From an uncultured bacterium (GTDB taxonomy: Bacteria; Bacillota; Clostridia; Lachnospirales; Lachnospiraceae), in NCBI GenBank assembly GCA_947381965.1, contig CANCXX010000016.1, positions 25,370 through 89,369 on the forward strand: a DNA stretch of 64,000 bases, given 5' to 3'. Made by a program: the position numbers and the translations under genes. Numbering within the stretch: the stretch's first letter is position 1; each line of letters opens with the position of its first letter. The notes under the pieces were generated by a model. The model was not told the origin of the DNA, searched no databases, and saw only the letters and a program-made list of their open reading frames with translations. This document shows, piece by piece, positions 1 through 64,000 of this stretch.

Positions 1-2787
1 ATCAACATTACCGCTAATGCCAGCCACTTTTCCTTTGGAAGAATACTGCCACATATCATATCTGGTTCTGTTATAGCTGGGCGCTGCCGCATACTGGGCA
101 AGCCATATTTTATATCCGGTCAGGCTTGGCGTGTTAATATGAGTGGTAAACCATGTCTTGTTTGCATAAATACCTGCTTTATAGCCTGAATTCTGTATCG
201 TCTGGCAAAAAGCGTTGCAGACAGCGGTTCTGGTATCGACACTGATACGGTCTGCCCGTCCGTTATTGCCATTTGTGGCTTCCACATCTAAAAATACCGG
301 ATATGTAAGATTATAACCCTTTATCAGACTAAGTACCATAGAAGCTTCTTCCACTGCCTCCACTTCATTCACTGCCTGGGTGAAAAAGTAAACGCCCACC
401 TTCAGTCCTGCGCTGGAGGCTCCCTGAATATTTTTTCGGAAAGCGGAATCCTCCACCAGCGCTCCGGTAGCCGAGCCTCTGTAACCGCATCGGATAATCA
501 CATAAGAAACCCCGCTGTTTTTCACTGCATTCCAGTCAATATTTCCATTATACCGGGAAACGTCTATTCCCATGTGCCCGGAACCGGTATTTAAAGATCC
601 ATCGCTGTTAAAATTATATTTGGCTCCCTGAATGACCTGCTCTCCGGTAACTTTGTTTCCATTTTTATCAAAATAGAATGTAGCTCCGTCAATCTCCTGC
701 CATCCGGTATACTTGTACTCTCCTTTGGTCTGTGTAACCTTCCTGAAAAACTCTTTGATATTACTGTTATAATAGTCGGCGTACTTGGCCTCCACATATT
801 TTCCATCAGCTGTTTTAATATAAAGAGTTTCTCCGCTGGTAGTCTTTAAAACACTCTTTGTATCCGTCCTTGCGCCTCCCGGCGTTGCCGTGGGAGAAGA
901 ACTGGGTGTTGCTGTCGGCGTTGCTGCCGGTGTTTTTGTGGGAGATACGGCCGCTGTAGGCGTTGCTGTTGCTTTACTGGTAGCTGTCGCTGTGGCCGCC
1001 GCCGTAGGCGTTGCCGTTGCCTCCGGAGTTGCCGTAGGCGGCGCTGTTGCTTCTGGGGTCTGTGTAGGCGCTAATGTGGGAAGCGCCGTAGGCTCATTGG
1101 TAGGCTCCGCCGTGGGTTCCGGCTCCTTTGTGGGAACTGCCGTGGGTTCCGGTTCTTCGGTGGGATCCGGCTCCTTTGTAGGCTCTGCCGGTGCCTCCGG
1201 CTGGCTGTCGCCGCCTCCCCCTTCCCCTTCTTCGTCTATGGTTTTGTCGTTGTCATTTCCGGTTTCGTCCACCGTCCTGAGAGTGGTGTCCGGTGCCGCA
1301 AGCAAACGAAAACCGGCATCCGCCTTCTGTTCCGGATCCGCGATTTTGCTTCTGTCTACCTTTTCATATTCCTCAACCGTAGACCCGGTTCCTTCAATCA
1401 ACGTTTTAGTGGACTCTACCCATTCCACCGTATCCTTATTGGTGGATTCCACCACCGTTTCATTTACCTTGGTGTCCTCCACCGCTACATTTACCTGTGA
1501 TTCTGTCTTTACTTCATCTGCAATTTCCACCTTTTTGTATTCAATGGTATCTTTTACCGTAATGGCCACTGCTTCAGAAGAAATAGTATACTCGTTGTCT
1601 GACACAGGAGAAGTGATTTTAATCTTATATTTTCCAGGTTCTATATTCGTCTGGTAAATGATACCGTCTTTGTCTTCGTCCTTCATGGTGTAAGTTCCTC
1701 CCGAAGGCTTTTCAATTTCCACTTCAAAAGCTATGCTGGGTATCAGTTTTCCAGATTTTTTATTTACAAATTTTATCTTTAAATCCTTCTGAATGGAAGT
1801 CAGGTTTAAACCTACCTCTGTCTTTCCCGATGTTTGTCCGTTTTCTCCTTGCTCCTGTCCCTTTTCTGACTCATCCCATTCATTTTCATCCTCTTCTATT
1901 CCGGCTGCCATAAGCTTTGCTGCCTGGGCATCTGCAACCGCAATCAGACCGCTCTCTCCAATTACGCTGATGTCTTCCACTCCTGCCCCAATCTCGGCAA
2001 AGGTTTCCAACTGCATCTTATTGCTTCTGGCAATAAAATAGATAGAGCCTGTGACTACCGCCAGAATTAAAACCGCCGCACCTGTAAGCGTCACAATATG
2101 ATCCGACAGGGACATATTCGTAATTTTATCAATTACCTTCCTTATCCCTTTGTCTTCCGCTTCTTCATTTTCTTCGTCATACCCTGTTTCGTAATCCTCT
2201 TCATCTTCTTCATCATCATAGACATCTTCTTCGTACTGTTCTGATTCGTAATCCTCTTCTACTTCATACCCGTCTTCATAATCCTCTTCGTCTTCGTATT
2301 CTTCTTCCTCATAGTCCTCTTCGTCTTCATACTCTTCTTCGTACCCATCCGGTTCGTACTCTTCGTAACTGTCCTCTTCTACCTCATATCCGTCTTCATA
2401 ATCCTCTTCGTCTTCGTATTCTTCTTCCTCATAGTCCTCTTCGTCTTCATACTCTTCTTCGTACCCATCCGGTTCGTACTCTTCGTAACTGTCCTCTTCT
2501 ACCTCATATCCGTCTTCATAATCCTCTTCGTCTTCGTATTCTTCTTCCTCATAGTCCTCTTCGTCTTCATACTCTTCTTCGTACCCATCCGGTTCGTACT
2601 CTTCGTAACTGTCCTCTTCTACCTCATATTCGTCTTCATAATCCTCTTCGTCTTCGTATTCTTCCTCATAATCTTCTTCATTTTCATAATCGTCTTCATC
2701 AAAATCAATCCACTTTGCTTTTTCAGATTTCCTGCCCTGCTTCTTCCCTTTATTCCCCTTCTGTAGTTTCCGCAGTAACTTACTCAT
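1..2787 (-). CDS. Membrane-anchored GH25 lysozyme with acidic repeat tail (3' end outside window)
   Basis: The frame is open from an ATG at 2787 to the window edge, about 929 residues, and continues beyond it. Ribosome site AGGAGG lies at 2798-2803. Order of parts: basic N-terminus; cytoplasmic Asp/Glu/Tyr-rich tail to about residue 225; one membrane helix at about 230-252; a beta-rich Cna-B-like segment at about 332-410; a long Thr-Pro linker at about 530-635; cell-wall-binding-like repeat sequence (GWQEIDGATFYFDKNG); then a GH25 domain from about residue 735. GH25 signatures are GIDVSRYNG, the catalytic-type FLDVEATNG and WQYSSKGKVAGISGNVD at the edge. GH25 enzymes cut the MurNAc-GlcNAc bond of peptidoglycan, so it should act outside the membrane. 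The type-II orientation and very acidic cytosolic tail are unusual for a lysozyme. Family call is firm; the C-terminus is not visible. Confidence 0.93.
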   Translation of the reverse strand, partial: MSKLLRKLQKGNKGKKQGRKSEKAKWIDFDEDDYENEEDYEEEYEDEEDYEDEYEVEEDSYEEYEPDGYEEEYEDEEDYEEEEYEDEEDYEDGYEVEEDSYEEYEPDGYEEEYEDEEDYEEEEYEDEEDYEDGYEVEEDSYEEYEPDGYEEEYEDEEDYEEEEYEDEEDYEDGYEVEEDYESEQYEEDVYDDEEDEEDYETGYDEENEEAEDKGIRKVIDKITNMSLSDHIVTLTGAAVLILAVVTGSIYFIARSNKMQLETFAEIGAGVEDISVIGESGLIAVADAQAAKLMAAGIEEDENEWDESEKGQEQGENGQTSGKTEVGLNLTSIQKDLKIKFVNKKSGKLIPSIAFEVEIEKPSGGTYTMKDEDKDGIIYQTNIEPGKYKIKITSPVSDNEYTISSEAVAITVKDTIEYKKVEIADEVKTESQVNVAVEDTKVNETVVESTNKDTVEWVESTKTLIEGTGSTVEEYEKVDRSKIADPEQKADAGFRLLAAPDTTLRTVDETGNDNDKTIDEEGEGGGGDSQPEAPAEPTKEPDPTEEPEPTAVPTKEPEPTAEPTNEPTALPTLAPTQTPEATAPPTATPEATATPTAAATATATSKATATPTAAVSPTKTPAATPTATPSSSPTATPGGARTDTKSVLKTTSGETLYIKTADGKYVEAKYADYYNSNIKEFFRKVTQTKGEYKYTGWQEIDGATFYFDKNGNKVTGEQVIQGAKYNFNSDGSLNTGSGHMGIDVSRYNGNIDWNAVKNSGVSYVIIRCGYRGSATGALVEDSAFRKNIQGASSAGLKVGVYFFTQAVNEVEAVEEASMVLSLIKGYNLTYPVFLDVEATNGNNGRADRISVDTRTAVCNAFCQTIQNSGYKAGIYANKTWFTTHINTPSLTGYKIWLAQYAAAPSYNRTRYDMWQYSSKGKVAGISGNVD
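2281..2640. repeat. Three tandem 120-bp units encoding an acidic 40-residue repeat
   Basis: Units start at 2281, 2401 and 2521 and are essentially identical; only the last shows a visible change near its end (tatccg to tattcg). Diverged partial units flank them (about 2221-2280 and 2641-2680). The unit is 40 codons, so copy-number change keeps the reading frame of the GH25 gene. It codes for Asp/Glu/Tyr-rich peptide in the cytosolic tail. Near identity implies recent amplification or gene conversion. Confidence 0.95.
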
Positions 2788-2915
2788 TTATGTAAATCCT
2801 CCTGTTTATTTCCTGCCACCTGCCCAAAACAGTTTTCAAAATTGCTCTGACAATTCCATTGCTTTTGCTTTCATCTGCACAAATCTTTCGCAAATTTCTG
2901 GTTACATCTTTTGGT

Positions 2916-2944
2916 ATTATAACATTTCTATCCTACCAGCACAA
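2916..2944 (-). promoter_or_regulatory. Sigma-A type promoter for the GH25 gene
   Basis: On the minus strand, a -10 of TATAAT (2916-2921) and a -35 of TTGTGC (2939-2944) are separated by 17 nt, about 130 nt before the GH25 start. The -10 is consensus and the -35 partial. Confidence 0.55.
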
Positions 2945-3058
2945 TTATTTTGTCTTTTTCCATCCATAAAAAATATCTATCTCCAAATTACTGTCATTTT
3001 ACATAATTATTTGCGGCTTTCTGTCGCTAAAGTACGGCAAATATTACCATATAAGTTA

Positions 3059-3102
3059 TTGACTTTTTTCGCAAAAACTGTAAACTTAATTACAAGTTTA
3101 CA
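3059..3102 (+). promoter_or_regulatory. Promoter overlapped by a palindromic operator-like site
   Basis: A -35-like TTGACT (3059-3064) and a weak -10-like TAAACT (3081-3086, 16-nt spacer) precede the zinc-ribbon gene. A perfect inverted repeat with 9-bp arms, TGTAAACTT at 3079-3087 and AAGTTTACA at 3094-3102, lies over the -10. That placement suits a repressor site, but which protein binds is not shown. Confidence 0.5.
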
Positions 3103-3133
3103 ATTATGCTTGTTTAGGAAAAGGGGAATTTTT

Positions 3134-3469
3134 ATGATGTACATGCATTACTGCAAACGCTGTCACCGTATTTTTATGCTTAACGGGCATAAAATGATAT
3201 GTCCCAAATGTACCAATCCATTGACGGAACTTCAGATATCTTATCTGGACTACGTTGAAATGGATATGGCCGAACGGGAAGAATTCAAAAACAGTTGCGC
3301 CGACGACGCTCAATTGATGAAAATGAAAACTACATATCGAATGTACAAGTACAGCAAATGGTATAAAGAGCTTCAGTTACAGAATGAAGATAATCTCCCG
3401 GTTACCACGTTGCTGGCTTCCATGATTCACCGTAATACAAATGACTGCGATTTGCAACAAACACACTGA
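3134..3469 (+). CDS. Small zinc-ribbon protein, function unknown
   Basis: A 111-residue protein. The start at 3134 is chosen because AGGAAAAGGGG lies just upstream; an in-frame start further up would run through the promoter. Two Cys pairs near the N-terminus (CKRC at about 7-10 and CPKC at about 23-26) form a four-Cys zinc-ribbon knuckle. The rest is charged and probably helical, rich in Met, Tyr and Lys, with no membrane segment. It is a single-gene unit with its own terminator. No specific function can be assigned; a nucleic-acid or protein adaptor role is only a guess from the fold. Confidence 0.72.
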   Translation: MMYMHYCKRCHRIFMLNGHKMICPKCTNPLTELQISYLDYVEMDMAEREEFKNSCADDAQLMKMKTTYRMYKYSKWYKELQLQNEDNLPVTTLLASMIHRNTNDCDLQQTH

Positions 3470-3487
3470 ATTAACCGTTAGGCTCAC

Positions 3488-3515
3488 AGGGCCGGATACA
3501 TTCCGGCCCTTTTGT
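3488..3515 (+). terminator. Intrinsic terminator after the zinc-ribbon gene
   Basis: Perfect 9-bp stem (3488-3496 with 3502-3510, arm AGGGCCGGA), 5-nt loop, followed by TTTTG and a second T-run at 3521-3525. Confidence 0.85.
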
Positions 3516-3534
3516 GCGCCTTTTTATCTTTTCT

Positions 3535-3552
3535 TAGAGCGTGTTTGAAAAA
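3535..3552 (+). repeat. Half-site of the dispersed AGAGCGTGTTTGAAAAA palindrome
   Basis: TAGAGCGTGTTTGAAAAA matches one arm of the full 62-bp palindrome at 4538-4599. Another arm-like fragment is at 46246-46260, and the stem at 7121-7145 starts with the same AGAGCGTGT. Confidence 0.7.
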
Positions 3553-3592
3553 AGCTTCGCTGGAAAATCGGGCGCATGACGGGCTAAATTCC

Positions 3593-3928
3593 TTATCTGT
3601 AATATACAAAAATCCCACAAAGAATAACCACCATTCCAATCAGCTTCCGCCAGGTAATTTTTTCTCCAAAAAACAGATAGCTTAAAAACATCACCACCAC
3701 ATATCCAAGGGACTCTATCACCGGAACATTGGAAAAATCCAGTCCTCTGTAAGCAAAAACCGTGATAAACATAGAGATAAACATCATACCATATCCGCAT
3801 ATTACATAAAGGTTCAAATATTCCTTTATGGGAGAATCATATGTTTTTTCCGCGCTCTTCTTTAATAGAATCTGCGCAAAAGATGCTATCACCACTGACA
3901 GAATCAGAATTAACAGATAACCGTTCAT
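3593..3928 (-). CDS. SMR/EamA-type small membrane transporter, second subunit
   Basis: A 111-residue protein with four predicted membrane helices and little else. It fits the small multidrug resistance/EamA fold, including the ArnE/ArnF-like undecaprenyl-phosphate-sugar flippase branch. Conserved-looking features are the LLKKSAE segment after helix 1 and FFGEKITWRKLIG before the last helix. Its ATG overlaps the stop of the upstream subunit gene by four bases (ATGA), which implies translational coupling and a heteromeric pair. In this glycan-rich region flipping of a lipid-linked sugar is plausible, but drug or polyamine export cannot be excluded. Confidence 0.8.
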   Translation of the reverse strand: MNGYLLILILSVVIASFAQILLKKSAEKTYDSPIKEYLNLYVICGYGMMFISMFITVFAYRGLDFSNVPVIESLGYVVVMFLSYLFFGEKITWRKLIGMVVILCGIFVYYR

Positions 3929-4284
3929 GATTTTTCATCCTCCCCGCCATTTAAAATAAAGATACCTGCCGCAACCATCAGGATACCTGCCGCCTTAAAA
4001 AAGGATATCTCCTCGTGGAAAAGAAAAATTCCCCACACAAGCGCCCACAATAAAGTAACCGCCTTATTTGCATAAGCCACTGAGAGTTCAAACTTTTTAA
4101 TCACCTGCTGCCACAGCAGTGCATAAACGCCCAGCACTAAAACATCCAGTCCATAAAAGAGAAGAAAACCTATACTAAACAGTTCTCTGCCTGATGCAAA
4201 TTTGGATACCACACTGGAAATACTGTATATAAAAAACACTGCCTGCAGCATAAGAATGTCTTTCCAACCAATCTTTTTCTTCAT
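3925..4284 (-). CDS. SMR/EamA-type small membrane transporter, first subunit
   Basis: About 119 residues and four predicted helices. The start at 4284 (MKKKIGWKD) is preferred because AAAGGA precedes it and a strong promoter lies 50-80 nt upstream; a longer in-frame version would overlap that promoter. It has the paired SMR features (VAYANKAVTLLWALVWGIFLFHEE-like helices, not quoted in full) and ends in a charged tail. It is co-transcribed and overlaps by 4 nt with the second subunit, as in dimeric SMR pairs. Substrate unknown. Confidence 0.78.
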   Translation of the reverse strand: MKKKIGWKDILMLQAVFFIYSISSVVSKFASGRELFSIGFLLFYGLDVLVLGVYALLWQQVIKKFELSVAYANKAVTLLWALVWGIFLFHEEISFFKAAGILMVAAGIFILNGGEDEKS

Positions 4285-4333
4285 GCCATCCCATATTCCT
4301 TTACATATATTCTGTTCATTGCCAGTGAAAACA

Positions 4334-4362
4334 ATTATAACAGACAACATCCAGCATGTCAT
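4334..4362 (-). promoter_or_regulatory. Near-consensus sigma-A promoter for the SMR pair
   Basis: Minus-strand -35 ATGACA (4357-4362), 17-nt spacer, -10 TATAAT (4334-4339). The predicted transcript begins roughly 45 nt before the 4284 start codon. Confidence 0.75.
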
Positions 4363-4749
4363 TAATAAATTGTGTTCAATTCCGCCCAACAGATCACACG
4401 CTTATGGCATTAATTGATCTTTCCTGTGTCAAAAGTCCGTTTCTTTTGAGGGGGGATGAAGGCGAATATACTATAGGGAATTGCCAAACACATGGATGCG
4501 AAACTATTCTGACACAGTACAGGAAGCGCTGCAACACTAGAGCGTGTTTGAAAAATCATTTCCAACATCTGCTGGGAAGCATTTTTCAAACACGCTCTAA
4601 GGCAAATAAAAAAAAGAACTATCAGACAAATCTTATAATAAACGAAATTTTGAAAAAATATATTTGTAAACATAGATCGCTTTTGGTGGGAAAAAGTGCC
4701 CATCGGCAAAACACTGTCTTTATATCGGGAACCTGCATCAGCTTATCTG
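4363..4749. other. Intergenic stretch between the SMR promoter and the BlaI gene
   Basis: Apart from the 62-bp palindrome at 4538-4599 no supported gene is seen. Open frames on both strands lack ribosome sites and resemble no known protein. Confidence 0.6.
4538..4599. repeat. 62-bp perfect-arm palindromic repeat element
   Basis: Arms of 19 bp (TAGAGCGTGTTTGAAAAAT at 4538-4556 and its exact complement at 4581-4599) enclose a 24-nt loop that itself contains a short TTCC/GGAA pairing. Half copies occur at 3535-3552 and 46246-46260. It is a REP-like dispersed palindrome; it lies downstream of the BlaI gene, so it could also act as a transcript 3' structure. Confidence 0.85.
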
Positions 4750-5175
4750 TTATTCATCCTGTTTTGACGGCCTTTTTCTTTCATTAAGCATTTTTTTCAG
4801 CTCATTCGCCTCTTCTTCGCTTATGCTTTCATTTTCTTTACTGCCTAACAGAGATGCAATAATTCCTGCAATGTTAGCCTTCTCTACCCCAAATACGCTT
4901 TTCTGCAGGCGTTTGTATTCAGCAGCAAGATACTCTTCCCGGTTAAAACAGGGACGGTAAGCTCTTGCATACACACTGGCAACCAAAACGTGGTCAATTA
5001 CCACCACTGCATTCTTAGCCGTCAAATGATTAATCGCCTGAGTAATTGAGGCAATACTAAGTTTCTTTTCCTTTATTCTTCCTGAAATTTCTTGTATTGT
5101 CAAATTTGCCTCTGTACCCCATAACACCTTCATAATAATTACTTCCAAATCCGTTAAACGCGGTATAGCTTTCAT
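4750..5175 (-). CDS. BlaI/MecI/CopY-family winged-helix repressor
   Basis: 141 residues. The N-terminal part (LTDLEVIIMKVLW, then LTIQEISGRI and SIASITQAINHL) is the winged helix typical of BlaI/MecI; the C-terminal half is the helical dimerisation part. Relatives repress beta-lactamase, penicillin-binding-protein or copper genes and are often inactivated by a BlaR1-type sensor protease, but no BlaR1 is adjacent here. The peptide around residues 55-75 (VVVIDHVLVASVYARAYRP) resembles the wing region. The 211-bp self-complementary element sits about 35 bp upstream, so it would form part of the leader. Target genes are unknown. Confidence 0.85.
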   Translation of the reverse strand: MKAIPRLTDLEVIIMKVLWGTEANLTIQEISGRIKEKKLSIASITQAINHLTAKNAVVVIDHVLVASVYARAYRPCFNREEYLAAEYKRLQKSVFGVEKANIAGIIASLLGSKENESISEEEANELKKMLNERKRPSKQDE

Positions 5176-5210
5176 ATTATCTTTCTCCTCTAAAAATAAT
5201 TAGATAATTA

Positions 5211-5421
5211 GGTAATTGCGAAACTCGTAAACTTGCTGAATATTCTGACAATATATTCTGCGAAAAGCCTTATGCACCATGAAATCAAGACCATAGAAGG
5301 CAGGAGGGACGCTCCCCGACTGTCTTCTGTCCTGCTGGGCTTGATGGAATGCACGGTGCAACAGGATTTGAGTGGAATATATTGTCAGAATATTTCCACA
5401 GCTTCGCGTTTCGCAATTATC
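5211..5421. repeat. 211-bp self-complementary element, copy 1
   Basis: Terminal inverted repeats of about 12 bp (GTAATTGCGAAAC against GTTTCGCAATTA), an internal perfect 20-bp inverted repeat (from AATATTCTGA near 5239 to its complement near 5375) and further nested pairings (TGCACC/GGTGCA, ATCAAG/CTTGAT, GCAGGA/TCCTGC). The whole unit can fold into one long hairpin on either strand. Copy 2 at 48750-48960 has the same length with about a dozen substitutions and no indel. Both lie just upstream of a leftward start codon. It could be a MITE or a conserved leader RNA. No transposase is visible. Confidence 0.9.
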
Positions 5422-5661
5422 TGTTTAAGAATAATAAAAGTCATTATAAATGTCAATATAATTGTCTTTATATTTTAATATTATTTAACCAGTTTATTTT
5501 TTTATTAAACAATTCTATAAATAAAATTCATAAAATCACAGACTCAGCATATATTAATTTTTTATGAATAAGTGGATTTTTCATCTGAATAATAGTAGAA
5601 TAGCAGATAATTGGAAACAGTTAATACAAAATCCCCTAAAGATAAACCAAAGGAGAAGCTT

Positions 5662-7107
5662 ATGAGCCGCAATAAAAATATAAGCAATAAAAAAAGGACG
5701 CCTGGCAGGGAAAGCGCCGGCTTGAAAAATCCAGCCCGAAAATTTTCCAGAAAAGAATTGGATGACCTTGATTTTGAAGATTTGGATTTAGAGGACGAAA
5801 CAGAAGAAATTTTTGAGGAAGCTATTAATATAGAACCACAGGCAACTACTGATAAACCAGAGGATTCCCATCATCGTAAGGCTGATGCAGTGGACATAAA
5901 TGATTTGGATTTAACCGCTAAAGATTCTGATTCAGACTTTGAAGAGAATGAAGCGCTGACCACTGACAGCTGCCATTTGGAAAATGACGACGATTTAGAC
6001 TTTATCACAGACGATGAGGAATCAGAAACTGAAGAGGATGAAGCGGATGAAGATATAGCGGACGAAGATACAGCAGATGCCCTGTCCCAATCCGCAGCGG
6101 GAAGAGGAGCCAAAAACGTCCTCTCCAAAAGAAACCTTCGCCTGAACCTGCACCTTATTTTAGTTGCCGCCATTTTCCTTATTGCAGTCACTGCCATATA
6201 CAGGCTCTATCGCTGGAATAAAGGCACACCTATAGATGAAACGGATACGGAAGAAGTAGACCCTTCCCAGTTTGATGTGGAAACCCTGGATATGATAATT
6301 CCCATGGACGCCTCTTTATTGGAAGGAAGGGAAGATGACGGTGAAACCATCATTTTATGTCTGGGAAATAATCCCTTTTCCGATGACCGGACTGAGACGG
6401 GACTGGCCTCCCAGATTGCCCAAAAGACAAACGCAACTGTTTACGACTGCTCTTTTCCCGACTCCTCCGCCGCCTGTCGGTATCCTACCTACAACCCGGA
6501 GTTTACCAGGGACCATTTTAACTTATATTATGTGATAGAATCATTCCGCAATCAGGAGTTTCTGCCCATTACCACAATTGCCAGCCAGCAGCTGAACCCC
6601 AAATTTCTGGAGTCGGCGGAACTGATGCAGACAATAGATATGGACAAAGTGGACATTCTTATCATTATGTATGACAGCACAGATTACAATATCGGCACGC
6701 CCTCGGACAACCCGGACAACCCTTATGATGTTACAGCATTTACCGGCGGCCTGCGAACATCCATCCAAAACATTAAGGATACCTGGCCGCACATCCGCAT
6801 TTTTGTGATGTCCCACACCTACGCCCAGCATCTGGACGACGATGGCAATCTGCATAACGGCACCATCACTGACCTTGGCAACGGTACCCTAAATCACTAT
6901 CTGGTCAAAGAATCAGAAGCGGTTATGGACTGCGGCGTCTCCTTTGTTGACAACTACTATGGAACCATCAACGAAGATAACTATCAGGACTATCTGATAG
7001 ACTACATGCACTATAACAATGAAGGGCGGGAAAAACTGGCCGACCGCATTGCTGATATTATTAATAACCAGATGGCCACTGTAAACTCAACGACTCCCAA
7101 AGACTAA
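5662..7107 (+). CDS. Membrane-anchored SGNH-hydrolase-like protein with acidic cytosolic tail
   Basis: 481 residues from the ATG at 5662, chosen because AGGAGA lies just upstream; a TTG 51 nt earlier has no ribosome site. The first about 150 residues are very acidic after a basic start, followed by one membrane helix at about 165-183 and an extracellular domain. That domain follows the SGNH plan: ILCLGNNPF at the block-I position, IIMYDSTDYN in the middle and DYMHYNNEGREKLAD as the Asp-x-x-His block. The block-I Ser of GDS is not present (GNN instead), so esterase activity is doubtful. Architecture mirrors the GH25 protein at the left edge. The 240 nt upstream are very AT-rich with no convincing promoter. 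Confidence 0.75.
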   Translation: MSRNKNISNKKRTPGRESAGLKNPARKFSRKELDDLDFEDLDLEDETEEIFEEAINIEPQATTDKPEDSHHRKADAVDINDLDLTAKDSDSDFEENEALTTDSCHLENDDDLDFITDDEESETEEDEADEDIADEDTADALSQSAAGRGAKNVLSKRNLRLNLHLILVAAIFLIAVTAIYRLYRWNKGTPIDETDTEEVDPSQFDVETLDMIIPMDASLLEGREDDGETIILCLGNNPFSDDRTETGLASQIAQKTNATVYDCSFPDSSAACRYPTYNPEFTRDHFNLYYVIESFRNQEFLPITTIASQQLNPKFLESAELMQTIDMDKVDILIIMYDSTDYNIGTPSDNPDNPYDVTAFTGGLRTSIQNIKDTWPHIRIFVMSHTYAQHLDDDGNLHNGTITDLGNGTLNHYLVKESEAVMDCGVSFVDNYYGTINEDNYQDYLIDYMHYNNEGREKLADRIADIINNQMATVNSTTPKD

Positions 7108-7114
7108 AAATTCA

Positions 7115-7151
7115 AAAAATAGAGCGTGTTTTGTACATGCTCTATTTTTTT
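7115..7151. terminator. Terminator between convergent genes
   Basis: AAAAATAGAGCGTGT pairs with ACATGCTCTATTTTT around a short loop, giving a stem with a T-run on the plus strand and a mirrored A-run, so it may work in both directions between the SGNH gene and the leftward gene ending at 7189. Confidence 0.85.
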
Positions 7152-7188
7152 GGAAATTCCGGTTCTAAAGCTTCAAAAGACGGCAGCT

Positions 7189-8310
7189 TCACTTCCCCGC
7201 CAGCAGCCCCTCAAAGTCAAAGCTTTCCACAATTTCCCTCATATGATCTAAATATTCATCTATCCCCTTTCCTGCAGCTCCCTCCTTTGCCACCAGACAG
7301 GTGCCATCTGCAAAGCATTCTGTCATAAACCGGTTATAGCGTGGATGATAATGGCTGTAATCCGCATAATTATCCAAATCACAGATTATCTCCTCCCTGT
7401 CCGGGAAAAAATAAACTTCCACATTTTCATATTCATTCAGCCGCTTTGCAATATAACGGTATTCTTCCATGGTAGCCTCCAGATGGTTTTCCTTCAGCAC
7501 ATCATTCCAAAACAAAATACTGTAGGGAGGAAAAAACACTACGAATTTTGTATCAGGATTATTTTCTATATAAGGACAGATATTAACTGCTAAATTCTTC
7601 TCCGCCGCCTCAAGATAAGCGTCAGGAAAGGTTTCTTCCTTCACCTGCTTCGGTGAAGCATAATTATGCAAAACCCATGTCTCGCTGTAATATTCCTCTG
7701 TCCACCAGCTTGCATACACATTGGATAAATCTGTAGGGTCCGGATCTGCCACAGGGCGCAGGATATAATTAAGCAAAACATCCTTGTTCAGCACATAGGC
7801 AATATCGTTCAGATAATTGTCGTCATAAAGATACTCCGGCAGCGGATACTTGGTTTCGTCCACTCCTCCGGTATAGGTAATCACATCCACTCCTAAAAAT
7901 ACTTTTTTTACTCTTTTCCCATGCCTGTTATTGCCGCTTTTAAAAATTATATCCATTATATTGGCAATATCCTTAGGGAACGCGCCGCTGTAACTAAGCT
8001 TTATGGTGTTTAGATCCATCAGCTCCCCAAACCATTTTGTCTGAAAATTCACCGTCATGGAAGAGCCTAAAATGACGCTGTCGTAATCCATATGAGCTGC
8101 CATTCCCGGATTTTGGGACAGCTGGTTATCCACCAGATAAGGAAATCCGGGCAGTGGTTTATGATAGTGAAAAAACGGGTCCACGTATACCACCAGCGCC
8201 GTAGCCGCTCCACACGCCATCCCTGCCACCAGCAAAAATCCCACAATTGTCCTTTTAAAAGGGTTCCTGCATTTATTCACTTTTTTACTCTGTTTATCTT
8301 TTTTTTTCAT
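7189..8310 (-). CDS. SGNH-type partner of the MBOAT acyltransferase (AlgX/DltD-like)
   Basis: 373 residues; ribosome site GGGGA before the ATG at 8310. A lysine-rich start is followed by one helix at about 22-43, so the bulk is extracytoplasmic. VILGSSMT near residue 80-86 supplies the SGNH block-I Ser (83/84), and DYSHYHPRYN near the C-terminus supplies the Asp/His block. Proteins of this type sit beside MBOAT genes and finish the transfer of acetyl or alanyl groups onto extracellular polymers (AlgX/AlgJ, DltD, PatB are the known parallels). It lies 66 nt downstream of the MBOAT gene on the same strand. The accepted polymer is unknown. Confidence 0.82.
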   Translation of the reverse strand: MKKKDKQSKKVNKCRNPFKRTIVGFLLVAGMACGAATALVVYVDPFFHYHKPLPGFPYLVDNQLSQNPGMAAHMDYDSVILGSSMTVNFQTKWFGELMDLNTIKLSYSGAFPKDIANIMDIIFKSGNNRHGKRVKKVFLGVDVITYTGGVDETKYPLPEYLYDDNYLNDIAYVLNKDVLLNYILRPVADPDPTDLSNVYASWWTEEYYSETWVLHNYASPKQVKEETFPDAYLEAAEKNLAVNICPYIENNPDTKFVVFFPPYSILFWNDVLKENHLEATMEEYRYIAKRLNEYENVEVYFFPDREEIICDLDNYADYSHYHPRYNRFMTECFADGTCLVAKEGAAGKGIDEYLDHMREIVESFDFEGLLAGK

Positions 8311-8376
8311 AATCCCCGCTTTTCGATCCTAAAATCTACCATAAATATCACACAAGCCATACAGACAACATCACTT

Positions 8377-9837
8377 TTAAAAATTCACGTACAGAAAAGA
8401 GCTGACGCCTGAAAAAGACAGTATGCTCCATACAAACAAAACCGCCATAAACAGAGTATGACCCCACCCAGGTTTCACTTTTTTGGTATACGACACCGCA
8501 TCTGTCCCGAAAAACACCAGTAAAAGCAATGACAAAAGAATCAATGTCATAAGGATATAATGAGCATACTGCCACCCATCTATCCCCAGCACCTTAATCA
8601 CATACCAGAATTCATCCAAATTAAAACACCCGGCCAGATTCCAGTTGATCCTTCCAAAAGAAAAACTGCCAATGGTTTTTATCAGAAAAAGTCCCTCCTT
8701 CACAGAAGGCGCCCGAAAAAAAATCCATGCAATATTCACATACAGAAAAGTAAGAAGCACGCAAACCCCATGCACCGCCCGGTTCCATCCCCCGGCCTGG
8801 CCGCTTCCTGCTTTTCCTTTCCTCCAGTCCTTAAAGGCTCTTGTTATCACATAAAGAATGCCGTGCATCATTCCCCACACAATAAACTGCCATCCCGCCC
8901 CATGCCACAGGCCGCTTAAGAAAAAAACTACCAGAGTGTTAACGTAAGTCCTTCCCCTTCCTTTCCGGTTCCCCCCCAAAGGTATATACAAATATTGTGT
9001 AAAAAAATGGGTCAGCGTAATATGCCAGCCTTTCCAAAATTCCAGTATATTGGCAGCCTTATAAGGCGAATGGAAATTTAAGGGAAGATCGAATCCTAAC
9101 ATTCCCGCTATTCCCATTGCCATGTCACAATAGCCGCTAAAATCAAAATAAAGCTGCAGGGTATAAGAAATCATTACAATCAGCCCATCCCCGGAATTTA
9201 ATGCGGACAGACCTGTATAACCAAAGTCCACAGCTTTTCCCAGAGTGTCGGCTATCAGAACCTTTTTAAACATTCCCAGCACAAACAAATACAAGCTCCT
9301 GAATCTTCTCTCCCAGCAGACTGTCTGTCCTTTTTTTTCAAACTGCCCCATCATTTCCCCAGGCAGCGCAATAGGCCCCTGCATAATTTTGGGGAAAAAG
9401 CCCACATACAGACCATATGCCAGAGGCTTAACCTCTTTTATCCCCTCCCGGTAGCATTCCATCAAAAAGGCAATCTGGGTAAAGGTAAAGAAACTAATCC
9501 CAAGGGGCGCCGGATAGCTTCCCCCCAGGTATTTAAAACAGGCAAGCAAAGCCAGATTCAAAAACAGCCCGGCCGCTAAAACCTGTTTTTTATGGCAGAG
9601 GCTTTCCATCCGTCTGCCAAGCCCGTAATTTACCGCCATACTTCCTATAAGGATCGGAAGGTCTCCGGGACGGGACCATCCATAAAAGAGAAGGGATACG
9701 GCAAACAAAAACATTTTTCCAAGTCTTCCGCTGCCCTCTCCTTCTCCCAGCCGTTCTTCTGCGCCCAGGCAGATAAAATATCCCGCCATTGTCAGCGGAA
9801 AAAACAAAAAAACAAACTCATAAGAATTAAACAGCAT
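8377..9837 (-). CDS. MBOAT-family membrane O-acyltransferase (AlgI/PatA-like)
   Basis: 486 residues, about eleven predicted helices. Family marks are YFDFSGYCDMAMG (230-242), WKGWHITL (268-275) and the catalytic-type WHGAGW with His312. MBOAT proteins pass acyl groups, usually acetyl, across the membrane for O-acylation of surface polysaccharide or wall polymers. Its start codon overlaps the upstream stop codon (TAATG), and GAGG is placed for re-initiation, so its translation is coupled to the preceding gene, which carries an internal TAG. Together with the SGNH gene downstream it forms a complete acylation pair. Acyl group and acceptor are inferred only. Confidence 0.92.
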   Translation of the reverse strand: MLFNSYEFVFLFFPLTMAGYFICLGAEERLGEGEGSGRLGKMFLFAVSLLFYGWSRPGDLPILIGSMAVNYGLGRRMESLCHKKQVLAAGLFLNLALLACFKYLGGSYPAPLGISFFTFTQIAFLMECYREGIKEVKPLAYGLYVGFFPKIMQGPIALPGEMMGQFEKKGQTVCWERRFRSLYLFVLGMFKKVLIADTLGKAVDFGYTGLSALNSGDGLIVMISYTLQLYFDFSGYCDMAMGIAGMLGFDLPLNFHSPYKAANILEFWKGWHITLTHFFTQYLYIPLGGNRKGRGRTYVNTLVVFFLSGLWHGAGWQFIVWGMMHGILYVITRAFKDWRKGKAGSGQAGGWNRAVHGVCVLLTFLYVNIAWIFFRAPSVKEGLFLIKTIGSFSFGRINWNLAGCFNLDEFWYVIKVLGIDGWQYAHYILMTLILLSLLLLVFFGTDAVSYTKKVKPGWGHTLFMAVLFVWSILSFSGVSSFLYVNF

Positions 9838-11828
9838 TATTCTTCATCCTCGTAATAGCTTTGCCACTGCTTTACCACCTCTGCCGTTACCGGATCTTCA
9901 TAAATCCTGTAACCATCAATCTCCGCCAAAAGAGTAAGGCCGCTCTCAGTCGGGTCCTTATCCGTTTTCTTTCCCTGTGCCATCACAATATACTGGCAGT
10001 ACTCTGCTCTGGTAGCCGCAAGAAGCGCTTCCATGTCCACCACCTCCGGTTTTTCCATGGCCTCATAAACCCCATTATAATACCCCCACCGCTCCACCAG
10101 CATTTCCCTGCCATAGGGCATATTAATTGCCGCATTATATTGTCTGACAAAGTGGATCAGCTCAGGAGGCATAACGGCCGACACTCTGTTATCCGGGTTG
10201 TCCGGTCCAATCCGATCACAGATTTTAATCACCGTATCCGGGATATGGTACAAATTCTCCGCTTTGGATATATACTCACTTTTATATACGTACTTTCCGC
10301 ATAAAATAATCAATGCGCCGCACACCACCAGTCCAATTCTCTGATGTCGGGCAAAAAAACGACAGCCTCCATAACAGGTAATCACTCCCATAGGAATGGT
10401 CCACAAAATCCTGTAATAGGTCTCCCCGTCCAGCCCGGCCGCCACAAAAGCCTTTCTGCTTAGCGGAAAAAGAAACAGTATGACAATTATCACCGGCGCA
10501 TAAACAAGCAAAGTCCTCACCTTTTTATCCTTCTCTGTTTTCAGCAGAAAAATCCACGAAACCAACGTAAGCAATAGCAGAAGCTTAAGTCCTGTATATA
10601 ATTTAAAAATCACAAAGCTTTCCATAAATATACCAAACATCCCTTTATACCCCTTTCCATAGGACGCCGCGCCAAACGCAAGTCGCCAGTTTCTCTATGG
10701 CACCAGTATCCCATGCGTCAGCGCCAGATAAAGCATTACATAAACGCCGCCCGGCACACAGCTTCCCCCTGCCTTTAATAAAATGACAGGCTTCTTCTCC
10801 CTGACGGCAAACAACACGCCAAAGCCCATGGTCATCAGACAGCTAAGCAGTATCGCAAGGGAACTGCTTGCTCCCCCTGCAAAATTCAAACATGCAAGCA
10901 AAAGCCACAGCCTTTGTCTACCTGGAGCCTCCTGCCCAGCCACAGCTCCCCTTCCTTTTCCTTTCCGTCTTTTCTCCCCTTCATCAAACAGACATAAAAA
11001 CAGCCAGATCACCGCTGGTATCACAAAATTTCCTGCAAAAGACTTTCCCTGCCAGGTTCTGGTCAGAAAAAACGTCTCTGTGGTATAAAGAGAAATATTC
11101 CCAAACATCTGCCATAACGCTATCAATGTCATAAACATGGGAAGCTGTCTCTTTTTCCCCCGGAACAATACACGTCCCGTCTGATAATAAAGAATATAAG
11201 TAAGCGGAATTAAAATCAGGGGAACCACACTATGGCTTACGATTGTGGCATGAACGCCGCTCATCCTTCCAATATAGGCTTCCCACACAGGAAACAGGGC
11301 AAGTCCATGTCTCACATCCAAAGGCGCGCTTCTTCCCGTATAAGGATTAATCCGGTACAAAGTATCCACCTGCTGGGCAATCAGGGCCTGTACGCCATAG
11401 TAAGCGTCATCCCCGTCAAAAGAAGCTCTTGTAAAAGCCATATAAAGCTGAAAAGCTGCCAGCGCAATAAAGAAAATCCAAAAGATTCTATCTTCCCAAA
11501 GCATTTCTCCCGCTATACCGCTTCTTATCCATCTTATCCCCTGCCCCCTTTTTCCCCTTCGGTACGTTACAAACACACCTCCAAGGGCTGATAAGGAAAT
11601 AAGCACAGTAAACCATATGGTAAAGGTTGTAAAGCCATTATAAACGCACAAAAGCACCACCGGAATTCCCACCAGCTCCAGCAGGGTAAACAACAGAATA
11701 TATCCCCCCGCAAGGGCCACTCCCGGCGTGCGAAGCCGCTTTTCCAAAAGAGGCAGCAGCAAAAGCCCCATGCAAAAAGGTACAATAAGAAGCCATACAA
11801 CCAGACTAACTACCTTTAATATAATCAT
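9837..11828 (-). pseudogene. Polytopic GT-C-like membrane protein (DUF6077-like) split by an in-frame TAG
   Basis: Two open stretches, 10695-11828 (377 codons) and 9837-10640 (267 codons), lie in the same frame; only the TAG at 10695-10697 interrupts, and the 18 codons between it and the second ATG are open (RNWRLAFGAASYGKGYKG). Read through, the product is about 663 residues: an N-terminal helix bundle, the motif SFDGDDAYYGV (Asp-Asp of GT-C enzymes) and a C-terminal set of helices with a soluble tail. The start at 11828 has GGAGGA before it. A single CAG to TAG change would explain the break. The second part could be separately translated, but its ribosome site is poor. Family name DUF6077 is from recall of similar proteins; the membrane GT-like nature is clearer than the exact family. 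Confidence 0.7.
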
Positions 11829-11848
11829 TGCTTCCTCCAAAAATCATT

Positions 11849-14800
11849 TTATTTCCGCCCCTGTTTTTTATTTGTAAAACGATAGGTTCCTGACTGCAAT
11901 TCATATTTAACTTTTTCTCCGTCGTTTTCTGTAAACACAATGCCCTTTATCTTGTCAGCCTGCTTTCCGTTTATCTCATAGGGACAGGCGCTCTGTGGCA
12001 GATACAGGGAGGCGGTGGTATTGGCCGGAATTTCAAAACAGTATTCCAGCCCCTCTTCCATTACTCTCCATTCTACACTAATTTTTCCATAAGCACCAGT
12101 ATAACTTCCTTTGGCAAAGGTCAGTTCTCCTCCTGCCTGAGGCTCCAAAATAATATGCTTATATCCCGGTTGTTCTTCATCACACCGTATCCCAAGCACA
12201 TCCGTATACAGCCATCCTGCCGGCGTTCCATAAGCATAATGATTTAAAGATCCGTCCAGCCGGAAGCCGTTCTCCTCCTGCTGATACCCAAAAAGCGATT
12301 CCCATGTGGTAGTAGCGCCATTATTTACAATATACAGCAGCGATGGGTATTCTTCCAGAAGCAACATTTTGTATGCCGTCCGGACCATACCATTATCGCT
12401 AAGTGCGGTCAGAAGACAGCCTATGCCGGAATAGCCAGTCTTTATATGATAGCCCCCATACTCTGCCAGCGTTCTCAAATGTCCCGCCGCCGCTTCTTTT
12501 AATTCTTCCGGGAAAAGCGAAAAAGCAAGCCCCAGTGCATAGGAAGTTTGTGTATTACAGCTTGTCTGTCCATCCGGAAGCACATATTGATTCTGCCATG
12601 CCTGCTTAAAGTTTTCATAAATTTCCCTGTAACGCACCGCGTCCTCTTCTTTTCCCAGAGCCTTCGCCATCCTTGACAGTAAATCCGCCGAATGAGCGCA
12701 CCATGCCGTGTCAGACAAGTCAGAGGGTGTATCTTCAAAAGCCAGATGATCTCCATACCCTCCCCAGGTGCGGACATAATTGTCGCTGGTAGATACCAGC
12801 ATATCCACCCACTTACATAGGGCATCATAATTTCCCTCAAGAATCCCTTTTTCCCCATACTGTGTATAAAGATTCCAGGCAATGACCACCGGTGCGTCTC
12901 CCCAGCAGTTATTGGAAGCGCTGCCGCCTGTTCCATCCCATCCCGTTCCAAAATTTCTTGGCGCCATATCCGGGAAAGAACCGCCCTCCGACTGGATCAG
13001 TCGTAAATCATTGAGATACTTCTCATAAAAATTGTAGGCGTCCATATGGTAGGAGGCTGTCTTTGAAAAAATCTGTGCATCCCCTGCCCAGCCATGACGT
13101 TCATCCCGCTGAGGACAGTCCATGGGATTATCCATAAAATTGCTTTTCAGGCTCCATACTGTATTCTGATAATATTGATTCATTGTATCGTCAGAACACT
13201 GAAACTCCCCTGTCCGTTCCAAATCCGAAGACAGCACAATTCCTTCCACATCCTCCACCTGCAGTTTTTCTCCAAGACCGTCAATTTGCAGATACCGGAA
13301 TCCATGAAAAGTAAACTCCGGTTCAAATACCTCTCCCTGGGCGTCTCCCTTTAACACATAATAATCAGTGGCTTCCGCCGTCAGCAGATTTTCCGTCCAC
13401 ACCGTTCCAGGCACATCGTCTTTATTAATCATAGCCTCTTTGTTTATTTCTTCCCCATAACGTAAAGTAACCACCTGCCCCTTTTTTCCTTTCACCTTTA
13501 TCCGACAGGTTCCGGCAAAATTCTGTCCAAAATCATATACCAAAACATTCTCCTGCGGTTTTGTTACCTCCACAGGCTTTAGGATCTCCACACAGGAGAT
13601 GGGCTCATTCTTTTTCCCTACAAGAGGAAGGGACAAATAGACCCCATTCACCTGATTTTCCTCTGCCGGGTACCACCCTTCCATGGAATAATCCGCCTTA
13701 TCAAACCCCGTTTTTTCACAGTTGGCGTCATAAAACTCCCCCTGATACAAATCGTCGTCCCTCACCGGCCCGTCCGTGCAGCAGTAAAAACTGCCATCTG
13801 TTACAATTTCCGACACACTTCCATCCTGATACCGGATTTCCATTTTCCCCAAAAGTGCGTTCTTATCTCCCCAGGGATTCCATATTTCCGGGTAGCCCAC
13901 CCCACGGTCATACCAGCCATGAAGCAGAATAATCCCAAGGGCATTTTCCTTCCCTCTCTCCAAAAAGTCCGTCACATCATAGGTCACATAAGAAAGCTGT
14001 TTGTTGTATGCAAGCTTTCCGGGACTAAAATAATCTTCCGAAACCCTTTTTCCATTTACCGAAAGGGCAAAGCAGCCAAGCGCCGTCATATATACCCTGG
14101 CGCTTACAATTTCCTTATCCTCCACCTGAAACGCCCTTCGGAATAAAGGCGCCGGGCTTTCAAAGCCCTTGGTGAGCATAAGGCCGCTGCCAATTTTAAG
14201 TCTTCCCCCTTCCACCGGGGTGTAATAAGGCGTAAAAATGTTTTCTTTTTCTTCAAAGTCCTCCTTATATAATATATCTCCCGTCCTGCTGCTTACCAGA
14301 ATGTCATCCAGCCAGGCATAAGATACCCCTCTTGATTTATAATACCCAATACTTCCTGCCGGTACAGGCAGGATAACAAAGGTTCCTGCCTCTTTCCCGT
14401 TAATCTTTACTCCAAGTTTTTCCTCTTCCACAGAAAGCTCAGCCTGAAACAAAGACTGTCCTTCTGGCGCGCAGTCCGAAATGTCCACACTTTCTTCTGA
14501 AGAAACAGCCCCTTCTTCCATCCGTTTCAAGGTAAAAAGCTTCTCATCCCCCTGATTTTTAATCTCGCATACATAAAGAGAACCATAACGTCCCTCCTGG
14601 GCCCCAAAAATAAATCCTGCTGATGTGCCTGAAACCTCCATCTGATATCTGATGGTGTAAAAAAGCAGGTCCTTTTCAGATTCTGTCTTTGTCTCTTCCT
14701 GCCAGGCTGAAATCCATTTTGCCCCGGACATACCTTCTCCCATAAGACCTGTCTCAAACCAGGCTTCTTCTGCGGCTTTGTGACACCTGTCTGATTCATC

Positions 14801-15181
14801 CCACACCTCCACCTGCCAGAAATATCGATGGGCTGGCGCCAGGGCCTCTCCCTCATATACAATTCCCACAGATTCACTCCCGGCTACCTTCCCGCTGTCC
14901 CACAGGAAATTACCCTCTGCCAGATTCTTTCTGCCATCCGCAACGCAGACACGGTAAGCGCTCTGGGCCGCTCCCTGTCTGCCGCTTTCCATCCGCCAGC
15001 CAAACACGGGCTGTTCCACATCTATGCCCAGCGGATTCTTCACATGACAAACCTTTAGCCCCGTAATTATACATACTTTTTCCCTGCCTGCTTTCTTTCC
15101 GGCAAATATAAACACTGCCGCCAGCATAAGCAGCAGAATCCCCGCCATATATATCAGATAAATTTTTCTTATTCTTTTCAT
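11849..15181 (-). CDS. Membrane-anchored GH78 alpha-L-rhamnosidase
   Basis: About 1110 residues from ATG 15181 (MKRIRKIYLIY...), which begins a basic plus hydrophobic signal anchor; a longer form to 15247 is possible. After the anchor come the fibronectin-like and two carbohydrate-binding beta domains usual in GH78, then the (alpha/alpha)6 catalytic domain with the diagnostic DCPQRDERHGWAGDAQ at about residue 690, which contains the general acid Glu and partner Asp residues, and a C-terminal beta domain. GH78 enzymes remove terminal alpha-L-rhamnose. Most Firmicute GH78 enzymes are cytoplasmic; this one should face outside. It leads the leftward acyltransferase cluster, so it may trim host, plant or its own rhamnose-containing glycans. 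Confidence 0.93.
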   Translation of the reverse strand: MKRIRKIYLIYMAGILLLMLAAVFIFAGKKAGREKVCIITGLKVCHVKNPLGIDVEQPVFGWRMESGRQGAAQSAYRVCVADGRKNLAEGNFLWDSGKVAGSESVGIVYEGEALAPAHRYFWQVEVWDESDRCHKAAEEAWFETGLMGEGMSGAKWISAWQEETKTESEKDLLFYTIRYQMEVSGTSAGFIFGAQEGRYGSLYVCEIKNQGDEKLFTLKRMEEGAVSSEESVDISDCAPEGQSLFQAELSVEEEKLGVKINGKEAGTFVILPVPAGSIGYYKSRGVSYAWLDDILVSSRTGDILYKEDFEEKENIFTPYYTPVEGGRLKIGSGLMLTKGFESPAPLFRRAFQVEDKEIVSARVYMTALGCFALSVNGKRVSEDYFSPGKLAYNKQLSYVTYDVTDFLERGKENALGIILLHGWYDRGVGYPEIWNPWGDKNALLGKMEIRYQDGSVSEIVTDGSFYCCTDGPVRDDDLYQGEFYDANCEKTGFDKADYSMEGWYPAEENQVNGVYLSLPLVGKKNEPISCVEILKPVEVTKPQENVLVYDFGQNFAGTCRIKVKGKKGQVVTLRYGEEINKEAMINKDDVPGTVWTENLLTAEATDYYVLKGDAQGEVFEPEFTFHGFRYLQIDGLGEKLQVEDVEGIVLSSDLERTGEFQCSDDTMNQYYQNTVWSLKSNFMDNPMDCPQRDERHGWAGDAQIFSKTASYHMDAYNFYEKYLNDLRLIQSEGGSFPDMAPRNFGTGWDGTGGSASNNCWGDAPVVIAWNLYTQYGEKGILEGNYDALCKWVDMLVSTSDNYVRTWGGYGDHLAFEDTPSDLSDTAWCAHSADLLSRMAKALGKEEDAVRYREIYENFKQAWQNQYVLPDGQTSCNTQTSYALGLAFSLFPEELKEAAAGHLRTLAEYGGYHIKTGYSGIGCLLTALSDNGMVRTAYKMLLLEEYPSLLYIVNNGATTTWESLFGYQQEENGFRLDGSLNHYAYGTPAGWLYTDVLGIRCDEEQPGYKHIILEPQAGGELTFAKGSYTGAYGKISVEWRVMEEGLEYCFEIPANTTASLYLPQSACPYEINGKQADKIKGIVFTENDGEKVKYELQSGTYRFTNKKQGRK

Positions 15182-15284
15182 AACAAAATGTCCCGCTTTC
15201 CAAATTCTTTCGTTTACTAATAGTATATACCCGATTTTTCCAGTCATCAATGTATAAGCTCCATATTAAGTGTCATACTTTTTG

Positions 15285-15313
15285 TTGCCTTTAATTAGAC
15301 ATTGTTTTATAAT
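15285..15313 (+). promoter_or_regulatory. Promoter for the gene at 15379
   Basis: -35 TTGCCT (15285-15290), exactly 17-nt spacer, consensus -10 TATAAT (15308-15313). Confidence 0.75.
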
Positions 15314-15378
15314 TTTTTCTAAATTCATGTATCCCATTAGAGCTTATTCAAAACATGTATGAAAGGTTGTATAATTTT

Positions 15379-16914
15379 ATGAAAAATTTTTTTAATCAGA
15401 ATTCATTTGAGAAAATACAAAAATGGATAACTCCGAAAACACTGTCAGTGTTTTTAACAATTGTTTATCTTCTTAGTCTCCTTCCAATTCTTTGGATTGG
15501 ATGGTTTAATTATCCCAGTGCAGACGATTACACCATAGGCAGTAACTGCCGGTGGGCATGGGTTTCCAGCCATAACTTTTTTAGCGCTCTCTGGGCGGGA
15601 ATTGTAAGAAGCGTGGAGGACTACCTCCACTGGATGGGTTACTTTACATCCAACTTTCTGATGGCAATGTCTCCGGGCAGCTTTGGAGAACGCTTCTATG
15701 TGCTTACCGTATGGATTATGCTTCTCATGCTTAGCTTTTCAACTATCTATTTGTTAAAGACCATTTTTACAAAAGTCTTTATGGCAGACAAATACACCAG
15801 CCGCTGTGTATATATGCTTGTTCTCCTTATCACCGTACAATGTATGGTTGGACGGGTGGAAGCATTTTTTTGGTACAGCGGCGCCGTAAATTATATGTTT
15901 GTGCATGGCATGTCACTGTTCTTCTACGGACTTTTAATCTCCGCAGTTTATGAGGTTGGAAAAAAACGGACTGTAAAGCTTGTGGCAGCATCTTTTCTGG
16001 GCTTCTTTACAGGGGGCGGCAATCAGATGACCGCGTTAAATGTATGTATTATTTTAGCTGTTGCAGTCATTTTCCTTATATATAACCGGAAGTGGAAAAA
16101 ATATAAAGCTTTTGCTGTTCCCATAGGAATGTTTTTTTTGGGCTTTCTCTTAAATGTGGCATCGCCGGGCAATCTGGTACGGGCAGAAAGCGCAAGGGGA
16201 ATGAATCCCGTAAAGGCCATACTTGTCTCCTTTTATTATTGCCTGGATTACTGCATCAGTAAGTGGACCGGCTGGCCGGTTATCCTGTTCGTTATCGCCC
16301 TGGTCCCCTTATTCTGGCACATGGCAGAAAAAACTCAGTTCCGGTTTCCCTGTCCGTTAGTGGTTGTGCTTTTTGGATACTGCATTGTCTCCGCAATGAT
16401 AACGCCGCCTGTTTTTGCACTGGGAAATATGGGCGCCGCACGGCTTCAGGCGCTTACATTTACCATGTACCTGCTGGTGCTTACCCTGTGCACAGGCTAC
16501 GTAACCGGATGGGCAAGAAAAAAGCTTTCGCCATTGCAGTTCCCAGACAGGCTAACAGACCGTCCGTTTACCGCCAGTGAGATCTGGTGTTTGCTTGGCT
16601 GTCTGCTTTTTTTGGGGGCCGCATCATTTATTACAGTTATACCGGAACCTCACTACTTTACAGCCTCCTCCGCCATAACAGACCTGATAAGCGGCGATGC
16701 AAAAGCATACGGCGACGCTTTAAAAGCAAGAACCAGACTATATAACAGCGGGGAAAAAAATGTGGTTGTGGAACCGCTGCCATGTTATCCACAGCTTTTA
16801 TACTTTTCGGACATTAAGGAAGACCCTTCTGACTGGGAAAATCTGGGGATATGCAGGTTTTACGGCCTAGATTCCGTTATAAAAAAGGCGCCGGAAATTC
16901 CCCCTTACACCTGA
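15379..16914 (+). CDS. Polytopic membrane protein, GT-C-like (DUF6056-type)
   Basis: 511 residues from ATG 15379, preceded by GAAAGG; an ATG 24 nt earlier lacks a ribosome site. About eleven to twelve membrane helices. After the first helix comes YPSADDYTIG, an Asp-Asp in the first extracellular loop, the position of the catalytic acidic residues in GT-C glycosyltransferases. The C-terminal tail is short and extracytoplasmic (VVVEPLPCYPQLLYF). It resembles membrane proteins annotated DUF6056 in Firmicutes. It stands alone on the plus strand with its own promoter, divergent from the rhamnosidase. Transfer of sugar from a polyprenyl carrier is inferred, not shown. Confidence 0.7.
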   Translation: MKNFFNQNSFEKIQKWITPKTLSVFLTIVYLLSLLPILWIGWFNYPSADDYTIGSNCRWAWVSSHNFFSALWAGIVRSVEDYLHWMGYFTSNFLMAMSPGSFGERFYVLTVWIMLLMLSFSTIYLLKTIFTKVFMADKYTSRCVYMLVLLITVQCMVGRVEAFFWYSGAVNYMFVHGMSLFFYGLLISAVYEVGKKRTVKLVAASFLGFFTGGGNQMTALNVCIILAVAVIFLIYNRKWKKYKAFAVPIGMFFLGFLLNVASPGNLVRAESARGMNPVKAILVSFYYCLDYCISKWTGWPVILFVIALVPLFWHMAEKTQFRFPCPLVVVLFGYCIVSAMITPPVFALGNMGAARLQALTFTMYLLVLTLCTGYVTGWARKKLSPLQFPDRLTDRPFTASEIWCLLGCLLFLGAASFITVIPEPHYFTASSAITDLISGDAKAYGDALKARTRLYNSGEKNVVVEPLPCYPQLLYFSDIKEDPSDWENLGICRFYGLDSVIKKAPEIPPYT

Positions 16915-16919
16915 ATCAG

Positions 16920-16970
16920 GTTCTCACGGAATGCGCAGCCAGTGCGCATTCCTGACCTGTGAAAAATAAC
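16920..16970. repeat. Partial copy of the 149-bp inverted-repeat element
   Basis: TTCTCACGGAATGCGCA, a 4-5 nt loop, TGCGCATTCC and GTGAAAAATAAC match the right-hand third of the element at 23101-23249 (23199-23248). Its GGAATGCGCA/TGCGCATTCC stem directly follows the stop codon at 16914, so it may end transcription although a T-run is missing. Confidence 0.75.
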
Positions 16971-17009
16971 CATAACCTTCAGCCCTAACGGACCTTGCGG
17001 AAATGTATA

Positions 17010-17038
17010 TTGACGAATAGAAAAGAAGCGGATAAAAT
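17010..17038 (+). promoter_or_regulatory. Promoter of the VTC-DUF4956-CotH operon
   Basis: -35 TTGACG (17010-17015), 17-nt spacer, -10 TAAAAT (17033-17038). Transcription would begin near 17045, only about 28 nt before the ribosome site GGAGGTGA at 17073-17080. Confidence 0.75.
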
Positions 17039-17070
17039 GTACGAAGCTGAATATAAAAACGATTCAATTT

Positions 17071-17799
17071 TTGGAGGTGAAAAATATAAAGAACTACAGA
17101 AGCGAATGGAAATATTGCGAGAAAGAAGCGGATTTACTTGCCATAAAGCAACGGCTGTCTGCAATATTAGACCGGGATCCTCATGCTGGGGAAAATGGAA
17201 GATATTCAATTCACAGTTTATATTTCGATGACTATAAGAACACATGCGCAAGAGAAAACGTAGCAGGTGAAGGAAAAAGATTTAAGTGGCGCATACGGTA
17301 TTACAGTAATAACTCCAGCAAAATATGGTTGGAGAAAAAAATAAAACAAAATAGCTATTGCCATAAAAGGCAGTGCCTTCTTTCCATCAAAGAATACCAG
17401 GCAATTGTTGATGGAAGAGCAATGGACGTTTATTGGGAAACACAGGAAAATTTACTGAAGGAATTTTGTATAGATATTGCGACAAAGGGGTTTTCTCCTA
17501 AGGTTATTATTGAGTATGAAAGAGAAGCATTTGTAGAAATTATTTCCAATGTCCGGATTACTCTGGACAATAATATTTCAGCCTCAGATGAAATAGACCG
17601 CTTTTTATGTGGAGATTATTTTAGGATTCCAATTCTGGAAAATCATAAACATATTTTAGAAGTAAAATTTGATGATGTATTGCCTTCTTATATCAGAGCT
17701 GTACTTCAGTCCAGCGTACTTATACAACAATCCTTTTCAAAATATTATTTGGGAAGAGTCGCGATACAGGAAAACCGAAAATACTGTAAGATAATGTAA
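17071..17799 (+). CDS. VTC-domain polyphosphate polymerase-like protein (with CotH operon)
   Basis: About 240 residues of VTC catalytic-domain type: YRSEWKYCEKEADLL at the start, SLYFDDY, KWRIRYYSN and LEKKIKQ basic strands, KVIIEYEREAF, LEVKFDDVLPSYI and the closing SFSKYYLG. In Vtc4 the matching basic tunnel polymerises ATP gamma-phosphate into polyphosphate. No membrane helix; the partner DUF4956 protein follows 14 nt later. The start is odd: the TTG at 17071 is itself part of the ribosome site, whereas an ATA at 17086 sits at ideal distance (8 nt) from GGAGG. An earlier ATG at 17037 is in another frame and within the -10. Either a non-AUG start is used or a start codon has mutated. Substrate use in vivo is inferred. 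Confidence 0.82.
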   Translation: MEVKNIKNYRSEWKYCEKEADLLAIKQRLSAILDRDPHAGENGRYSIHSLYFDDYKNTCARENVAGEGKRFKWRIRYYSNNSSKIWLEKKIKQNSYCHKRQCLLSIKEYQAIVDGRAMDVYWETQENLLKEFCIDIATKGFSPKVIIEYEREAFVEIISNVRITLDNNISASDEIDRFLCGDYFRIPILENHKHILEVKFDDVLPSYIRAVLQSSVLIQQSFSKYYLGRVAIQENRKYCKIM

Positions 17800-17813
17800 G
17801 GAGAATATATAAA

Positions 17814-18488
17814 ATGGGATTTATAGACGCAATTGGAAGGCACATAATGGAAGGTTTTCAGCATAATGAGATTTCAACTTCCATGTTGTTGGCAACGCTA
17901 TGTATAACTGGCGTGCTAGCATTATACGAGTTTATCGTTTATCAGGTAATTTTGCACCGTTCTTTGTACAATAAAGCATTTAATATCAGTATTTCAGTCC
18001 TCCCTTTTTTCATTTCCACAATAATTTTATGTTTACAATCAAATCTGGTCATTACACTTGGCACCATAGGCGCATTGGCAATTATACGATTCCGAACTGC
18101 TGTAAAAGACCCTGTCGACCTGATTTTTATTTTATGGTCCATTCATATTGGCATTACTTGTGGCTGCCAGCTGTATGAAACTGCAATTGCAACTGCGTTC
18201 ATCGTAACTGTCATATTGATCGTGTTAAACCGTATGAATATAAAAACAAAGTCGCATATTCTTATTATCCATTGCGCTTCGGCAGATTGTGAAGCTGAAA
18301 TGACAGACTTAATAAGAAAAAATACCCAAAAATACCGCGTAAAAAGTAGAAATTATACAGAAAAAGGTATGGATTATGTGCTTGAAATTATTGTAAAGGA
18401 AACAATGCCTCTGGTTAACGGTATGGAAAAATTTTCGGGTATTGAGCGTTTTTCTTTAATGGAGTATGATGCAGATGATATTCTATAA
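17814..18488 (+). CDS. DUF4956 membrane protein, partner of the VTC enzyme
   Basis: 224 residues with AAGGAG before the ATG. Four predicted helices in the first 140 residues, then a cytosolic alpha/beta tail of about 80 residues. The segment GTIGALAIIRFRTAVKDPVD between helices 3 and 4 is the family hallmark; the second copy at 27978-28652 has the parallel GMVGALSIVRFRTAIKEPMD. DUF4956 genes regularly sit next to VTC-domain genes, so a membrane channel or anchor for polyphosphate made on the cytosolic side is a reasonable but untested idea. The 3' end overlaps the CotH gene by 23 nt. Confidence 0.88.
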   Translation: MGFIDAIGRHIMEGFQHNEISTSMLLATLCITGVLALYEFIVYQVILHRSLYNKAFNISISVLPFFISTIILCLQSNLVITLGTIGALAIIRFRTAVKDPVDLIFILWSIHIGITCGCQLYETAIATAFIVTVILIVLNRMNIKTKSHILIIHCASADCEAEMTDLIRKNTQKYRVKSRNYTEKGMDYVLEIIVKETMPLVNGMEKFSGIERFSLMEYDADDIL

Positions 18489-20172
18489 AAAAAAGCGCAG
18501 AATATTTTGGTGGGGCAGCGTACTTGTAATCTTTATATTAGTATTATGTGAACTGAAACCCAAAAGCGGCGATGTGATTTCCACAGGAAGCATGGATTTG
18601 ATTTTTTCTAAAGAACCCGGATTTTATGAGGAAGCGTTTGAGCTGGAACTGATAACAGAATCCGGAACAATTTATTATACTTTGGATGGAACGACGCCCG
18701 ATAACCATTCTATGAAATATGAAAGCCCTATTCTGATATCCGACGCCACTGAAAATGATAATCTATATTCAATGCGGACAGATGTTTCCACTGGATTTGA
18801 GAAAGAAGAAATAGAAAAGGTCAATTCCGATTATCCTGGATATCAAATTCCTGATTTTAAAATAGATAAAGCAACGATTGTATGCGCCGTTGTATATGAT
18901 GACTTTGGAAATTACAGCGATGTAAAGACAGCAACCTATTTTGTGGGATATTCCCATAAAGATGGATATGAGGGAATGAAAATATTAAGCATTATAACAG
19001 ACCCGGCTAATTTGTTTGATTATGAGAATGGTATATATGTGACAGGCAAGACCTATGATGAATATGTAAAGGAATATAGAGGTAAAGAATACTACTGGAG
19101 AGAAGAATTCTGGACATTGTGGTCAGCAAATTATAGAAACAGAGGAATGAAATGGGAAAGGAACGCGACCTGTCAGTTTTTTAACGATAATATACTGGTT
19201 TTAAACCAGAAGTGTGGAATCCGCATTCACGGAGGCGCAAGCAGAGGATATAATCCTAAAAGTTTGAATCTATATGCCAGGGAATCATATGACGGAAATA
19301 AATATCTAAATTATGATTTATTTGGAACCGGTTATTATGCTTCAGCCGTTACCCTCTCTCAAGGAGGAAATGATACACGAACAAAAGCAAAAGACTATCT
19401 GGTGTCTGCTTCAATAAAAGATCTACAGATAGCTGCAATGAATTATGAACCATATATTCTGTTTTTAAATGGAGAGTATTGGGGAATGTATTGGCTGAAT
19501 GAAAAATATAATACGGATTATCTTGCTCAATATTATAATGTCAGCAAAGACAATGTTATAATGATTAAGGAAGGTATCCTGGATGAGGGCGATGAGGAGG
19601 ATTATAAATATTATTCTAAGATGATAGAATTTTGTTCTAAAACCGATACTACAAAAGAGGCAAATTATAAAAGAATTTGTGAATTAATTGATATAGAAAG
19701 TTATACAGATTATTATGCCGTTATGCTGTTCATTGGCAGAAATGCAGACTGGCCGACAGGAAATTTTGCATTGTGGCGGGTGAAAAAGAGTGAAAGCGGA
19801 CCATATGGAGACGGAAAATGGCGTTGGATGATTTTTGACTTGAATTCCCCTGGATTTAGCCCGGAATTTGATTCCATACAATATACAATTGACAATGATG
19901 CAATGTTTAAAAATCTAATGAGAAACGATATGTTTCGCACACAGTTAATATGCAAAATAGAGCAGCTGGCAAATACCTCCTTTTCTGGGGAAGTAATGGG
20001 GAATCGAATAAATGAATATATAAAATTTGCGTCCGGACCAATGAAGGTAAATGACAGACGTTTTTTTAATGATGATTCTTTAGATATTTTTTATAAGGAA
20101 ATGGAAGAATTAAAAATTTTTTTTGTAGAACGAATGACATACCTTAATCCTGTATTAGATAGTTATAGATAG
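18466..20172 (+). CDS. cotH: CotH-family kinase, membrane-anchored and extracellular
   Basis: 568 residues. Basic start and one helix (about 12-30) export the rest. Residues 45-90 look like a chitobiase-type beta domain (GTIYYTLDGTTPD). The CotH kinase fold follows: GIRIHGGASRGYNPKSLNLY (250-270, K265 as likely ATP lysine), LFLNGEYWGMYWLNEKYN (332-349), ADWPTGNFAL (D428, N433) and RWMIFDLNSPG (D458), which match the catalytic and metal-binding stations of CotH. Bacillus CotH is an atypical protein kinase acting on spore-coat proteins; here it is operonic with VTC/DUF4956 and faces outside, where ATP is absent. Polyphosphate or a lipid phosphate as donor is speculation. Start is 18466 or 18475. 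Confidence 0.88.
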   Translation: MMQMIFYKKKRRIFWWGSVLVIFILVLCELKPKSGDVISTGSMDLIFSKEPGFYEEAFELELITESGTIYYTLDGTTPDNHSMKYESPILISDATENDNLYSMRTDVSTGFEKEEIEKVNSDYPGYQIPDFKIDKATIVCAVVYDDFGNYSDVKTATYFVGYSHKDGYEGMKILSIITDPANLFDYENGIYVTGKTYDEYVKEYRGKEYYWREEFWTLWSANYRNRGMKWERNATCQFFNDNILVLNQKCGIRIHGGASRGYNPKSLNLYARESYDGNKYLNYDLFGTGYYASAVTLSQGGNDTRTKAKDYLVSASIKDLQIAAMNYEPYILFLNGEYWGMYWLNEKYNTDYLAQYYNVSKDNVIMIKEGILDEGDEEDYKYYSKMIEFCSKTDTTKEANYKRICELIDIESYTDYYAVMLFIGRNADWPTGNFALWRVKKSESGPYGDGKWRWMIFDLNSPGFSPEFDSIQYTIDNDAMFKNLMRNDMFRTQLICKIEQLANTSFSGEVMGNRINEYIKFASGPMKVNDRRFFNDDSLDIFYKEMEELKIFFVERMTYLNPVLDSYR

Positions 20173-20220
20173 AAACAACCGGTCAGCGGTAAAAATTGTA
20201 CTATCATCCAACAGGATATG

Positions 20221-20249
20221 TTGACGTGACTTTTATTAAATGCTATGAT
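20221..20249 (+). promoter_or_regulatory. Strong promoter for the radical SAM gene
   Basis: -35 TTGACG (20221-20226), 17-nt spacer, -10 TATGAT (20244-20249), 74 nt before the start codon. Confidence 0.8.
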
Positions 20250-20323
20250 AAGAAAGTTAGGTTTTAAGATAATCAGATTGTATTCAAAAACACTTCCAGA
20301 CCTTGCAGATATGGAGGAATAAA

Positions 20324-21307
20324 ATGTCAGTTAAATATCATAATTTTGGCGGAAGACTTGGATGGAATCTCCAAAAGCGGTTTCCCAAATTGTCTTCCGA
20401 AAGTTATTTAAAGCTTCAGTTTTTAATCAGAAACAAACTGCAAAAAAAATATATTGCCCATTTTTATAAAGACAAAATGCCGCCCATGCCCCTGGTGGTG
20501 AATTTGGAAACCATCAACCGCTGCAACAGCACCTGTTCCTTTTGCACCGCTAACAAAAATGCTGAAAAACGTCCTTACAAAAAAATGGATGAGGCGTTGT
20601 TTTACAATATCATTGACCAGCTTCGCGACTGGGGATACAAAGGACATCTGACCTTATATGGAAACAATGAACCCCTTCTTGATCCCCGTCTGGTAGAGTT
20701 TCACAAATACTGCCGGAAGCAGCTTCCCGACTGTTTTATCTTTCTTTCCACCAATGGATTGATTCTGACTGTGGAAAAAGTAAAGGAAATTATCCCTTAT
20801 GTAAACCAGCTGATTATTAACAACTACTGCCGGGATATGAAGCTTCATGACAACGTCCGTGAAATTTACGAATACGCCAAATCCCACCCGGAAGAATTCA
20901 AAGATGTGGAACTGCTGATTCAGATGCGTTATATGGACGCAGTTCTTACCAACCGGGCAGGCAGCGCGCCAAATAAGAAAAATAACCGGAAAATCATCCG
21001 TGAAACCTGTTTGATGCCCTACACAGATATGTTTATTTTTCCGGATGGCCGGATGGGTATCTGCTGTTGTGATAACTTTGAGACTACCAACCTTGCCGAT
21101 TTAAATGTAACTCCATTAAAAGAAGCCTGGAACAGCGCTGAATACCAAAAACTCCGACAGGCTATCCGCACCAGCCGGGGAGATTATAGCTTCTGTAAAT
21201 ACTGTGATTTTATTGACGCAGGACTGCGCATGGATATGGTGGATGACACATTAAAAAACAGAAATGTCCAGCATGGCGCCAGACAATCCCTGTTCCGTAA
21301 ATCATAA
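20324..21307 (+). CDS. Radical SAM enzyme with SPASM-type C-terminal cluster
   Basis: 327 residues; the ATG at 20324 follows GGAGGA. Residues 61-75 (ETINRCNSTCSFCTA) hold the CX3CX2C of the radical SAM [4Fe-4S] cluster (C67, C71, C74). LTLYGNNEPLLDP corresponds to the SAM-binding GGE-type strand, here GNNEP. The C-terminal part has clustered Cys (GICCCDN, then FCKYCDF) of SPASM type. Such enzymes modify peptides, proteins or sugars. No small precursor peptide is next to it, and it is short for a sulfatase-maturing enzyme, so the substrate is unknown. It is transcribed alone, convergent with the FAD gene ending at 21404. Confidence 0.85.
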   Translation: MSVKYHNFGGRLGWNLQKRFPKLSSESYLKLQFLIRNKLQKKYIAHFYKDKMPPMPLVVNLETINRCNSTCSFCTANKNAEKRPYKKMDEALFYNIIDQLRDWGYKGHLTLYGNNEPLLDPRLVEFHKYCRKQLPDCFIFLSTNGLILTVEKVKEIIPYVNQLIINNYCRDMKLHDNVREIYEYAKSHPEEFKDVELLIQMRYMDAVLTNRAGSAPNKKNNRKIIRETCLMPYTDMFIFPDGRMGICCCDNFETTNLADLNVTPLKEAWNSAEYQKLRQAIRTSRGDYSFCKYCDFIDAGLRMDMVDDTLKNRNVQHGARQSLFRKS

Positions 21308-21403
21308 GCTTAACAGATTATATCTATAATAAATTTACTGCCAGATCAATAAGCCTTTCCGCTGTATTGTCCTGGCAGTTTGCTTTCCTTACCCTATTCC
21401 CTT

Positions 21404-22978
21404 TTAATCAACCTGGGCCTCATTTTCCTTTGCTTCTTCATGGTATTCTTTTTCCGTATTTACGCTCCAGATATTGGACTTATCCTTTCTGCCGGACAGG
21501 ATATTGCCAACAGCCTCAAAAGAAGTGCACATGGAATGGTCAATGTTATTATATCTGTGCTGCCCGTTTCTGCCTACACAGTACAGATTATCAATAGTGC
21601 TTAAATACGCCACCAGTGAATCAATTTCATCATAAGTGTCAAAGTAAGCCGGATACGCCTTTTTCACCTTTTCCATATGAGTGTCAAGTACCACATCCGC
21701 ACGGTCAATCAGACCCAGCTTTATCATTTCCGCTATTCCAACTTTGGAAAATTCCTCTTCTGTCATCTTCCAGAACTCGTCTCCTTCACTTACAAAGTAT
21801 TCAAGTCCCAGCCATACGGTATGCTCCAGATCGTTAACCATATAAGGGGACCAGTTATTGTAAATCTGAAATCGTCCCAGCTTCACATTCCGGTCCTGCA
21901 CATACACCCAGCAGTCCGGCACAATATTGCCCACAGTTTTCATATTTGTTTTGTTCTTTAGATTAATTTTGGGAACAAGAACGCCCAACGTCATATAATC
22001 CCGGTAAGGCAGTCCGGCGGCAATCCGGGCGGCGTCCGCCGGCACATCGTTCATGCCGCCCACCAGATCCTTAACGGGCATGGAAGAGATAATGTAATCC
22101 CCCTCCATCACATATTCCTTCCCTTCCTTCTCGTAGGTCAGGGATGTGATTACATTGCTGCTGTTTTTATGAACTTTGGTTACTCTGGCGTTTTTGATAA
22201 TCGTTCCGCCCAGCTCCTCCACACGGGAAGCGGTAACCTCCCAAAGCTGTCCGGGTCCAAGCTTGGGATATTTAAACTCTTCTATAAGCGAAGTTTCCAC
22301 CTTTCGGTTTTTTTTGTTTAATTTTTTTTCTATTATATCCTTAAGGATTGCCATAATGGACAGCCCCTTAGAGCGCTGTGCCCCCCAGGAAGGGTCAATT
22401 TCCCTTGGATGGCGGCCCCACAGATTTTCCGTATAGTATTCAAAAAACATGGAATACAGCTTTCGTCCAAAACGGTTAATATAAAAATTCTCCAGACTGT
22501 CCTCCGGCTTTTTATGGATAAGGGATGCCAGATAACTGAATCCCACCTTCATTGTTGTCATAAAGCCAAAGTTTTTTAATGTCTCCATTTTCAGGGAAAC
22601 AGGATAGTCATAAAATTTATCATTAAAATAAATCCGGGACACCCGTCGTCTTGTGAGCATTGTGTGGTCTTCCTTTTCCGGATTGGGCCCGCCTTTTTTA
22701 ACAGGCACCTTGCGGTTTAAAAGGATATCATCATAGGCAGGGGCCCCCTGCATAGGGAGCATCTTGTCCCACCATTCATTTACTTCCGGTATTTTAGAAA
22801 AAAACCGGTGCCCCCCCATATCCATACGGTTTCCCTTATACTCAACGGTTTTGGATATACCGCCAAAGCTGCTGCTTTCTTCAAATACAGTAACTTCAAT
22901 GTCCTTAGATTTCGTCAGTAACTCGTATGCGGCTGTAAGGCCCGCAGGACCTGCACCTATGACAAGCGCTCTCTTCAT
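21404..22978 (-). CDS. FAD-dependent amine-oxidase/UDP-galactopyranose-mutase-like oxidoreductase
   Basis: 524 residues. The N-terminal Rossmann motif [15 protein letters not shown] is followed by [13 protein letters not shown] and [11 protein letters not shown], the FAD-binding pattern of the protoporphyrinogen-oxidase/amine-oxidase group. Near the C-terminus [17 protein letters not shown] contributes the second FAD contact. Proteins of this length with this HRFF motif often accompany surface-glycan glycosyltransferases in gut Firmicutes, and UDP-galactopyranose mutase is the best-known chemically characterised relative, but the UGM active-site pattern is not clear here. Single-gene unit; a 149-bp repeat element lies 120 nt upstream. 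Confidence 0.8.
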
Positions 22979-23100
22979 GCTGTTATCTGCCTTTCTCGTA
23001 GCTTTTTAATCCCTTTTTTTTATACCATTTATATTGTACATTATCAGAAAAAACATAACAAGTACTATTCATCAATTGTTCCCTGACTGCCTCTACAAAA

Positions 23101-23249
23101 TTGTTACTATTCACGGCCTGGGAGCCGCTCATAGTAACAATTCGGAGCGATATTCCAAGTTTTGCTTCGCAAAAATCGCCCCTCACTCCTGCATCATGTT
23201 CTCACGGAATGCGCAACAAGTGCGCATTCCTGACCCGTGAATAGTAACA
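23101..23249. repeat. 149-bp element with 15-bp terminal inverted repeats
   Basis: TTGTTACTATTCACGG at 23101-23116 is complementary to CCGTGAATAGTAACA at 23235-23249. Inside are a TTGTTACTAT/ATAGTAACAA hairpin at the left and a GGAATGCGCA/TGCGCATTCC hairpin at the right. The right part recurs at 16920-16970. MITE-like, with no coding potential. It fills most of the 330-nt gap between the FAD gene and the Sel1 gene; nothing else is seen there. Confidence 0.85.
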
Positions 23250-23308
23250 CAAAATTTACACTTACCGCAAAGTGTTCCGACCTCGCCCCTTCCAGGCCCC
23301 ATATTTCC

Positions 23309-24559
23309 TTATCTGCGCACCCACTTGCCAAACAGCGTCTTTTTATATTTAAGCAGTTCGGCCTTAGCCTCCTGGTTGCCTTCCGCCTTCTTCAGATATT
23401 CCACACCCTTTTTAATGTCCTCCGGCACGCCAAGGCCCTGTCCGTAGATTACGCCCAGCATATAAAAAGCCTCTCTGTTGGTCCAGTCTACCTGCTCCAA
23501 AAGCTCTCTTGCCTTCACATAATCCTGCTGGGTACCCCAGCCTCTGAAATAACACTTGCCCAGATAGCAGACCCCAAACTTGGTATTGTGCTCATACCCA
23601 TATTTAAGAAGCTGAAACGCCTTGGCATAATCCTTCTCCACACCATTTCCCTCATAATACAAAGACCCCAGGCGATTGGCGCAGCCAATCCTCTTTCCGG
23701 TATCCTTTTTCTGAGTCAGCCCCTTTTCATAACATTGTGCGGCATAGGCAGGGTCTTTTTCCGTTCCCCTGCCTTCCTCGTAAGCATACCCAACGCAAAA
23801 CCAGCATTCCAGCTGACCGCCACAGGCTGCCTGTTTATACCAGTAAAGCGCGTCCTCATACCGCTTTTCGTTCTCCAGCTCCTCGGCATAAATCCACTGA
23901 TGAACAGGATAGCCCATTTCCGCCCCTGTCTTATAAAGGTCCTTTGTCTTCTCCGGGCGGGGCGCAATAATATCCTCATCCCCCTGCTCATAAAAGCGGT
24001 TTAAATTGTTGGCCGCAAGGTACATGCCGCCCCTGAATGCTTTCCAGAACCAATCCTCGCATTTGGAAATATTATCCCGGAGATATTCCTTGTATTCTCT
24101 TTCATTGGAAAAAGACTCTCTTCCCTTTCCCTGAATCCGCAGAAAATCCCACCAAAAGTAAGAGTTAGCCACCGTATACTGGCAAAAGGCATCTCCCATT
24201 TCCGCCTTCGCAGCCACACACTCAAAGGCCTCCTGAAGATTGTCAAAGGGCATTTTTTTCTGCAAAGAAGGGGTAAGCTCCCCGGAGCGGAGGGCAACCA
24301 TCACGCCTATTGCGCTGCCCTGTTCCACTGCCTTATGTAACAGCTTTGTTGCTTTGTCATCGTCCTCCGGGAAATCATGTCCTCCCCAGACATACTGGTT
24401 TCCACAATAACACCGGGCTAAAATACAGGACGCGTCCCCGTCTCCTGCCGCTGAAGCCTGCTCCAAAAGCGCAAGTCCTTCCGCGCCTTTTCCTGCCCGC
24501 AGATCATAATAAATATACTCAAGCGCCTTATCCACCGCATCACTAAAAACTTTTCCCAT
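23309..24559 (-). CDS. Sel1/TPR-like repeat protein
   Basis: 416 residues, GGGAG ribosome site before ATG 24559. Soluble, helical, made of Sel1-like repeats of about 36 residues with the A-x-x-x-LG-x-x-Y-x-x-G pattern: CVGYAYEEGRGTEKDPAYAA, RLGSLYYEGNGVEKDYAKA, YLGKCYFRGWGTQQDYVKA and MLGVIYGQGLGVPEDIKKG. Sel1 repeats are protein-protein scaffolds. No signal peptide or membrane helix, so it is cytosolic. It precedes an unknown membrane protein on the same strand by 23 nt after its stop codon in reverse order (that gene lies upstream), so the two are probably co-transcribed. No partner can be named. Confidence 0.88.
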   Translation of the reverse strand: MGKVFSDAVDKALEYIYYDLRAGKGAEGLALLEQASAAGDGDASCILARCYCGNQYVWGGHDFPEDDDKATKLLHKAVEQGSAIGVMVALRSGELTPSLQKKMPFDNLQEAFECVAAKAEMGDAFCQYTVANSYFWWDFLRIQGKGRESFSNEREYKEYLRDNISKCEDWFWKAFRGGMYLAANNLNRFYEQGDEDIIAPRPEKTKDLYKTGAEMGYPVHQWIYAEELENEKRYEDALYWYKQAACGGQLECWFCVGYAYEEGRGTEKDPAYAAQCYEKGLTQKKDTGKRIGCANRLGSLYYEGNGVEKDYAKAFQLLKYGYEHNTKFGVCYLGKCYFRGWGTQQDYVKARELLEQVDWTNREAFYMLGVIYGQGLGVPEDIKKGVEYLKKAEGNQEAKAELLKYKKTLFGKWVRR

Positions 24560-24582
24560 TTCTGTAATCTCCCTTTCATTAA

Positions 24583-26142
24583 CTATTTCTTTTTATATTC
24601 TTTTTCTGCCTGTCTTGTATAATCCTTCCAATCTTTCCAGTCCGGGTGAAAGGTTCCCTTCGCAAATGCCACCAGCCAGGCTGCAGCCTGTTTATGGGTA
24701 CACTGATTTTTAAAGTATCGGAGCTTATCGGAATCCGCTCTGGTTACTGACACCTTGCAGCGGCCGTCTGACTTATCTCCGCCCTGAATGCGCATCCACA
24801 AATAGCCTCCCGGCAAAGTCAGATCTATCAGCTGATAGGTTCCCTCTTCCAGTCCCTCTGCCGCTACTTCCACATCTTCCAACGTAAACCTCTCATGGCT
24901 TTGAAAAACGCCCTGAGCAGTCATAAGCCCCAGATGTGGCGGCGGAATCTCCCGCTTCTTTTGCTGCTCCTTTTTTTCAAAAAGCTGCACATCCTCCCAT
25001 TTCTCCAGATTGGGAACCTCCCCCTGCAGCCATGCCTTAAGAATCTCCTGCGCCCTGGGGATATCTGTCCAAAATTCTTTACCATACTGAAGCGTCCTTC
25101 CATCCTTTACAGATGTTATCTTAAGGAGAAGCTCCGCCTCTCCCAAGTCCTCCATCTCCTGAGCGGACGGTTCTTCTATTTCCTCATAAAAAGCGGCAAA
25201 GCATTCCATTCCCACATAACGGACATCTCCCTGTACAACAGGGCATCCTGGGGTTAAAAGCAAAGTTCCCTCTCCCTGCTTTAAACAGTCCATCAGTGCC
25301 CGACCAACCAAATCCGGTGTCACTCTTGAAGTTACATCGCCATCCGGGAAAGTAAGGGTCATGTTCTGTTCTGTAACCATACCGCCGCTTCCGGCGCCAA
25401 ACGCCGCCATTTCCCGCTCCCCCTGCCTCACCCGGTATTCCCGGAGCATGTCTGCCCACTCCATATCGGACTTCTGGCACCAGACCGTGCACTCTCTGTA
25501 CGGCCTGCACAAAGCGTCCGGCGCCCGCAGAGAAATGCAGTCCAAAAGGGGCTGCAGCTCCCTGGGATTGCGAAGTGTAAAAATGTGGCGCTGCTTCCGG
25601 TCATCCAGTATGTGAAGCTCCACAATCCGTGAAGTGTTTGTGCGCTCCCCGGAGGTGTGGGTGCGGATCTCGTCCCTTCCAAAGAATAATCTGATACGCG
25701 GGATATAATTTGCCTCCTCCCCAAGCACCCATTCCTTTCCCACAGCCACCTTGTCAAACCACTGACCGTTTTCCTCAATATCCTTATCCACCATGGCAAA
25801 TAACTCCCCTACCTCCGGCCCGGAGTCAGGGTATGGCAGCTGGGACCGGATGGAACGGGCCAATGTGCTTTTCTGGGGCCAAAAGGCATCCCGGATGGCC
25901 GTATAAGCTGTAACAATTCCTGAAATTGTCAAAAGGATAGCACCCAACCATCCTACCGCCAGCTTTATATACTCCATATAGCTCCAGTCTGCTTTATCCG
26001 CCACAAGTTCCATGCAGCCATAAATGCCTGCCAGCCCTCCCAGCAGCAAAAGCAACAGCGCCAGCCATAATGACAGCAGCCTTTTTTGGGTTATTTTCAG
26101 GCAATAGCTTCCTCTTACCGCCCCTGGATTTTGCCCCTTCAA
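24583..26142 (-). CDS. Unknown two-helix membrane protein with large cytosolic part
   Basis: 519 residues from a TTG at 26142; GGGAGG lies 8 nt upstream, which supports the TTG. Two predicted helices (about 24-45 and 64-84) are followed by a roughly 430-residue soluble region of mixed alpha/beta character. Parts such as LFFGRDEIRTHTSGERTN and PHLGLMTAQGVFQSHERF do not match any family I recognise. The stop lies 23 nt before the Sel1-repeat gene, so the two probably form one operon and may interact. Base composition is slightly higher in GC than the glycan genes, similar to the Sel1 gene. Confidence 0.7.
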   Translation of the reverse strand: MKGQNPGAVRGSYCLKITQKRLLSLWLALLLLLLGGLAGIYGCMELVADKADWSYMEYIKLAVGWLGAILLTISGIVTAYTAIRDAFWPQKSTLARSIRSQLPYPDSGPEVGELFAMVDKDIEENGQWFDKVAVGKEWVLGEEANYIPRIRLFFGRDEIRTHTSGERTNTSRIVELHILDDRKQRHIFTLRNPRELQPLLDCISLRAPDALCRPYRECTVWCQKSDMEWADMLREYRVRQGEREMAAFGAGSGGMVTEQNMTLTFPDGDVTSRVTPDLVGRALMDCLKQGEGTLLLTPGCPVVQGDVRYVGMECFAAFYEEIEEPSAQEMEDLGEAELLLKITSVKDGRTLQYGKEFWTDIPRAQEILKAWLQGEVPNLEKWEDVQLFEKKEQQKKREIPPPHLGLMTAQGVFQSHERFTLEDVEVAAEGLEEGTYQLIDLTLPGGYLWMRIQGGDKSDGRCKVSVTRADSDKLRYFKNQCTHKQAAAWLVAFAKGTFHPDWKDWKDYTRQAEKEYKKK

Positions 26143-26216
26143 CTCTCTTTCCTCCCTGCCCTTCCAATGTTAATATGCTTTTTCTCTTATTTCTTTTTCC
26201 CCATGATACTCCGCTG

Positions 26217-27761
26217 TCAAATTTCAAGAGGCGTTTCTGTTGATGGGATCAACGCATTTTGTATGCTTTCATTATCTGCACCTTGGCCCTGTTCCTCTTC
26301 AATCCACAAAATGGCATCCCATACCTCCTGGCCATTGTTCTTCTGTTTTGCGCCGGGCGTGCTTCTTCCGTTGCGTATATAGCCTGTCAAAATCTCCCGC
26401 AGCTTTGCTGCTGTCTCAGGGTGCTCCGGTAAGACATTTTGAGTTTCTCCAATGTCCGCCTCTAGGTCATAAAGCTGGAATTGCAAAGAGCCCTCCGGCT
26501 CCTTGCCAGGTTCAGGATACGACCAGCCGCCAGATCCCGGACACATCTCCAATTTCCATTTTCCCTTTCGAATAGACAGAGAGCCGTCTATACTCTGATG
26601 TACAATATCATTACGCACTTCCGCACATTCCTCCGTCCACAGTGGAAGATTGCTTACGCTGTCCTCCCCTTCGTTGTCCTTCAGGGGAATATGCAGGCAG
26701 TCCGCTATGGTGGCCAGGAAATCTGCCAGACATACCACTGCACCGGATACACTGCCACCTTTGATTTTCTCCGGCCATTGTACGATATACGGAATCCTGT
26801 GACCGCCCTCATAAATATCCGCCTTAGCGCCTCTGAAATGGTAGCTGGGGTTATGCCCCTTTCTCTTCAGCTCCTGGAAATCCACAATAGGGCTGCAGCC
26901 GTTATCCGAAGCGTAGGCTAAGATGGTGTTCTCCAGCAATCCCATCTCCTCCAGCTTTTTGCTGATTCTCCCTACCACATCATCACAGTGAAGGACAAAG
27001 TCCCCGTATTCGTTTGTCCCGGATTTCCCCTGAAACCGTTCAGCCGGCAGAATGGGCGTATGGGGGGCAGGCATGGCAAAGTAAATAAAGAAGGCCTCTT
27101 CCTGGTATTCCTCTATCTTTTCTAATACCTTACCACATAGCTCATCCAGCACATTTTCATGAAGGAATCCGGGAGCGGTGGGCCCCTTGCGCCAGAATTT
27201 TTTGCCCGTACTTTCCGTCACCCGGTTCGGCAGGGCCGTAAAACGGTCGTTTTCAATGTAAATATAAGGCGGCATGTCCAGAGAACCGCTGATGCCATAG
27301 TAATAGTCGAAACCGTGCGTTATGGGAGAGCCTTTAATCTCCCCGGAATAATCAACCCCATCGCAGGCTGCAAAGTTTTTCTTTTCATAGAAGCCCTCTG
27401 TCCTAGCAAAGTCCATCCCCAGATGCCATTTCCCCACCATACAGGTACGGTACCCCTCAGACTGCAGCATGCTGGCCACCGTGGTTCGCCCTTCCTCAAG
27501 AATGGGAGCGGAATATCCCCCAATTACCTCCGACTTAAGAACCGAACGCCAGTTGTACCTTCCTGTAAGAAATCCGTACCGGGAAGGAGTGCATACCGCC
27601 GCAGTTGCATGGGCATCCGTAAAACGCATTCCTCTTTCACACATCCGATCCAGATTGGGCGTGGTAAAGGGACATTTTTCATTAAAAGCGGAGATATCGC
27701 CGTATCCCATATCATCGGCCAAAATAAAGATAATGTTTGGTTTTCCGTTTACTCGGTTCAT
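26217..27761 (-). CDS. Type I sulfatase (arylsulfatase family)
   Basis: 514 residues; GGGAGG before ATG 27761. FILADDMGYGD (D16, D17) binds metal, and AAVCTPSRYGFLTGRYNWR gives C57 in CxPSR, the cysteine converted to formylglycine. YASDNGCSP (about residue 260) is the second metal site. No signal peptide or anchor is visible, so it is predicted cytosolic, or exported by a route not evident here. In an anaerobe the Cys-type needs a maturase of the anSME or FGE kind; none is adjacent. Substrates of such enzymes in gut bacteria are sulfated glycans, often mucin or host glycosaminoglycans; not determinable here. A pair of hairpins lies 40-110 nt upstream. Confidence 0.92.
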   Translation of the reverse strand: MNRVNGKPNIIFILADDMGYGDISAFNEKCPFTTPNLDRMCERGMRFTDAHATAAVCTPSRYGFLTGRYNWRSVLKSEVIGGYSAPILEEGRTTVASMLQSEGYRTCMVGKWHLGMDFARTEGFYEKKNFAACDGVDYSGEIKGSPITHGFDYYYGISGSLDMPPYIYIENDRFTALPNRVTESTGKKFWRKGPTAPGFLHENVLDELCGKVLEKIEEYQEEAFFIYFAMPAPHTPILPAERFQGKSGTNEYGDFVLHCDDVVGRISKKLEEMGLLENTILAYASDNGCSPIVDFQELKRKGHNPSYHFRGAKADIYEGGHRIPYIVQWPEKIKGGSVSGAVVCLADFLATIADCLHIPLKDNEGEDSVSNLPLWTEECAEVRNDIVHQSIDGSLSIRKGKWKLEMCPGSGGWSYPEPGKEPEGSLQFQLYDLEADIGETQNVLPEHPETAAKLREILTGYIRNGRSTPGAKQKNNGQEVWDAILWIEEEQGQGADNESIQNALIPSTETPLEI

Positions 27762-27802
27762 TGTCCTTCCTCCCGTCCTTTTTCATAACTTTCCGGAATC
27801 TA

Positions 27803-27870
27803 AAATCCTTATTTTATAAGGATTTCAGCCGTCAAATTTCAATCGGAATCCCATTCATTGAGATTCCGAT
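27803..27870. promoter_or_regulatory. Two short inverted repeats ahead of the sulfatase gene
   Basis: AAATCCTTA/TAAGGATTT (27803-27811 and 27817-27825) and ATCGGAATC/GATTCCGAT (27842-27850 and 27862-27870), each with perfect 9-bp arms. They lie between the DUF4956 stop and the sulfatase start, both leftward. Neither is followed by a T-run on the minus strand, so operator or leader structure is more likely than terminator. Confidence 0.5.
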
Positions 27871-27977
27871 CCATTCTATCATTTCCGTTTATTGTATCAC
27901 AATTACAGAAAGAAGACAATTACATCTGCCATATGTGCAGCCAGCCACCTGGATTCACGGCCCAGGTTTTGCAGGAA

Positions 27978-28652
27978 TTAAAAGGTCACTTCCCCGTCAT
28001 GGGATACCAAAGACACACTCTCCACTCCTTCCATTTTTTCAAGGGCCTGCATCATCTCATATTCTTTCATGGCCCGCAGCTCTATAACCAGATTTAAACG
28101 CCCGGAAGCAATGTTTCTGGATTTTACTTTGTAATATTTACAGTACTCTCTCACCTTTTCTGTAAAAAACGGTTCCTGCTGGGACCTGGCAAGATTTGCC
28201 ACCAAAATCATAGGCGTCCGTCCCCCAGGCAGGCTGTCCAGGCAGGCCACCAGTACCGTAAGCACAACCGAAAGCACCAGCGCAATCTCCGCCATATGCG
28301 CACCGCAGCAGATACCTACCGCAATAGACCAGAACAAAAAGCATAAATCCATAGGCTCCTTGATCGCTGTCCGGAACCGCACAATTGAAAGCGCTCCCAC
28401 CATCCCCAGCGATATAACTATACTGGACTGGACCGCTAATATAATTGCCGCTGTGATTACCGCAATCACAGCAAGAGAAATATTAAAACTTTTGTTATAA
28501 AAAGTTTTCTTTGTAACCAGCCTGTAGACAATAAAAATATAACCGGCTATCAGCGCTGTAATCAAAAGCACCGCCGTAATATGCTGCACACTAATGCTGC
28601 CGCTGGTGTAAGCTGCCAGAAAATCCCCCTTAAAAATGTCAGAAAAACTCAT
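27978..28652 (-). CDS. DUF4956 membrane protein, second copy
   Basis: 224 residues from ATG 28652, chosen because ATAGGAG lies upstream; a 12-codon longer form has none. Four predicted helices and the family segment GMVGALSIVRFRTAIKEPMD, then a cytosolic alpha/beta tail. It has the same length as the copy at 17814 but clearly different sequence, so it is an old paralogue and not a recent duplicate. It follows the second VTC gene by about 290 nt with a terminator between them, so the two are probably separately regulated. No CotH gene is adjacent. Confidence 0.87.
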   Translation of the reverse strand: MSFSDIFKGDFLAAYTSGSISVQHITAVLLITALIAGYIFIVYRLVTKKTFYNKSFNISLAVIAVITAAIILAVQSSIVISLGMVGALSIVRFRTAIKEPMDLCFLFWSIAVGICCGAHMAEIALVLSVVLTVLVACLDSLPGGRTPMILVANLARSQQEPFFTEKVREYCKYYKVKSRNIASGRLNLVIELRAMKEYEMMQALEKMEGVESVSLVSHDGEVTF

Positions 28653-28893
28653 CGCTGCTCCTATCCGCATGTTTTTACATGCACACATTTCATCCTGTGC
28701 CCGTTATTTAATTTTCTGTTGCATTTTCACGTACCCTTTTCTGCTGCCCATCTTTTCACAAAAACATCATTTCCATGCGCCCGGACCATCCTTAGGTCTT
28801 TTACATACAAAAGCTGCTTTCTTAAAAGCCTGGCACTAACACAAACTGATTTCTTCCAAATCATACCGTTAATCACTTTTATCAGTATAACAC

Positions 28894-28920
28894 AAAAAAA
28901 GCCTTTTAAAAGGCTTCTTT
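28894..28920 (-). terminator. Terminator after the second VTC gene
   Basis: A self-complementary core GCCTTTTAAAAGGC (28901-28914) is followed on the minus strand by a run of seven T, about 20 nt after the VTC stop codon. It marks the end of the long leftward glycan operon. Confidence 0.85.
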
Positions 28921-28940
28921 AAAAAAATTTTGATTTATTT

Positions 28941-29639
28941 TTATAAATTATGAAACTTTCTGCACAAATAGTATTTCGAAAAGGTACTGGCCGTAAGCCC
29001 GTCCAGATGCAGCAGTGTATATATTTCATCCGGAAGGAAACTATCGAACTTTACCTCCATTAAGGCCCTGCCCACAGGCATAACCCCCCTTCCCTGTATT
29101 TTCTCATCCAAAAAGGTAGTTATATCACCTGCTGACATCAGGTTGCAGTCAAAGGTGACTCTTACATTGGCGTCCTCTGACCGGTAGGTATAGGGAAACC
29201 TGTCATAGTCCACAATAACCACCGGACGCATCAGACGCACTGCCATCAGATATGCCAGCTTATGAAGGGCCTGCTGGTCTGCTCTGATATCTCCCGGTAT
29301 CTTTCCTTCCATCAGCTGTCTGCACTGTGAAAGAGAAATCAGGCAGCACCGTTTGCATGTTTTTCCTCTGCGCTTCTGTTTCACCTCCAGATTTATCCGT
29401 TCTGTACTGTGATTGTAAATACGGATTCTGAATTTTTCCCTGTTATCCACACCGTTTTCATTATCCAGATAACAGCCGTTTCCCATATCGTCAAAATAAA
29501 GGCTTCTGATATTATAATATCCTCTCTCCCCTGCATGAACATCCTGATTCATAACCCCCTTTAACCTGGCCTGCTCCATCACAATCTGCCCACAGGTTAT
29601 GGGATATTTATATTCATGTCTGAAACGTGCCTGCTCCAT
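28941..29639 (-). CDS. VTC-domain polyphosphate polymerase-like protein, second copy
   Basis: 232 residues. The start at 29639 is preferred because GGGAGGAAATAC sits just before it; 26 further codons upstream are open but have no ribosome site. VTC signatures: FRHEYKYPITCGQ, SLYFDDM, KFRIRIYNHS, LEVKQKRRGK, VVIVDYDRFPY, LMEVKFDSFLP and TFSKYYLC. It is the last gene of the nine-gene leftward glycan operon and is separated by a terminator from its DUF4956 partner. Together with the copy at 17071 it means two sets in one window, which suggests different partners or conditions. Confidence 0.87.
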   Translation of the reverse strand: MEQARFRHEYKYPITCGQIVMEQARLKGVMNQDVHAGERGYYNIRSLYFDDMGNGCYLDNENGVDNREKFRIRIYNHSTERINLEVKQKRRGKTCKRCCLISLSQCRQLMEGKIPGDIRADQQALHKLAYLMAVRLMRPVVIVDYDRFPYTYRSEDANVRVTFDCNLMSAGDITTFLDEKIQGRGVMPVGRALMEVKFDSFLPDEIYTLLHLDGLTASTFSKYYLCRKFHNL

Positions 29640-29740
29640 GTATTTCCTCCCGCCCATTTCCTGCTCCATAACATGTTTGAAAACCGCTTTGAGCAGTATC
29701 TTAAAAATGCGTTTCATGCCCTGTGGGTTCCTGGGACTTA

Positions 29741-32002
29741 CTATTGGATGTTCTGACTATGCAGGGAAATTACCACAAACTCCCTGCCTTTCTCCTGTTC
29801 GTCCAGCGCTTTTCTAAGCTTTTCCTCTATACTTTCCCCATATTCTCCGGATTCCAGCATTACCTCCGCAAATTCCCTGCGCAGGCATAAGTATTCTGAG
29901 CCATAGTATGTCTCCCTTATCCCTTCAAAGGTATCCAGGGGGCTGATGGTTCCCTCTATTACATCCGGGCGGTACCAGGAAGAGCGGAAATCAATGTCAT
30001 TGAATATCACCACCGACTTCTCCGAAATTTCCCTGTAGGCCTCATCCCACTGACCGGAAAGCTGGTCAAAATATTTATCCTCTGTGTCCATGCCGCCGTT
30101 TTCATAAACAGATATCACAGAAAGCAATATAAGGGCGGTTACTGCACCTCCAAAAAAACGAAATCCACTCTTACTGCGAAAACGGGGCAGCGCCATTCCT
30201 GCAAGTCCAATAAAGATCAAAAAGCTTGCCGGTTCAAAAAACCGGAAATAAAAGGTATCCATAGATGAAAAGTACCGGATCACAATAAAGACAAGATAAT
30301 ATATGGTTCCCATGGCAAGCAGAACAAATTCCCTGGAACAAAATCCAAGATACAAATTCTCCTGTCTGTCCCAGGTTTTGCCCAAAGCGCCGCCACCGCC
30401 TTCCTTCCACCCGGACCTTATCACAAACCATACGATACCCACAAAAAACACTGCCAGTACAAACACCTTTATATGATAGGGAAAGCCCTCAATCCGTTCC
30501 GGCACCTGCAGGGAAAACGTATTAAATATTTCAATCAGGAGACTTTCTATCAAATCATTGGTCAGTTTTTCATAATCGTCCCACCACAGTGTCCTGCTGA
30601 CCCCGGAAGCCATACCGTTCATACACTTATTTACAAACAGATACGCCATAGAAAAACACCCTGCCAAAAAAGCGGTCGCAGTAAGACCTGCCGCTTTTAA
30701 AAGGGTTTCCCTATTTCTGTTTTTCCAAAAGTCCCAAAACAGATACAGGATATAACAGCCTGCCACCATCCAGACATAAATTCCAAAATACCGGGTGAGG
30801 AAACAACATACCCCCAGCGTTCCTAACAGGAAATACCATTTTACCCCTGTCTTTTTTTCTCCCAGAATTTTGGCAAGCGTCAGTGAAAATCCCAGCATAA
30901 ACAGCATAAAAGGAATTTCACTCCATGTATAATATGCTAAGTTCAAAAATCCTATATTCGTAAGGGAAAGGGCATACACCCAGGCATCTTTTTTAAAACA
31001 GAACCGCATCAGGAGCAAAAGAATCCCCACTAACAGCATTGTTAAGATTTTTGACGCCAGATAAGCGTTTACTTTTGTGACAAGCATAACGGCGGCAATC
31101 ATCGCCGGATATAGAATCGGCCAGTTGGCAAACCAGGAGTGATATCCTGCCATCTGGTCGTACCCAAATCCATTTCCGTTTACCAGATTTACCGCCTCCC
31201 GAAGATACCCTGCCGAGTCCGCCGATATGTAAACACCCTTTAAGTATGCCCTGGAATAAATGCTCACACACACCGCCAGATACAGCAAAAGCAAAAACAG
31301 GTCATTTCCATACCTTTCCAGAAAAGCCGCAAGGGGAATTCTTCTTATACATTCCCACACCCTTTTCCATCCAAACAAAATGCAGACAATAAGAATCACC
31401 GCCGTAAGAATACTTACCGGAACCGAATAATACAAAATTTCCCCATAAGTTACAGCCACCTCTTCCACTACAGAAACCCCAAGAGAAATTCCGCATGTCA
31501 CAGCCTCCCCTTCCTTAGTCACAGACATGTCAAAAGGAAGACTTGCGTCTCCGCCCTCCGTCATCTGCATAAAGTAAGGTTCACTGCCGTCCGCTAAAAT
31601 GGATAAAGAGTATTCTTCCCCCTTTGCAAAAGAAATATCCGCAGGAACCGTAAACCATTTGCCGGGGGTAATGGATTCCGCCGGTATCACCTGGTTTACC
31701 AAAAGCGCCCCACTGCCATCTGATGCAGCCACCCGCACTGTGCCCCTGCTTTCTTCTGAAAGATTCACAAGAAGCAGCCGGAATCCGGAAATGGAAAAAT
31801 CTTCACGGGGACGAAGCGTAACCCCAAGGGGGCTGCCCTCTTCACACTCTACATAGACCGGTTCACTGACAATTTGGGGAAGTCTCTCCGTTGTCCTTCT
31901 GCCCTTTTGCGCCCTGTGGTTTAATACCAGCATTGCCGCCGAAAGCCCCAGCAGTACCAACAAAATCGCTGCAATTTTAAAAGATACTTTAGATCTTTTC
32001 AT
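29741..32002 (-). CDS. Large GT-C-like membrane glycosyltransferase
   Basis: 753 residues; ATG 32002 preceded by AGGGGGG. A signal-anchor helix at about 9-26 is followed by an extracellular beta-rich domain to about residue 190, then about eleven to twelve helices. YISADSAGYLREAVNLV after the next helices carries the loop acidic residue expected in PMT/ArnT-like GT-C enzymes, and a soluble C-terminal domain of about 100 residues follows. These enzymes use polyprenyl-phosphate sugars made by DPM1-like GT2s, one of which lies two genes upstream. Overlaps the FAD gene by 14 nt. The extracellular N-terminal beta domain is unusual. Acceptor unknown. Confidence 0.78.
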   Translation of the reverse strand: MKRSKVSFKIAAILLVLLGLSAAMLVLNHRAQKGRRTTERLPQIVSEPVYVECEEGSPLGVTLRPREDFSISGFRLLLVNLSEESRGTVRVAASDGSGALLVNQVIPAESITPGKWFTVPADISFAKGEEYSLSILADGSEPYFMQMTEGGDASLPFDMSVTKEGEAVTCGISLGVSVVEEVAVTYGEILYYSVPVSILTAVILIVCILFGWKRVWECIRRIPLAAFLERYGNDLFLLLLYLAVCVSIYSRAYLKGVYISADSAGYLREAVNLVNGNGFGYDQMAGYHSWFANWPILYPAMIAAVMLVTKVNAYLASKILTMLLVGILLLLMRFCFKKDAWVYALSLTNIGFLNLAYYTWSEIPFMLFMLGFSLTLAKILGEKKTGVKWYFLLGTLGVCCFLTRYFGIYVWMVAGCYILYLFWDFWKNRNRETLLKAAGLTATAFLAGCFSMAYLFVNKCMNGMASGVSRTLWWDDYEKLTNDLIESLLIEIFNTFSLQVPERIEGFPYHIKVFVLAVFFVGIVWFVIRSGWKEGGGGALGKTWDRQENLYLGFCSREFVLLAMGTIYYLVFIVIRYFSSMDTFYFRFFEPASFLIFIGLAGMALPRFRSKSGFRFFGGAVTALILLSVISVYENGGMDTEDKYFDQLSGQWDEAYREISEKSVVIFNDIDFRSSWYRPDVIEGTISPLDTFEGIRETYYGSEYLCLRREFAEVMLESGEYGESIEEKLRKALDEQEKGREFVVISLHSQNIQ

Positions 32003-33230
32003 ATTTTCCCCCCTGCACAAAAGCTTCTGCACACGCTGCCGCTTTCTCCACCACCACATCCGAATTCAAATGGGAGTGCTCTCCCCAGCGCCCTGTTGCG
32101 TAAATATTTCTGGAACTGCAAAAATGCAGCAGCTTTCTCATAATTTCCGGTTTTTCCACTGTATTTAACGGGTAGGCATAGGTATTGACATAACGGTACC
32201 TTGTATCATCCGGTGAAAACATTCTTGTTCTCTCCTGTCTGGTTTCCATCCAGTATCCCCTGCTTTTCCCACAAAAATTGTGACGTACCAAAAGCCTGTG
32301 ATAAGGCTTTTTTAAATCCGGCACATAAATCCACTGTGCCCCTGTATCAAGATTTTGCGGAACATATCTGGTTTCAATGGCGCTGGATTTCAGTTTCTTT
32401 ACAGAAAGTGTCATCTCCTTAGGCATGCCGGAAATATCCCTGTACGTTCTCCATGGGATGGTCGTAATAATCGTATCCGCTGCAAAAACCTCACCAGAAG
32501 CCGTATATACTTTCCGTTCCCAACAGTCAATTCCGGTAACCTCCATCTGATAATACACATCCGGCGCAATTTCCTGCGCCATCCGCCGCCACAGCTCCCC
32601 ATATCCATATTTTTTCGGATAATAAAAAAAGGCATGCCCCGGCTGGCTGCCATATGGCCTGTGTTCCCTGCAGGATGCAAGGGTTTCCTCAAAGCTTACA
32701 TTTGGAAGCTTTTCCAGCCAGTAAGTCCCAAGCTGGTCAAGCTCATCCGCAAACATTTTCTGGTTATAAGGAATCATATAGTCATTGGCAATCCTATCTC
32801 CCAGCTTCCATAAGATCCAGTCTACAAACTTTTCAGGCGCCGGTATTCCATTATTGCACCCTGCCCTGGAAATAGAAGCTAAATAGGCTTCCTGCTCTTC
32901 TTTGCCAAATTGCCATATATTTGCCTCAAGGGGATGTCCGATCCTTTTCCCATTTATATCTATCCGGCTGTCACGTTCAAAAAGCTGCCACTCATTTTCC
33001 GGCATATAGTCAAAAAGAAAATCGCAGACTTTAGGTCTTTTTACATCCAGGAAGTGTCCCCCTCCAATATCAAAAGGGCTGCCATCCACCATCACGCTGC
33101 GGCATAATCCCCCGGCCTCTTTTTCTTTTTCCAAAAGAAGATACGAACGCTCCCCATTTCTTTTTAACATATTGGCCAAAGTAAGGCCGGCAGGTCCGGC
33201 ACCCAATATCAGATACTTTGTTTTTATCAT
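31989..33230 (-). CDS. FAD-dependent oxidoreductase, UGM/protoporphyrinogen-oxidase-like
   Basis: 413 residues, AAGGA before ATG 33230. Rossmann motif [16 protein letters not shown], then LLEKEKEAGGLCRS and FDIGGGHFLDV, the FAD cradle of this superfamily. Later YYPKKYGYGELWRRMA and YATGRWGEHSHLNSD bind the isoalloxazine end. The length (413) is close to UDP-galactopyranose mutase (about 370-400), but the Arg pair of UGM could not be confirmed by eye. It is packed within the operon (1 nt after the GT2 stop, 14 nt overlap with the GT-C gene), which argues for a role in preparing or modifying the sugar these enzymes use. Confidence 0.8.
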   Translation of the reverse strand: MIKTKYLILGAGPAGLTLANMLKRNGERSYLLLEKEKEAGGLCRSVMVDGSPFDIGGGHFLDVKRPKVCDFLFDYMPENEWQLFERDSRIDINGKRIGHPLEANIWQFGKEEQEAYLASISRAGCNNGIPAPEKFVDWILWKLGDRIANDYMIPYNQKMFADELDQLGTYWLEKLPNVSFEETLASCREHRPYGSQPGHAFFYYPKKYGYGELWRRMAQEIAPDVYYQMEVTGIDCWERKVYTASGEVFAADTIITTIPWRTYRDISGMPKEMTLSVKKLKSSAIETRYVPQNLDTGAQWIYVPDLKKPYHRLLVRHNFCGKSRGYWMETRQERTRMFSPDDTRYRYVNTYAYPLNTVEKPEIMRKLLHFCSSRNIYATGRWGEHSHLNSDVVVEKAAACAEAFVQGGKYEKI

Positions 33231-33231
33231 C

Positions 33232-33942
33232 TTAGTTCCTTATTAATATTTCATGTTGTTTTAGCATAAAAAGAATTTTAAGCGCTTCCGTAACAGAGCT
33301 GCCCTTTAAACTGGACGCACTGCCTACATAATGAATTGGCACTTCAATGGTATGTAAGTTCCTGCAATAATAACGCATCTCCGTCTGGTACATATGGCCT
33401 TTGGAAAGAAACTTATCCAGATTCAGCTTTTCTAAAACCTCCCTCTGAAATCCCTCAAATCCACTGGTCATATCTTTTAAAGTGGTGCCCAGCACAAAAT
33501 TAGATAAAAACGTCCCGCCCTGGCTTAACGCCCTCCGGTAAAGGGGCTGCTCTTTCATGGATCCGCCTTCCATAAAGCGGGAGCCCCAGACACAGTCATA
33601 CCCTTCCTCCAACCGACTGATAAACTGGGGAATTTCTTCCGGAAGATGGCTTCCGCCCCCGTCCATCTCAATAATCCATTCCGCCCCGTCTGCAAGAGCC
33701 TGACGGAACCCCTCCAGATAGCAGGTAATTACGCCTCTGGATTCTTTATAAAAAATACATTTCAGCTTATCGCTCTTTTTCTCTCTGTTCCGTATAATCT
33801 CTTCCGTACGATCCCTGGAATAACTGTCGATTACCGGATACAAGTAAAGATTGTCATAAGGCAGGCCCAAAATTTCATCTATAATCTGCCCCATAGTTGC
33901 TTCTTCATTTGCTACCGGCATCACAATCACCGTTTTTTTCAT
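33232..33942 (-). CDS. GT2 glycosyltransferase, DPM1-like
   Basis: 236 residues; GGGGG before ATG. No membrane helix. MPVANEEATMGQIIDEIL is the GT2 nucleotide site, and EMDGGGSHLPEE takes the place of the DPM1 signature MDADxSH, so one acidic residue of the DxD is replaced by Gly. SGFEGFQREVLEKL and SSLKG match DPM1-type C-terminal motifs. DPM1 enzymes put mannose or glucose onto polyprenyl phosphate. The neighbour GT-C could use the product. The altered metal site leaves the donor open. Confidence 0.82.
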   Translation of the reverse strand: MKKTVIVMPVANEEATMGQIIDEILGLPYDNLYLYPVIDSYSRDRTEEIIRNREKKSDKLKCIFYKESRGVITCYLEGFRQALADGAEWIIEMDGGGSHLPEEIPQFISRLEEGYDCVWGSRFMEGGSMKEQPLYRRALSQGGTFLSNFVLGTTLKDMTSGFEGFQREVLEKLNLDKFLSKGHMYQTEMRYYCRNLHTIEVPIHYVGSASSLKGSSVTEALKILFMLKQHEILIRN

Positions 33943-33995
33943 CTTTATCCCCCTGCATACCGCAAGCTGTGCTTGTGGTACTGCACCAATAGACA

Positions 33996-34017
33996 GTTTG
34001 GAAGTAAACTTCCAAAC
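33996..34017. promoter_or_regulatory. 22-bp palindrome between operon genes
   Basis: GTTTGGAAGT-AA-ACTTCCAAAC, perfect 10-bp arms, in the 103-nt gap between the aminotransferase and GT2 genes. The half AACTTCCAAACCTAT recurs at about 41367-41381 in another intergenic gap. Could be an operator or a small repeat. Confidence 0.5.
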
Positions 34018-34045
34018 CTATCCCCCTGCAAGTATCCCTTTTTCC

Positions 34046-35143
34046 TTATCCTTTGTATGCGTTGCAGGCTTCGATGACCATTCCGGCTTCCTTATCTGTC
34101 ATCTCCGGGAACAAGGGCAGCGTTACACAGTGGGACGCCAGATATTCTGCATTGGGACAATCTCCTGCTCCATAGCCAAGGCTCCGGTATGCCTTCTGCA
34201 AATGACAGGGCACCGGATAATGCCTGTTGCATTCCATTCCATTCCTCTCCATATAAGTGATAAAATCATCGGGATCTTCCACTGTAATTACAAACAGGTG
34301 GAATACCGGATCTGTGTTTTCAGGATGGGCCTGCATGGTAAGCAGCGGATTTTTCATCTCCCTGATATAACGCCATCCAATTTCCCTGCGTCTTTTGGTC
34401 CATTCCGGCAAATATTTCAGACTGACGCTTAACACTGCTCCCTGTATCCCTTCCAGCCGGTAATTGTATCCCAGCACATCATGGTAATACCGAACCTGAC
34501 ATCCCTGGTTTTTTATGGTGGTAATGGCATCAAAATATTCCCTTTTACAGCAGGTAACGCTGCCCCCTTCTCCAAAGGCGTACAGGTTCTTGCCGGGGTA
34601 AAAGCTAAAGCATCCCATTTCTCCAAGGCTTCCTGTCATTTTTCCTTCATAAAGAGCGCCGTGGGACTGAGCGCAGTCCTCCACCACATAAAGTCCGTGC
34701 CGTTTTGCAATCTCCTTCACCTTGCCAAATTCAAACGGCTGTCCATACAAATGAACGCCAATAATGGCTTTGGTTTTATCTGTAATCCTTTCTTCAATTT
34801 TATCCGGATCAATCTCCCAGGTATCCGAAGTACAATCCACAAATATCGGTACCGCTCCCGTATAGCTTACTCCCCAGGCAGTGGCAATATAAGTGTTGGC
34901 CGGAACGATTACCTCATCCCCGGCGCCAATCCCCAGCGCCATCATAGCGCAGTGCAGGGCGGAAGTTCCATTATTCACTCCGGCAGCATAAGGCACACCG
35001 CAAAAGGCGGCAAATTCCTTATCAAAAGCATCCGCAAATTTCCCGCCGGAAAAAGCTGTCTCATTGCAGACTGTCTCTATGGCCGCTAAATATTCTTCTC
35101 TATGTTTCCTGTAATCCCTGCTCAAATCAATTCTCTTTAGCAT
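34046..35143 (-). CDS. DegT/DnrJ/EryC1/StrS sugar aminotransferase
   Basis: 365 residues; GGGAGG before ATG. Fold type I PLP enzyme: NNGTSALHCAMMAL near 58-70 for the phosphate, VEDCAQSHGA (154-163) with the ring-stacking Asp, and FSFYPGKNLYAFGEGG with the PLP lysine K185. The GKNL-x-A-F/Y-G-E/D-GG form is typical of the group that makes 3- or 4-amino deoxysugars on dTDP or UDP (FdtB/QdtB/DesV-like). In the operon it presumably gives an amino sugar that a neighbouring GT2 transfers. The 4-keto sugar donor gene is not in the operon; position of amination is unknown. Confidence 0.9.
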   Translation of the reverse strand: MLKRIDLSRDYRKHREEYLAAIETVCNETAFSGGKFADAFDKEFAAFCGVPYAAGVNNGTSALHCAMMALGIGAGDEVIVPANTYIATAWGVSYTGAVPIFVDCTSDTWEIDPDKIEERITDKTKAIIGVHLYGQPFEFGKVKEIAKRHGLYVVEDCAQSHGALYEGKMTGSLGEMGCFSFYPGKNLYAFGEGGSVTCCKREYFDAITTIKNQGCQVRYYHDVLGYNYRLEGIQGAVLSVSLKYLPEWTKRRREIGWRYIREMKNPLLTMQAHPENTDPVFHLFVITVEDPDDFITYMERNGMECNRHYPVPCHLQKAYRSLGYGAGDCPNAEYLASHCVTLPLFPEMTDKEAGMVIEACNAYKG

Positions 35144-35179
35144 TTCCTACCTCCCGTATCATTAAAAGATAAGTGTGAA

Positions 35180-35950
35180 TTACCCTTTCCTCTTTCTTCT
35201 GCTTTTACAGGCCCTTGCTTCCTGCTTAAAAGTTTTGCGCAGCCGGCACATCTGCACCAGATAATTCTTAATGGTTTTCCACATCTTAACTGTCGTGTTA
35301 TAATCCTCCTGCCATTTTACAGGCATATCATAAATCACCACACCCATACGCTCCGCCCGCAGAAGAAATTCTATGGTATAAAACCAGCCGTTATCATTTC
35401 CGCAGGCAGCCACCAGAGACTTTGCCGTTTCTTTTCTAAGAAATGTAAAACCGCACACGGCGTCTGTTGCTTTCATGTGGAAAAATACCTTCAGCAAAAA
35501 TACAAGTCCCATGGAAGTAATCTTCCGGTACCATTTTCTGCCTCTTGTATCCGACTTTTTACTAAATCGGCTTCCATTTACATACTCCAGCTTGGGATGT
35601 TTTTTAAACAGCTTTATGGTACGCCCCAGGTATCTGATATCTGTGGACAGATCAATATCCATATATCCTACTATCGCGCATTCATTCAGCTCAATTCCCT
35701 TACGGAAAGCAACGCCCACTCCCTTTTCCCCTACCCGGACATAAGAAACCTCCGGGTACTTTTGGGCCAGGGCTTTTCCTATTTCCGGCGTCTCATCCTC
35801 TGAACCATTGTCCAGAATCGTAAGCTGATAAGGAATAGAAACATTTTTCTTTAAATAAGCCATTGTCCTGTCAATTCCGCTTTGGAGACGCAGTCTTTCG
35901 TTTAATACCGGAAACAGGAGATTTATTGATAATTCTTCTGTATTTGCCAT
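35180..35950 (-). CDS. GT2 glycosyltransferase
   Basis: 256 residues from ATG 35950, the codon that follows the ribosome site GGGGGAAATC; a start four codons earlier would lie in that site. N-terminal SINLLFPVLNERLRL and LDNGSEDETPEIG bind the nucleotide; VGYMDIDLSTD is the metal-binding DxD. GVGVAFRKGIEL and GFTFLRKETAKSL match the DPM1/GtrB-like group. A basic C-terminal tail (KSRRKRK) and no predicted helix suggest loose membrane contact. Starts 15 nt after the preceding GT2 gene, in the same operon. Donor and acceptor unknown. Confidence 0.87.
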   Translation of the reverse strand: MANTEELSINLLFPVLNERLRLQSGIDRTMAYLKKNVSIPYQLTILDNGSEDETPEIGKALAQKYPEVSYVRVGEKGVGVAFRKGIELNECAIVGYMDIDLSTDIRYLGRTIKLFKKHPKLEYVNGSRFSKKSDTRGRKWYRKITSMGLVFLLKVFFHMKATDAVCGFTFLRKETAKSLVAACGNDNGWFYTIEFLLRAERMGVVIYDMPVKWQEDYNTTVKMWKTIKNYLVQMCRLRKTFKQEARACKSRRKRKG

Positions 35951-35965
35951 GATTTCCCCCATCTG

Positions 35966-36928
35966 TTAAACCTTTACCACCTTTTCTATATCTGAAACCA
36001 GATACCTTTGCTGTCTGAAAATCAAATTCAGCATCACGGACAAGTATTTTAAGATAATTGTAAGTAATGCAAACACGCCAAAAAAGCCAAGGGATAGAAA
36101 GCCCATAGTGGAAAGCCACCCTTCCACTGGTTTTGAACCGTTGGATGCCTCAAAAACAAGATAAATCCCCATTCCAACCGTAAACACCAGAAACACACAG
36201 CAGATAATTGCGGAAACCCGTTCCAATATATTGGTAAAATAAATAAACGAGTCAAAAGCAAGCGAAGTTCTCTCTGATGCCACTGTCTTGTTTTTTATCC
36301 TTGCATTTACATCCTTACTGTCATAGAAAATTGTATCTGTTTTCAGCCCGCAGTTCATATATACGGCCTTCCGGTAAGGAATGTACTGTCCCATGGATTT
36401 AATCCGGTTAATTGCTCTTCGTGATACAATACGGAAGGTTTCCGGCCCTATTTTTCCCATTCCTTTTCTTGTATTATTATAAAGCGCATAAAATACCCTG
36501 GAAGTAAACCGCAGCTTTCCCTTGCTGCTTGCCGCTACAATGTCATACCCTTCTAACAGCCGCTCGTACACCTCCATCAGCGCTTCAGGTTCATAATCCA
36601 CAAAAATATCGTCAAATTCATAGACAAAATCACCAATCGCCATATCCCGGCCTGCATTCATGGCGCTTTCCAGCCCCTGGAAAAAGCTCATATGAACCAC
36701 ATTGACCATTACGCGCAGCTGCCTTTTCTGCACATAATCCTTTAGCACCTCCACGGTGCCGTCCCTGCATCCATCATCCACACATACCAGCTCAAACTGT
36801 TCAAAATGCTTCTCACATACCGGAATAATGGTATCCAGGAAGTATTTCAGATAAGCCGCCACATCATGGAGATAAACTACCAGTGATATAAATTTCTTTT
36901 CTTTTTTGTTCGTAATTTTTTTCTTCAT
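35966..36928 (-). CDS. GT2 glycosyltransferase with two C-terminal membrane helices
   Basis: About 320 residues, ATG 36928 after GGAGAG. Lysine-rich start, FISLVVYLHDVAAYL, VCVDDGCRDGTVEVL and EFDDIFVDYEP as the DxD-like site. Two helices near the C-terminus (about 240-262 and 276-300) place it with GtrB/ArnC-like enzymes that glycosylate undecaprenyl phosphate. Unlike those the QxxRW-type motif is not evident, so transfer to another lipid-linked acceptor is possible. Part of the same operon. Confidence 0.82.
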   Translation of the reverse strand: MKKKITNKKEKKFISLVVYLHDVAAYLKYFLDTIIPVCEKHFEQFELVCVDDGCRDGTVEVLKDYVQKRQLRVMVNVVHMSFFQGLESAMNAGRDMAIGDFVYEFDDIFVDYEPEALMEVYERLLEGYDIVAASSKGKLRFTSRVFYALYNNTRKGMGKIGPETFRIVSRRAINRIKSMGQYIPYRKAVYMNCGLKTDTIFYDSKDVNARIKNKTVASERTSLAFDSFIYFTNILERVSAIICCVFLVFTVGMGIYLVFEASNGSKPVEGWLSTMGFLSLGFFGVFALLTIILKYLSVMLNLIFRQQRYLVSDIEKVVKV

Positions 36929-36995
36929 AAACAACTCTCCGTCATTAATATCCCCTGTCTGCAGCCTGAGCGCCAGCCCCTTGGGGTATCTATCT

Positions 36996-38138
36996 TCAGC
37001 CTCCGTCCAGAATCAGATACTCGTCCAAATCATACACCGTGTTAATTTTCCCTGAAAGCACACTGACAAAGAATGGCTCCTGGCTAAGCACCCGGATTGC
37101 CGTAGGACGGGAATCGTCCACCTCAGAGCTTTTCAGTATTGGTTTCATGGAATACAAAGATTCTTTATAAGTATACGCATACTCCGGCTTTAAATATTTA
37201 TCCGCCAGATGGGACATATAGGGCCATGCCGAATCCGGCTTATTGACACAAACGCTGCAATTGCCAAGATGGGCCGGGGTACACCCTCCGCTCCCTGCCT
37301 GACAGGAAAAGGACGGCTTTATATCGTAACTGGTCATGTGGGGGGTAAAAGTAACTGCCGTCAGGGAATGAAGCCCCGTCTTTCCAAAAGGCATAATGGA
37401 GAAAAACGGTCCGTCCATAACCGTTATTCCGATATTCTCCAGTTTAGGAGAAGGATGGCACAAAATAATTTCGCACAATTCGTATTTGATATCAAAAAAT
37501 TCCTTTTCAGCCCCCTCCACCATATCAATCACCTGGTTCACAGACGCATAAGAGGCGTTCAGCACATAAGGCGCCTCAAAGCTTTTGCCGTCTTCCATTT
37601 TCACCAGAAAGGTCTTCTCCTGCTTTATTATTTTCCTGGTGCGGGCATCAAAAATCATATCCACATTGGGGGTTTCCTTAAGCTCATCCTCAAAATACTT
37701 TTGCAGGATTTTGGCGTCATAAGTGTATTCCTCTGTCAGAAACGCGCCGTCGCACATATCCGGTTTAAAAAATCCGGACACAGCCGCTTCCTCACATTTA
37801 ATACCTGCCGCCCGGCAAAACTCCATAAACTGTCCGGCATTTGTCCAGGAAAACTTATTCGAAGTGGCATATATCTGTTCAAACCTGTCATGAATACAAA
37901 ATCCGAAATCCTCCACAAACCGCCGAAAATATCCGGCGGATTTTACTGCCGTCGTAAGACTTCTGGGATAATGATATCCCATGTGAACTCTTGCCTGATT
38001 AATGTAAGTGGCTCTCTGAAAAGGCTTTCCGTCATATTCAAGCACCAGAACACGCTGCCCTCTCCCGGCACAAAATCTGGCAGCGTACAGGCCATACAGC
38101 CCTGCTCCCACAATAATCTTATCATACCGCTCCGGCAT
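36996..38138 (-). CDS. FAD-dependent oxidoreductase, D-amino-acid-oxidase-like
   Basis: 380 residues from ATG 38138, which follows AAAGGAGAATGGT; a start six codons earlier is within this ribosome site. KIIVGAGLYGLYAARF is the FAD Rossmann loop and VLVLEYDGKPFQRAT the end of the second strand. INQARVHMGYHYPRS is characteristic of a group of glycan-cluster DAO-like proteins. C-terminal PTAIRVLSQEPFFVSVLSGK closes the FAD site. In this operon it should oxidise a sugar or rearrange a nucleotide sugar, but no activity can be specified. Confidence 0.78.
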   Translation of the reverse strand: MPERYDKIIVGAGLYGLYAARFCAGRGQRVLVLEYDGKPFQRATYINQARVHMGYHYPRSLTTAVKSAGYFRRFVEDFGFCIHDRFEQIYATSNKFSWTNAGQFMEFCRAAGIKCEEAAVSGFFKPDMCDGAFLTEEYTYDAKILQKYFEDELKETPNVDMIFDARTRKIIKQEKTFLVKMEDGKSFEAPYVLNASYASVNQVIDMVEGAEKEFFDIKYELCEIILCHPSPKLENIGITVMDGPFFSIMPFGKTGLHSLTAVTFTPHMTSYDIKPSFSCQAGSGGCTPAHLGNCSVCVNKPDSAWPYMSHLADKYLKPEYAYTYKESLYSMKPILKSSEVDDSRPTAIRVLSQEPFFVSVLSGKINTVYDLDEYLILDGG

Positions 38139-38171
38139 ACCATTCTCCTTTCCCATCTGTTATTGTCATTC

Positions 38172-39869
38172 TTATTTTGCCTTAAAACCGTCTTTTATAT
38201 TATCGCCCATAAGGGTGCTCCGCTCCAGCATAAATTCATAACAGGTTCCCGGAAAAACATGGTAACTGTTTACCTCTCCGGCAACGGAATAGTAAATCCG
38301 GTTTCCATTGATTTCATAATAATCTTCCTCTGCCTGGTCGTAATCCTTTTGCACAAGATAATAAGGTTTCAAAATATTCTGTTTGATAAAAACCCCCGCA
38401 TCCGTTATATAGCGGTCCCAATAGGGACTTAGGGACATTACAATGCAAAAAACAACACTGCCTGTTAAGATACTGTAAAATCCTCTTTTCTTTTCGCTAA
38501 GATATTCTCCCACCGCAAGCAGCGGAACTGCAAGCAGAAAGCTAAGCCCATACCGGATAAAAGGGGCCATAAAAAACCACAACCCAAGACAGGCATAAAT
38601 CACCCCCACCAGCGTTATCAATTCCCATCTGATTTTTTTGCGCCCTATCCTCTTTGCCACAAACTGGACCAGGAGAAGAAAAGAACCGGCCAGCACTGCT
38701 CCCATCAACATCTGCTCATACCGCTCCTGTCCTTCCCACCATACAGGAAGCCACCTGAAAACCGGCCAGTCCACCTTTGTCACATCATAAAGGCATCTTC
38801 CCCACACCTTTATCTGGTCCGCATCCACCAGCAAATACTCTTCCGGCACTTTCCATTCCACACCAAATATATCTATACCATTAAATGGATATAAAAGCCA
38901 GCCCGAAATCAGATAATTTCTGACCAGAAACGGAATGACAATCATTATTCCACATCCCAGGTAAAGACCAATTTCCCTCCACCGTTTTTCCTTTACAAGG
39001 TACACAGCCGGATAAACTGCAAGTAAAGAAAGCAGACAAGCGGAAAATTTTAAGGTTAGAGTAAACACAGCCGCCACCGATAGCAGCCCATAAGAAGATA
39101 TGCTTCTTTTTCCTTCTGAATTTTCACACCAGGCAGTAATGATAAAAAGAGCAAAATACATGGTCACATAATCTGTGGCCGGAGAAATGCTTCCGGTAAT
39201 AATTACCAGGGTATAAAAAAGAATTCCAATACGCATCATGTCCGTCAGATGGCTCCTGTGCTGCATAAAATCCTTCAGTCCATGAAACGCGTAGAGACAC
39301 ATAATCACCTCTATCAGTCCGGTAGTGGTATGAAGGGACCTGCCAAACAGCCATTGCAGACTGAAAACAGAGGCAAAGGCAAGATAAGAGCTGTTATATG
39401 CAAAGTGCAGCTGCAGATTTCCCATTCCCTTAATCAGCCCATATTCTTCGTACAGCCGGATGGTCTGGGCATGATAAATATTGGTATCCGTGTGGAAGGC
39501 GCCTCTTGAAGTAAAAAATGCAATTAGAACTATAAAGCAGACATAAAAAAATCCTTCCCAGGAAAAAACCACCGGCTTGTATTTCTCCCAAAGCCGTATC
39601 AGTACTTTCCTGCCCGCTATCCCGGCGGCAGCTGCCATAACCAGTGCCAGTCCGTGGGCGGGTGCGCCTATTTTGCCAAAAATACTGAAGATTTCCGCAT
39701 ACATAGTAATTCCAATTATCCCGGCTATCAAAATACGAGTCATGGAAAAGGAGCAGTCTTCCTTCCGGCCCTTCCAGTTAATCAATCCCGTCAGCAGGCA
39801 CAATATCCCCACACCAGTCAGCATACAAACCAGCCCAATATATATCCAACTTGCAATTACTGCAGCCAT
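38172..39869 (-). CDS. Polytopic GT-C-like membrane protein
   Basis: 565 residues; ATG 39869 preceded by AAAGGAG. About twelve predicted helices. FFTSRGAFHTDTNIYHAQ after the third or fourth helix carries His/Asp residues in the external loop as in GT-C enzymes. A short soluble C-terminal tail follows the last helix. It is the first gene of the long leftward operon, a position that would suit a dedicated transferase or polymerase. No specific family could be recognised. Confidence 0.75.
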   Translation of the reverse strand: MAAVIASWIYIGLVCMLTGVGILCLLTGLINWKGRKEDCSFSMTRILIAGIIGITMYAEIFSIFGKIGAPAHGLALVMAAAAGIAGRKVLIRLWEKYKPVVFSWEGFFYVCFIVLIAFFTSRGAFHTDTNIYHAQTIRLYEEYGLIKGMGNLQLHFAYNSSYLAFASVFSLQWLFGRSLHTTTGLIEVIMCLYAFHGLKDFMQHRSHLTDMMRIGILFYTLVIITGSISPATDYVTMYFALFIITAWCENSEGKRSISSYGLLSVAAVFTLTLKFSACLLSLLAVYPAVYLVKEKRWREIGLYLGCGIMIVIPFLVRNYLISGWLLYPFNGIDIFGVEWKVPEEYLLVDADQIKVWGRCLYDVTKVDWPVFRWLPVWWEGQERYEQMLMGAVLAGSFLLLVQFVAKRIGRKKIRWELITLVGVIYACLGLWFFMAPFIRYGLSFLLAVPLLAVGEYLSEKKRGFYSILTGSVVFCIVMSLSPYWDRYITDAGVFIKQNILKPYYLVQKDYDQAEEDYYEINGNRIYYSVAGEVNSYHVFPGTCYEFMLERSTLMGDNIKDGFKAK

Positions 39870-39911
39870 ATACCTTCCTTCTCCTTTAATCAGAAATAAC
39901 AAACATGTCTT

Positions 39912-39939
39912 ATCATACCATAAAAATGCCGGTCCGCAA
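39912..39939 (-). promoter_or_regulatory. Candidate promoter of the leftward glycan operon
   Basis: Minus-strand -10 TATGAT (39912-39917) with a poor -35 (TTTGCG, 39934-39939, spacing about 16-17). It lies 45-70 nt before the first gene of the operon. Confidence 0.4.
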
Positions 39940-40018
39940 AGTGCGCCGACAGGATTTTATTTTTTAACTGTCCAAAAGCAGACGACGACGCGCAGCCTGC
40001 GCCCCACGGGTCTGCACA

Positions 40019-40053
40019 TAAAAAAGGACATCTGCAGTATCCGCAAATGCCCC
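40019..40053 (-). terminator. Terminator after the SGNH lipoprotein gene
   Basis: On the minus strand GGGGCATTTGC pairs, with a G-U step, to GCAGATGTCC and is followed by six T. It lies 25 nt downstream of the stop codon and separates the gene from the operon starting at 39869. Confidence 0.8.
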
Positions 40054-40077
40054 ATGTACCAAACAGCCGCCTGTTTT

Positions 40078-41184
40078 CTAATTATTTTTTGTTTCCTCAT
40101 AAGATAAAATCATCCTTGCAAGAGCGTCTGCATATACCTGTCTCCCTTCCGCAGTCAGATGCACCCCATCCTCCAGATACCTCTCAGCTGAATAGCCATC
40201 AATGCCCAGATCCTGATAAGCATTTAAAAACAATGTCTGGTACTCATTGGATACATATTCACAGATCCCTTTATAGTCAAATAATGTACCATACCCATTA
40301 TTAATACTGTTGCCATCTCCAATCATCCAGCTGCCATTGTAAAACTGTGCATAGTTGGGTGCGCACAAGATTATTGTGGCATCCGGCGCAATCGTTCTCA
40401 GATTGGTTACTGCAAACCGCAGGGCTCCCGCATAGGTTCTCAAATTAAAAATTTCCCCGCTTTCACTGTCTAATGGTGCCGCACTTAAGAAATCGTTCAT
40501 TCCGTACTCCACAATAAAATAATCCGTATTCGAAAAATCCACATTGGGATTATCCAGAATTTCTTTAGTGACTTTTCCAGCAAAAATATCTGTCGGAATA
40601 TTCCCCATCATTGCATTCACCACTCCTGCCAGACTGGTGGAAGTCCAGTTATCAAATCCCGACTGCTCATCATACTCAATTGTTGCGCGGGTGCCGCCAA
40701 TGGCCAGATTGTAAACGTCCGCCTCACACTGGACAGCGGTCAGGTAGGGAATGCCTGTGCCGTCCCTGCTGGTGTCAAAAATACTGTCGCCCAAAAATAC
40801 AAGCTGCAAATCCCTTCCCTGGGGTTCCCTCTGGTCCTCCTCCGTGATCACCTGTTCCGGCTCGTTTACTACTACCTGTGTGCCGTCAGCTAATACCAGC
40901 GGCGCCGCTGTAGGCGCCGGCGTTGGCGCTGTTGTAGGCTGCGCCTGTTCCTGTGCCTGGGGCGTCTGCGTTGCGCTCCCGGCCGGCGTGGTATCTGTCA
41001 CAGGTGTTGTCACTGTCTCCTCCTTTTCCAGTACTTCGCCAGTTTCCGTGATAACTATGTTTTCAGACATGATATCCCCGCCTGATTCTTTTTCCACCTT
41101 TCTGCCGCATCCTCCCAGCAAAACCATAGCAAAGACAATGCCTGCCAGCCCCCCGATTTTCTTGTAACGATTTAAATTTTTCAT
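40078..41184 (-). CDS. SGNH/GDSL hydrolase lipoprotein
   Basis: 368 residues; start 41184 because GGAGGAGTGCAGGAT precedes it. A lipoprotein signal ends at C26 (LLGGC), so the mature protein is lipid-anchored outside. A Thr/Pro/Gln linker (about 58-95) leads to a full SGNH domain: FLGDSIFDT (S134), GGTRAT for the Gly, EYGMNDF for the Asn and DGVHLTAEGRQ for Asp/His. All catalytic blocks are present, unlike the anchored protein at 5662. Likely an esterase, for example removing O-acetyl groups from surface glycan; the real substrate is not known. Confidence 0.9.
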   Translation of the reverse strand: MKNLNRYKKIGGLAGIVFAMVLLGGCGRKVEKESGGDIMSENIVITETGEVLEKEETVTTPVTDTTPAGSATQTPQAQEQAQPTTAPTPAPTAAPLVLADGTQVVVNEPEQVITEEDQREPQGRDLQLVFLGDSIFDTSRDGTGIPYLTAVQCEADVYNLAIGGTRATIEYDEQSGFDNWTSTSLAGVVNAMMGNIPTDIFAGKVTKEILDNPNVDFSNTDYFIVEYGMNDFLSAAPLDSESGEIFNLRTYAGALRFAVTNLRTIAPDATIILCAPNYAQFYNGSWMIGDGNSINNGYGTLFDYKGICEYVSNEYQTLFLNAYQDLGIDGYSAERYLEDGVHLTAEGRQVYADALARMILSYEETKNN

Positions 41185-41595
41185 ATCCTGCACTCCTCCA
41201 TCTTTATACTGCCGGCTGCGCCTGTGGCATTTGTATACTGCCCATGCAGATAAATTATTACATGTAAAGAATAACACATTTTTCCATTAAAGCCATACCT
41301 TCGGGCACATTTTAAGATTTATTTCGTCAACCTTAAAAAATTCTTAATAACTTATCTGGAAGGAACTTCCAAACCTATACCCGATAATAGTTTATTCAGA
41401 TTTTTGCATTATATTCCAAACTCATCCTTTTTAAGGCATTGCAAAAGATGTTTTTCTCATATATACTTGATTACATAAATTAGATGATACAGCGGTAAAA
41501 TGCAAAATTGTGAAGCCCTTTTGCAGATTTATGGCTTCACGGTTGTCTGTTTATAATGATTATTTATTTTATGATAAATGATAAGGAGCTCTGCC
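41185..41595. other. Intergenic gap between divergent genes
   Basis: No gene is seen. It holds the GGAAGGAACTTCCAAACCTAT half-palindrome (about 41359-41381) and a hairpin GTGAAGCC/GGCTTCAC (41510-41517 and 41533-41540). A TATAAT at about 41552 could be a -10 for the rightward GT2 but lacks a clear -35. Confidence 0.5.
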
Positions 41596-42525
41596 ATGCA
41601 GAAAAATGAAACGCTCTCTGTAATTATCCCCTCCTTTAACGAACAGGATAATATTCAAAGAACATTCCATACCATCAGAAAGATACTGTCCAAGGGGCAT
41701 ATCCCCTTTGAAATCATTTTTGTGGACGATGGCTCTAAAGACGATACTTTTAACAAAATAAAGGAACTCTCCGCCCAAAACCAGGAAGTAAAAGGGATTT
41801 CTTTTTCCCGGAATTTCGGCAAAGAATCTGCCATTTTTGCAGGTTTGGAGTCCGCCTGCGGCGCCTGCTGCGTGATTATGGACTGCGACCTGCAGCATCC
41901 TCCTGATGTATTGCCCGAAATGTACCGCCTCTGGCAGGAAGGCTATGAAGTTGTGGAGGGCATTAAGACCTCCCGTGGCAGGGAAAATCCTGCCCATACC
42001 CTTTTTGCAAGGCTTTTTTACCGGCTTATCAGTAATGCCACCGGATTTGATATGTCCAAGGCCTCTGACTTTAAGCTGCTTGACCGCAAAGCTGTGGACG
42101 CCCTTCTTTCCATGCCGGAGCGGGCCCCCTTTTTCCGGGCCTTGTCCTCATGGATTGGCTTTTGCTCCATCTCCCTGCCTTTTGAAGTACAGGAGCGGAC
42201 ATATGGTTCTTCCAAATGGTCTTTTGGAAGCCTTACCAAGTATGCCATCCGCAATATTACTTCCTTTTCCGGCATTCCCATGCAGTTTGTAACTCTGATG
42301 GGGTGGCTGATGCTTTTCGCCTCCCTTGCCCTTGGCATCCAGTCCCTTTATAAATATTTTTCCGGCACGGCGCTTGAAGGCTTTACCACCGTTATTCTTC
42401 TGCAGCTTATTATTGGCAGCGTGCTTATGATAAGCCTGGGCATTATAGGACACTATATTTCAAGAATTTATGATGAAATCAAGGCCCGTCCCAGATACCT
42501 GGTTGCCAGAAAGTGCGGCTTTTAA
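41596..42525 (+). CDS. GtrB-like polyprenyl-phosphate glycosyltransferase (GT2)
   Basis: 309 residues; ATG 41596 after AAGGAG, while an in-frame ATG six codons earlier is without one. SVIIPSFNEQDNIQ and IIFVDDGSKDDTF bind UDP-sugar; CVIMDCDLQHPPD is the DxD motif of the DPM1/GtrB clade; QERTYGSSKWSFGSL is the family QxxxxGxSKW box. Two helices (about 225-245 and 262-287) anchor the C-terminus. Such enzymes move glucose or a related sugar onto undecaprenyl phosphate for later transfer by GT-C proteins. It is a single gene that ends in an intrinsic terminator. Confidence 0.9.
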   Translation: MQKNETLSVIIPSFNEQDNIQRTFHTIRKILSKGHIPFEIIFVDDGSKDDTFNKIKELSAQNQEVKGISFSRNFGKESAIFAGLESACGACCVIMDCDLQHPPDVLPEMYRLWQEGYEVVEGIKTSRGRENPAHTLFARLFYRLISNATGFDMSKASDFKLLDRKAVDALLSMPERAPFFRALSSWIGFCSISLPFEVQERTYGSSKWSFGSLTKYAIRNITSFSGIPMQFVTLMGWLMLFASLALGIQSLYKYFSGTALEGFTTVILLQLIIGSVLMISLGIIGHYISRIYDEIKARPRYLVARKCGF

Positions 42526-42538
42526 ACCGCACTTTTAT
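42511..42538. terminator. Terminator overlapping the GT2 stop codon
   Basis: AAGTGCGG (42511-42518) pairs with CCGCACTT (42527-42534), followed by TTATT. The stop codon TAA is in the loop. It also serves the convergent gene that ends at 42535. Confidence 0.85.
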
Positions 42539-43188
42539 TCCCCAGGCATATCCTCCACCAGCCTGCAGAAATCTTTTAACGCCATAACTTTCACGCTTTT
42601 AGAACGCAGCTGGCTGCGGACGCCTGCATTTATGGAATCTGTCTCAATATCCCACATCCGCTCTGCACTTAATTCTTCTACGGCCCTGTCAGTTAAAATC
42701 ACCTGCCCGTCAAATACAGGGAAAATACTCTGGGCTCCCCAGCCAAATCCTTCTTCATTTAAAAATAATATTACCTCCATCCCTTCTTCCATTGCATACC
42801 CATCCGGCTTCCGGATATAGTCTGATGTTATACCTCCCATTTCAAAGTAGGTGAAATACCCCTCTTCCGGCGCTCCCTTTAACACCTGAATTGCCTTCAG
42901 CGTTATGGGCGTTACCGGATAACCGACTGTGTCAGCTGCCTCTTCAAAATCTTCAGTTAAAGAAGCTGCTGCCTCATACATATATGTATCCCCCACATTT
43001 TCTACTCTGGCATATAAAATGCTGTGCGCCTTTTCTTTCAGTTCCTGCATGGTAAGCGCAGGATACAGCGCTGTGCTCTCTAAAATGGGACGCTCCCTTT
43101 TTGCCAAATGATTTCCAAAAGCTTTTCCGGCAACGATAACTGCCGCAAATATACATCCTACTAATAACATATAAGTTGATTTCCGCAT
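42535..43188 (-). CDS. Unknown exported/anchored protein
   Basis: 217 residues; ATG 43188 after AGGAGGATGAGAAA. N-terminal helix (about 6-25) acts as signal or anchor. The rest is a single mixed alpha/beta domain with IKAIQVLKGAPEEGYFTYFE and EEGMEVILFLNEEG, a pattern recurring in small secreted proteins of Clostridia that I cannot tie to a named family. Stand-alone gene, convergent with the GT2. No catalytic motif visible. Confidence 0.72.
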   Translation of the reverse strand: MRKSTYMLLVGCIFAAVIVAGKAFGNHLAKRERPILESTALYPALTMQELKEKAHSILYARVENVGDTYMYEAAASLTEDFEEAADTVGYPVTPITLKAIQVLKGAPEEGYFTYFEMGGITSDYIRKPDGYAMEEGMEVILFLNEEGFGWGAQSIFPVFDGQVILTDRAVEELSAERMWDIETDSINAGVRSQLRSKSVKVMALKDFCRLVEDMPGE

Positions 43189-43605
43189 TTTCTCATCCTC
43201 CTGTCCATATGCGCCCCGCTGGTTGTTCACATTATATAACCTTTACTTTTCTCCACTATAACACACCATTCCCCAAATGTCATATCAAGTTCCCAATAAA
43301 AATTCTTTACTATTATGGTCAATTTTCATATCAACGGCTATAACTAAAAAGGGACCGTCACACTAAAAATAATATGCTCCCTGCTAAGTGGAAAATTTAA
43401 GTATTTCACTTGTCCGCCTAAAAAGGACTAAAAGTTACAAAACCTGACAATAACTTATACAAAAATTGATGGCAATCCCCATCCCCCTCCAGCCTTGTCT
43501 GTGTTATGCTAAATACAGTCAGACATCTGTCAAAATATATGAGCATCTCTATAAAGTACGCACTTTCTGTCAAGAAAAAAATTTACAACAGCCCTATCCT
43601 GTAAT

Positions 43606-43641
43606 TATCATAAGAAAAATTTTCACGGCTTTCTTATGATA
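43606..43641. promoter_or_regulatory. 12-bp inverted repeat before the AraC gene
   Basis: TATCATAAGAAA (43606-43617) and TTTCTTATGATA (43630-43641) with a 12-nt loop, 52 nt before the start codon. Perfect arms suggest an operator or leader hairpin, possibly for autoregulation. The rest of 43189-43693 is AT-rich with no gene and only a weak inverted repeat near 43390-43420. Confidence 0.6.
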
Positions 43642-43693
43642 GAAAGGTAAAGCTGTATCCCAGGCGCAGCCTGCAATATGTGGAGGTATCGGC

Positions 43694-45205
43694 ATGGATC
43701 ACACAAATCTGATTTTCCGTTCCCTGACGGACATTGAGGAAAATATACATGAAAAACTGACTGTGGAAAGCCTTGCAGCCAGCATCCATTTATCCAAGTT
43801 TCATTACCAGCGTATGTTCCGTGAAGCAGTAGGAGACAGTGTCATGAGGTATGTGACCAGACGCAAGTTATCCTTAGCTGCCAAAGACCTGGCGGAAACA
43901 GACGATAGCATCCTTGAAATTGCACTAAAATACGGCTATGACTCCCATGAAGGCTTTACCCGCAGCTTCCGGGCCCATACGGGCGTATCCCCAAAAGAAT
44001 ACCGGAAGTATCATCTGTCAATTAATTCCCCACAAACACAGAAGGAGAGAAATGCTATGTTTTATTCGAAGACCACTGATGAAATCATCCAAACTTTAAA
44101 CAACATGATTGTACAAATCAAAGAAACGGCAGCATACACAAGGCAAAGCAAAGCAACGGCGGAGGGAGACGCTGCGGCGTTTTATTCCGGGTTCTGGGAG
44201 GCTATTGCCGCTAATGCAGATGTCCTGGGAGATGAACTTGCCATGGTTTTAAACCGTGTGTCTGACATCCCCCGGCGTCCAGACGAAATATCTGCCCGCT
44301 TTTTGATTGTAAAGGCCATTGAGGATACTGCATTTAAAGCCAATATCATGGCCTTCCAGATTAGGCTTTTTTTAGCAAGAGCAAAACCGGAACACCGTGC
44401 CGCCTATGAGCCGATATGCGGTAAATATGTTGACCTGGCCCGGAATGTCCAAATAAAGGTCAGCAAAATAGTGGAATTTTTCAATGAATTATCCTCACTT
44501 ATCTTTCAGGATATGCGAAAAAATGGAACCCGGAAACTACAAGATGCAATAGCTGCAGGAAATATGGCTGCCAGAAAGCTTTCAGAAGATGCCACACTTC
44601 CCTATCGCTATATTGCTGATGAAATAGATGAAATCACAAAAGAACTCTCTTCTCTTTCACTTGAAGATATCAGTATATCTGTTTTGGAGGATTATCTGTT
44701 TCGGCTGGATATCATTGCTTCGGCCGCAGATCTGGATATACTGCGTATGCCCGCCCATAAACCACTGCTTGAGGGCATCCAACCCTTTAAAAAACAGCTG
44801 GAAGAAGCGGTTTCGTTTTTCCAGAACCTTTCAGAGGATGTGATTGGAGGAATGACAAAATCAGGCCAGGAAATCCCTCTGGATCGCACCACCGGTAAAA
44901 AGTACAGTGACCTGGCCTTTCAGAATAAAATTCTGCTCTTTTACCTTAAAGGTGAAATCCAGAAGCTTGGGGAAAAATTAAGCCCGGAACAAAAAGCCGG
45001 ATTTGATAATATCTGTAAAAAGATGAATCTGGCAATCCAGCTGGCCAATTGTGCCGGAGATGAAACCTCTCCCTGGGAAATTGCTGAAATTCTCCAATGG
45101 GTATATAGAGAGTTGACAACAATCGCAGACTCCCTGGGTCTATATGGATCCCCCATCCGGTTCATCGGGGAAGAAATCATGCACCTGGCAAATCATCTTT
45201 CATAA
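43694..45205 (+). CDS. AraC-family regulator with large unknown helical C-domain
   Basis: 503 residues; GGAGG before ATG 43694. The AraC double helix-turn-helix is at the N-terminus (about 5-108: LTVESLAASIHLSKFHYQRM and ILEIALKYGYDSHEGFTRSF, then GVSPKEYRK). It is followed by about 390 residues of mostly helical sequence with no recognised ligand domain, hydrophobic heptads and no membrane segment. In most AraC proteins the DNA-binding part is C-terminal, so this order is uncommon, though N-terminal forms with GyrI-like C-domains exist. The C-domain is not GyrI-like by eye. A perfect inverted repeat stands just upstream. Targets are unknown. Confidence 0.85.
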   Translation: MDHTNLIFRSLTDIEENIHEKLTVESLAASIHLSKFHYQRMFREAVGDSVMRYVTRRKLSLAAKDLAETDDSILEIALKYGYDSHEGFTRSFRAHTGVSPKEYRKYHLSINSPQTQKERNAMFYSKTTDEIIQTLNNMIVQIKETAAYTRQSKATAEGDAAAFYSGFWEAIAANADVLGDELAMVLNRVSDIPRRPDEISARFLIVKAIEDTAFKANIMAFQIRLFLARAKPEHRAAYEPICGKYVDLARNVQIKVSKIVEFFNELSSLIFQDMRKNGTRKLQDAIAAGNMAARKLSEDATLPYRYIADEIDEITKELSSLSLEDISISVLEDYLFRLDIIASAADLDILRMPAHKPLLEGIQPFKKQLEEAVSFFQNLSEDVIGGMTKSGQEIPLDRTTGKKYSDLAFQNKILLFYLKGEIQKLGEKLSPEQKAGFDNICKKMNLAIQLANCAGDETSPWEIAEILQWVYRELTTIADSLGLYGSPIRFIGEEIMHLANHLS

Positions 45206-45228
45206 TCCTCCATTAAAACCGGGCCGGA

Positions 45229-46227
45229 CTATTTGGCCTCCCTCCATGCAAGAAACCACCTTGCAAATTCCCCCAGCCCATCCTCTATAGATGTTGCAGG
45301 CTTAAATCCAAAATCCCGGATTAAGTCCTGCACATCTGCATAAGTTTCATACACGTCTCCAGGCTGCATGGGCAGGTATTCCTTCTGTGCCTCTCTGCCC
45401 AGACACTTTTCAAGGGTTCCAATAAAATCCATTAATTTTACAGGCTGGTTATTTCCTATATTATATATTTTATAGGACGCGCCATTTTCATCCGGCTTTG
45501 GCGGATTACAGAGAATGTTCTCCACCCCCTCTATAATATCGTCAATATAGGTAAAATCGCGCATCATATCGCCATTGTTATAAACCTGAATGGGTTCTCC
45601 TGCCATAATTTTTTTGGCAAATTTAAAGTACGCCATGTCCGGTCTTCCCATAGGACCATATACAGTAAAAAAACGAAGTCCTGTCAGCGGAATCTGATAA
45701 AGTTTACTGTAAGAATACGCCATCAGCTCATTTGATTTCTTTGTGGCAGCATAAAGGCTGACCGGCTTATCCACCTGATCCTCCGTGGAAAACGGCACCT
45801 TTTTGTTCCCTCCATATACAGAGCTGGAGGAGGCAAAAACAAGGTGCTCCACCGGGTAATTGCGGCACGCCTCCAAAATATTATAAAACCCAACTATATT
45901 AGACTGAATATAGGCGTCCGGATTATCAATACTGTAACGTACCCCTGCCTGCGCCGCTAAGTTAACCACTATCTGGGGCGAAAATTCTTTAAACCCCTTC
46001 TGTACTGCCTCTTTATCTGCCAAATCCGCCTTTATAAAACGAAATCCCGGATATTTTTTTAAAAGAGACAGTCTCTCTTCCTTAAGTGACACTTCATAAT
46101 AATCATTCAAATTGTCAATCCCCATTACCAATGCTCCTTTTTCCAAAAGGGCCTTGGACAGGTAGTAACCAATAAATCCTGCGCTGCCGGTAATCAGGCA
46201 GCGTTTTCCCGGATCAAATGCTTTCAT
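45229..46227 (-). CDS. UDP-glucuronate 4-epimerase-like SDR enzyme
   Basis: 332 residues; TGAGGTAAATTT ATG. Extended SDR: ITGSAGFIGYYLSK binds NAD, LAAQAGVRYSIDNP is the mark of UDP-glucuronate epimerases, SSSSVYGGNKKVPF gives the catalytic Ser and YAATKKSNE the YxxxK. These convert UDP-glucuronate to UDP-galacturonate. It lies 34 nt downstream of Ugd, which makes UDP-glucuronate, so the two steps are co-expressed. It is the last gene of the leftward run and is convergent with the AraC gene. A dispersed repeat half-site is in the gap to Ugd. Confidence 0.92.
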   Translation of the reverse strand: MKAFDPGKRCLITGSAGFIGYYLSKALLEKGALVMGIDNLNDYYEVSLKEERLSLLKKYPGFRFIKADLADKEAVQKGFKEFSPQIVVNLAAQAGVRYSIDNPDAYIQSNIVGFYNILEACRNYPVEHLVFASSSSVYGGNKKVPFSTEDQVDKPVSLYAATKKSNELMAYSYSKLYQIPLTGLRFFTVYGPMGRPDMAYFKFAKKIMAGEPIQVYNNGDMMRDFTYIDDIIEGVENILCNPPKPDENGASYKIYNIGNNQPVKLMDFIGTLEKCLGREAQKEYLPMQPGDVYETYADVQDLIRDFGFKPATSIEDGLGEFARWFLAWREAK

Positions 46228-46245
46228 AAATTTACCTCATAAAAA

Positions 46246-46260
46246 TTTTTCAAACACGCT
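46246..46260 (-). repeat. Half-site of the dispersed palindrome
   Basis: TTTTTCAAACACGCT matches the right arm of the 62-bp element at 4538-4599. It lies in the 34-nt gap between the epimerase start and the Ugd stop. Confidence 0.65.
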
Positions 46261-46261
46261 T

Positions 46262-47572
46262 TTAACGTCCTATGCTGTAATACTCCACACCTGCTTCTTT
46301 CATCTTAGCCGGATGGTAAAGATTCCTGCCATCATAGACAAGAGGCGTGTGCATGTTCTCTTTAAATTCCTCTGGCGTCACCGCTTTGATTTCCGCCCAT
46401 TCCGTAAACACGAAGCAAATATTGGCGCCTTTTAAAGCTTCTGTAATGGAAGAAACATACTTCATGGTTCCCTCTTCTGTTTTTCCTTCCGGGAAAAGCG
46501 CCTTTGCTCTTTCCTCCCCCTTAGGGTCATACGCATAAACGTCTGCTCCTGCGCCTAAAAGCAATTTTAAATTGTCAATAGAAGGAGCCTCCCTTAAATC
46601 GTCTGTGCCTGATTTAAAAGTAAGCCCAAGCACTGCCACCTTCAGTCCGCTAAAAGTAATCATGCGCTCCTTGGCTTTCATAAAAAGGCGCGTTTTCTGG
46701 GTGCTGTTTACATCCACGCAGGCCTCCACTGTCTTTAACTGATACCCATGCTCCCTGGCAAGAAATTTCAGCGCTTTGGTGTCCTTCGGGAAACAGCTCC
46801 CCCCAAATCCAATTCCGGCATTTAAGAAACGGGCGCCAATCCGTTCATCATAGCTCATGCCTTTTGCCACATCCGTAATGTCTGCGCCTACCAGCTCACA
46901 GAGATTGGCAATGTCGTTCATATAAGAAATCTTAAGGGCAAGAAAATCATTGCAGGCATATTTTATCATCTCTGCCGAACGGCGCTTAACAGAAACAATG
47001 GGAAGGCCAAAAGGTTCATAAATCTTTTTAAGCAGCTCTTCCGCTTCCCTGCTCTGTGTCCCAATAATAATTCTTGCCGCATACAAAGTGTCGTGCACCG
47101 CCGTCCCCTGGGCTAAGAACTCCGGATTGGAAGCGACCTCCACCTTCACATCATGTACAAGAAAATCCTTGATAAACTGTTCTACCTTGTCGTTGGTGCC
47201 CACTGGCACTGTGGACTTTACCACCACCAGACAGTCCTTCTCAACCACCTCTGCAATCTGCCGTGAAACCGCAGCAATGTAACTTAAGTTTGCGCTCCCG
47301 TCAGGCATTTCCGGCGTACCTACCCCTATAAAAATTGCATCTGCATCTCTGTAGGCATCTACATAGTCTGTAGTAAAATGGAGGGTGCCTCTTTCGTTAT
47401 TTTTCTGCATCAGCTCTTCCAGCCCTTCTTCATAAATGGGCGAAATCCCCTGACGCATCATCGCAATCTTTTTTTCATCAATATCAACACAAGTTACATC
47501 ATAGCCTTTTTCCGCAAAGCACACACCTGCCACAAGCCCTACATATCCTGTACCTGCCACTGCAATTTTCAT
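46262..47572 (-). CDS. ugd: UDP-glucose 6-dehydrogenase
   Basis: 436 residues from ATG 47572. KIAVAGTGYVGLVAGVCFAE is the NAD-binding N-terminus; VKSTVPVGTND and ASNPEFLAQGTAV are family blocks; GIGFGGSCFPKDTKAL carries the catalytic Cys that holds the thioester. Full length for a type II UDP-glucose dehydrogenase. It oxidises UDP-glucose to UDP-glucuronate with two NAD+, feeding the epimerase gene just downstream. A 15-bp hairpin lies 28 nt before the start codon and may control translation or message stability. Confidence 0.97.
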   Translation of the reverse strand: MKIAVAGTGYVGLVAGVCFAEKGYDVTCVDIDEKKIAMMRQGISPIYEEGLEELMQKNNERGTLHFTTDYVDAYRDADAIFIGVGTPEMPDGSANLSYIAAVSRQIAEVVEKDCLVVVKSTVPVGTNDKVEQFIKDFLVHDVKVEVASNPEFLAQGTAVHDTLYAARIIIGTQSREAEELLKKIYEPFGLPIVSVKRRSAEMIKYACNDFLALKISYMNDIANLCELVGADITDVAKGMSYDERIGARFLNAGIGFGGSCFPKDTKALKFLAREHGYQLKTVEACVDVNSTQKTRLFMKAKERMITFSGLKVAVLGLTFKSGTDDLREAPSIDNLKLLLGAGADVYAYDPKGEERAKALFPEGKTEEGTMKYVSSITEALKGANICFVFTEWAEIKAVTPEEFKENMHTPLVYDGRNLYHPAKMKEAGVEYYSIGR

Positions 47573-47599
47573 ATCCAACCTGTACCTTTCTTTTTATTG

Positions 47600-47641
47600 T
47601 ACAGTAAACGCCATAAATATTTCCTCATGGCGTTTACTGTA
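47600..47641 (-). promoter_or_regulatory. 15-bp perfect hairpin in the Ugd leader
   Basis: TACAGTAAACGCCAT and its complement (47600-47614, 47627-47641) with a 12-nt loop. No T-run follows on either strand, so it is not a standard terminator. It is 28 nt before the start codon of ugd. Confidence 0.65.
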
Positions 47642-47733
47642 AGATTCCCTAAACCTGTAAAATCATTCTGCCCAAAATATGTAATTTTCATTTCCTAAAA
47701 ATATAATAAAGCCATTCCTAACATGTGTCAACC

Positions 47734-48715
47734 TTATCCGATTTCCCTGCCTTCAAAGATCTGGTCCAGATACCGGAAACCGCAAAAACCCCTTTCCCCG
47801 CAAAGGCCGGCCACATCCGCCCCTGCCGGAATGGTAACGGTATATAGCGTTCCCTTATACCTGTAATTGACAGTAACCGCCCTCTCCGGTCTTTGGGAAA
47901 TGGCGTCAAACACCATCTGGTTAAAGCTGACCCAGCGCTGTGTTTCAATCAGGGCCTCCCCTTCCTGCGCACTTAAAATGCTCTTTACTGCTTCCAGTAA
48001 AAATGCGGCATACGCTGAATTGGGCACATAAGAGTAAGACAAAACATCTCCGCAAAGACTGCATACCCCTGCCAGTACCGCATCCTGTTCCGGATCTGCT
48101 TCCTGCTGGATTTCATATTCTATACTGTGGGTGCAGTCCTGCCTTTCATAAAATGACCCATCCTCATCCTGCTGTCCATCCCTCTGCCCGGATTCATCCG
48201 ATTCCGTCTTATCCTCTGCCCTTCCCACATCTTTATCCGATATATCAGAAGAAGGCGCCACGATATAGTTTTCCCCATCTTTTGTCACATGGTACAGCGA
48301 AGAATCTGTAAAACTGACGGTTGTCAGACTGCCGCCCTCATTTTTTCCTACAATAACAGTGGCTTTGTAAATTCCTGTTTCCACTTTCCGGCCTTTTGTG
48401 TATGCTGCCCCGGCGCCTCCGTCCGGCGCAGGGACGCAGACAGCGTCTACCTCAAAAACAGCGTCGTCCTCTCCTACGCCATTTAAAAACAGCTCAATCT
48501 GATACTCGCTGCTTCCATAACCGGAAAATTCGCATCCGGCGCTTACTCCGCCTTCTGTCGGAACAACACTTAAATTATAAACGGACGGTGCCTGTGCCGC
48601 TTTTGCCTCAAGTATCAGCTTCTGTCCGCAAATACCCCCCCCCGAAGAAAATTCCCAAAAACAGGATGACTCCGGTTACTATCTTTGTTATAATTTTTCC
48701 AATTTCGTTTTTCAT
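47734..48715 (-). pseudogene. Membrane-anchored unknown protein, out of frame at a G9 tract
   Basis: The ATG at 48715 has AAGGAG upstream and starts MKNEIGKIITKIVTGVILFL, a signal anchor. At the run of nine G (C9 on the plus strand, 48635-48643) the frame passes into a stop 8 codons later. Removing one G, or adding two, gives an open frame to 47734 and a product of about 326 residues. The downstream part can otherwise only begin at a GTG at 48384 (216 codons). The exported domain is acidic in the middle and has Cys pairs (CSLCG) but no known family. Slipped-strand switching is likely; an assembly error or decay are alternatives. Copy 2 of the 211-bp element lies 34 bp upstream. Confidence 0.75.
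48635..48643. repeat. Homopolymer of nine C (G on the coding strand)
   Basis: The longest G/C run noticed in the window, placed right after the membrane-anchor codons of the leftward gene. A length of eight would restore the full frame. Confidence 0.9.
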
Positions 48716-48749
48716 TCTGTAAAGTCTCCTTATCAAATTTTTAATTTAA

Positions 48750-48960
48750 GGTAATTGCGAAATTCGTAAACTTGCTGAATATTCTGATAATATATTCTGC
48801 GAAAAGCCTTATGCACCATGGAATCAAGACCATAGAAGGCAGGAGGGACGCTCCCCGACTGTCTTCTGTCCTGCCGGGCTTGAGGGAATGCCCGGTGCAA
48901 CAGGATTTAAGTGGAATTTATTGTCAGAATATTTCCACAACTTCAAGTTTCGCAATTACC
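48750..48960. repeat. 211-bp self-complementary element, copy 2
   Basis: Same length as copy 1 (5211-5421), with about twelve base substitutions and no gap. Terminal repeats GGTAATTGCGAAA / TTTCGCAATTACC are perfect here. The central stems TGCACC/GGTGCA and TCAAG/CTTGA are kept. It lies 34 bp before the start of the frameshifted membrane-protein gene, in the same relative orientation as copy 1 before the BlaI gene. Confidence 0.9.
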
Positions 48961-49062
48961 TATTTTTAATGTCATCAGGCCCGATGCTGCTTTATTATCC
49001 GGCACTTTGATAAGAGAATTACACTTATGTAATAATTGGATGCTTTGTATGTAAAAAATATC

Positions 49063-49788
49063 TTAAATCTCTTTTAAAGCCTTCAAAAACTTTTTCTTAA
49101 AGGCCATGCCCAGTTCGATTTGTCCATATTCATCTTTCAGTTTAATATACCGGTTTACCGTATCAACCGCCTCTATGAAATCCCTGTTTACAATCAGGTA
49201 TCTGCTGCACTGTATAAACTTTTCAGAATTCAGTTCTTCCAGTATCACCTTGCTTGGTTTATACTGCAGCGTCAGTTTTCCTCTGGTGAAATAAACTGTC
49301 TGCCCTGTTTTGGCATTTTCAATATATACCACTTCCGAAATATCCTTCTTAAAAATAATGCCATCCTTTCGGAAATAGACGGCATGAGGCGCATCTTTTA
49401 TCTGGGGGACCCGCAATGCCTCCTCTATTACCTGAAAAGCCTTTTTTGCATCATAAGGCTTTTCCAGATAATAGTAGCAGTGCATATCGCTGTAAGCAAA
49501 TAATCTTGCATCCTCTAACGCCGTAATAAAAATCATGGGCGTATACTTGTATCTTTCTACCGTTCTTATATAATCTGCAAAACGCATACCGGAAACATCT
49601 CCCGGATTTTTGGTGTCCAAAATAATATCTATCAGAAAAAGGTCAATTGTATTTCTCATGGAAAGTGCATAGGCTTCGTCCTGATTAGGCGCTTTAAATA
49701 CCTGCACCTCCTGGTCTATTTCATTTACGATTTTCGCCAGCATCTCCATGCTCAGCGGATTGTCCTCAATGATCAAAACCGATCTCAT
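49063..49788 (-). CDS. LytTR response regulator
   Basis: 241 residues, AAAGGA upstream. Receiver domain 1-125: VLIIEDN with acidic pocket, DLFLIDIIL with the phospho-acceptor D54, FITA for the switch Thr and YLEKPYD for the conserved Lys. LytTR DNA-binding domain about 140-241 (VVYIENAKTGQTVYF, FIQCSRYLIVNRDFIEAV). Such regulators control extracellular polymer, bacteriocin or autolysis genes. No histidine kinase gene is adjacent, so its partner is elsewhere. Placement among surface-glycan genes suggests local control. Confidence 0.92.
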   Translation of the reverse strand: MRSVLIIEDNPLSMEMLAKIVNEIDQEVQVFKAPNQDEAYALSMRNTIDLFLIDIILDTKNPGDVSGMRFADYIRTVERYKYTPMIFITALEDARLFAYSDMHCYYYLEKPYDAKKAFQVIEEALRVPQIKDAPHAVYFRKDGIIFKKDISEVVYIENAKTGQTVYFTRGKLTLQYKPSKVILEELNSEKFIQCSRYLIVNRDFIEAVDTVNRYIKLKDEYGQIELGMAFKKKFLKALKEI

Positions 49789-49838
49789 CTCATGTATTTC
49801 CTTTCTACCACATTTCCCAAAGCGTTTTAAGGCACGCT

Positions 49839-50780
49839 CTAAAACTCAATCTCCTTCAGATACCTTTCCAGCGCATCCTTCCAGTGGGGCAGGGGCACAA
49901 ATCCATTTTTCACAAGCTTGCTTTTGTCCAGCCTGGAATTAAAGGGCCTTTTTGCCTTTGACCGGCCGTATTCTTCCGTAGTTACAGGAACGACGTTAAG
50001 GCGTTCGGGCGCATACTCCTTATGTCCCATTTCAAGCCCCTGTCTGAAGATTTCTTTGGTAAATTCATACCAGCTGATATAGCCGCCCTCATTGGTAACG
50101 TGATAGCATCCATACTTTTCGGTTTCTATCATATCCACCAGAAGCCTTGCAAGGTCATAGGTATATGTGGGGGTGCCGATTTGGTCATTGACCACTTTTA
50201 TTTCATCCCTCGTTTTTCCCAGATTCAGCATCGTCTTAATGAAATTTTTACCGTTTATGCCAAACACCCAAGCAATACGAACAATAAAAAATTTTTCCAG
50301 GTTCTCCTCCACTGCCTTCTCCCCTTCCAGTTTCGTCTGTCCATAAACATTCAAAGGGGCATATTCCCTGCAGTCCGCCTCCCAGGGCGCTGTTCCCTGC
50401 CCGTCAAAGACATAGTCCGTGGAAATATAAACCATCTTACATCCTGCCTTTTTGCAGGCTTTGGCCACATTTTCCGTTCCAAGGGCATTTACCGCCCGCA
50501 CCTTTTCCACATTTTCCGCCTCTTCCGCTAAGTCCACTGCTGTCCAGGCAGCACAGTGCATCACCACATCCGGTTTTTCTCTGTCAATCTGTGCTTCCAC
50601 AGCCGCTTCGTCCGTAATATCCAGCTGCACATATGGCATCCGGGTTACGGCTGTGCCGTCCAAAATTCCGCTGTATTCAGGCGCCAAATCTGAACCTGTT
50701 CCCTCATAGTTTCTTTTGGCCAGTTCATTCATTACATCATGGCCCAGCTGACCGCCTACACCTGTTACCAGTATTTTCAT
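49839..50780 (-). CDS. rfbD: dTDP-4-dehydrorhamnose reductase
   Basis: 313 residues. ILVTGVGGQLGHDVMNEL is the NADPH site, HCAAWTAVDLAEE and YISTDYVFDG are family blocks, and NVYGQTKLEGE gives the YxxxK. It reduces dTDP-4-dehydro-L-rhamnose in the last step of dTDP-L-rhamnose synthesis. The RfbA, RfbB and RfbC genes are not in this window and must be elsewhere if the pathway is used. It lies between the LytTR and radical SAM genes on the same strand. A rhamnosidase is present at 11849-15181, so rhamnose may be in the bacterium's own glycan. Confidence 0.95.
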   Translation of the reverse strand: MKILVTGVGGQLGHDVMNELAKRNYEGTGSDLAPEYSGILDGTAVTRMPYVQLDITDEAAVEAQIDREKPDVVMHCAAWTAVDLAEEAENVEKVRAVNALGTENVAKACKKAGCKMVYISTDYVFDGQGTAPWEADCREYAPLNVYGQTKLEGEKAVEENLEKFFIVRIAWVFGINGKNFIKTMLNLGKTRDEIKVVNDQIGTPTYTYDLARLLVDMIETEKYGCYHVTNEGGYISWYEFTKEIFRQGLEMGHKEYAPERLNVVPVTTEEYGRSKAKRPFNSRLDKSKLVKNGFVPLPHWKDALERYLKEIEF

Positions 50781-50809
50781 TTTCCTTTTCTACCTTTCTA
50801 CTTAATATT

Positions 50810-51637
50810 TTAGCAATTCCCCGTAAACACATGGGCAAGATATTTTCCGGCTGCCTGCGCTAACTGATATACCTTCTTTACCTCTGTAGGCTGCCTGTCC
50901 ATCATATGATATCTTGGGAAAAAACGGGTCACATGAAGGGGGATTTCCCTGTTTATAGATCCAATCCAGGCTGCTTCCTCCTCCATTTCCGCCACATCGT
51001 CATTTTCTCCCGGCACAATAAGCGTGGTAAGCTCCACATGTGTATCCTTTGACGCACGGACAATAAAGGCCTTTACCGCTTCCAGACTGCCTCCCAGCTT
51101 TTGATAATATTCTTCCCGGAAGCCCTTTAAATCAATATTCATGGCATCTATAAATGGCAGTATTTCTTCAAGCACCCAAAGGGCGGCGGTTCCATTTGTC
51201 ACCAGCACATTCTTCATTCCCGCCTTTGCCGTCAGCCTTGCCGTATCCCGCACATACTCCCAGCCTGTCAGCGGTTCATTGTAGGTAAAGGCTACGCCGA
51301 TATTACCCTCCTTTTGGTATTCCATTGCTTTTTGAGCCAGTTCCTGGGGCGAAAGAAAGGCTGCCTGGGCCTGTCCGCTTCCTGCCATGGAGATCTCATA
51401 ATTCTGGCAAAAGGGACATCTTAAATTACATCCGTAACTTCCCACAGATAAAATCATGGCTCCCGGATAAAACATTTTCAGAGGTTTTTTCTCTATTGGA
51501 TCAAGGGCAAAAGAAGTAATCTGTCCATAGCTTTCACAGACAATCTCACCATCTACGTTCTTTCTTGCCCTGCAAAAACCCTTCTGCCCAGGGGATAACC
51601 TGCAATGATGTATACACACCTGACAAACCTTTTCCAT
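50810..51637 (-). CDS. amrS: AmmeMemoRadiSam-system radical SAM enzyme
   Basis: 275 residues; ATG 51637 after TAGGAG. An N-terminal Cys cluster (C5, C8, C12, C22) precedes SVGSYGCNLRCPFCQNYEIS with the CX3CX2C at C70, C74 and C77. FTYNEPLTGWEY and LVTNGTA are typical of the PflA-like AmrS family. It belongs to a three-part set with a Memo-like and an AMMECR1-like domain, here fused in the gene at 52010-53395. The biological reaction of the set has not, to my knowledge, been established. The 350 nt between the two genes hold tandem small ORFs. Confidence 0.93.
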   Translation of the reverse strand: MEKVCQVCIHHCRLSPGQKGFCRARKNVDGEIVCESYGQITSFALDPIEKKPLKMFYPGAMILSVGSYGCNLRCPFCQNYEISMAGSGQAQAAFLSPQELAQKAMEYQKEGNIGVAFTYNEPLTGWEYVRDTARLTAKAGMKNVLVTNGTAALWVLEEILPFIDAMNIDLKGFREEYYQKLGGSLEAVKAFIVRASKDTHVELTTLIVPGENDDVAEMEEEAAWIGSINREIPLHVTRFFPRYHMMDRQPTEVKKVYQLAQAAGKYLAHVFTGNC

Positions 51638-51648
51638 TTCACAGTCTC

Positions 51649-51777
51649 CTATTCCAGTACCGCATCTGCCCTCCTGATGCCTCTTTCCTTCAGAGCATTT
51701 CCGGCCGCTTTAAACCTGCGTCCGTAAATGCTCTGGGCTTCCTCCGGGCTGATGCTATGTTTCTTCCAGTACCGCAT
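51649..51777 (-). CDS. Small ORF of 42 codons, repeat unit 1
   Basis: Starts MRYWKKHSISPEEAQ and ends RGIRRADAVLE. AGGAGG stands four bases before its ATG. Basic and probably helical (SPEEAQ cap, FKAAGNALKER). It ends 11 nt before the start codon of the radical SAM gene. Not recognised as any known family. It is one copy of a 112-bp tandem unit. The case for translation is the ribosome site plus the near-identical second copy. Confidence 0.5.
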   Translation of the reverse strand: MRYWKKHSISPEEAQSIYGRRFKAAGNALKERGIRRADAVLE

Positions 51778-51999
51778 CTGCCCTCCTGATGCCTCTTTCC
51801 TTCAGAGCATTTCCGGCCGCTTTAAACCTGCGTCCGGGAATGCTCTGGGCTTCCTCCGGGCTGATGCTGTTTTTCTTCCAGTACCGCATCCGCCCTCCTG
51901 ATGCCTCTTTCCTTCAGAGCATTTCCGGCCGCTTTAAACCTGCGTCCGGGAATGCTCTGGGCTTCCTCCGGGCTGATGCTGTTTTTTCCAGTAACCCAT
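51652..51999. repeat. Three tandem units of about 112 bp
   Basis: Units begin at 51652, 51764 and 51876 (112, 112 and 110 bp). The unit is not a multiple of three, yet each unit carries its own ribosome site and ATG on the minus strand. The block fills the gap between the Memo/AMMECR1 gene and the radical SAM gene. Confidence 0.92.
51755..51889 (-). CDS. Small ORF of 44 codons, repeat unit 2
   Basis: Identical to unit 1 except for a few residues (KKNS for KKHS, SIPG for SIYG) and two extra C-terminal codons. AGGAGG lies four bases before the ATG. The next unit upstream (from 51999) has lost 2 bases and gives only a 21-codon frame. Its 3' end overlaps the start of unit 1. Confidence 0.5.
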   Translation of the reverse strand: MRYWKKNSISPEEAQSIPGRRFKAAGNALKERGIRRADAVLEET

Positions 52000-52009
52000 C
52001 CACTCCGGT

Positions 52010-53395
52010 TTAGAAATGGCGCACTACCTCAAATCTTTCCAGCTGTACCGCCTCTTCCTCTCTGATTCCCGCTTTGCGTTTTGCGATAGCTATCTGGTCC
52101 TCCACAGTGTCCACTCCTTCCAGATTGGGCAGGAGCAGTCCCCGCTTTCTTCCTTTGGTAACAATCACGCCATACCGTTTAACATCCAGTTCTTCCTGCG
52201 TATCTATCTTTTCCGTATCCCCCAGCACATCCACGCTGATAATCAGCTTGTCCAACTCCTCCGGTTCTATGGGAGAAAAACGGTAGTCCCTTGAGGCGGC
52301 GCTTATGGCATTACTGATAATTTCCTCCCCTATGGAGCTTTCCACAGGCTGGATAGTGCCGATACAGCCCCGGAGCCTGCCGTCCTCCTTGATGGATACA
52401 AAAACCCCCGCCCGGCGGTTACGCACCTCCTCCGGCGCCTCCTTGGGCATTTCTATTTTGTTTCCTGTGCGTACAAAAGTTTCTATGGTTTTCCTGGCAA
52501 GCCTCACATAAGCGTCTTCCTGCTCTCGCCGCTGCATCACCCGGTTTTTCTCCCGCTGCTGGTACTGCTCTTTGAAATTTCTTCCCGGCCCGGCTCCACA
52601 CACCTGATAAGCGCAAATGCCGTAGCCAACCCCAAAGGGTCCTTCATAAGAAAGCATTTCCGCCTGCACTTTCTTTTTGTCCAGCGCTCCCGCCATAATG
52701 GTGAAAGAACGGTGCCCGCACTCACCTGCCTTTTCACAAAAATCTTCGGAAAAATCAAAAAGCTTCCCAAAAGCGCCTTCCCCCATAAGGGCCATCAGCC
52801 GGCTGTCATATTCCGGGCCTTCTGCCTGATAACCATAAGGACCTTCCGCCTTTAATCTGTGGGATAAGTCGCCGCTGGCAATAAACACCGTCCGCCGGCC
52901 CAGCTTTTCCGCCGTCTTTCCAATTGATTCTCCCAGCTCATAATGCTTTATAAGAGACAGTCCTGATAAACCAATCCTTACCAGTTTGTATTCCTTAAAA
53001 AACTGGTTTACAAAATATAAAGGCACCATGGCGCCATGATCAAGCTCCCGGCTCCTTTCCCCTTCTGTTCCCGCCGGAAGGTTCCTTACTTCCGGCATGC
53101 TGCATAGCCTCTCTACAAACTCCCTGTCATAGGGAACCTCTATCTTTACCTGCCCGGCATGAAACTGTGCAAAATTCCCCTTGGCGCCTGCTCCAGGAGA
53201 AATGTGGAAATAATCTGAGTACATTACCTGATGAGGCGTACAAAGGACAATGGTATCCGGCTTTAAATTGCCGATTCTTCGGGCCACTTCCTTGTAAGCG
53301 TCAATTGTTTTTTGGATTTCTTTCTCCTGCCCCCTGCCGATATCCGGTAAGATAAGCGGCGGATGGGGCACCATAAAACCTGCTAAAATTCCCAT
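52010..53395 (-). CDS. Memo-like/AMMECR1 fusion (AmmeMemoRadiSam proteins B and A)
   Basis: 461 residues; AGAGGA before ATG. Residues 1 to about 265 are a class III extradiol-dioxygenase-like Memo domain (MVPHPPLILPDIG, ELDHGAMVPLYF, FIASGDLSHR with metal-ligand His). Residues about 285-461 form an AMMECR1 domain with its mark LRGCIGTIQP. The fusion of the two parts is common in Firmicutes; the radical SAM third part lies just downstream. The function of the system is unknown. It stands inside a run of nucleotide-sugar and glycosyltransferase genes, 15 nt from a GT2 gene, which may reflect shared transcription only. Confidence 0.94.
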   Translation of the reverse strand: MGILAGFMVPHPPLILPDIGRGQEKEIQKTIDAYKEVARRIGNLKPDTIVLCTPHQVMYSDYFHISPGAGAKGNFAQFHAGQVKIEVPYDREFVERLCSMPEVRNLPAGTEGERSRELDHGAMVPLYFVNQFFKEYKLVRIGLSGLSLIKHYELGESIGKTAEKLGRRTVFIASGDLSHRLKAEGPYGYQAEGPEYDSRLMALMGEGAFGKLFDFSEDFCEKAGECGHRSFTIMAGALDKKKVQAEMLSYEGPFGVGYGICAYQVCGAGPGRNFKEQYQQREKNRVMQRREQEDAYVRLARKTIETFVRTGNKIEMPKEAPEEVRNRRAGVFVSIKEDGRLRGCIGTIQPVESSIGEEIISNAISAASRDYRFSPIEPEELDKLIISVDVLGDTEKIDTQEELDVKRYGVIVTKGRKRGLLLPNLEGVDTVEDQIAIAKRKAGIREEEAVQLERFEVVRHF

Positions 53396-53410
53396 AAAAT
53401 TCCTCTCTTC

Positions 53411-54178
53411 CTAACGGCCATTTTGCCTTTTACGGGGACGATGGACAAACTGGAGCAGCACCCTGCATGTCCTAAGTCCGTCCGCAAACGCCGCCCCCCT
53501 AATCCCATTATCCCTAAGCGCCATATGTCCTTCCTTTAAAGACACCAGATAACTGCCTGTGCCGGAAGTACTGGTTCCCCCATAATACATACGGATAATG
53601 ATTTCTGGCAGATAAACAAGCTGATTCTCCCTGTCTTTTAAAAAACGGATCATAAATTCATAATCTGCCGCAATTTTATATTTGGTATTATATAAACCAT
53701 ACTTCTCATAAATTTCTCTTTTTAAAAAAAGCGTGGGATGTCCCGGAAGCCACCCCAGACGGATGCTTTTCTGGGGCCCCATTTTCCAGTACCGGACTAC
53801 CTTCTCGTCATCCGCATAAATAAGATCCGCATGAGCCCCCACACACTCCGGCACAGACTCTATCAGCTTCATCATCCGGGAAATGGCATCTTTGCGTAAA
53901 AATAAATCATTAAAAAATACGATAATGTCCCCACCGGATAGCTGGTATCCCTGATTCATGGCATCATAAATGCCTCTGTCCGGGCTGGAAATCCAGTTTA
54001 CCCTGTTATGGCTGGTACTTTTGTATTTTTTAATGATTTTCAGTGTATCATCCACAGAACCGCCGTCCTTAATATTCACTTCAATTTGCGGATAATCCTG
54101 CCGCTCAATGCTGCGGAGCGTACGGGTTAAATTTGCGGCACTGTTATAAGTGGTGAGGATCAGGGAAACTGTTTTCAT
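53411..54178 (-). CDS. GT2 glycosyltransferase, WcaA/WcaE-like
   Basis: 255 residues; ATGA overlap with the RfbG stop and GGGAGG in front. LILTTYNSAANLTRTL and IKDGGSVDDTL bind the nucleotide; SSPDRGIYDAMNQG is the hallmark of this clade (SEPDxGIYDAMNKG in colanic-acid GT2s); FFNDL is the acidic metal site. IAADYEFMIRF is the likely catalytic-base segment. No membrane helix. Translational coupling with RfbG suggests it transfers the 6-deoxy or dideoxy sugar made by RfbG/RfbH. Confidence 0.9.
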   Translation of the reverse strand: MKTVSLILTTYNSAANLTRTLRSIERQDYPQIEVNIKDGGSVDDTLKIIKKYKSTSHNRVNWISSPDRGIYDAMNQGYQLSGGDIIVFFNDLFLRKDAISRMMKLIESVPECVGAHADLIYADDEKVVRYWKMGPQKSIRLGWLPGHPTLFLKREIYEKYGLYNTKYKIAADYEFMIRFLKDRENQLVYLPEIIIRMYYGGTSTSGTGSYLVSLKEGHMALRDNGIRGAAFADGLRTCRVLLQFVHRPRKRQNGR

Positions 54179-55272
54179 AAAGCCTCCCTGCCTCCGGTTC
54201 CATTATTTTTTCCAGCCATATACTTCTGTGTCTGTTTCGCCGTAAAGTCTCTCATATCTTCTTTTTGCAAAAACCGGTAATACCACTCTGCTGTCTCTTT
54301 TACTGTCTGTTCAATTTTCCATACCGGCCGCCATCCAAAAATCTCCTTCACCTTCCCACAGTCCAGTTTCAAAAGTCCCGCCTCATGGGGCCCATGATCT
54401 CCCTGAGCTACCCATTCTTGTCTTTTTCCCGATAATTCCTGCCACTTACCGCAAAACAGTCCGGCGATCTTTCCTGATGTAATACTGTCCTCTTCGTCCG
54501 GCCCAATATTGTATGCGCCTGCTAACGATTTATCCTGATATTGTGCCCTGGCTGCCATAAGATATGCCATCACAGGCTCCAGTACATGCTGATAAGGCCT
54601 TATGGAATCAGGATTTCTTATTATAATATCCTGCCCCTTTTCCGCCGCCCTTACACAGTCCGGAATTATTCTGTCCCTGGCAAAATCCCCGCCCCCGATT
54701 ACATTTCCGGCCCGAAAGGTTGAAACTGCAATGTCCCTGTTTTCAAAAAAGGAACGCTGATAACAGCCTGTTACCAGTTCCGAGCAGGATTTACTGTTGG
54801 AGTAAGGATCATATCCATTTAGCTCCTCATTTTCCCTGTAGCCCCATACCCACTCCTTATTCAGGTAAACCTTATCGGTGGTCACATTGATAAAAGACCG
54901 GACGACATCTGTTTTTCGCACCGCTTCCAGAATATTGACTGTCCCCATTACGTTGGTTTCATAGGTATAAACCGGATTTTCATAGGACTCCCTTACAATA
55001 GGCTGGGCTGCCATATGAATTACAATTTCCGGCCGGCTTTCCTTTATTGCCTCTGACAGCTTTTCCCCGTCCCGTACATCCCCGTCTATAGAATTCATCT
55101 GTTCCTTTAGCCTTAGTATATCAAACAAAGCAGGCTCTGACGGCGGCTTAAGGGCATAGCCTGTAACCTGCGCCCCGGCCCCAAGCAGCGCCTGACACAT
55201 CCAACTTCCTTTAAATCCGGTGTGTCCTGTAATAAACACTTTTTTCCCTTTATAAAAGCTTAAATCAATCAT
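54175..55272 (-). CDS. rfbG: CDP-glucose 4,6-dehydratase
   Basis: 365 residues from ATG 55272, which overlaps the end of RfbH. An extended SDR enzyme: KVFITGHTGFKGSWM is the NAD site, HMAAQPIVRESYENP and NVTTDKVYLNKEW are RfbG blocks, and YDPYSNSKSCSEL gives the YxxxK-type catalytic pair. It forms CDP-4-keto-6-deoxy-glucose. The CDP-glucose synthase RfbF is not in this window. It directly feeds RfbH. Confidence 0.93.
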   Translation of the reverse strand: MIDLSFYKGKKVFITGHTGFKGSWMCQALLGAGAQVTGYALKPPSEPALFDILRLKEQMNSIDGDVRDGEKLSEAIKESRPEIVIHMAAQPIVRESYENPVYTYETNVMGTVNILEAVRKTDVVRSFINVTTDKVYLNKEWVWGYRENEELNGYDPYSNSKSCSELVTGCYQRSFFENRDIAVSTFRAGNVIGGGDFARDRIIPDCVRAAEKGQDIIIRNPDSIRPYQHVLEPVMAYLMAARAQYQDKSLAGAYNIGPDEEDSITSGKIAGLFCGKWQELSGKRQEWVAQGDHGPHEAGLLKLDCGKVKEIFGWRPVWKIEQTVKETAEWYYRFLQKEDMRDFTAKQTQKYMAGKNNGTGGREAL

Positions 55273-56623
55273 TTTTTTTGTCAAACTCCTTTGTGATTTC
55301 AATAATACTCTCCGCCATATAATCCAGCATGGGGTTAGTCATTCCCGGATAAACCCCAATCCAGAAAGAGTCCCTCATAATCCGGTCCGTATTCTTTAAG
55401 TCCCCCACAATCCGGTACCCACGTCCTTCTTTGCGCATCTGGTCAAAACAAGGGTGTTTTGTCAGGTTTCCGGCAAACAGCATCCGGGTCTGAATCCCCC
55501 GCTCTTCCAGCTTCTGTACAAGCACATTTCTGTCTACTCCCTCCCGGCAGGTTATCAGAAAACCAAACCAGCTTGGCTCCCCTCCCTTACAGGCCCTGGG
55601 CAGAATCAGCTTATCAGACACTTCCTCCAGCTTATGGTACAGACGGGCAAAATTCTCTTTTCTTTTTATTACAAATTCCGGGAACTTCCGAAGCTGCGCG
55701 CAGCCCACAGCCGCCTGCATATCCGTTGCCTTCAGGTTATATCCAAAATGAGAATACACATACTTATGATCATACCCCAGCGGCAGCTCTCCATACTGTC
55801 TGTCAAACCTGTGCCCGCACAGATTGTCCCTTCCGGAGGGGCACACACAATCCCTTCCCCAGTCCCTGAAAGACCGGATGCACCTGTTTAACAGCGGATC
55901 GTTGGTATACACCGCCCCGCCCTCTCCCATGGTCATATGATGAGGCGGATAAAAGCTGGAAGTGCCAATATCCCCAACCGTTCCTGTAAATACCTTCTCT
56001 CCGTTCATCTCATACATGGATCCAAGGGCGTCACAATTGTCCTCCACAAGCCACAGATTATGGGCCTCGCAAAACTCCTTTACCGCCTTAAGGTCAAAGG
56101 GATTCCCCAGCGTGTGGGCAATCATCACCGCTTTTGTTTTTTCTGAATATGCCTCTTCTAACATATCCACGTCTATATTATATTGGGGAATTGTTACATC
56201 CACAAACACCGGATGAGCGCCAAACTGGATGGCCGGGGTCACGGTTGTCGGAAAACCGGCCGCCACCGTGATCACTTCGTCCCCTCGCATAATGGCACGC
56301 TCCCCCAGAAGCGGGGACGTTAAAGCCATAAATGCCAGCAGATTGGCGGAGGAACCGGAATTAACCAGTGAACAGTATTTCACATGCAGGTATTCGCACA
56401 GCTGTTTTTCAAACTCTTCCGTATACCTTCCCGAAGTGAGCCAGAACTCCAGCGCGCTGTCCACCAGATTCTGCATTTCCTTTTCATCATAGACCCTGGA
56501 AGCATAGGGTATCCTGTCCCCCGGTTCAAAGTCTTTTGTATTTTTTTTGTAAGTATGATAATATTCTCCTACCAGCTCAAGTATCTTTTCTTTCGCCTGC
56601 TGCTGCGTCATTTCATGGAACAT
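55265..56623 (-). CDS. rfbH: CDP-4-keto-6-deoxyglucose-3-dehydrase (E1)
   Basis: 452 residues; AAAGGA before ATG. A DegT/StrS-type PMP enzyme in which the PLP lysine is replaced by His: FYPPHHMTMGEGG (H229), diagnostic for the E1 dehydrase. C197, C259, C261 and C269 (DCVCPSGRDNLC) match the [2Fe-2S] ligand pattern. It removes the C3 hydroxyl on the way to 3,6-dideoxyhexoses (abequose, paratose, tyvelose or ascarylose). The E3 reductase RfbI and the final reductase/epimerase are not in the window, so the end product cannot be told. Confidence 0.95.
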   Translation of the reverse strand: MFHEMTQQQAKEKILELVGEYYHTYKKNTKDFEPGDRIPYASRVYDEKEMQNLVDSALEFWLTSGRYTEEFEKQLCEYLHVKYCSLVNSGSSANLLAFMALTSPLLGERAIMRGDEVITVAAGFPTTVTPAIQFGAHPVFVDVTIPQYNIDVDMLEEAYSEKTKAVMIAHTLGNPFDLKAVKEFCEAHNLWLVEDNCDALGSMYEMNGEKVFTGTVGDIGTSSFYPPHHMTMGEGGAVYTNDPLLNRCIRSFRDWGRDCVCPSGRDNLCGHRFDRQYGELPLGYDHKYVYSHFGYNLKATDMQAAVGCAQLRKFPEFVIKRKENFARLYHKLEEVSDKLILPRACKGGEPSWFGFLITCREGVDRNVLVQKLEERGIQTRMLFAGNLTKHPCFDQMRKEGRGYRIVGDLKNTDRIMRDSFWIGVYPGMTNPMLDYMAESIIEITKEFDKKND

Positions 56624-56625
56624 TT

Positions 56626-57054
56626 TTATTTTCCTTTCTTCTTTTTATTTTTTATATCTTTGACGGGTCCCCCATTCCATGGCTTTTCGGAATGCCCCTC
56701 CAGCTCATTTTCCAAATCTCTTATACGCTTTTCCATCATGCTGATTTCCTGAATCAGAATTTTTATTTTAAGAGTCTGTCTGGAGGCAATGGACGTAAGG
56801 GCCATCAGGATTGCTATTATAAAAGAAAGAAGCAGAACATACAGACCGTTCATATTGCTTTCTATGCCAAGAATCCTTACAAAACGGACCAGCAGCTCCG
56901 GGAAAAATACCATAATCCCCATCACCAGCCCTGCCACCAGCCATAGCAGCGTATACTTTAAATCCAGCATTCTCTTTTTTAAATAATACAAAATAATAAT
57001 AAAATAACAAATTACCGCAATACAAAGGGTAAACCGCAGTGTAGATGGAATCAT
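56626..57054 (-). CDS. DUF2304 small membrane protein
   Basis: 142 residues from ATG 57054 with GGAGGGATAGC in front. Three predicted helices (about 4-24, 33-55, 66-90), then a charged coiled-coil tail (EISMMEKRIRDLENELEG) and a lysine-rich end. DUF2304 proteins regularly accompany DPM1-like GT2 genes in surface-glycan clusters, as here (1 nt gap). They may anchor or regulate the GT2. Part of the operon. Confidence 0.88.
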   Translation of the reverse strand: MIPSTLRFTLCIAVICYFIIILYYLKKRMLDLKYTLLWLVAGLVMGIMVFFPELLVRFVRILGIESNMNGLYVLLLSFIIAILMALTSIASRQTLKIKILIQEISMMEKRIRDLENELEGHSEKPWNGGPVKDIKNKKKKGK

Positions 57055-57055
57055 G

Positions 57056-57766
57056 CTATCCCTCCTGTCTCCTGACACCAAAGCTGATACGCCGGACTAT
57101 CATAGCCAGCGACACCTTACACATATAATAAATGGATTTTTTAAGGGTAATGGAACTTTCTCCCTTTTCCCTCTCCTTCATAACCACCGGATACTCCGCA
57201 ATCCTGCCACCGTACACAGACGCAATCACCACCGCCTCAGGCTCCGGATAATCCGCCGGGTAATCCTGGGAAAAAATCTTTATAAACCGCCTGTCAACCA
57301 CACGGAAACCACTGGTAATATCCTTTACCCTGCTGCCTGTAAGGAGCCATCCCAAATTACTTAAAAACCGGATGCCTACCCGCCGGAGCCATGAAGACTG
57401 AAACCCTTCCTTTTCCACAAAACGGGAGCCAATCACAATATCAGCCTGTCCATCTTCCAAGGGCTTTAACATCTCTGAAAGAAAGGACACATCATGCTGT
57501 CCGTCTCCGTCTATCTGAACGGCAGCCTCATAGCCATTATCCCTGGCATAGCAATATCCCGTCTGCACTGCGCCTCCAATTCCCATATTAATAGGAAGGT
57601 TTAGTACCTGATAATGATTTTTGATACAAATTTCCTCTGTGGCATCTGTGGAGCCGTCATTAATAATAATATAGTCATATTGGGGATAATTCTGAATCAG
57701 ATTATCGACTAACTTTTCTATGCTTTCAGCCTCATTGTAGGCTGGTATTATAATTAAACATTTCAT
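57056..57766 (-). CDS. GT2 glycosyltransferase, DPM1-like
   Basis: 236 residues. LIIIPAYNEAESIEKLVDN and IIINDGSTDATEE; AVQIDGDGQHDVSFL is the DxD-x-QH signature; SGFRVVDRRFIKIF is conserved in DPM1-like enzymes. One weak hydrophobic stretch near the C-terminus, no clear anchor; the DUF2304 partner may supply one. First gene of the leftward run, downstream of a good promoter. Expected to load a sugar on polyprenyl phosphate. Confidence 0.92.
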   Translation of the reverse strand: MKCLIIIPAYNEAESIEKLVDNLIQNYPQYDYIIINDGSTDATEEICIKNHYQVLNLPINMGIGGAVQTGYCYARDNGYEAAVQIDGDGQHDVSFLSEMLKPLEDGQADIVIGSRFVEKEGFQSSWLRRVGIRFLSNLGWLLTGSRVKDITSGFRVVDRRFIKIFSQDYPADYPEPEAVVIASVYGGRIAEYPVVMKEREKGESSITLKKSIYYMCKVSLAMIVRRISFGVRRQEG

Positions 57767-57809
57767 CAGTAAATTCCTTTTTCTGGCAGACTTTTATGCC
57801 GTTCGTTAT

Positions 57810-57838
57810 AGTATAGCATAATTTTACCCACAAATCAA
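57810..57838 (-). promoter_or_regulatory. Promoter of the leftward 57.8-45 kb gene run
   Basis: Minus-strand -35 TTGATT (57833-57838), 17-nt spacer, -10 TATACT (57810-57815), about 45 nt before the first start codon. Confidence 0.7.
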
Positions 57839-57943
57839 AAACTCTTTACTTATTGTTCCTTTGTAAATTACAGCTTTTTTCCTGATGTAATAAACAGCTC
57901 TTTTCCATGTAATAATCAGGCTCTTTGCAACGCCGCCTGTATA

Positions 57944-57973
57944 TTGTCGGTTTTTCAAAAAACATGGTATAAT
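57944..57973 (+). promoter_or_regulatory. Promoter of the giant repeat-protein gene
   Basis: -35 TTGTCG (57944-57949), 18-nt spacer, -10 TATAAT (57968-57973), about 108 nt before the start codon. Divergent from the promoter at 57810-57838. Confidence 0.65.
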
Positions 57974-58080
57974 TTGGCAGTAAACTATTTTTGATAAATG
58001 TAAGTTCACGAACCCGCCGTGCCTTTTGTGTTTTCTGTTTTACAATTATCAAATTAGTCCGGACATAAGGAGGAAAAAAT

Positions 58081-61000
58081 ATGTTTAAACGATTTACAGA
58101 TGTACTAAAAACCTGCTGGAAGGAAAGCAAAAACTCCAACAACCAGGAAAAAACACAAGTAACCTGGAATAATATTGCCGGACTGCTTACCAGTATTATC
58201 GGTTTGATGGGCTATATTTACATAAGTCCTGGCTCTGCTGAATCCCAGGGAAATTCTGCTATACTGATTATTGCAAAAATTGTATTTTGGATTCTTATTT
58301 TAAATATTATCCGTGAACTTTTACATTTTCCATTTCTTCAGCCCTTTTTGCACTTTTTAAAAGCTATGGGACTGCAGACATTTAAAACGTCCTCTTTACG
58401 TCTTCGCACCTTTTACCATAAATCCAGGACAGGCTTTTTCCTGTCCACAGGCATATTCCTTATTCTGATATTTTTGCTGATTACGGCCTTCTGCCGCTTT
58501 TACCACAAAACAGAATACTTTGCATCTGTAACTGAAATCTACGGCCTTCCCGCCGGAATCGGAGCTCCTTTATCTGCCTCTGAACGGAAAGAGCGGGCCA
58601 GTTACTGGAAAATCGAAAATTACGCCTTTGCAGGCCGTATGGAACTAACCCGCGAAGATTCCTACCGTCAGCCTGAATTAATGAGACAGTACTCTACCGC
58701 TTACAGCATGGAATTTTTCCAGCCTCCGGCCCGCATAGTCTACAACTATACAACTGACCAGGGAAGACAGGAGCCTTCCCAAATCTCTTATTACGATTAT
58801 AACGGAAAACAGCTTTTAGTCCTTTCCAAAAACGCACACGACAGATTTGAAATTACCAGTTATTCTGCCGATGACCAGCCACAATTGTTAAATTCCACCC
58901 TTATGCGCATACCAGAAGAACAAACCGTTGAAAAATCCGCCGCCTCCCAGCTGGAGGTGGTCTATAACACTGACGGCCTGCCCGAAATGCGCAGATTAAG
59001 CCCTTATATTTACAATCTGTATGGCGTAAACGGCGAGCGTTATACCTACAATGGGGAAAAACAACTTACGGAGCTTTGCTATCTTGATATAAACGGAAAT
59101 CCTATTTGCAACAAATTAGGCATTATGACTGTTACTTTTGAATATAAAGAAAACGGGCAGCTTGGCAGCATTTGTTATTATGGCGATAAAGACAAGCAGG
59201 AGGCAACTGAAGGCTTCCAGGGTGTGTTTAGCGAAAAATTTTCCTATAATGACAATGGCAATCTTATTGAACGTAAACAGCTAAACCGTAAAAATGACTG
59301 GCAATTTGATTCCAATGATGTTTATATCTACCGGTATGACTATAAAAACGGCGCTCTTGTCCAGGAAACCTTTCTGGGATTTAATGACGAGCCCGTAAAA
59401 GACAAACGCCTGCAAAGCCACACGGTTTCCTTTTCCAAAGAAAAATCGGACGGCACTCATATCCTTTCCATTTCTCTGGATTGTGCGGGAAATTCTTTGG
59501 AAGAAGAAGCTTATGTTATGGAAGATTCTGACATAACAGACTCTGATTCCAGCGCCAGCTATACTGCTTCTGACCCTTCCCTGGTAGAAACGGTTCTATC
59601 AGGAGCCGATGCCATGCCTGTGGCCTTAGCCGGACGCAATACAACATGGATGCCTGCTTTTCAGGAAACTGCCGCAGCAAAACGAAGCGGAATACAGGAC
59701 CGGCAAACCAATCCATCTTTCAACTCATCTGCCGCCAGCTCTCCCGCTTCGGATGAGGACGATGAATTCACCCGAAATTATTCCTATATCCGGCACACGA
59801 TAAATAAAGAAGGAAACATTTCCAAAATCAGTTACCATGACGCCGAAGGAAACCCTGCCTTTTGTGAAGATGGATATGCAGTAAAAAATCTTGAATATGA
59901 TGACCAGTTCCGCATCCTCAGCGAGTCTTATTTAGGAACTGACGGCCAGCCTGGTCAGGCGGACGGGGGGTATTCGCAGGTTAAGTATACCTATGGCTCT
60001 GACCCGTTGGATAAAGCCACAGTGATAGAATATCTTGACCGCAATGGAAACTTAACCCTTAACACCAAGCTTGGATATGCCTATATTCATTACGATCGTC
60101 CTGATCAGGGAAGGAGAATTATCCGGTCCTATTATGACGCATCAGGCATGCTGATATCCCTTTCCAAATACGGATATGCCATTATGGAACAGCTTTATGA
60201 TGAAAGGGGATTCAAAATCCAGGAATCTTATTATGATACCAAAAGGAACCCCACCTGTCGTAAAGATTACCGGATAGCGGAAATCCATTATGAATACGCA
60301 GACAACGGAAATCAGACCCGCATCTGGTACAATGATGTCAGCGGACAGCCTGCCAACCGCTTTGATACCGGTTATGCAGTGATTTATCAGGAGTTTGAAG
60401 CCGGACGGCTGACCAGCAAACGCTATGAAGGCTGGCAGGACCAGACTTTTAAACCTGTTCCTGACAAAACCACCGGCGCTTCCGCCACCCATTACATCTA
60501 CAGCTTTGGACAAAAAATGGAAGAACGCTACTTTGATGAATCAGGCGCCCCTGTACTTAGAACCGATATCGGCTGCGCCGTCCAGCGTTATACATATGAC
60601 AACAGCACCGGCCGACTCTCCTCCCGGCATTATTTCGATACCGACGACCAGCCGGTTATCAGTTCCAAGTACCACTGTGCAGGCTTTCAATACGAGTACA
60701 ACAACAAGGGGAAACAGGTTGCCACCCTGTATCTGGGAACAGATGGAGAACCCATCATCCGGAGCGACCTGGGATATGCCCGCGTAAACTCCGAATATGA
60801 CAGCAGGGGCAATGAGATAAAAGTCTGCTATTTTGATGCCCAGGGAAAGCCCGCCCTATGGAAAGAAGGCGGATATGCCTCCCGTGAAAATACCTATGAA
60901 AACGGGCGCCTGACAAAAGTCTGCTACTTTGATACCCAAGGAAATCTGACCCTGCGGAAGGATTATGGTTATGCGGTCGAAACCTATACTTATGATGAAA

Positions 61001-63912
61001 GGGGACAGGAAATTTCCAACCTCTTTTTCGACACAAATGAGCTTCCCATACTAAGTTCCAGGTACCATTGTGCCGGTTTTCTGTATGAATATGACGATAA
61101 AGGAAACCGGATTGATATCCGTTATCAGAATACAGACGGCTCCCTGATGGTACGCAGCGATTTAGGATATGCACATGTTACCAGAGAATATGATTCCGCG
61201 GGAAATGTGGTCAAATCCAACTACTACGATGCAAAGGAGCTTCCCACTACATGTAAGGAGGGCGGATATGCTTCTTATCAGTCGGTCTACACCGACGGCA
61301 ACTGGACGGAGTCCCGTTATTTTGACGCACAGGGAAATCTTATGCTGCGAAAGGATAGCGGATATGCCATCATCACTCTCCAATATGATGAATTTGGGCA
61401 ACGGATTTCCGAATTTTACTATGATACTGATAACCAGCCTGTTATCAGCTCCAAATTTCAGTGCGCCGGCAATGTAAGCGAATTTGATCAGCTGGGAAAT
61501 AACACCGACATCAGATATTTATCTCCTGATGGTTCTCTGATGGTCCGCAGGGACTATGGATATGCCCACGAGCACAGAGAATACGACCTGCTTGGCAACA
61601 AGATAAAAGAATCATACTATGACTCCAAAGAACATCCTGTTACATGTAAAGAGGGCGGTTTTGCATCCTATGAAAACAAATATGAAAATGGGAAATGTAT
61701 GGAAACACGTTACTACGATACCCAAGGCAATCTGACCCTCCATAACGAATATGGCTATGCAGTCAGAAAGCTTGCTTATGATGAACATGGACAGACCATT
61801 TCCTCTTACTACTATGACACAAACCACCTGCCCGTTGTAAGCTCCAAGTACCACTGTGCCGGTTTTGAATATAACTATGATATCCTTGGAAACGAAACAG
61901 ATATACGGTATGTGGACCAAAATGGCAAACCCATGATACGTAACGACCTGGGGTATGCCCAGTACCATAAAGAATATGATTTGCTGGGCAATGTTGTCAA
62001 AGCCACTTACCTGGACACGGAAGGAAAACCTGTCATAAGAAAAGAACGGGGATATGCTTCCTGTGAAAACCGCTATGAAAACGGAAGGCTGACAGAAGAG
62101 CAGTACTTTGACACACAAAATAATCTGGTTTTAAGAAAAGATACCGGGTATGCCATTCTGACCCGTCAGTACAATGACCATGGGGATTGTATTTCAGAAT
62201 TTTATTTTGACACCAAACGGCGGCCTGTTATCAGCTCAAAATATTATTGCGCCGGCGTTCAGTATACCTATGACGACCGGGGAAACAAAACCGATAGCCG
62301 TTACATAGGGACAGATAACGCTCCCCTAATCCGAAGGGACCTGGGATATGCCCATGCCCACATGGAATATGATCATTTGGACAATCACATACTTGAATCC
62401 TATTTTGATGTTGAAGGGAATCCCACCGTATGGAAAAAAGGCGGGTTTGCCTCCTGTGAATTTCAATATGACGAAAATGGACGCGACGTAGAATCACGTT
62501 ATTATGATATTGAGGGCAATCCCATACTGAGAAAAGATACCGGATATGCCAGTATCACTTCCCAATATGACTCATTTGGCCTGCTGGCTTCCCAGTCCTT
62601 TTATGGCAGCTATGGTCAGCCGATTATCAGTACCGAATACCACTGCGCCGGCTTCCAGTTTGCTTATGATGAAAGAGGCAACCGAACTGACAGCTGGTAT
62701 CTGGGTCTTGATGGCAGCTATATTCTGCGCAGCGATTTGGGATATGCACACAGCCATATGGAATACGACCGTCAGGATAACCAGATTCAGAGAGCTTATT
62801 TTGATACAGATGATAATCCCACAGCAAAAAAAGAAGGCGGATATGCTTTCTGTGAAAACACTTACAAAAACGGAAAATGGATGGAAGGAAAATATTTTGA
62901 CGCCCAGCACAATCCGGTCCTTTGTAAGGATACCGGATATGCTTCCATAGTCATTGAATATGATGCCCTCGGCCAGGATATTGCCGAATATTACTATGGC
63001 ATCAACTCCCAGCCTATTATCAGTTCCAAACACGGCTGCGCCATCCGCCAGTTTAAATACGACTCATCCGGCAATCAGACCGATATCATGTTTGCCGGCG
63101 CCGACGGCTCCTTAATGACCCGGAGTGATACAGGGTATGCCTGGATACACAAAGAGTTTGACGCCTGGGGAAATAAAACAGAAGAATCTTATTGGGACAG
63201 CGCCAAAGCGCCTGCCTCCTGCAGCGATGGCGGGTATGCCTCCTTACGAAATGAATACAGTGACACTGGCAAGTTAATTCGTTCCCAGTATTTTGACGAA
63301 CAGGGAAATCCTGTTTTGCGAAACGACACCGGATATGCCTCCACCGCTTATACCTATGATGAATATAACCAGACCGCTTCCCTTTCCTACTATGACGCAG
63401 ACGGGCAGCCAGCTATCAGCCCGAAATATTTCTGTGCAGGCTTTGCATACAATTATGATGAAAAGGGAAACGATACCTATTACTGGTACAATGGTCCGGA
63501 CCAGAAAAAAATAATGCGGGAAGACCTGGGAGCCGCTCTGCATTTCAAAGCCTTCAATGCTTACAACAACCTGACCTGGGATGCCTACTATGATTCTGAT
63601 TTAAATCTGGTAATGCGAAAGGACCTGGGCTATGCCGGCATATCCTACACCTACAACGGCACTCATATAAGTGAGAAAAAGTATACGGACACTGAAAGAG
63701 CGCCTGTTATGTACAAAGACCTTGGCTATGCCATCTGCAGATATGAGTATAACCAACAGGAGCAGCTTGTTTCCGAAACCTATTACGATGAAAAGCAGCA
63801 GCCTGTCAATAATAAATATGGCTATGCAGTGATAAGATATGAATATGCCCCTTCCGGCATCATCGAAAAACGTATATACCTTGACAAAGACGGAGAAATA
63901 GTAGAAAGATAA
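58081..63912 (+). CDS. Giant three-helix-anchored protein with YD-like tandem repeats
   Basis: 1943 residues; AAGGAGG before ATG 58081. N-terminal helices at about 31-49, 59-80 and 118-139; with an inside N-terminus the remaining 1800 residues are outside. Residues 140 to about 595 are irregular repeats plus a Ser/Ala-rich low-complexity stretch (about 475-560). From about 598 to the end run about forty units of around 33 residues with the plan GYA-x-YD-x-G-x-YYD-x-G-P, which resembles RHS/YD repeats. In the central part four units form a 131-residue super-repeat, one of the four holding the conserved Cys of HCAGF. There is no toxin tip, LPXTG or wall-binding domain. Likely a long surface fibre or adhesin; function not established. 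Confidence 0.8.
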   Translation: MFKRFTDVLKTCWKESKNSNNQEKTQVTWNNIAGLLTSIIGLMGYIYISPGSAESQGNSAILIIAKIVFWILILNIIRELLHFPFLQPFLHFLKAMGLQTFKTSSLRLRTFYHKSRTGFFLSTGIFLILIFLLITAFCRFYHKTEYFASVTEIYGLPAGIGAPLSASERKERASYWKIENYAFAGRMELTREDSYRQPELMRQYSTAYSMEFFQPPARIVYNYTTDQGRQEPSQISYYDYNGKQLLVLSKNAHDRFEITSYSADDQPQLLNSTLMRIPEEQTVEKSAASQLEVVYNTDGLPEMRRLSPYIYNLYGVNGERYTYNGEKQLTELCYLDINGNPICNKLGIMTVTFEYKENGQLGSICYYGDKDKQEATEGFQGVFSEKFSYNDNGNLIERKQLNRKNDWQFDSNDVYIYRYDYKNGALVQETFLGFNDEPVKDKRLQSHTVSFSKEKSDGTHILSISLDCAGNSLEEEAYVMEDSDITDSDSSASYTASDPSLVETVLSGADAMPVALAGRNTTWMPAFQETAAAKRSGIQDRQTNPSFNSSAASSPASDEDDEFTRNYSYIRHTINKEGNISKISYHDAEGNPAFCEDGYAVKNLEYDDQFRILSESYLGTDGQPGQADGGYSQVKYTYGSDPLDKATVIEYLDRNGNLTLNTKLGYAYIHYDRPDQGRRIIRSYYDASGMLISLSKYGYAIMEQLYDERGFKIQESYYDTKRNPTCRKDYRIAEIHYEYADNGNQTRIWYNDVSGQPANRFDTGYAVIYQEFEAGRLTSKRYEGWQDQTFKPVPDKTTGASATHYIYSFGQKMEERYFDESGAPVLRTDIGCAVQRYTYDNSTGRLSSRHYFDTDDQPVISSKYHCAGFQYEYNNKGKQVATLYLGTDGEPIIRSDLGYARVNSEYDSRGNEIKVCYFDAQGKPALWKEGGYASRENTYENGRLTKVCYFDTQGNLTLRKDYGYAVETYTYDERGQEISNLFFDTNELPILSSRYHCAGFLYEYDDKGNRIDIRYQNTDGSLMVRSDLGYAHVTREYDSAGNVVKSNYYDAKELPTTCKEGGYASYQSVYTDGNWTESRYFDAQGNLMLRKDSGYAIITLQYDEFGQRISEFYYDTDNQPVISSKFQCAGNVSEFDQLGNNTDIRYLSPDGSLMVRRDYGYAHEHREYDLLGNKIKESYYDSKEHPVTCKEGGFASYENKYENGKCMETRYYDTQGNLTLHNEYGYAVRKLAYDEHGQTISSYYYDTNHLPVVSSKYHCAGFEYNYDILGNETDIRYVDQNGKPMIRNDLGYAQYHKEYDLLGNVVKATYLDTEGKPVIRKERGYASCENRYENGRLTEEQYFDTQNNLVLRKDTGYAILTRQYNDHGDCISEFYFDTKRRPVISSKYYCAGVQYTYDDRGNKTDSRYIGTDNAPLIRRDLGYAHAHMEYDHLDNHILESYFDVEGNPTVWKKGGFASCEFQYDENGRDVESRYYDIEGNPILRKDTGYASITSQYDSFGLLASQSFYGSYGQPIISTEYHCAGFQFAYDERGNRTDSWYLGLDGSYILRSDLGYAHSHMEYDRQDNQIQRAYFDTDDNPTAKKEGGYAFCENTYKNGKWMEGKYFDAQHNPVLCKDTGYASIVIEYDALGQDIAEYYYGINSQPIISSKHGCAIRQFKYDSSGNQTDIMFAGADGSLMTRSDTGYAWIHKEFDAWGNKTEESYWDSAKAPASCSDGGYASLRNEYSDTGKLIRSQYFDEQGNPVLRNDTGYASTAYTYDEYNQTASLSYYDADGQPAISPKYFCAGFAYNYDEKGNDTYYWYNGPDQKKIMREDLGAALHFKAFNAYNNLTWDAYYDSDLNLVMRKDLGYAGISYTYNGTHISEKKYTDTERAPVMYKDLGYAICRYEYNQQEQLVSETYYDEKQQPVNNKYGYAVIRYEYAPSGIIEKRIYLDKDGEIVER
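60772..63526 (+). repeat. Seven super-repeats of 393-396 bp in the giant gene
   Basis: Units start at 60772, 61165, 61558, 61951, 62344, 62740 and 63133; the spacing is 393 bp except one of 396. Each encodes four subunits of 32-34 residues (GYAH-x-EYD; GYAS-x-Y; GYAI-x-YD; CAG-x-YD). All lengths are multiples of three, so copy number can change without breaking the frame. Divergence between units is high, so this is an old array. Confidence 0.88.
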
Positions 63913-64000
63913 ATTCAGAAACTTAAAAGGTCTTTCCATGCCAGAAGAGGCTGTAAAAAATCTTGTGTCTATGGATGAAAAATCTTTATTGATATGAATC

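Follow-up and report, generated by a model that had tools for sequence, protein, structure and literature searches.

In a subunit of the eukaryotic VTC complex, an SPX domain and a membrane (DUF202) part lie within one protein. The yeast complex (Vtc4/Vtc3/Vtc1) is described as a polyphosphate polymerase-translocase, with polyphosphate synthesis on the cytosolic face (PMC9911596, PMC10657179). For bacterial VTC proteins, we found no measured function in the available parts of the open-licence literature. Accessory genes in the arrangement cotH-PPP-DUF4956-DUF4832 were reported in 2020 beside Gram-positive Pel clusters (PMC7112168), and in 2025 knockouts of the trio were described in Streptococcus intermedius, whose accessory genes are SIR_1591-1594 (PMC12345266). 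Loss of SIR_1592, a membrane protein that we equate with DUF4956, and loss of SIR_1594 (CotH) had opposite effects on the amount of Pel, and both reduced aggregation. Cells without the VTC gene (SIR_1593) went on aggregating, and that account mentions no altered Pel for them; it found no such synteny away from Pel (PMC12345266). In both studies the authors suggest a role in regulation or in phosphate metabolism (PMC7112168, PMC12345266). In C. perfringens, the locus NELoc-2 (CP4_0460-0468) reads VTC, 'tubulin', resolvase, VTC, 'tubulin', CotH, then a 685-aa protein, HEAT and a glycosyltransferase (PMC2879425); judging from size and place, the 'tubulin' label probably stands for DUF4956.

Layout of the cluster

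The same three families are found in the 64,000-nucleotide stretch analysed here (the window). On the + strand, open reading frames for VTC, DUF4956 and CotH follow each other in tight order, a 14-nt gap separating the first two and a 23-nt overlap joining the last two. As among the Pel accessory genes, the families are adjacent, with a CotH that is secreted there and predicted to be exported here. The features are as follows.

17010..17038, + strand: sigma-70-like promoter TTGACG-17-TAAAAT, 5' of the cluster, a consensus match alone
17071..17799, + strand: VTC-domain (triphosphate-tunnel, polyphosphate-polymerase-like) protein, 242 aa counted from TTG
17814..18488, + strand: DUF4956 membrane protein with a predicted C-terminal ACT/ferredoxin-like domain, 224 aa
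18466..20172, + strand: CotH-family kinase with a predicted N-terminal hydrophobic anchor/signal, 568 aa
27978..28688, - strand: second DUF4956 protein, 236 aa (Pfam E 1.4e-12)
28895..28920, - strand: terminator-like hairpin separating the second VTC gene from the second DUF4956 gene, a pattern match alone
28941..29717, - strand: second VTC-domain protein, 258 aa (Pfam E 2e-36)

The tight packing and the Pfam families given by the initial annotation were both confirmed. Its single promoter is present and agrees with the consensus at 10 of 12 positions, but such sites are common in the stretch (47, against 28.7 +/- 6.1 in shuffles), so that it is weak evidence. Similarly, the second VTC/DUF4956 pair does lie without an adjacent CotH and with a terminator-like hairpin between its genes, but for these we took starts further out than had been noted (28688 and 29717). 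The VTC gene of the cluster has no ATG start: TTG 17071 and GTG 17077 lie directly 5' of or within the Shine-Dalgarno-like GGAGGTGA. At normal spacing from this site stands an in-frame ATA (17086), perhaps the true start.

Families, folds and residues of the three proteins

The VTC protein matched PF09359 (E 2.8e-37), and the two window VTC proteins scored 129 and 126.1 bits against a curated cut-off of 23. PF09359 was the sole Pfam family detected in them at E 0.001, with no SPX domain, and for the VTC genes on the operon maps a crude hydropathy count registered no membrane helix. Neither protein thus shows the SPX/membrane (DUF202) combination of a eukaryotic subunit. NCBIfam, searched at E 0.001, gave no family name for any of the three cluster proteins, and single-sequence searches of the PDB with them gave no real match. 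When a structural model was compared, the VTC tunnel fold was nearer Vtc4 than CYTH enzymes. The active-site Arg, Lys and Glu residues of Vtc4 were kept in 82/82 bacterial proteins at most positions (K224 in 81/82), in an alignment using 82 of 84 reading frames, the rest dropped by length, and with C-terminal residue equivalences that were inferred. Because the model matches yeast Vtc4 and these residues are kept, the VTC protein likely polymerises phosphate into polyphosphate, in agreement with the polyphosphate-polymerase-like activity first proposed for it. It would not be alone in doing so: PPK1 is present in the same genome, which rules out VTC as its sole polyphosphate polymerase.

One position departs from Vtc4. 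At position 12, next to R10, a Glu stands in 81 of the 82 bacterial proteins where Vtc4 has Thr198, and a Glu in such a motif is part of the acidic patch of triphosphatases (PMC4641920). The bacterial R-x-E-x-K would correspond to this motif, and the activity of bacterial VTC may therefore differ from that of Vtc4. Retention of an acidic position absent from Vtc4, in a tunnel fold common to enzymes of several activities, would fit a VTC performing other triphosphate chemistry (e.g. tripolyphosphatase or nucleotidyl-type), with a DUF4956 cargo other than polyphosphate. We regard this as quite improbable.

The DUF4956 protein matched PF16316 with E 3.4e-10 (40.4 bits, and 48.1 for the second pair, against a cut-off of 30.6). 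It had been taken for a four-helix protein; the prediction instead gives about five membrane-length helices and a C-terminal ferredoxin/ACT-like domain. An R-F-R motif is near-invariant in an alignment of 79 of 81 reading frames, the rest dropped by length. The MgtC family (PF02308) scored 24 bits, under its cut-off of 31.4, and the MgtC C-terminal domain (2lqj) gave a weak fold match (E 1.1e-2); the PDB profile search returned a weak ACT match alone (E 0.14). The membrane half had no informative structural match that would show a channel, and the labelled reading frames included no natural fusion of VTC with DUF4956.

The ACT/ferredoxin-like domain is in line with a regulatory module, in which VTC and a MgtC-like, ACT-bearing DUF4956 would form an inner-membrane sensor of phosphate or nucleotide. 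Such a sensor would tune surface polysaccharide or protein, with CotH as exported effector and little or no polyphosphate export. The S. intermedius knockouts, which shift Pel amounts without abolishing them and of which the VTC one aggregates, also speak for it, as does the authors' own suggestion noted above (PMC7112168, PMC12345266). Several loci have two-component genes alongside: in L060 and L061 Pfam identified histidine kinases, and at others such genes were noticed by look alone. On the other hand, a pure sensor would have no need of the polymerase residue set found in 82/82 VTC proteins at most positions, and VTC also pairs with a non-kinase beta-helix protein (see below); we consider it unlikely.

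CotH matched PF08757 over the full profile (1-322/322; E 7.3e-34, 118.1 bits against a cut-off of 23.8), with Fn3_assoc and CHB_HEX_C_1 in addition. A profile search linked it to the Bacillus CotH spore-coat kinase structure 5jd9 (E 6.1e-41), whose kinase domain and aligned Asp, Asn and Glu it shares. N426, D428, D458 and E346 align with N222, D224, D247 and E124 of the 5jd9 chain sequence, and are conserved in 37, 38, 40 and 39 of 40 proteins, respectively (40 of 48 reading frames aligned, the rest dropped by length). We take these four to be the catalytic residues. Unlike Bacillus CotH, the window protein has N-terminal Fn3_assoc/CHB_HEX domains and is predicted, by the same crude hydropathy count as used for membrane helices, to be exported, which upholds its description as an exported kinase.

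Recurrence of the cluster and a second exported partner

The survey of co-occurrence that had been proposed gave a positive answer, in the class (42/99) and in a second phylum (12/17). In 148 genomes of the class, own genome included, DUF4956 lay within 1 kb at 88 of 99 VTC matches and CotH within 3 kb at 42. Counts are matches at E 0.001, nearly all of the genomes being also over the curated cut-offs (VTC 76/76, DUF4956 72/73, CotH 58/59, Cthe_2159 55/56); family searches in incomplete genomes miss genes, and the Fisher tests ignore phylogeny. A VTC gene stood within 3 kb of 45 of the 114 CotH genes, against a rough chance expectation of about 0.2 within 3.5 kb on the same strand, which rules out chance neighbours. 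In the second phylum, 16 of 17 fetched VTC loci had DUF4956, sought in these loci, and 12 had CotH; an eighteenth VTC match fell under the cut-off and was not used. Together, these data support the VTC-DUF4956-CotH trio as a real, recurrent and co-inherited unit.

CotH is also common without VTC nearby (69/114 CotH genes in the class; 17 of 31 CotH genomes without VTC in the second phylum). CotH could use ATP, before export or leaked, with no substrate exchange among the three proteins and a linkage reflecting a shared surface process alone, e.g. exopolysaccharide coating. B. subtilis CotH, which phosphorylates the coat proteins CotB and CotG (PMC9765600), speaks for this: that genome has CotH alone, with no VTC or DUF4956 match, a further difference from the window CotH. 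Against this stand the presence of VTC in 54 of the 59 CotH genomes of the class sample and the way in which, in multi-copy genomes, VTC co-varies with its cognate CotH, although inheritance of the cluster as a whole could alone produce such co-variation. We hold this explanation to be improbable.

CotH is not the only partner. Ten proteins chosen from among the downstream neighbours were scanned, and neighbour maps covered the 39 VTC-CotH loci and 40 of 46 CotH-less pairs outside own genome; two DUF4956 matches were without gene label there. The beta-helix protein Cthe_2159, exported and not a kinase, is the alternative at 24 of 99 VTC loci of the class (pieces of single genes were hand-joined to 78 places). 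CotH or Cthe_2159 was present in 73/76 genomes with VTC against 9/72 without, and 23 of 89 VTC-DUF4956 pairs had neither within 3.5 kb. The two never occurred together within 3.5 kb at the 99 VTC loci. Mutual exclusion is ruled out, both being in one stretch at 6 of 80 named loci, whose shares are biased by their selection for similarity to the window DUF4956 (CotH was counted there on either strand, the opposite one in L149 and L160). A VTC-DUF4956 pair with two alternative exported partners is present in at least two phyla. Cthe_2159 in this role is new here: the available parts of the open-licence accounts of the Pel-linked trio gave no mention of it.

The window trio is not a Pel accessory module, own genome (96.66% complete) having no PelG match, and for 37 of the 43 VTC-CotH loci the genome has no PelG over the cut-off. 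Such loci widen the published view of the trio as tied to Pel polysaccharide. The link between polyphosphate and surface phosphorylation had been called new; this holds in part, since the 2020 study already described the co-location with Pel and the phosphate theme was noted in 2025.

A possible polyphosphate export system and its copies in own genome

We propose, with a probability of about one half (0.48), that VTC and DUF4956 form a bacterial pair for polyphosphate synthesis and export, the third gene encoding an exported client, here CotH. Cytosolic VTC would probably polymerise phosphate from ATP, as fold and residues suggest. Whether DUF4956 takes the chain at the inner face via its R-F-R motif and moves it across the membrane is an even call. 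That the outside client (CotH here, Cthe_2159 in the sister form) acts on polyphosphate is slightly more tentative; the linkage itself is observed. It is doubtful that CotH takes phosphate from polyphosphate to yield modified surface proteins or polysaccharides; Cthe_2159 may bind the polyanion. Like the yeast complex, the pair has a tunnel fold, matched active-site residues and a membrane partner by the catalytic unit. Unlike it, the bacterial VTC has no detected SPX domain or membrane helix, its membrane partner DUF4956 is encoded separately, a client (kinase or beta-helix protein) comes with the pair, and the system would face outside rather than the vacuole.

Polyphosphate made inside by a widespread bacterial system and exported via DUF4956 as a substitute for ATP, with CotH as surface kinase driven by it and Cthe_2159 as alternative, polymer-binding client, would, if true, explain how exported kinases work where ATP is absent. 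We find this full version rather unlikely. The non-kinase partner at 24/99 loci and the frequency of CotH without VTC argue against a strict VTC-to-CotH chain, and the aggregating VTC knockout counts against a simple one (PMC12345266). With its two alternative exported clients, the conserved pair offers a concrete system in which to study VTC function and phosphate supply to exported kinases.

Own genome, whose assembly is listed with 7.31% contamination, so that single contigs could be foreign, has 5 VTC, 5 DUF4956 and 6 CotH genes. All 5 VTC genes are paired with DUF4956, and CotH adjoins 4 of these pairs. The remaining one, the second pair of the window, might be an extra synthesis-export unit, perhaps for one of the two CotH genes that lie apart from these pairs; its VTC fell on the CotH side of a quick VTC tree with long branches and without label-shuffle control. 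The window cluster is without the HEAT and GT2 genes of the cassette on contig 43, and in this it also differs from NELoc-2 with its HEAT and glycosyltransferase genes. That cassette (VTC, DUF4956, CotH, a 751-aa protein, HEAT and a GT2/chitin-synthase-like protein) is very like NELoc-2 as described (PMC2879425).

Gene cluster of the window and its genome

The initial annotation had described a tightly packed cluster of VTC (PF09359), DUF4956 (PF16316) and CotH kinase (PF08757) genes, and a second VTC-DUF4956 pair devoid of CotH and interrupted by a terminator. The gap and the overlap of the cluster were both seen again, the hairpin of the second pair is indeed terminator-like, and no CotH gene lies beside that pair.

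VTC, DUF4956 and CotH genes of the window
17071-20172, + strand: three-gene cluster coding for a VTC-domain protein (17071-17799), a DUF4956 protein (17814-18488) and a CotH kinase (18466-20172); 14-nt gap, then 23-nt overlap
29717-27978, - strand: second VTC-DUF4956 pair; terminator-like hairpin between the genes, no adjoining CotH

No ATG is present at the VTC gene start (17071-17091, +). The TTG and GTG that might serve instead are immediately ahead of the SD-like GGAGGTGA or within it, whereas an ATA in the same frame (17086, +) stands at normal spacing from it, so that the gene either starts at a rare codon or has changed recently. Downstream of the second DUF4956 gene, by some 220 nt, a sulfatase-family protein with no obvious signal peptide is encoded (26217-27761, -). 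A 519-aa protein with a hydrophobic N-terminal stretch (24583-26142, -) gave no match in a Pfam scan at E 0.001.

The assembly (4.3 Mb; listed completeness 96.66%, contamination 7.31%), in which the window is on contig 16, holds 5 VTC, 5 DUF4956 and 6 CotH genes by genome-wide family search, the latter from 7 matches, two of which are fragments of one gene. All 5 VTC genes have a DUF4956 partner, and 4 of the 5 pairs a CotH neighbour; contig 5 carries two CotH genes and no VTC. A PPK1-type polyphosphate kinase match is found on contig 29 (5967-6509, -).

Linkage of VTC, DUF4956 and CotH across genomes

The module is real and general: in a survey of 148 genomes of the class, that of the window included, 41 trios with both neighbours were found in 31 genomes, and the arrangement recurs in a second phylum. 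VTC gave 99 matches in 76 genomes, DUF4956 95 in 73, and CotH 114 genes in 59. A same-strand DUF4956 gene lies within 1 kb of 88 of the 99 VTC matches; among the 11 others, 7 are partial VTC matches, two are at a contig start (genomes G071 and G032), one is separated from DUF4956 by an intervening gene (G018), and one has DUF4956 on a different contig (G043). CotH lies within 3 kb of VTC at 42/99 matches. Gene order in the trios is VTC-DUF4956-CotH in 29, CotH-VTC-DUF4956 in 8 and different in 4, and median gaps are 8 nt from VTC to DUF4956 (79 cases), 14 nt from DUF4956 to CotH (31 cases) and 19 nt from CotH to VTC (10 cases). With a 3.5-kb limit, 43 VTC-CotH loci are counted, in 33 genomes, 23 family codes and 28 genus codes. 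CotH is present in 54/76 VTC genomes versus 5/72 others (p 1.2e-16, phylogeny ignored); PPK, used as a control, showed no association with VTC (28/76 versus 18/72, p 0.16).

The second phylum (198 genomes) is that of a record titled uncultured Treponema. VTC was found in 18 genomes (17 over cut-off) and CotH in 31, of which 14 have VTC and 17 do not (p 5.5e-10, phylogeny ignored). Among 17 VTC loci fetched there, DUF4956 is present at 16 (some 2.1 kb from VTC in locus L202), a same-strand CotH is nearby at 12, and the beta-helix protein Cthe_2159 (PF14262) at one. Of the 80 named loci whose DUF4956 is most like that of the window, 76 have VTC, 64 CotH (on either strand) and 9 Cthe_2159 within the fetched stretches; these loci come from, among others, Paenibacillus, Treponema, Trichococcus and one record of Elusimicrobiaceae. 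Three of the 14 named control genomes match VTC, and the same three match DUF4956; two of them also match CotH and the third Cthe_2159; B. subtilis matches CotH alone of the four families.

Across 37 trios, the distances of the three families vary together (0.85 to 0.91). When CotHs were swapped among clusters of the same genome, the VTC-CotH mean fell to 0.459 (0/2000 swaps as high), so that a CotH tracks the VTC of its own cluster, which is what a unit would show; the same swap of DUF4956 lowered VTC-DUF4956 from 0.909 to 0.515 (1/2000 as high). Joint inheritance of the cluster alone would also produce the VTC-CotH co-variation.

Cthe_2159 as a second, exported-looking partner

CotH-less VTC-DUF4956 pairs are often followed by a large exported-looking protein. 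All 10 hand-chosen proteins of this kind, plus two upstream ones, proved to be Cthe_2159; two other small or upstream neighbours (L088 and L102) were scanned and are not. Cthe_2159 is present in 56/148 class genomes. Within 3.5 kb of 89 VTC-DUF4956 pairs, the partner is CotH in 42, Cthe_2159 in 24, both in 0 and neither in 23, and one or the other family occurs in 73/76 VTC genomes versus 9/72 without VTC (p 6.5e-28, phylogeny ignored). Strict exclusion is rejected, both being together at 6/80 named loci, with Cthe_2159 Pfam-confirmed at three of these.

Midpoint splitting of the VTC tree gave a 37-row side with 20 Cthe_2159-linked, 3 CotH-linked and 14 unlinked rows, and a 46-row side with 39 CotH-linked, 2 Cthe_2159-linked and 5 unlinked; at least 5 changes of partner are needed on this tree. 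According to the available part of PMC6712302, Cthe_2159 are beta-helix proteins that bind cellulose as well as acid sugars, polygalacturonic acid among them; by inference, polyphosphate might be a ligand.

At L088, a lipoprotein-like metallo-beta-lactamase-fold protein (545-1399) adjoins VTC-DUF4956-Cthe_2159, beside response-regulator-like and kinase-sized genes; L093 and L098 have look-alikes of it, judged by sequence start.

Possible roles of the module and neighbouring genes

Window CotH residues N426, D428, D458 and E346 are kept relative to the Bacillus CotH structure 5jd9. Its N-terminus has a basic stretch, then a hydrophobic segment, with no lipobox by eye. By a crude hydropathy test, such a segment is present in 42/42 CotHs of at least 460 aa (7 with a lipobox-like motif) and in 0/84 VTC proteins. 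In the DUF4956 alignment (79 proteins), no variation is seen at G86, R94 and G113, and almost none at R92, F93 and N77. The DUF4956 model (pLDDT 87.4) has helices at 22-46, 54-74, 78-94, 100-117 and 121-140, followed by an ACT/ferredoxin-like domain that begins near residue 144 and runs to the C-terminus. If this domain is cytosolic, the R-F-R motif ending helix 78-94 would be at the inner face.

From these genes, their linkage and residues, we infer that VTC would polymerise phosphate into polyphosphate in the cytosol, that DUF4956 would pass it across the membrane, and that an exported client, CotH or Cthe_2159, would use or bind it. This scheme is the likeliest reading of the module, and we give it slightly less than an even chance (0.48). 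Its bolder form, put forward in the initial annotation, in which polyphosphate would be the phosphate donor of CotH outside the cell, appears unlikely. In the accessible portions of the open-licence literature, neither this proposal nor a link of VTC-DUF4956 with Cthe_2159 was found.

In the sections available of PMC7112168 (2020), cotH, poly-phosphate polymerase, DUF4956 and DUF4832 genes adjoin Gram-positive pel clusters, and CotH is suggested as a possible regulator of Pel synthesis. S. intermedius deletions were published in 2025 (PMC12345266). As reported in the available sections, mutants of SIR_1592 (four-helix plus ACT, which we equate with DUF4956) and SIR_1594 (CotH) lost over half of their aggregation in artificial sputum medium, Pel output being up in the former and down in the latter; in the SIR_1593 (polyphosphate polymerase) mutant aggregation persists, and no change is reported there. 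This last result, as described in those sections, is the strongest against a strict chain from VTC to CotH. It might be explained by another source of polyphosphate or by an assay that does not suit the question, but a regulatory role for the module would explain it as well. The same study states that no such arrangement was found outside the Pel locus. In the class sample, PelG is over cut-off in 5/148 genomes, holding 6 of the 43 VTC-CotH loci, and the other 37 sit in genomes with no PelG found.

CotH genes split in Pfam matches are VTC-linked in 15/16 cases, versus 31/98 unsplit ones. The gap (45-154 aa) is mostly Pro/Gly/Asn/Asp-rich low complexity in 14 genes (loci L037, L044, L045, L050, L055, L058, L059, L061, L068, L069, L071, L072, L073 and L076); the L042 split is a frame break. 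On contig 43 of the window's genome (L036:7100-15238), three further genes follow VTC-DUF4956-CotH, coding for a 751-aa protein that matches no Pfam family, for a HEAT protein and for a GT2/chitin-synthase-like transferase; by gene sizes, similar cassettes are found at L046, L048, L051, L054, L057 and L064, and in part at L075. Two-component histidine kinase genes adjoin the trios at L060 and L061 (Pfam), and likely also at L069, L070 and L071, from size and sequence start.
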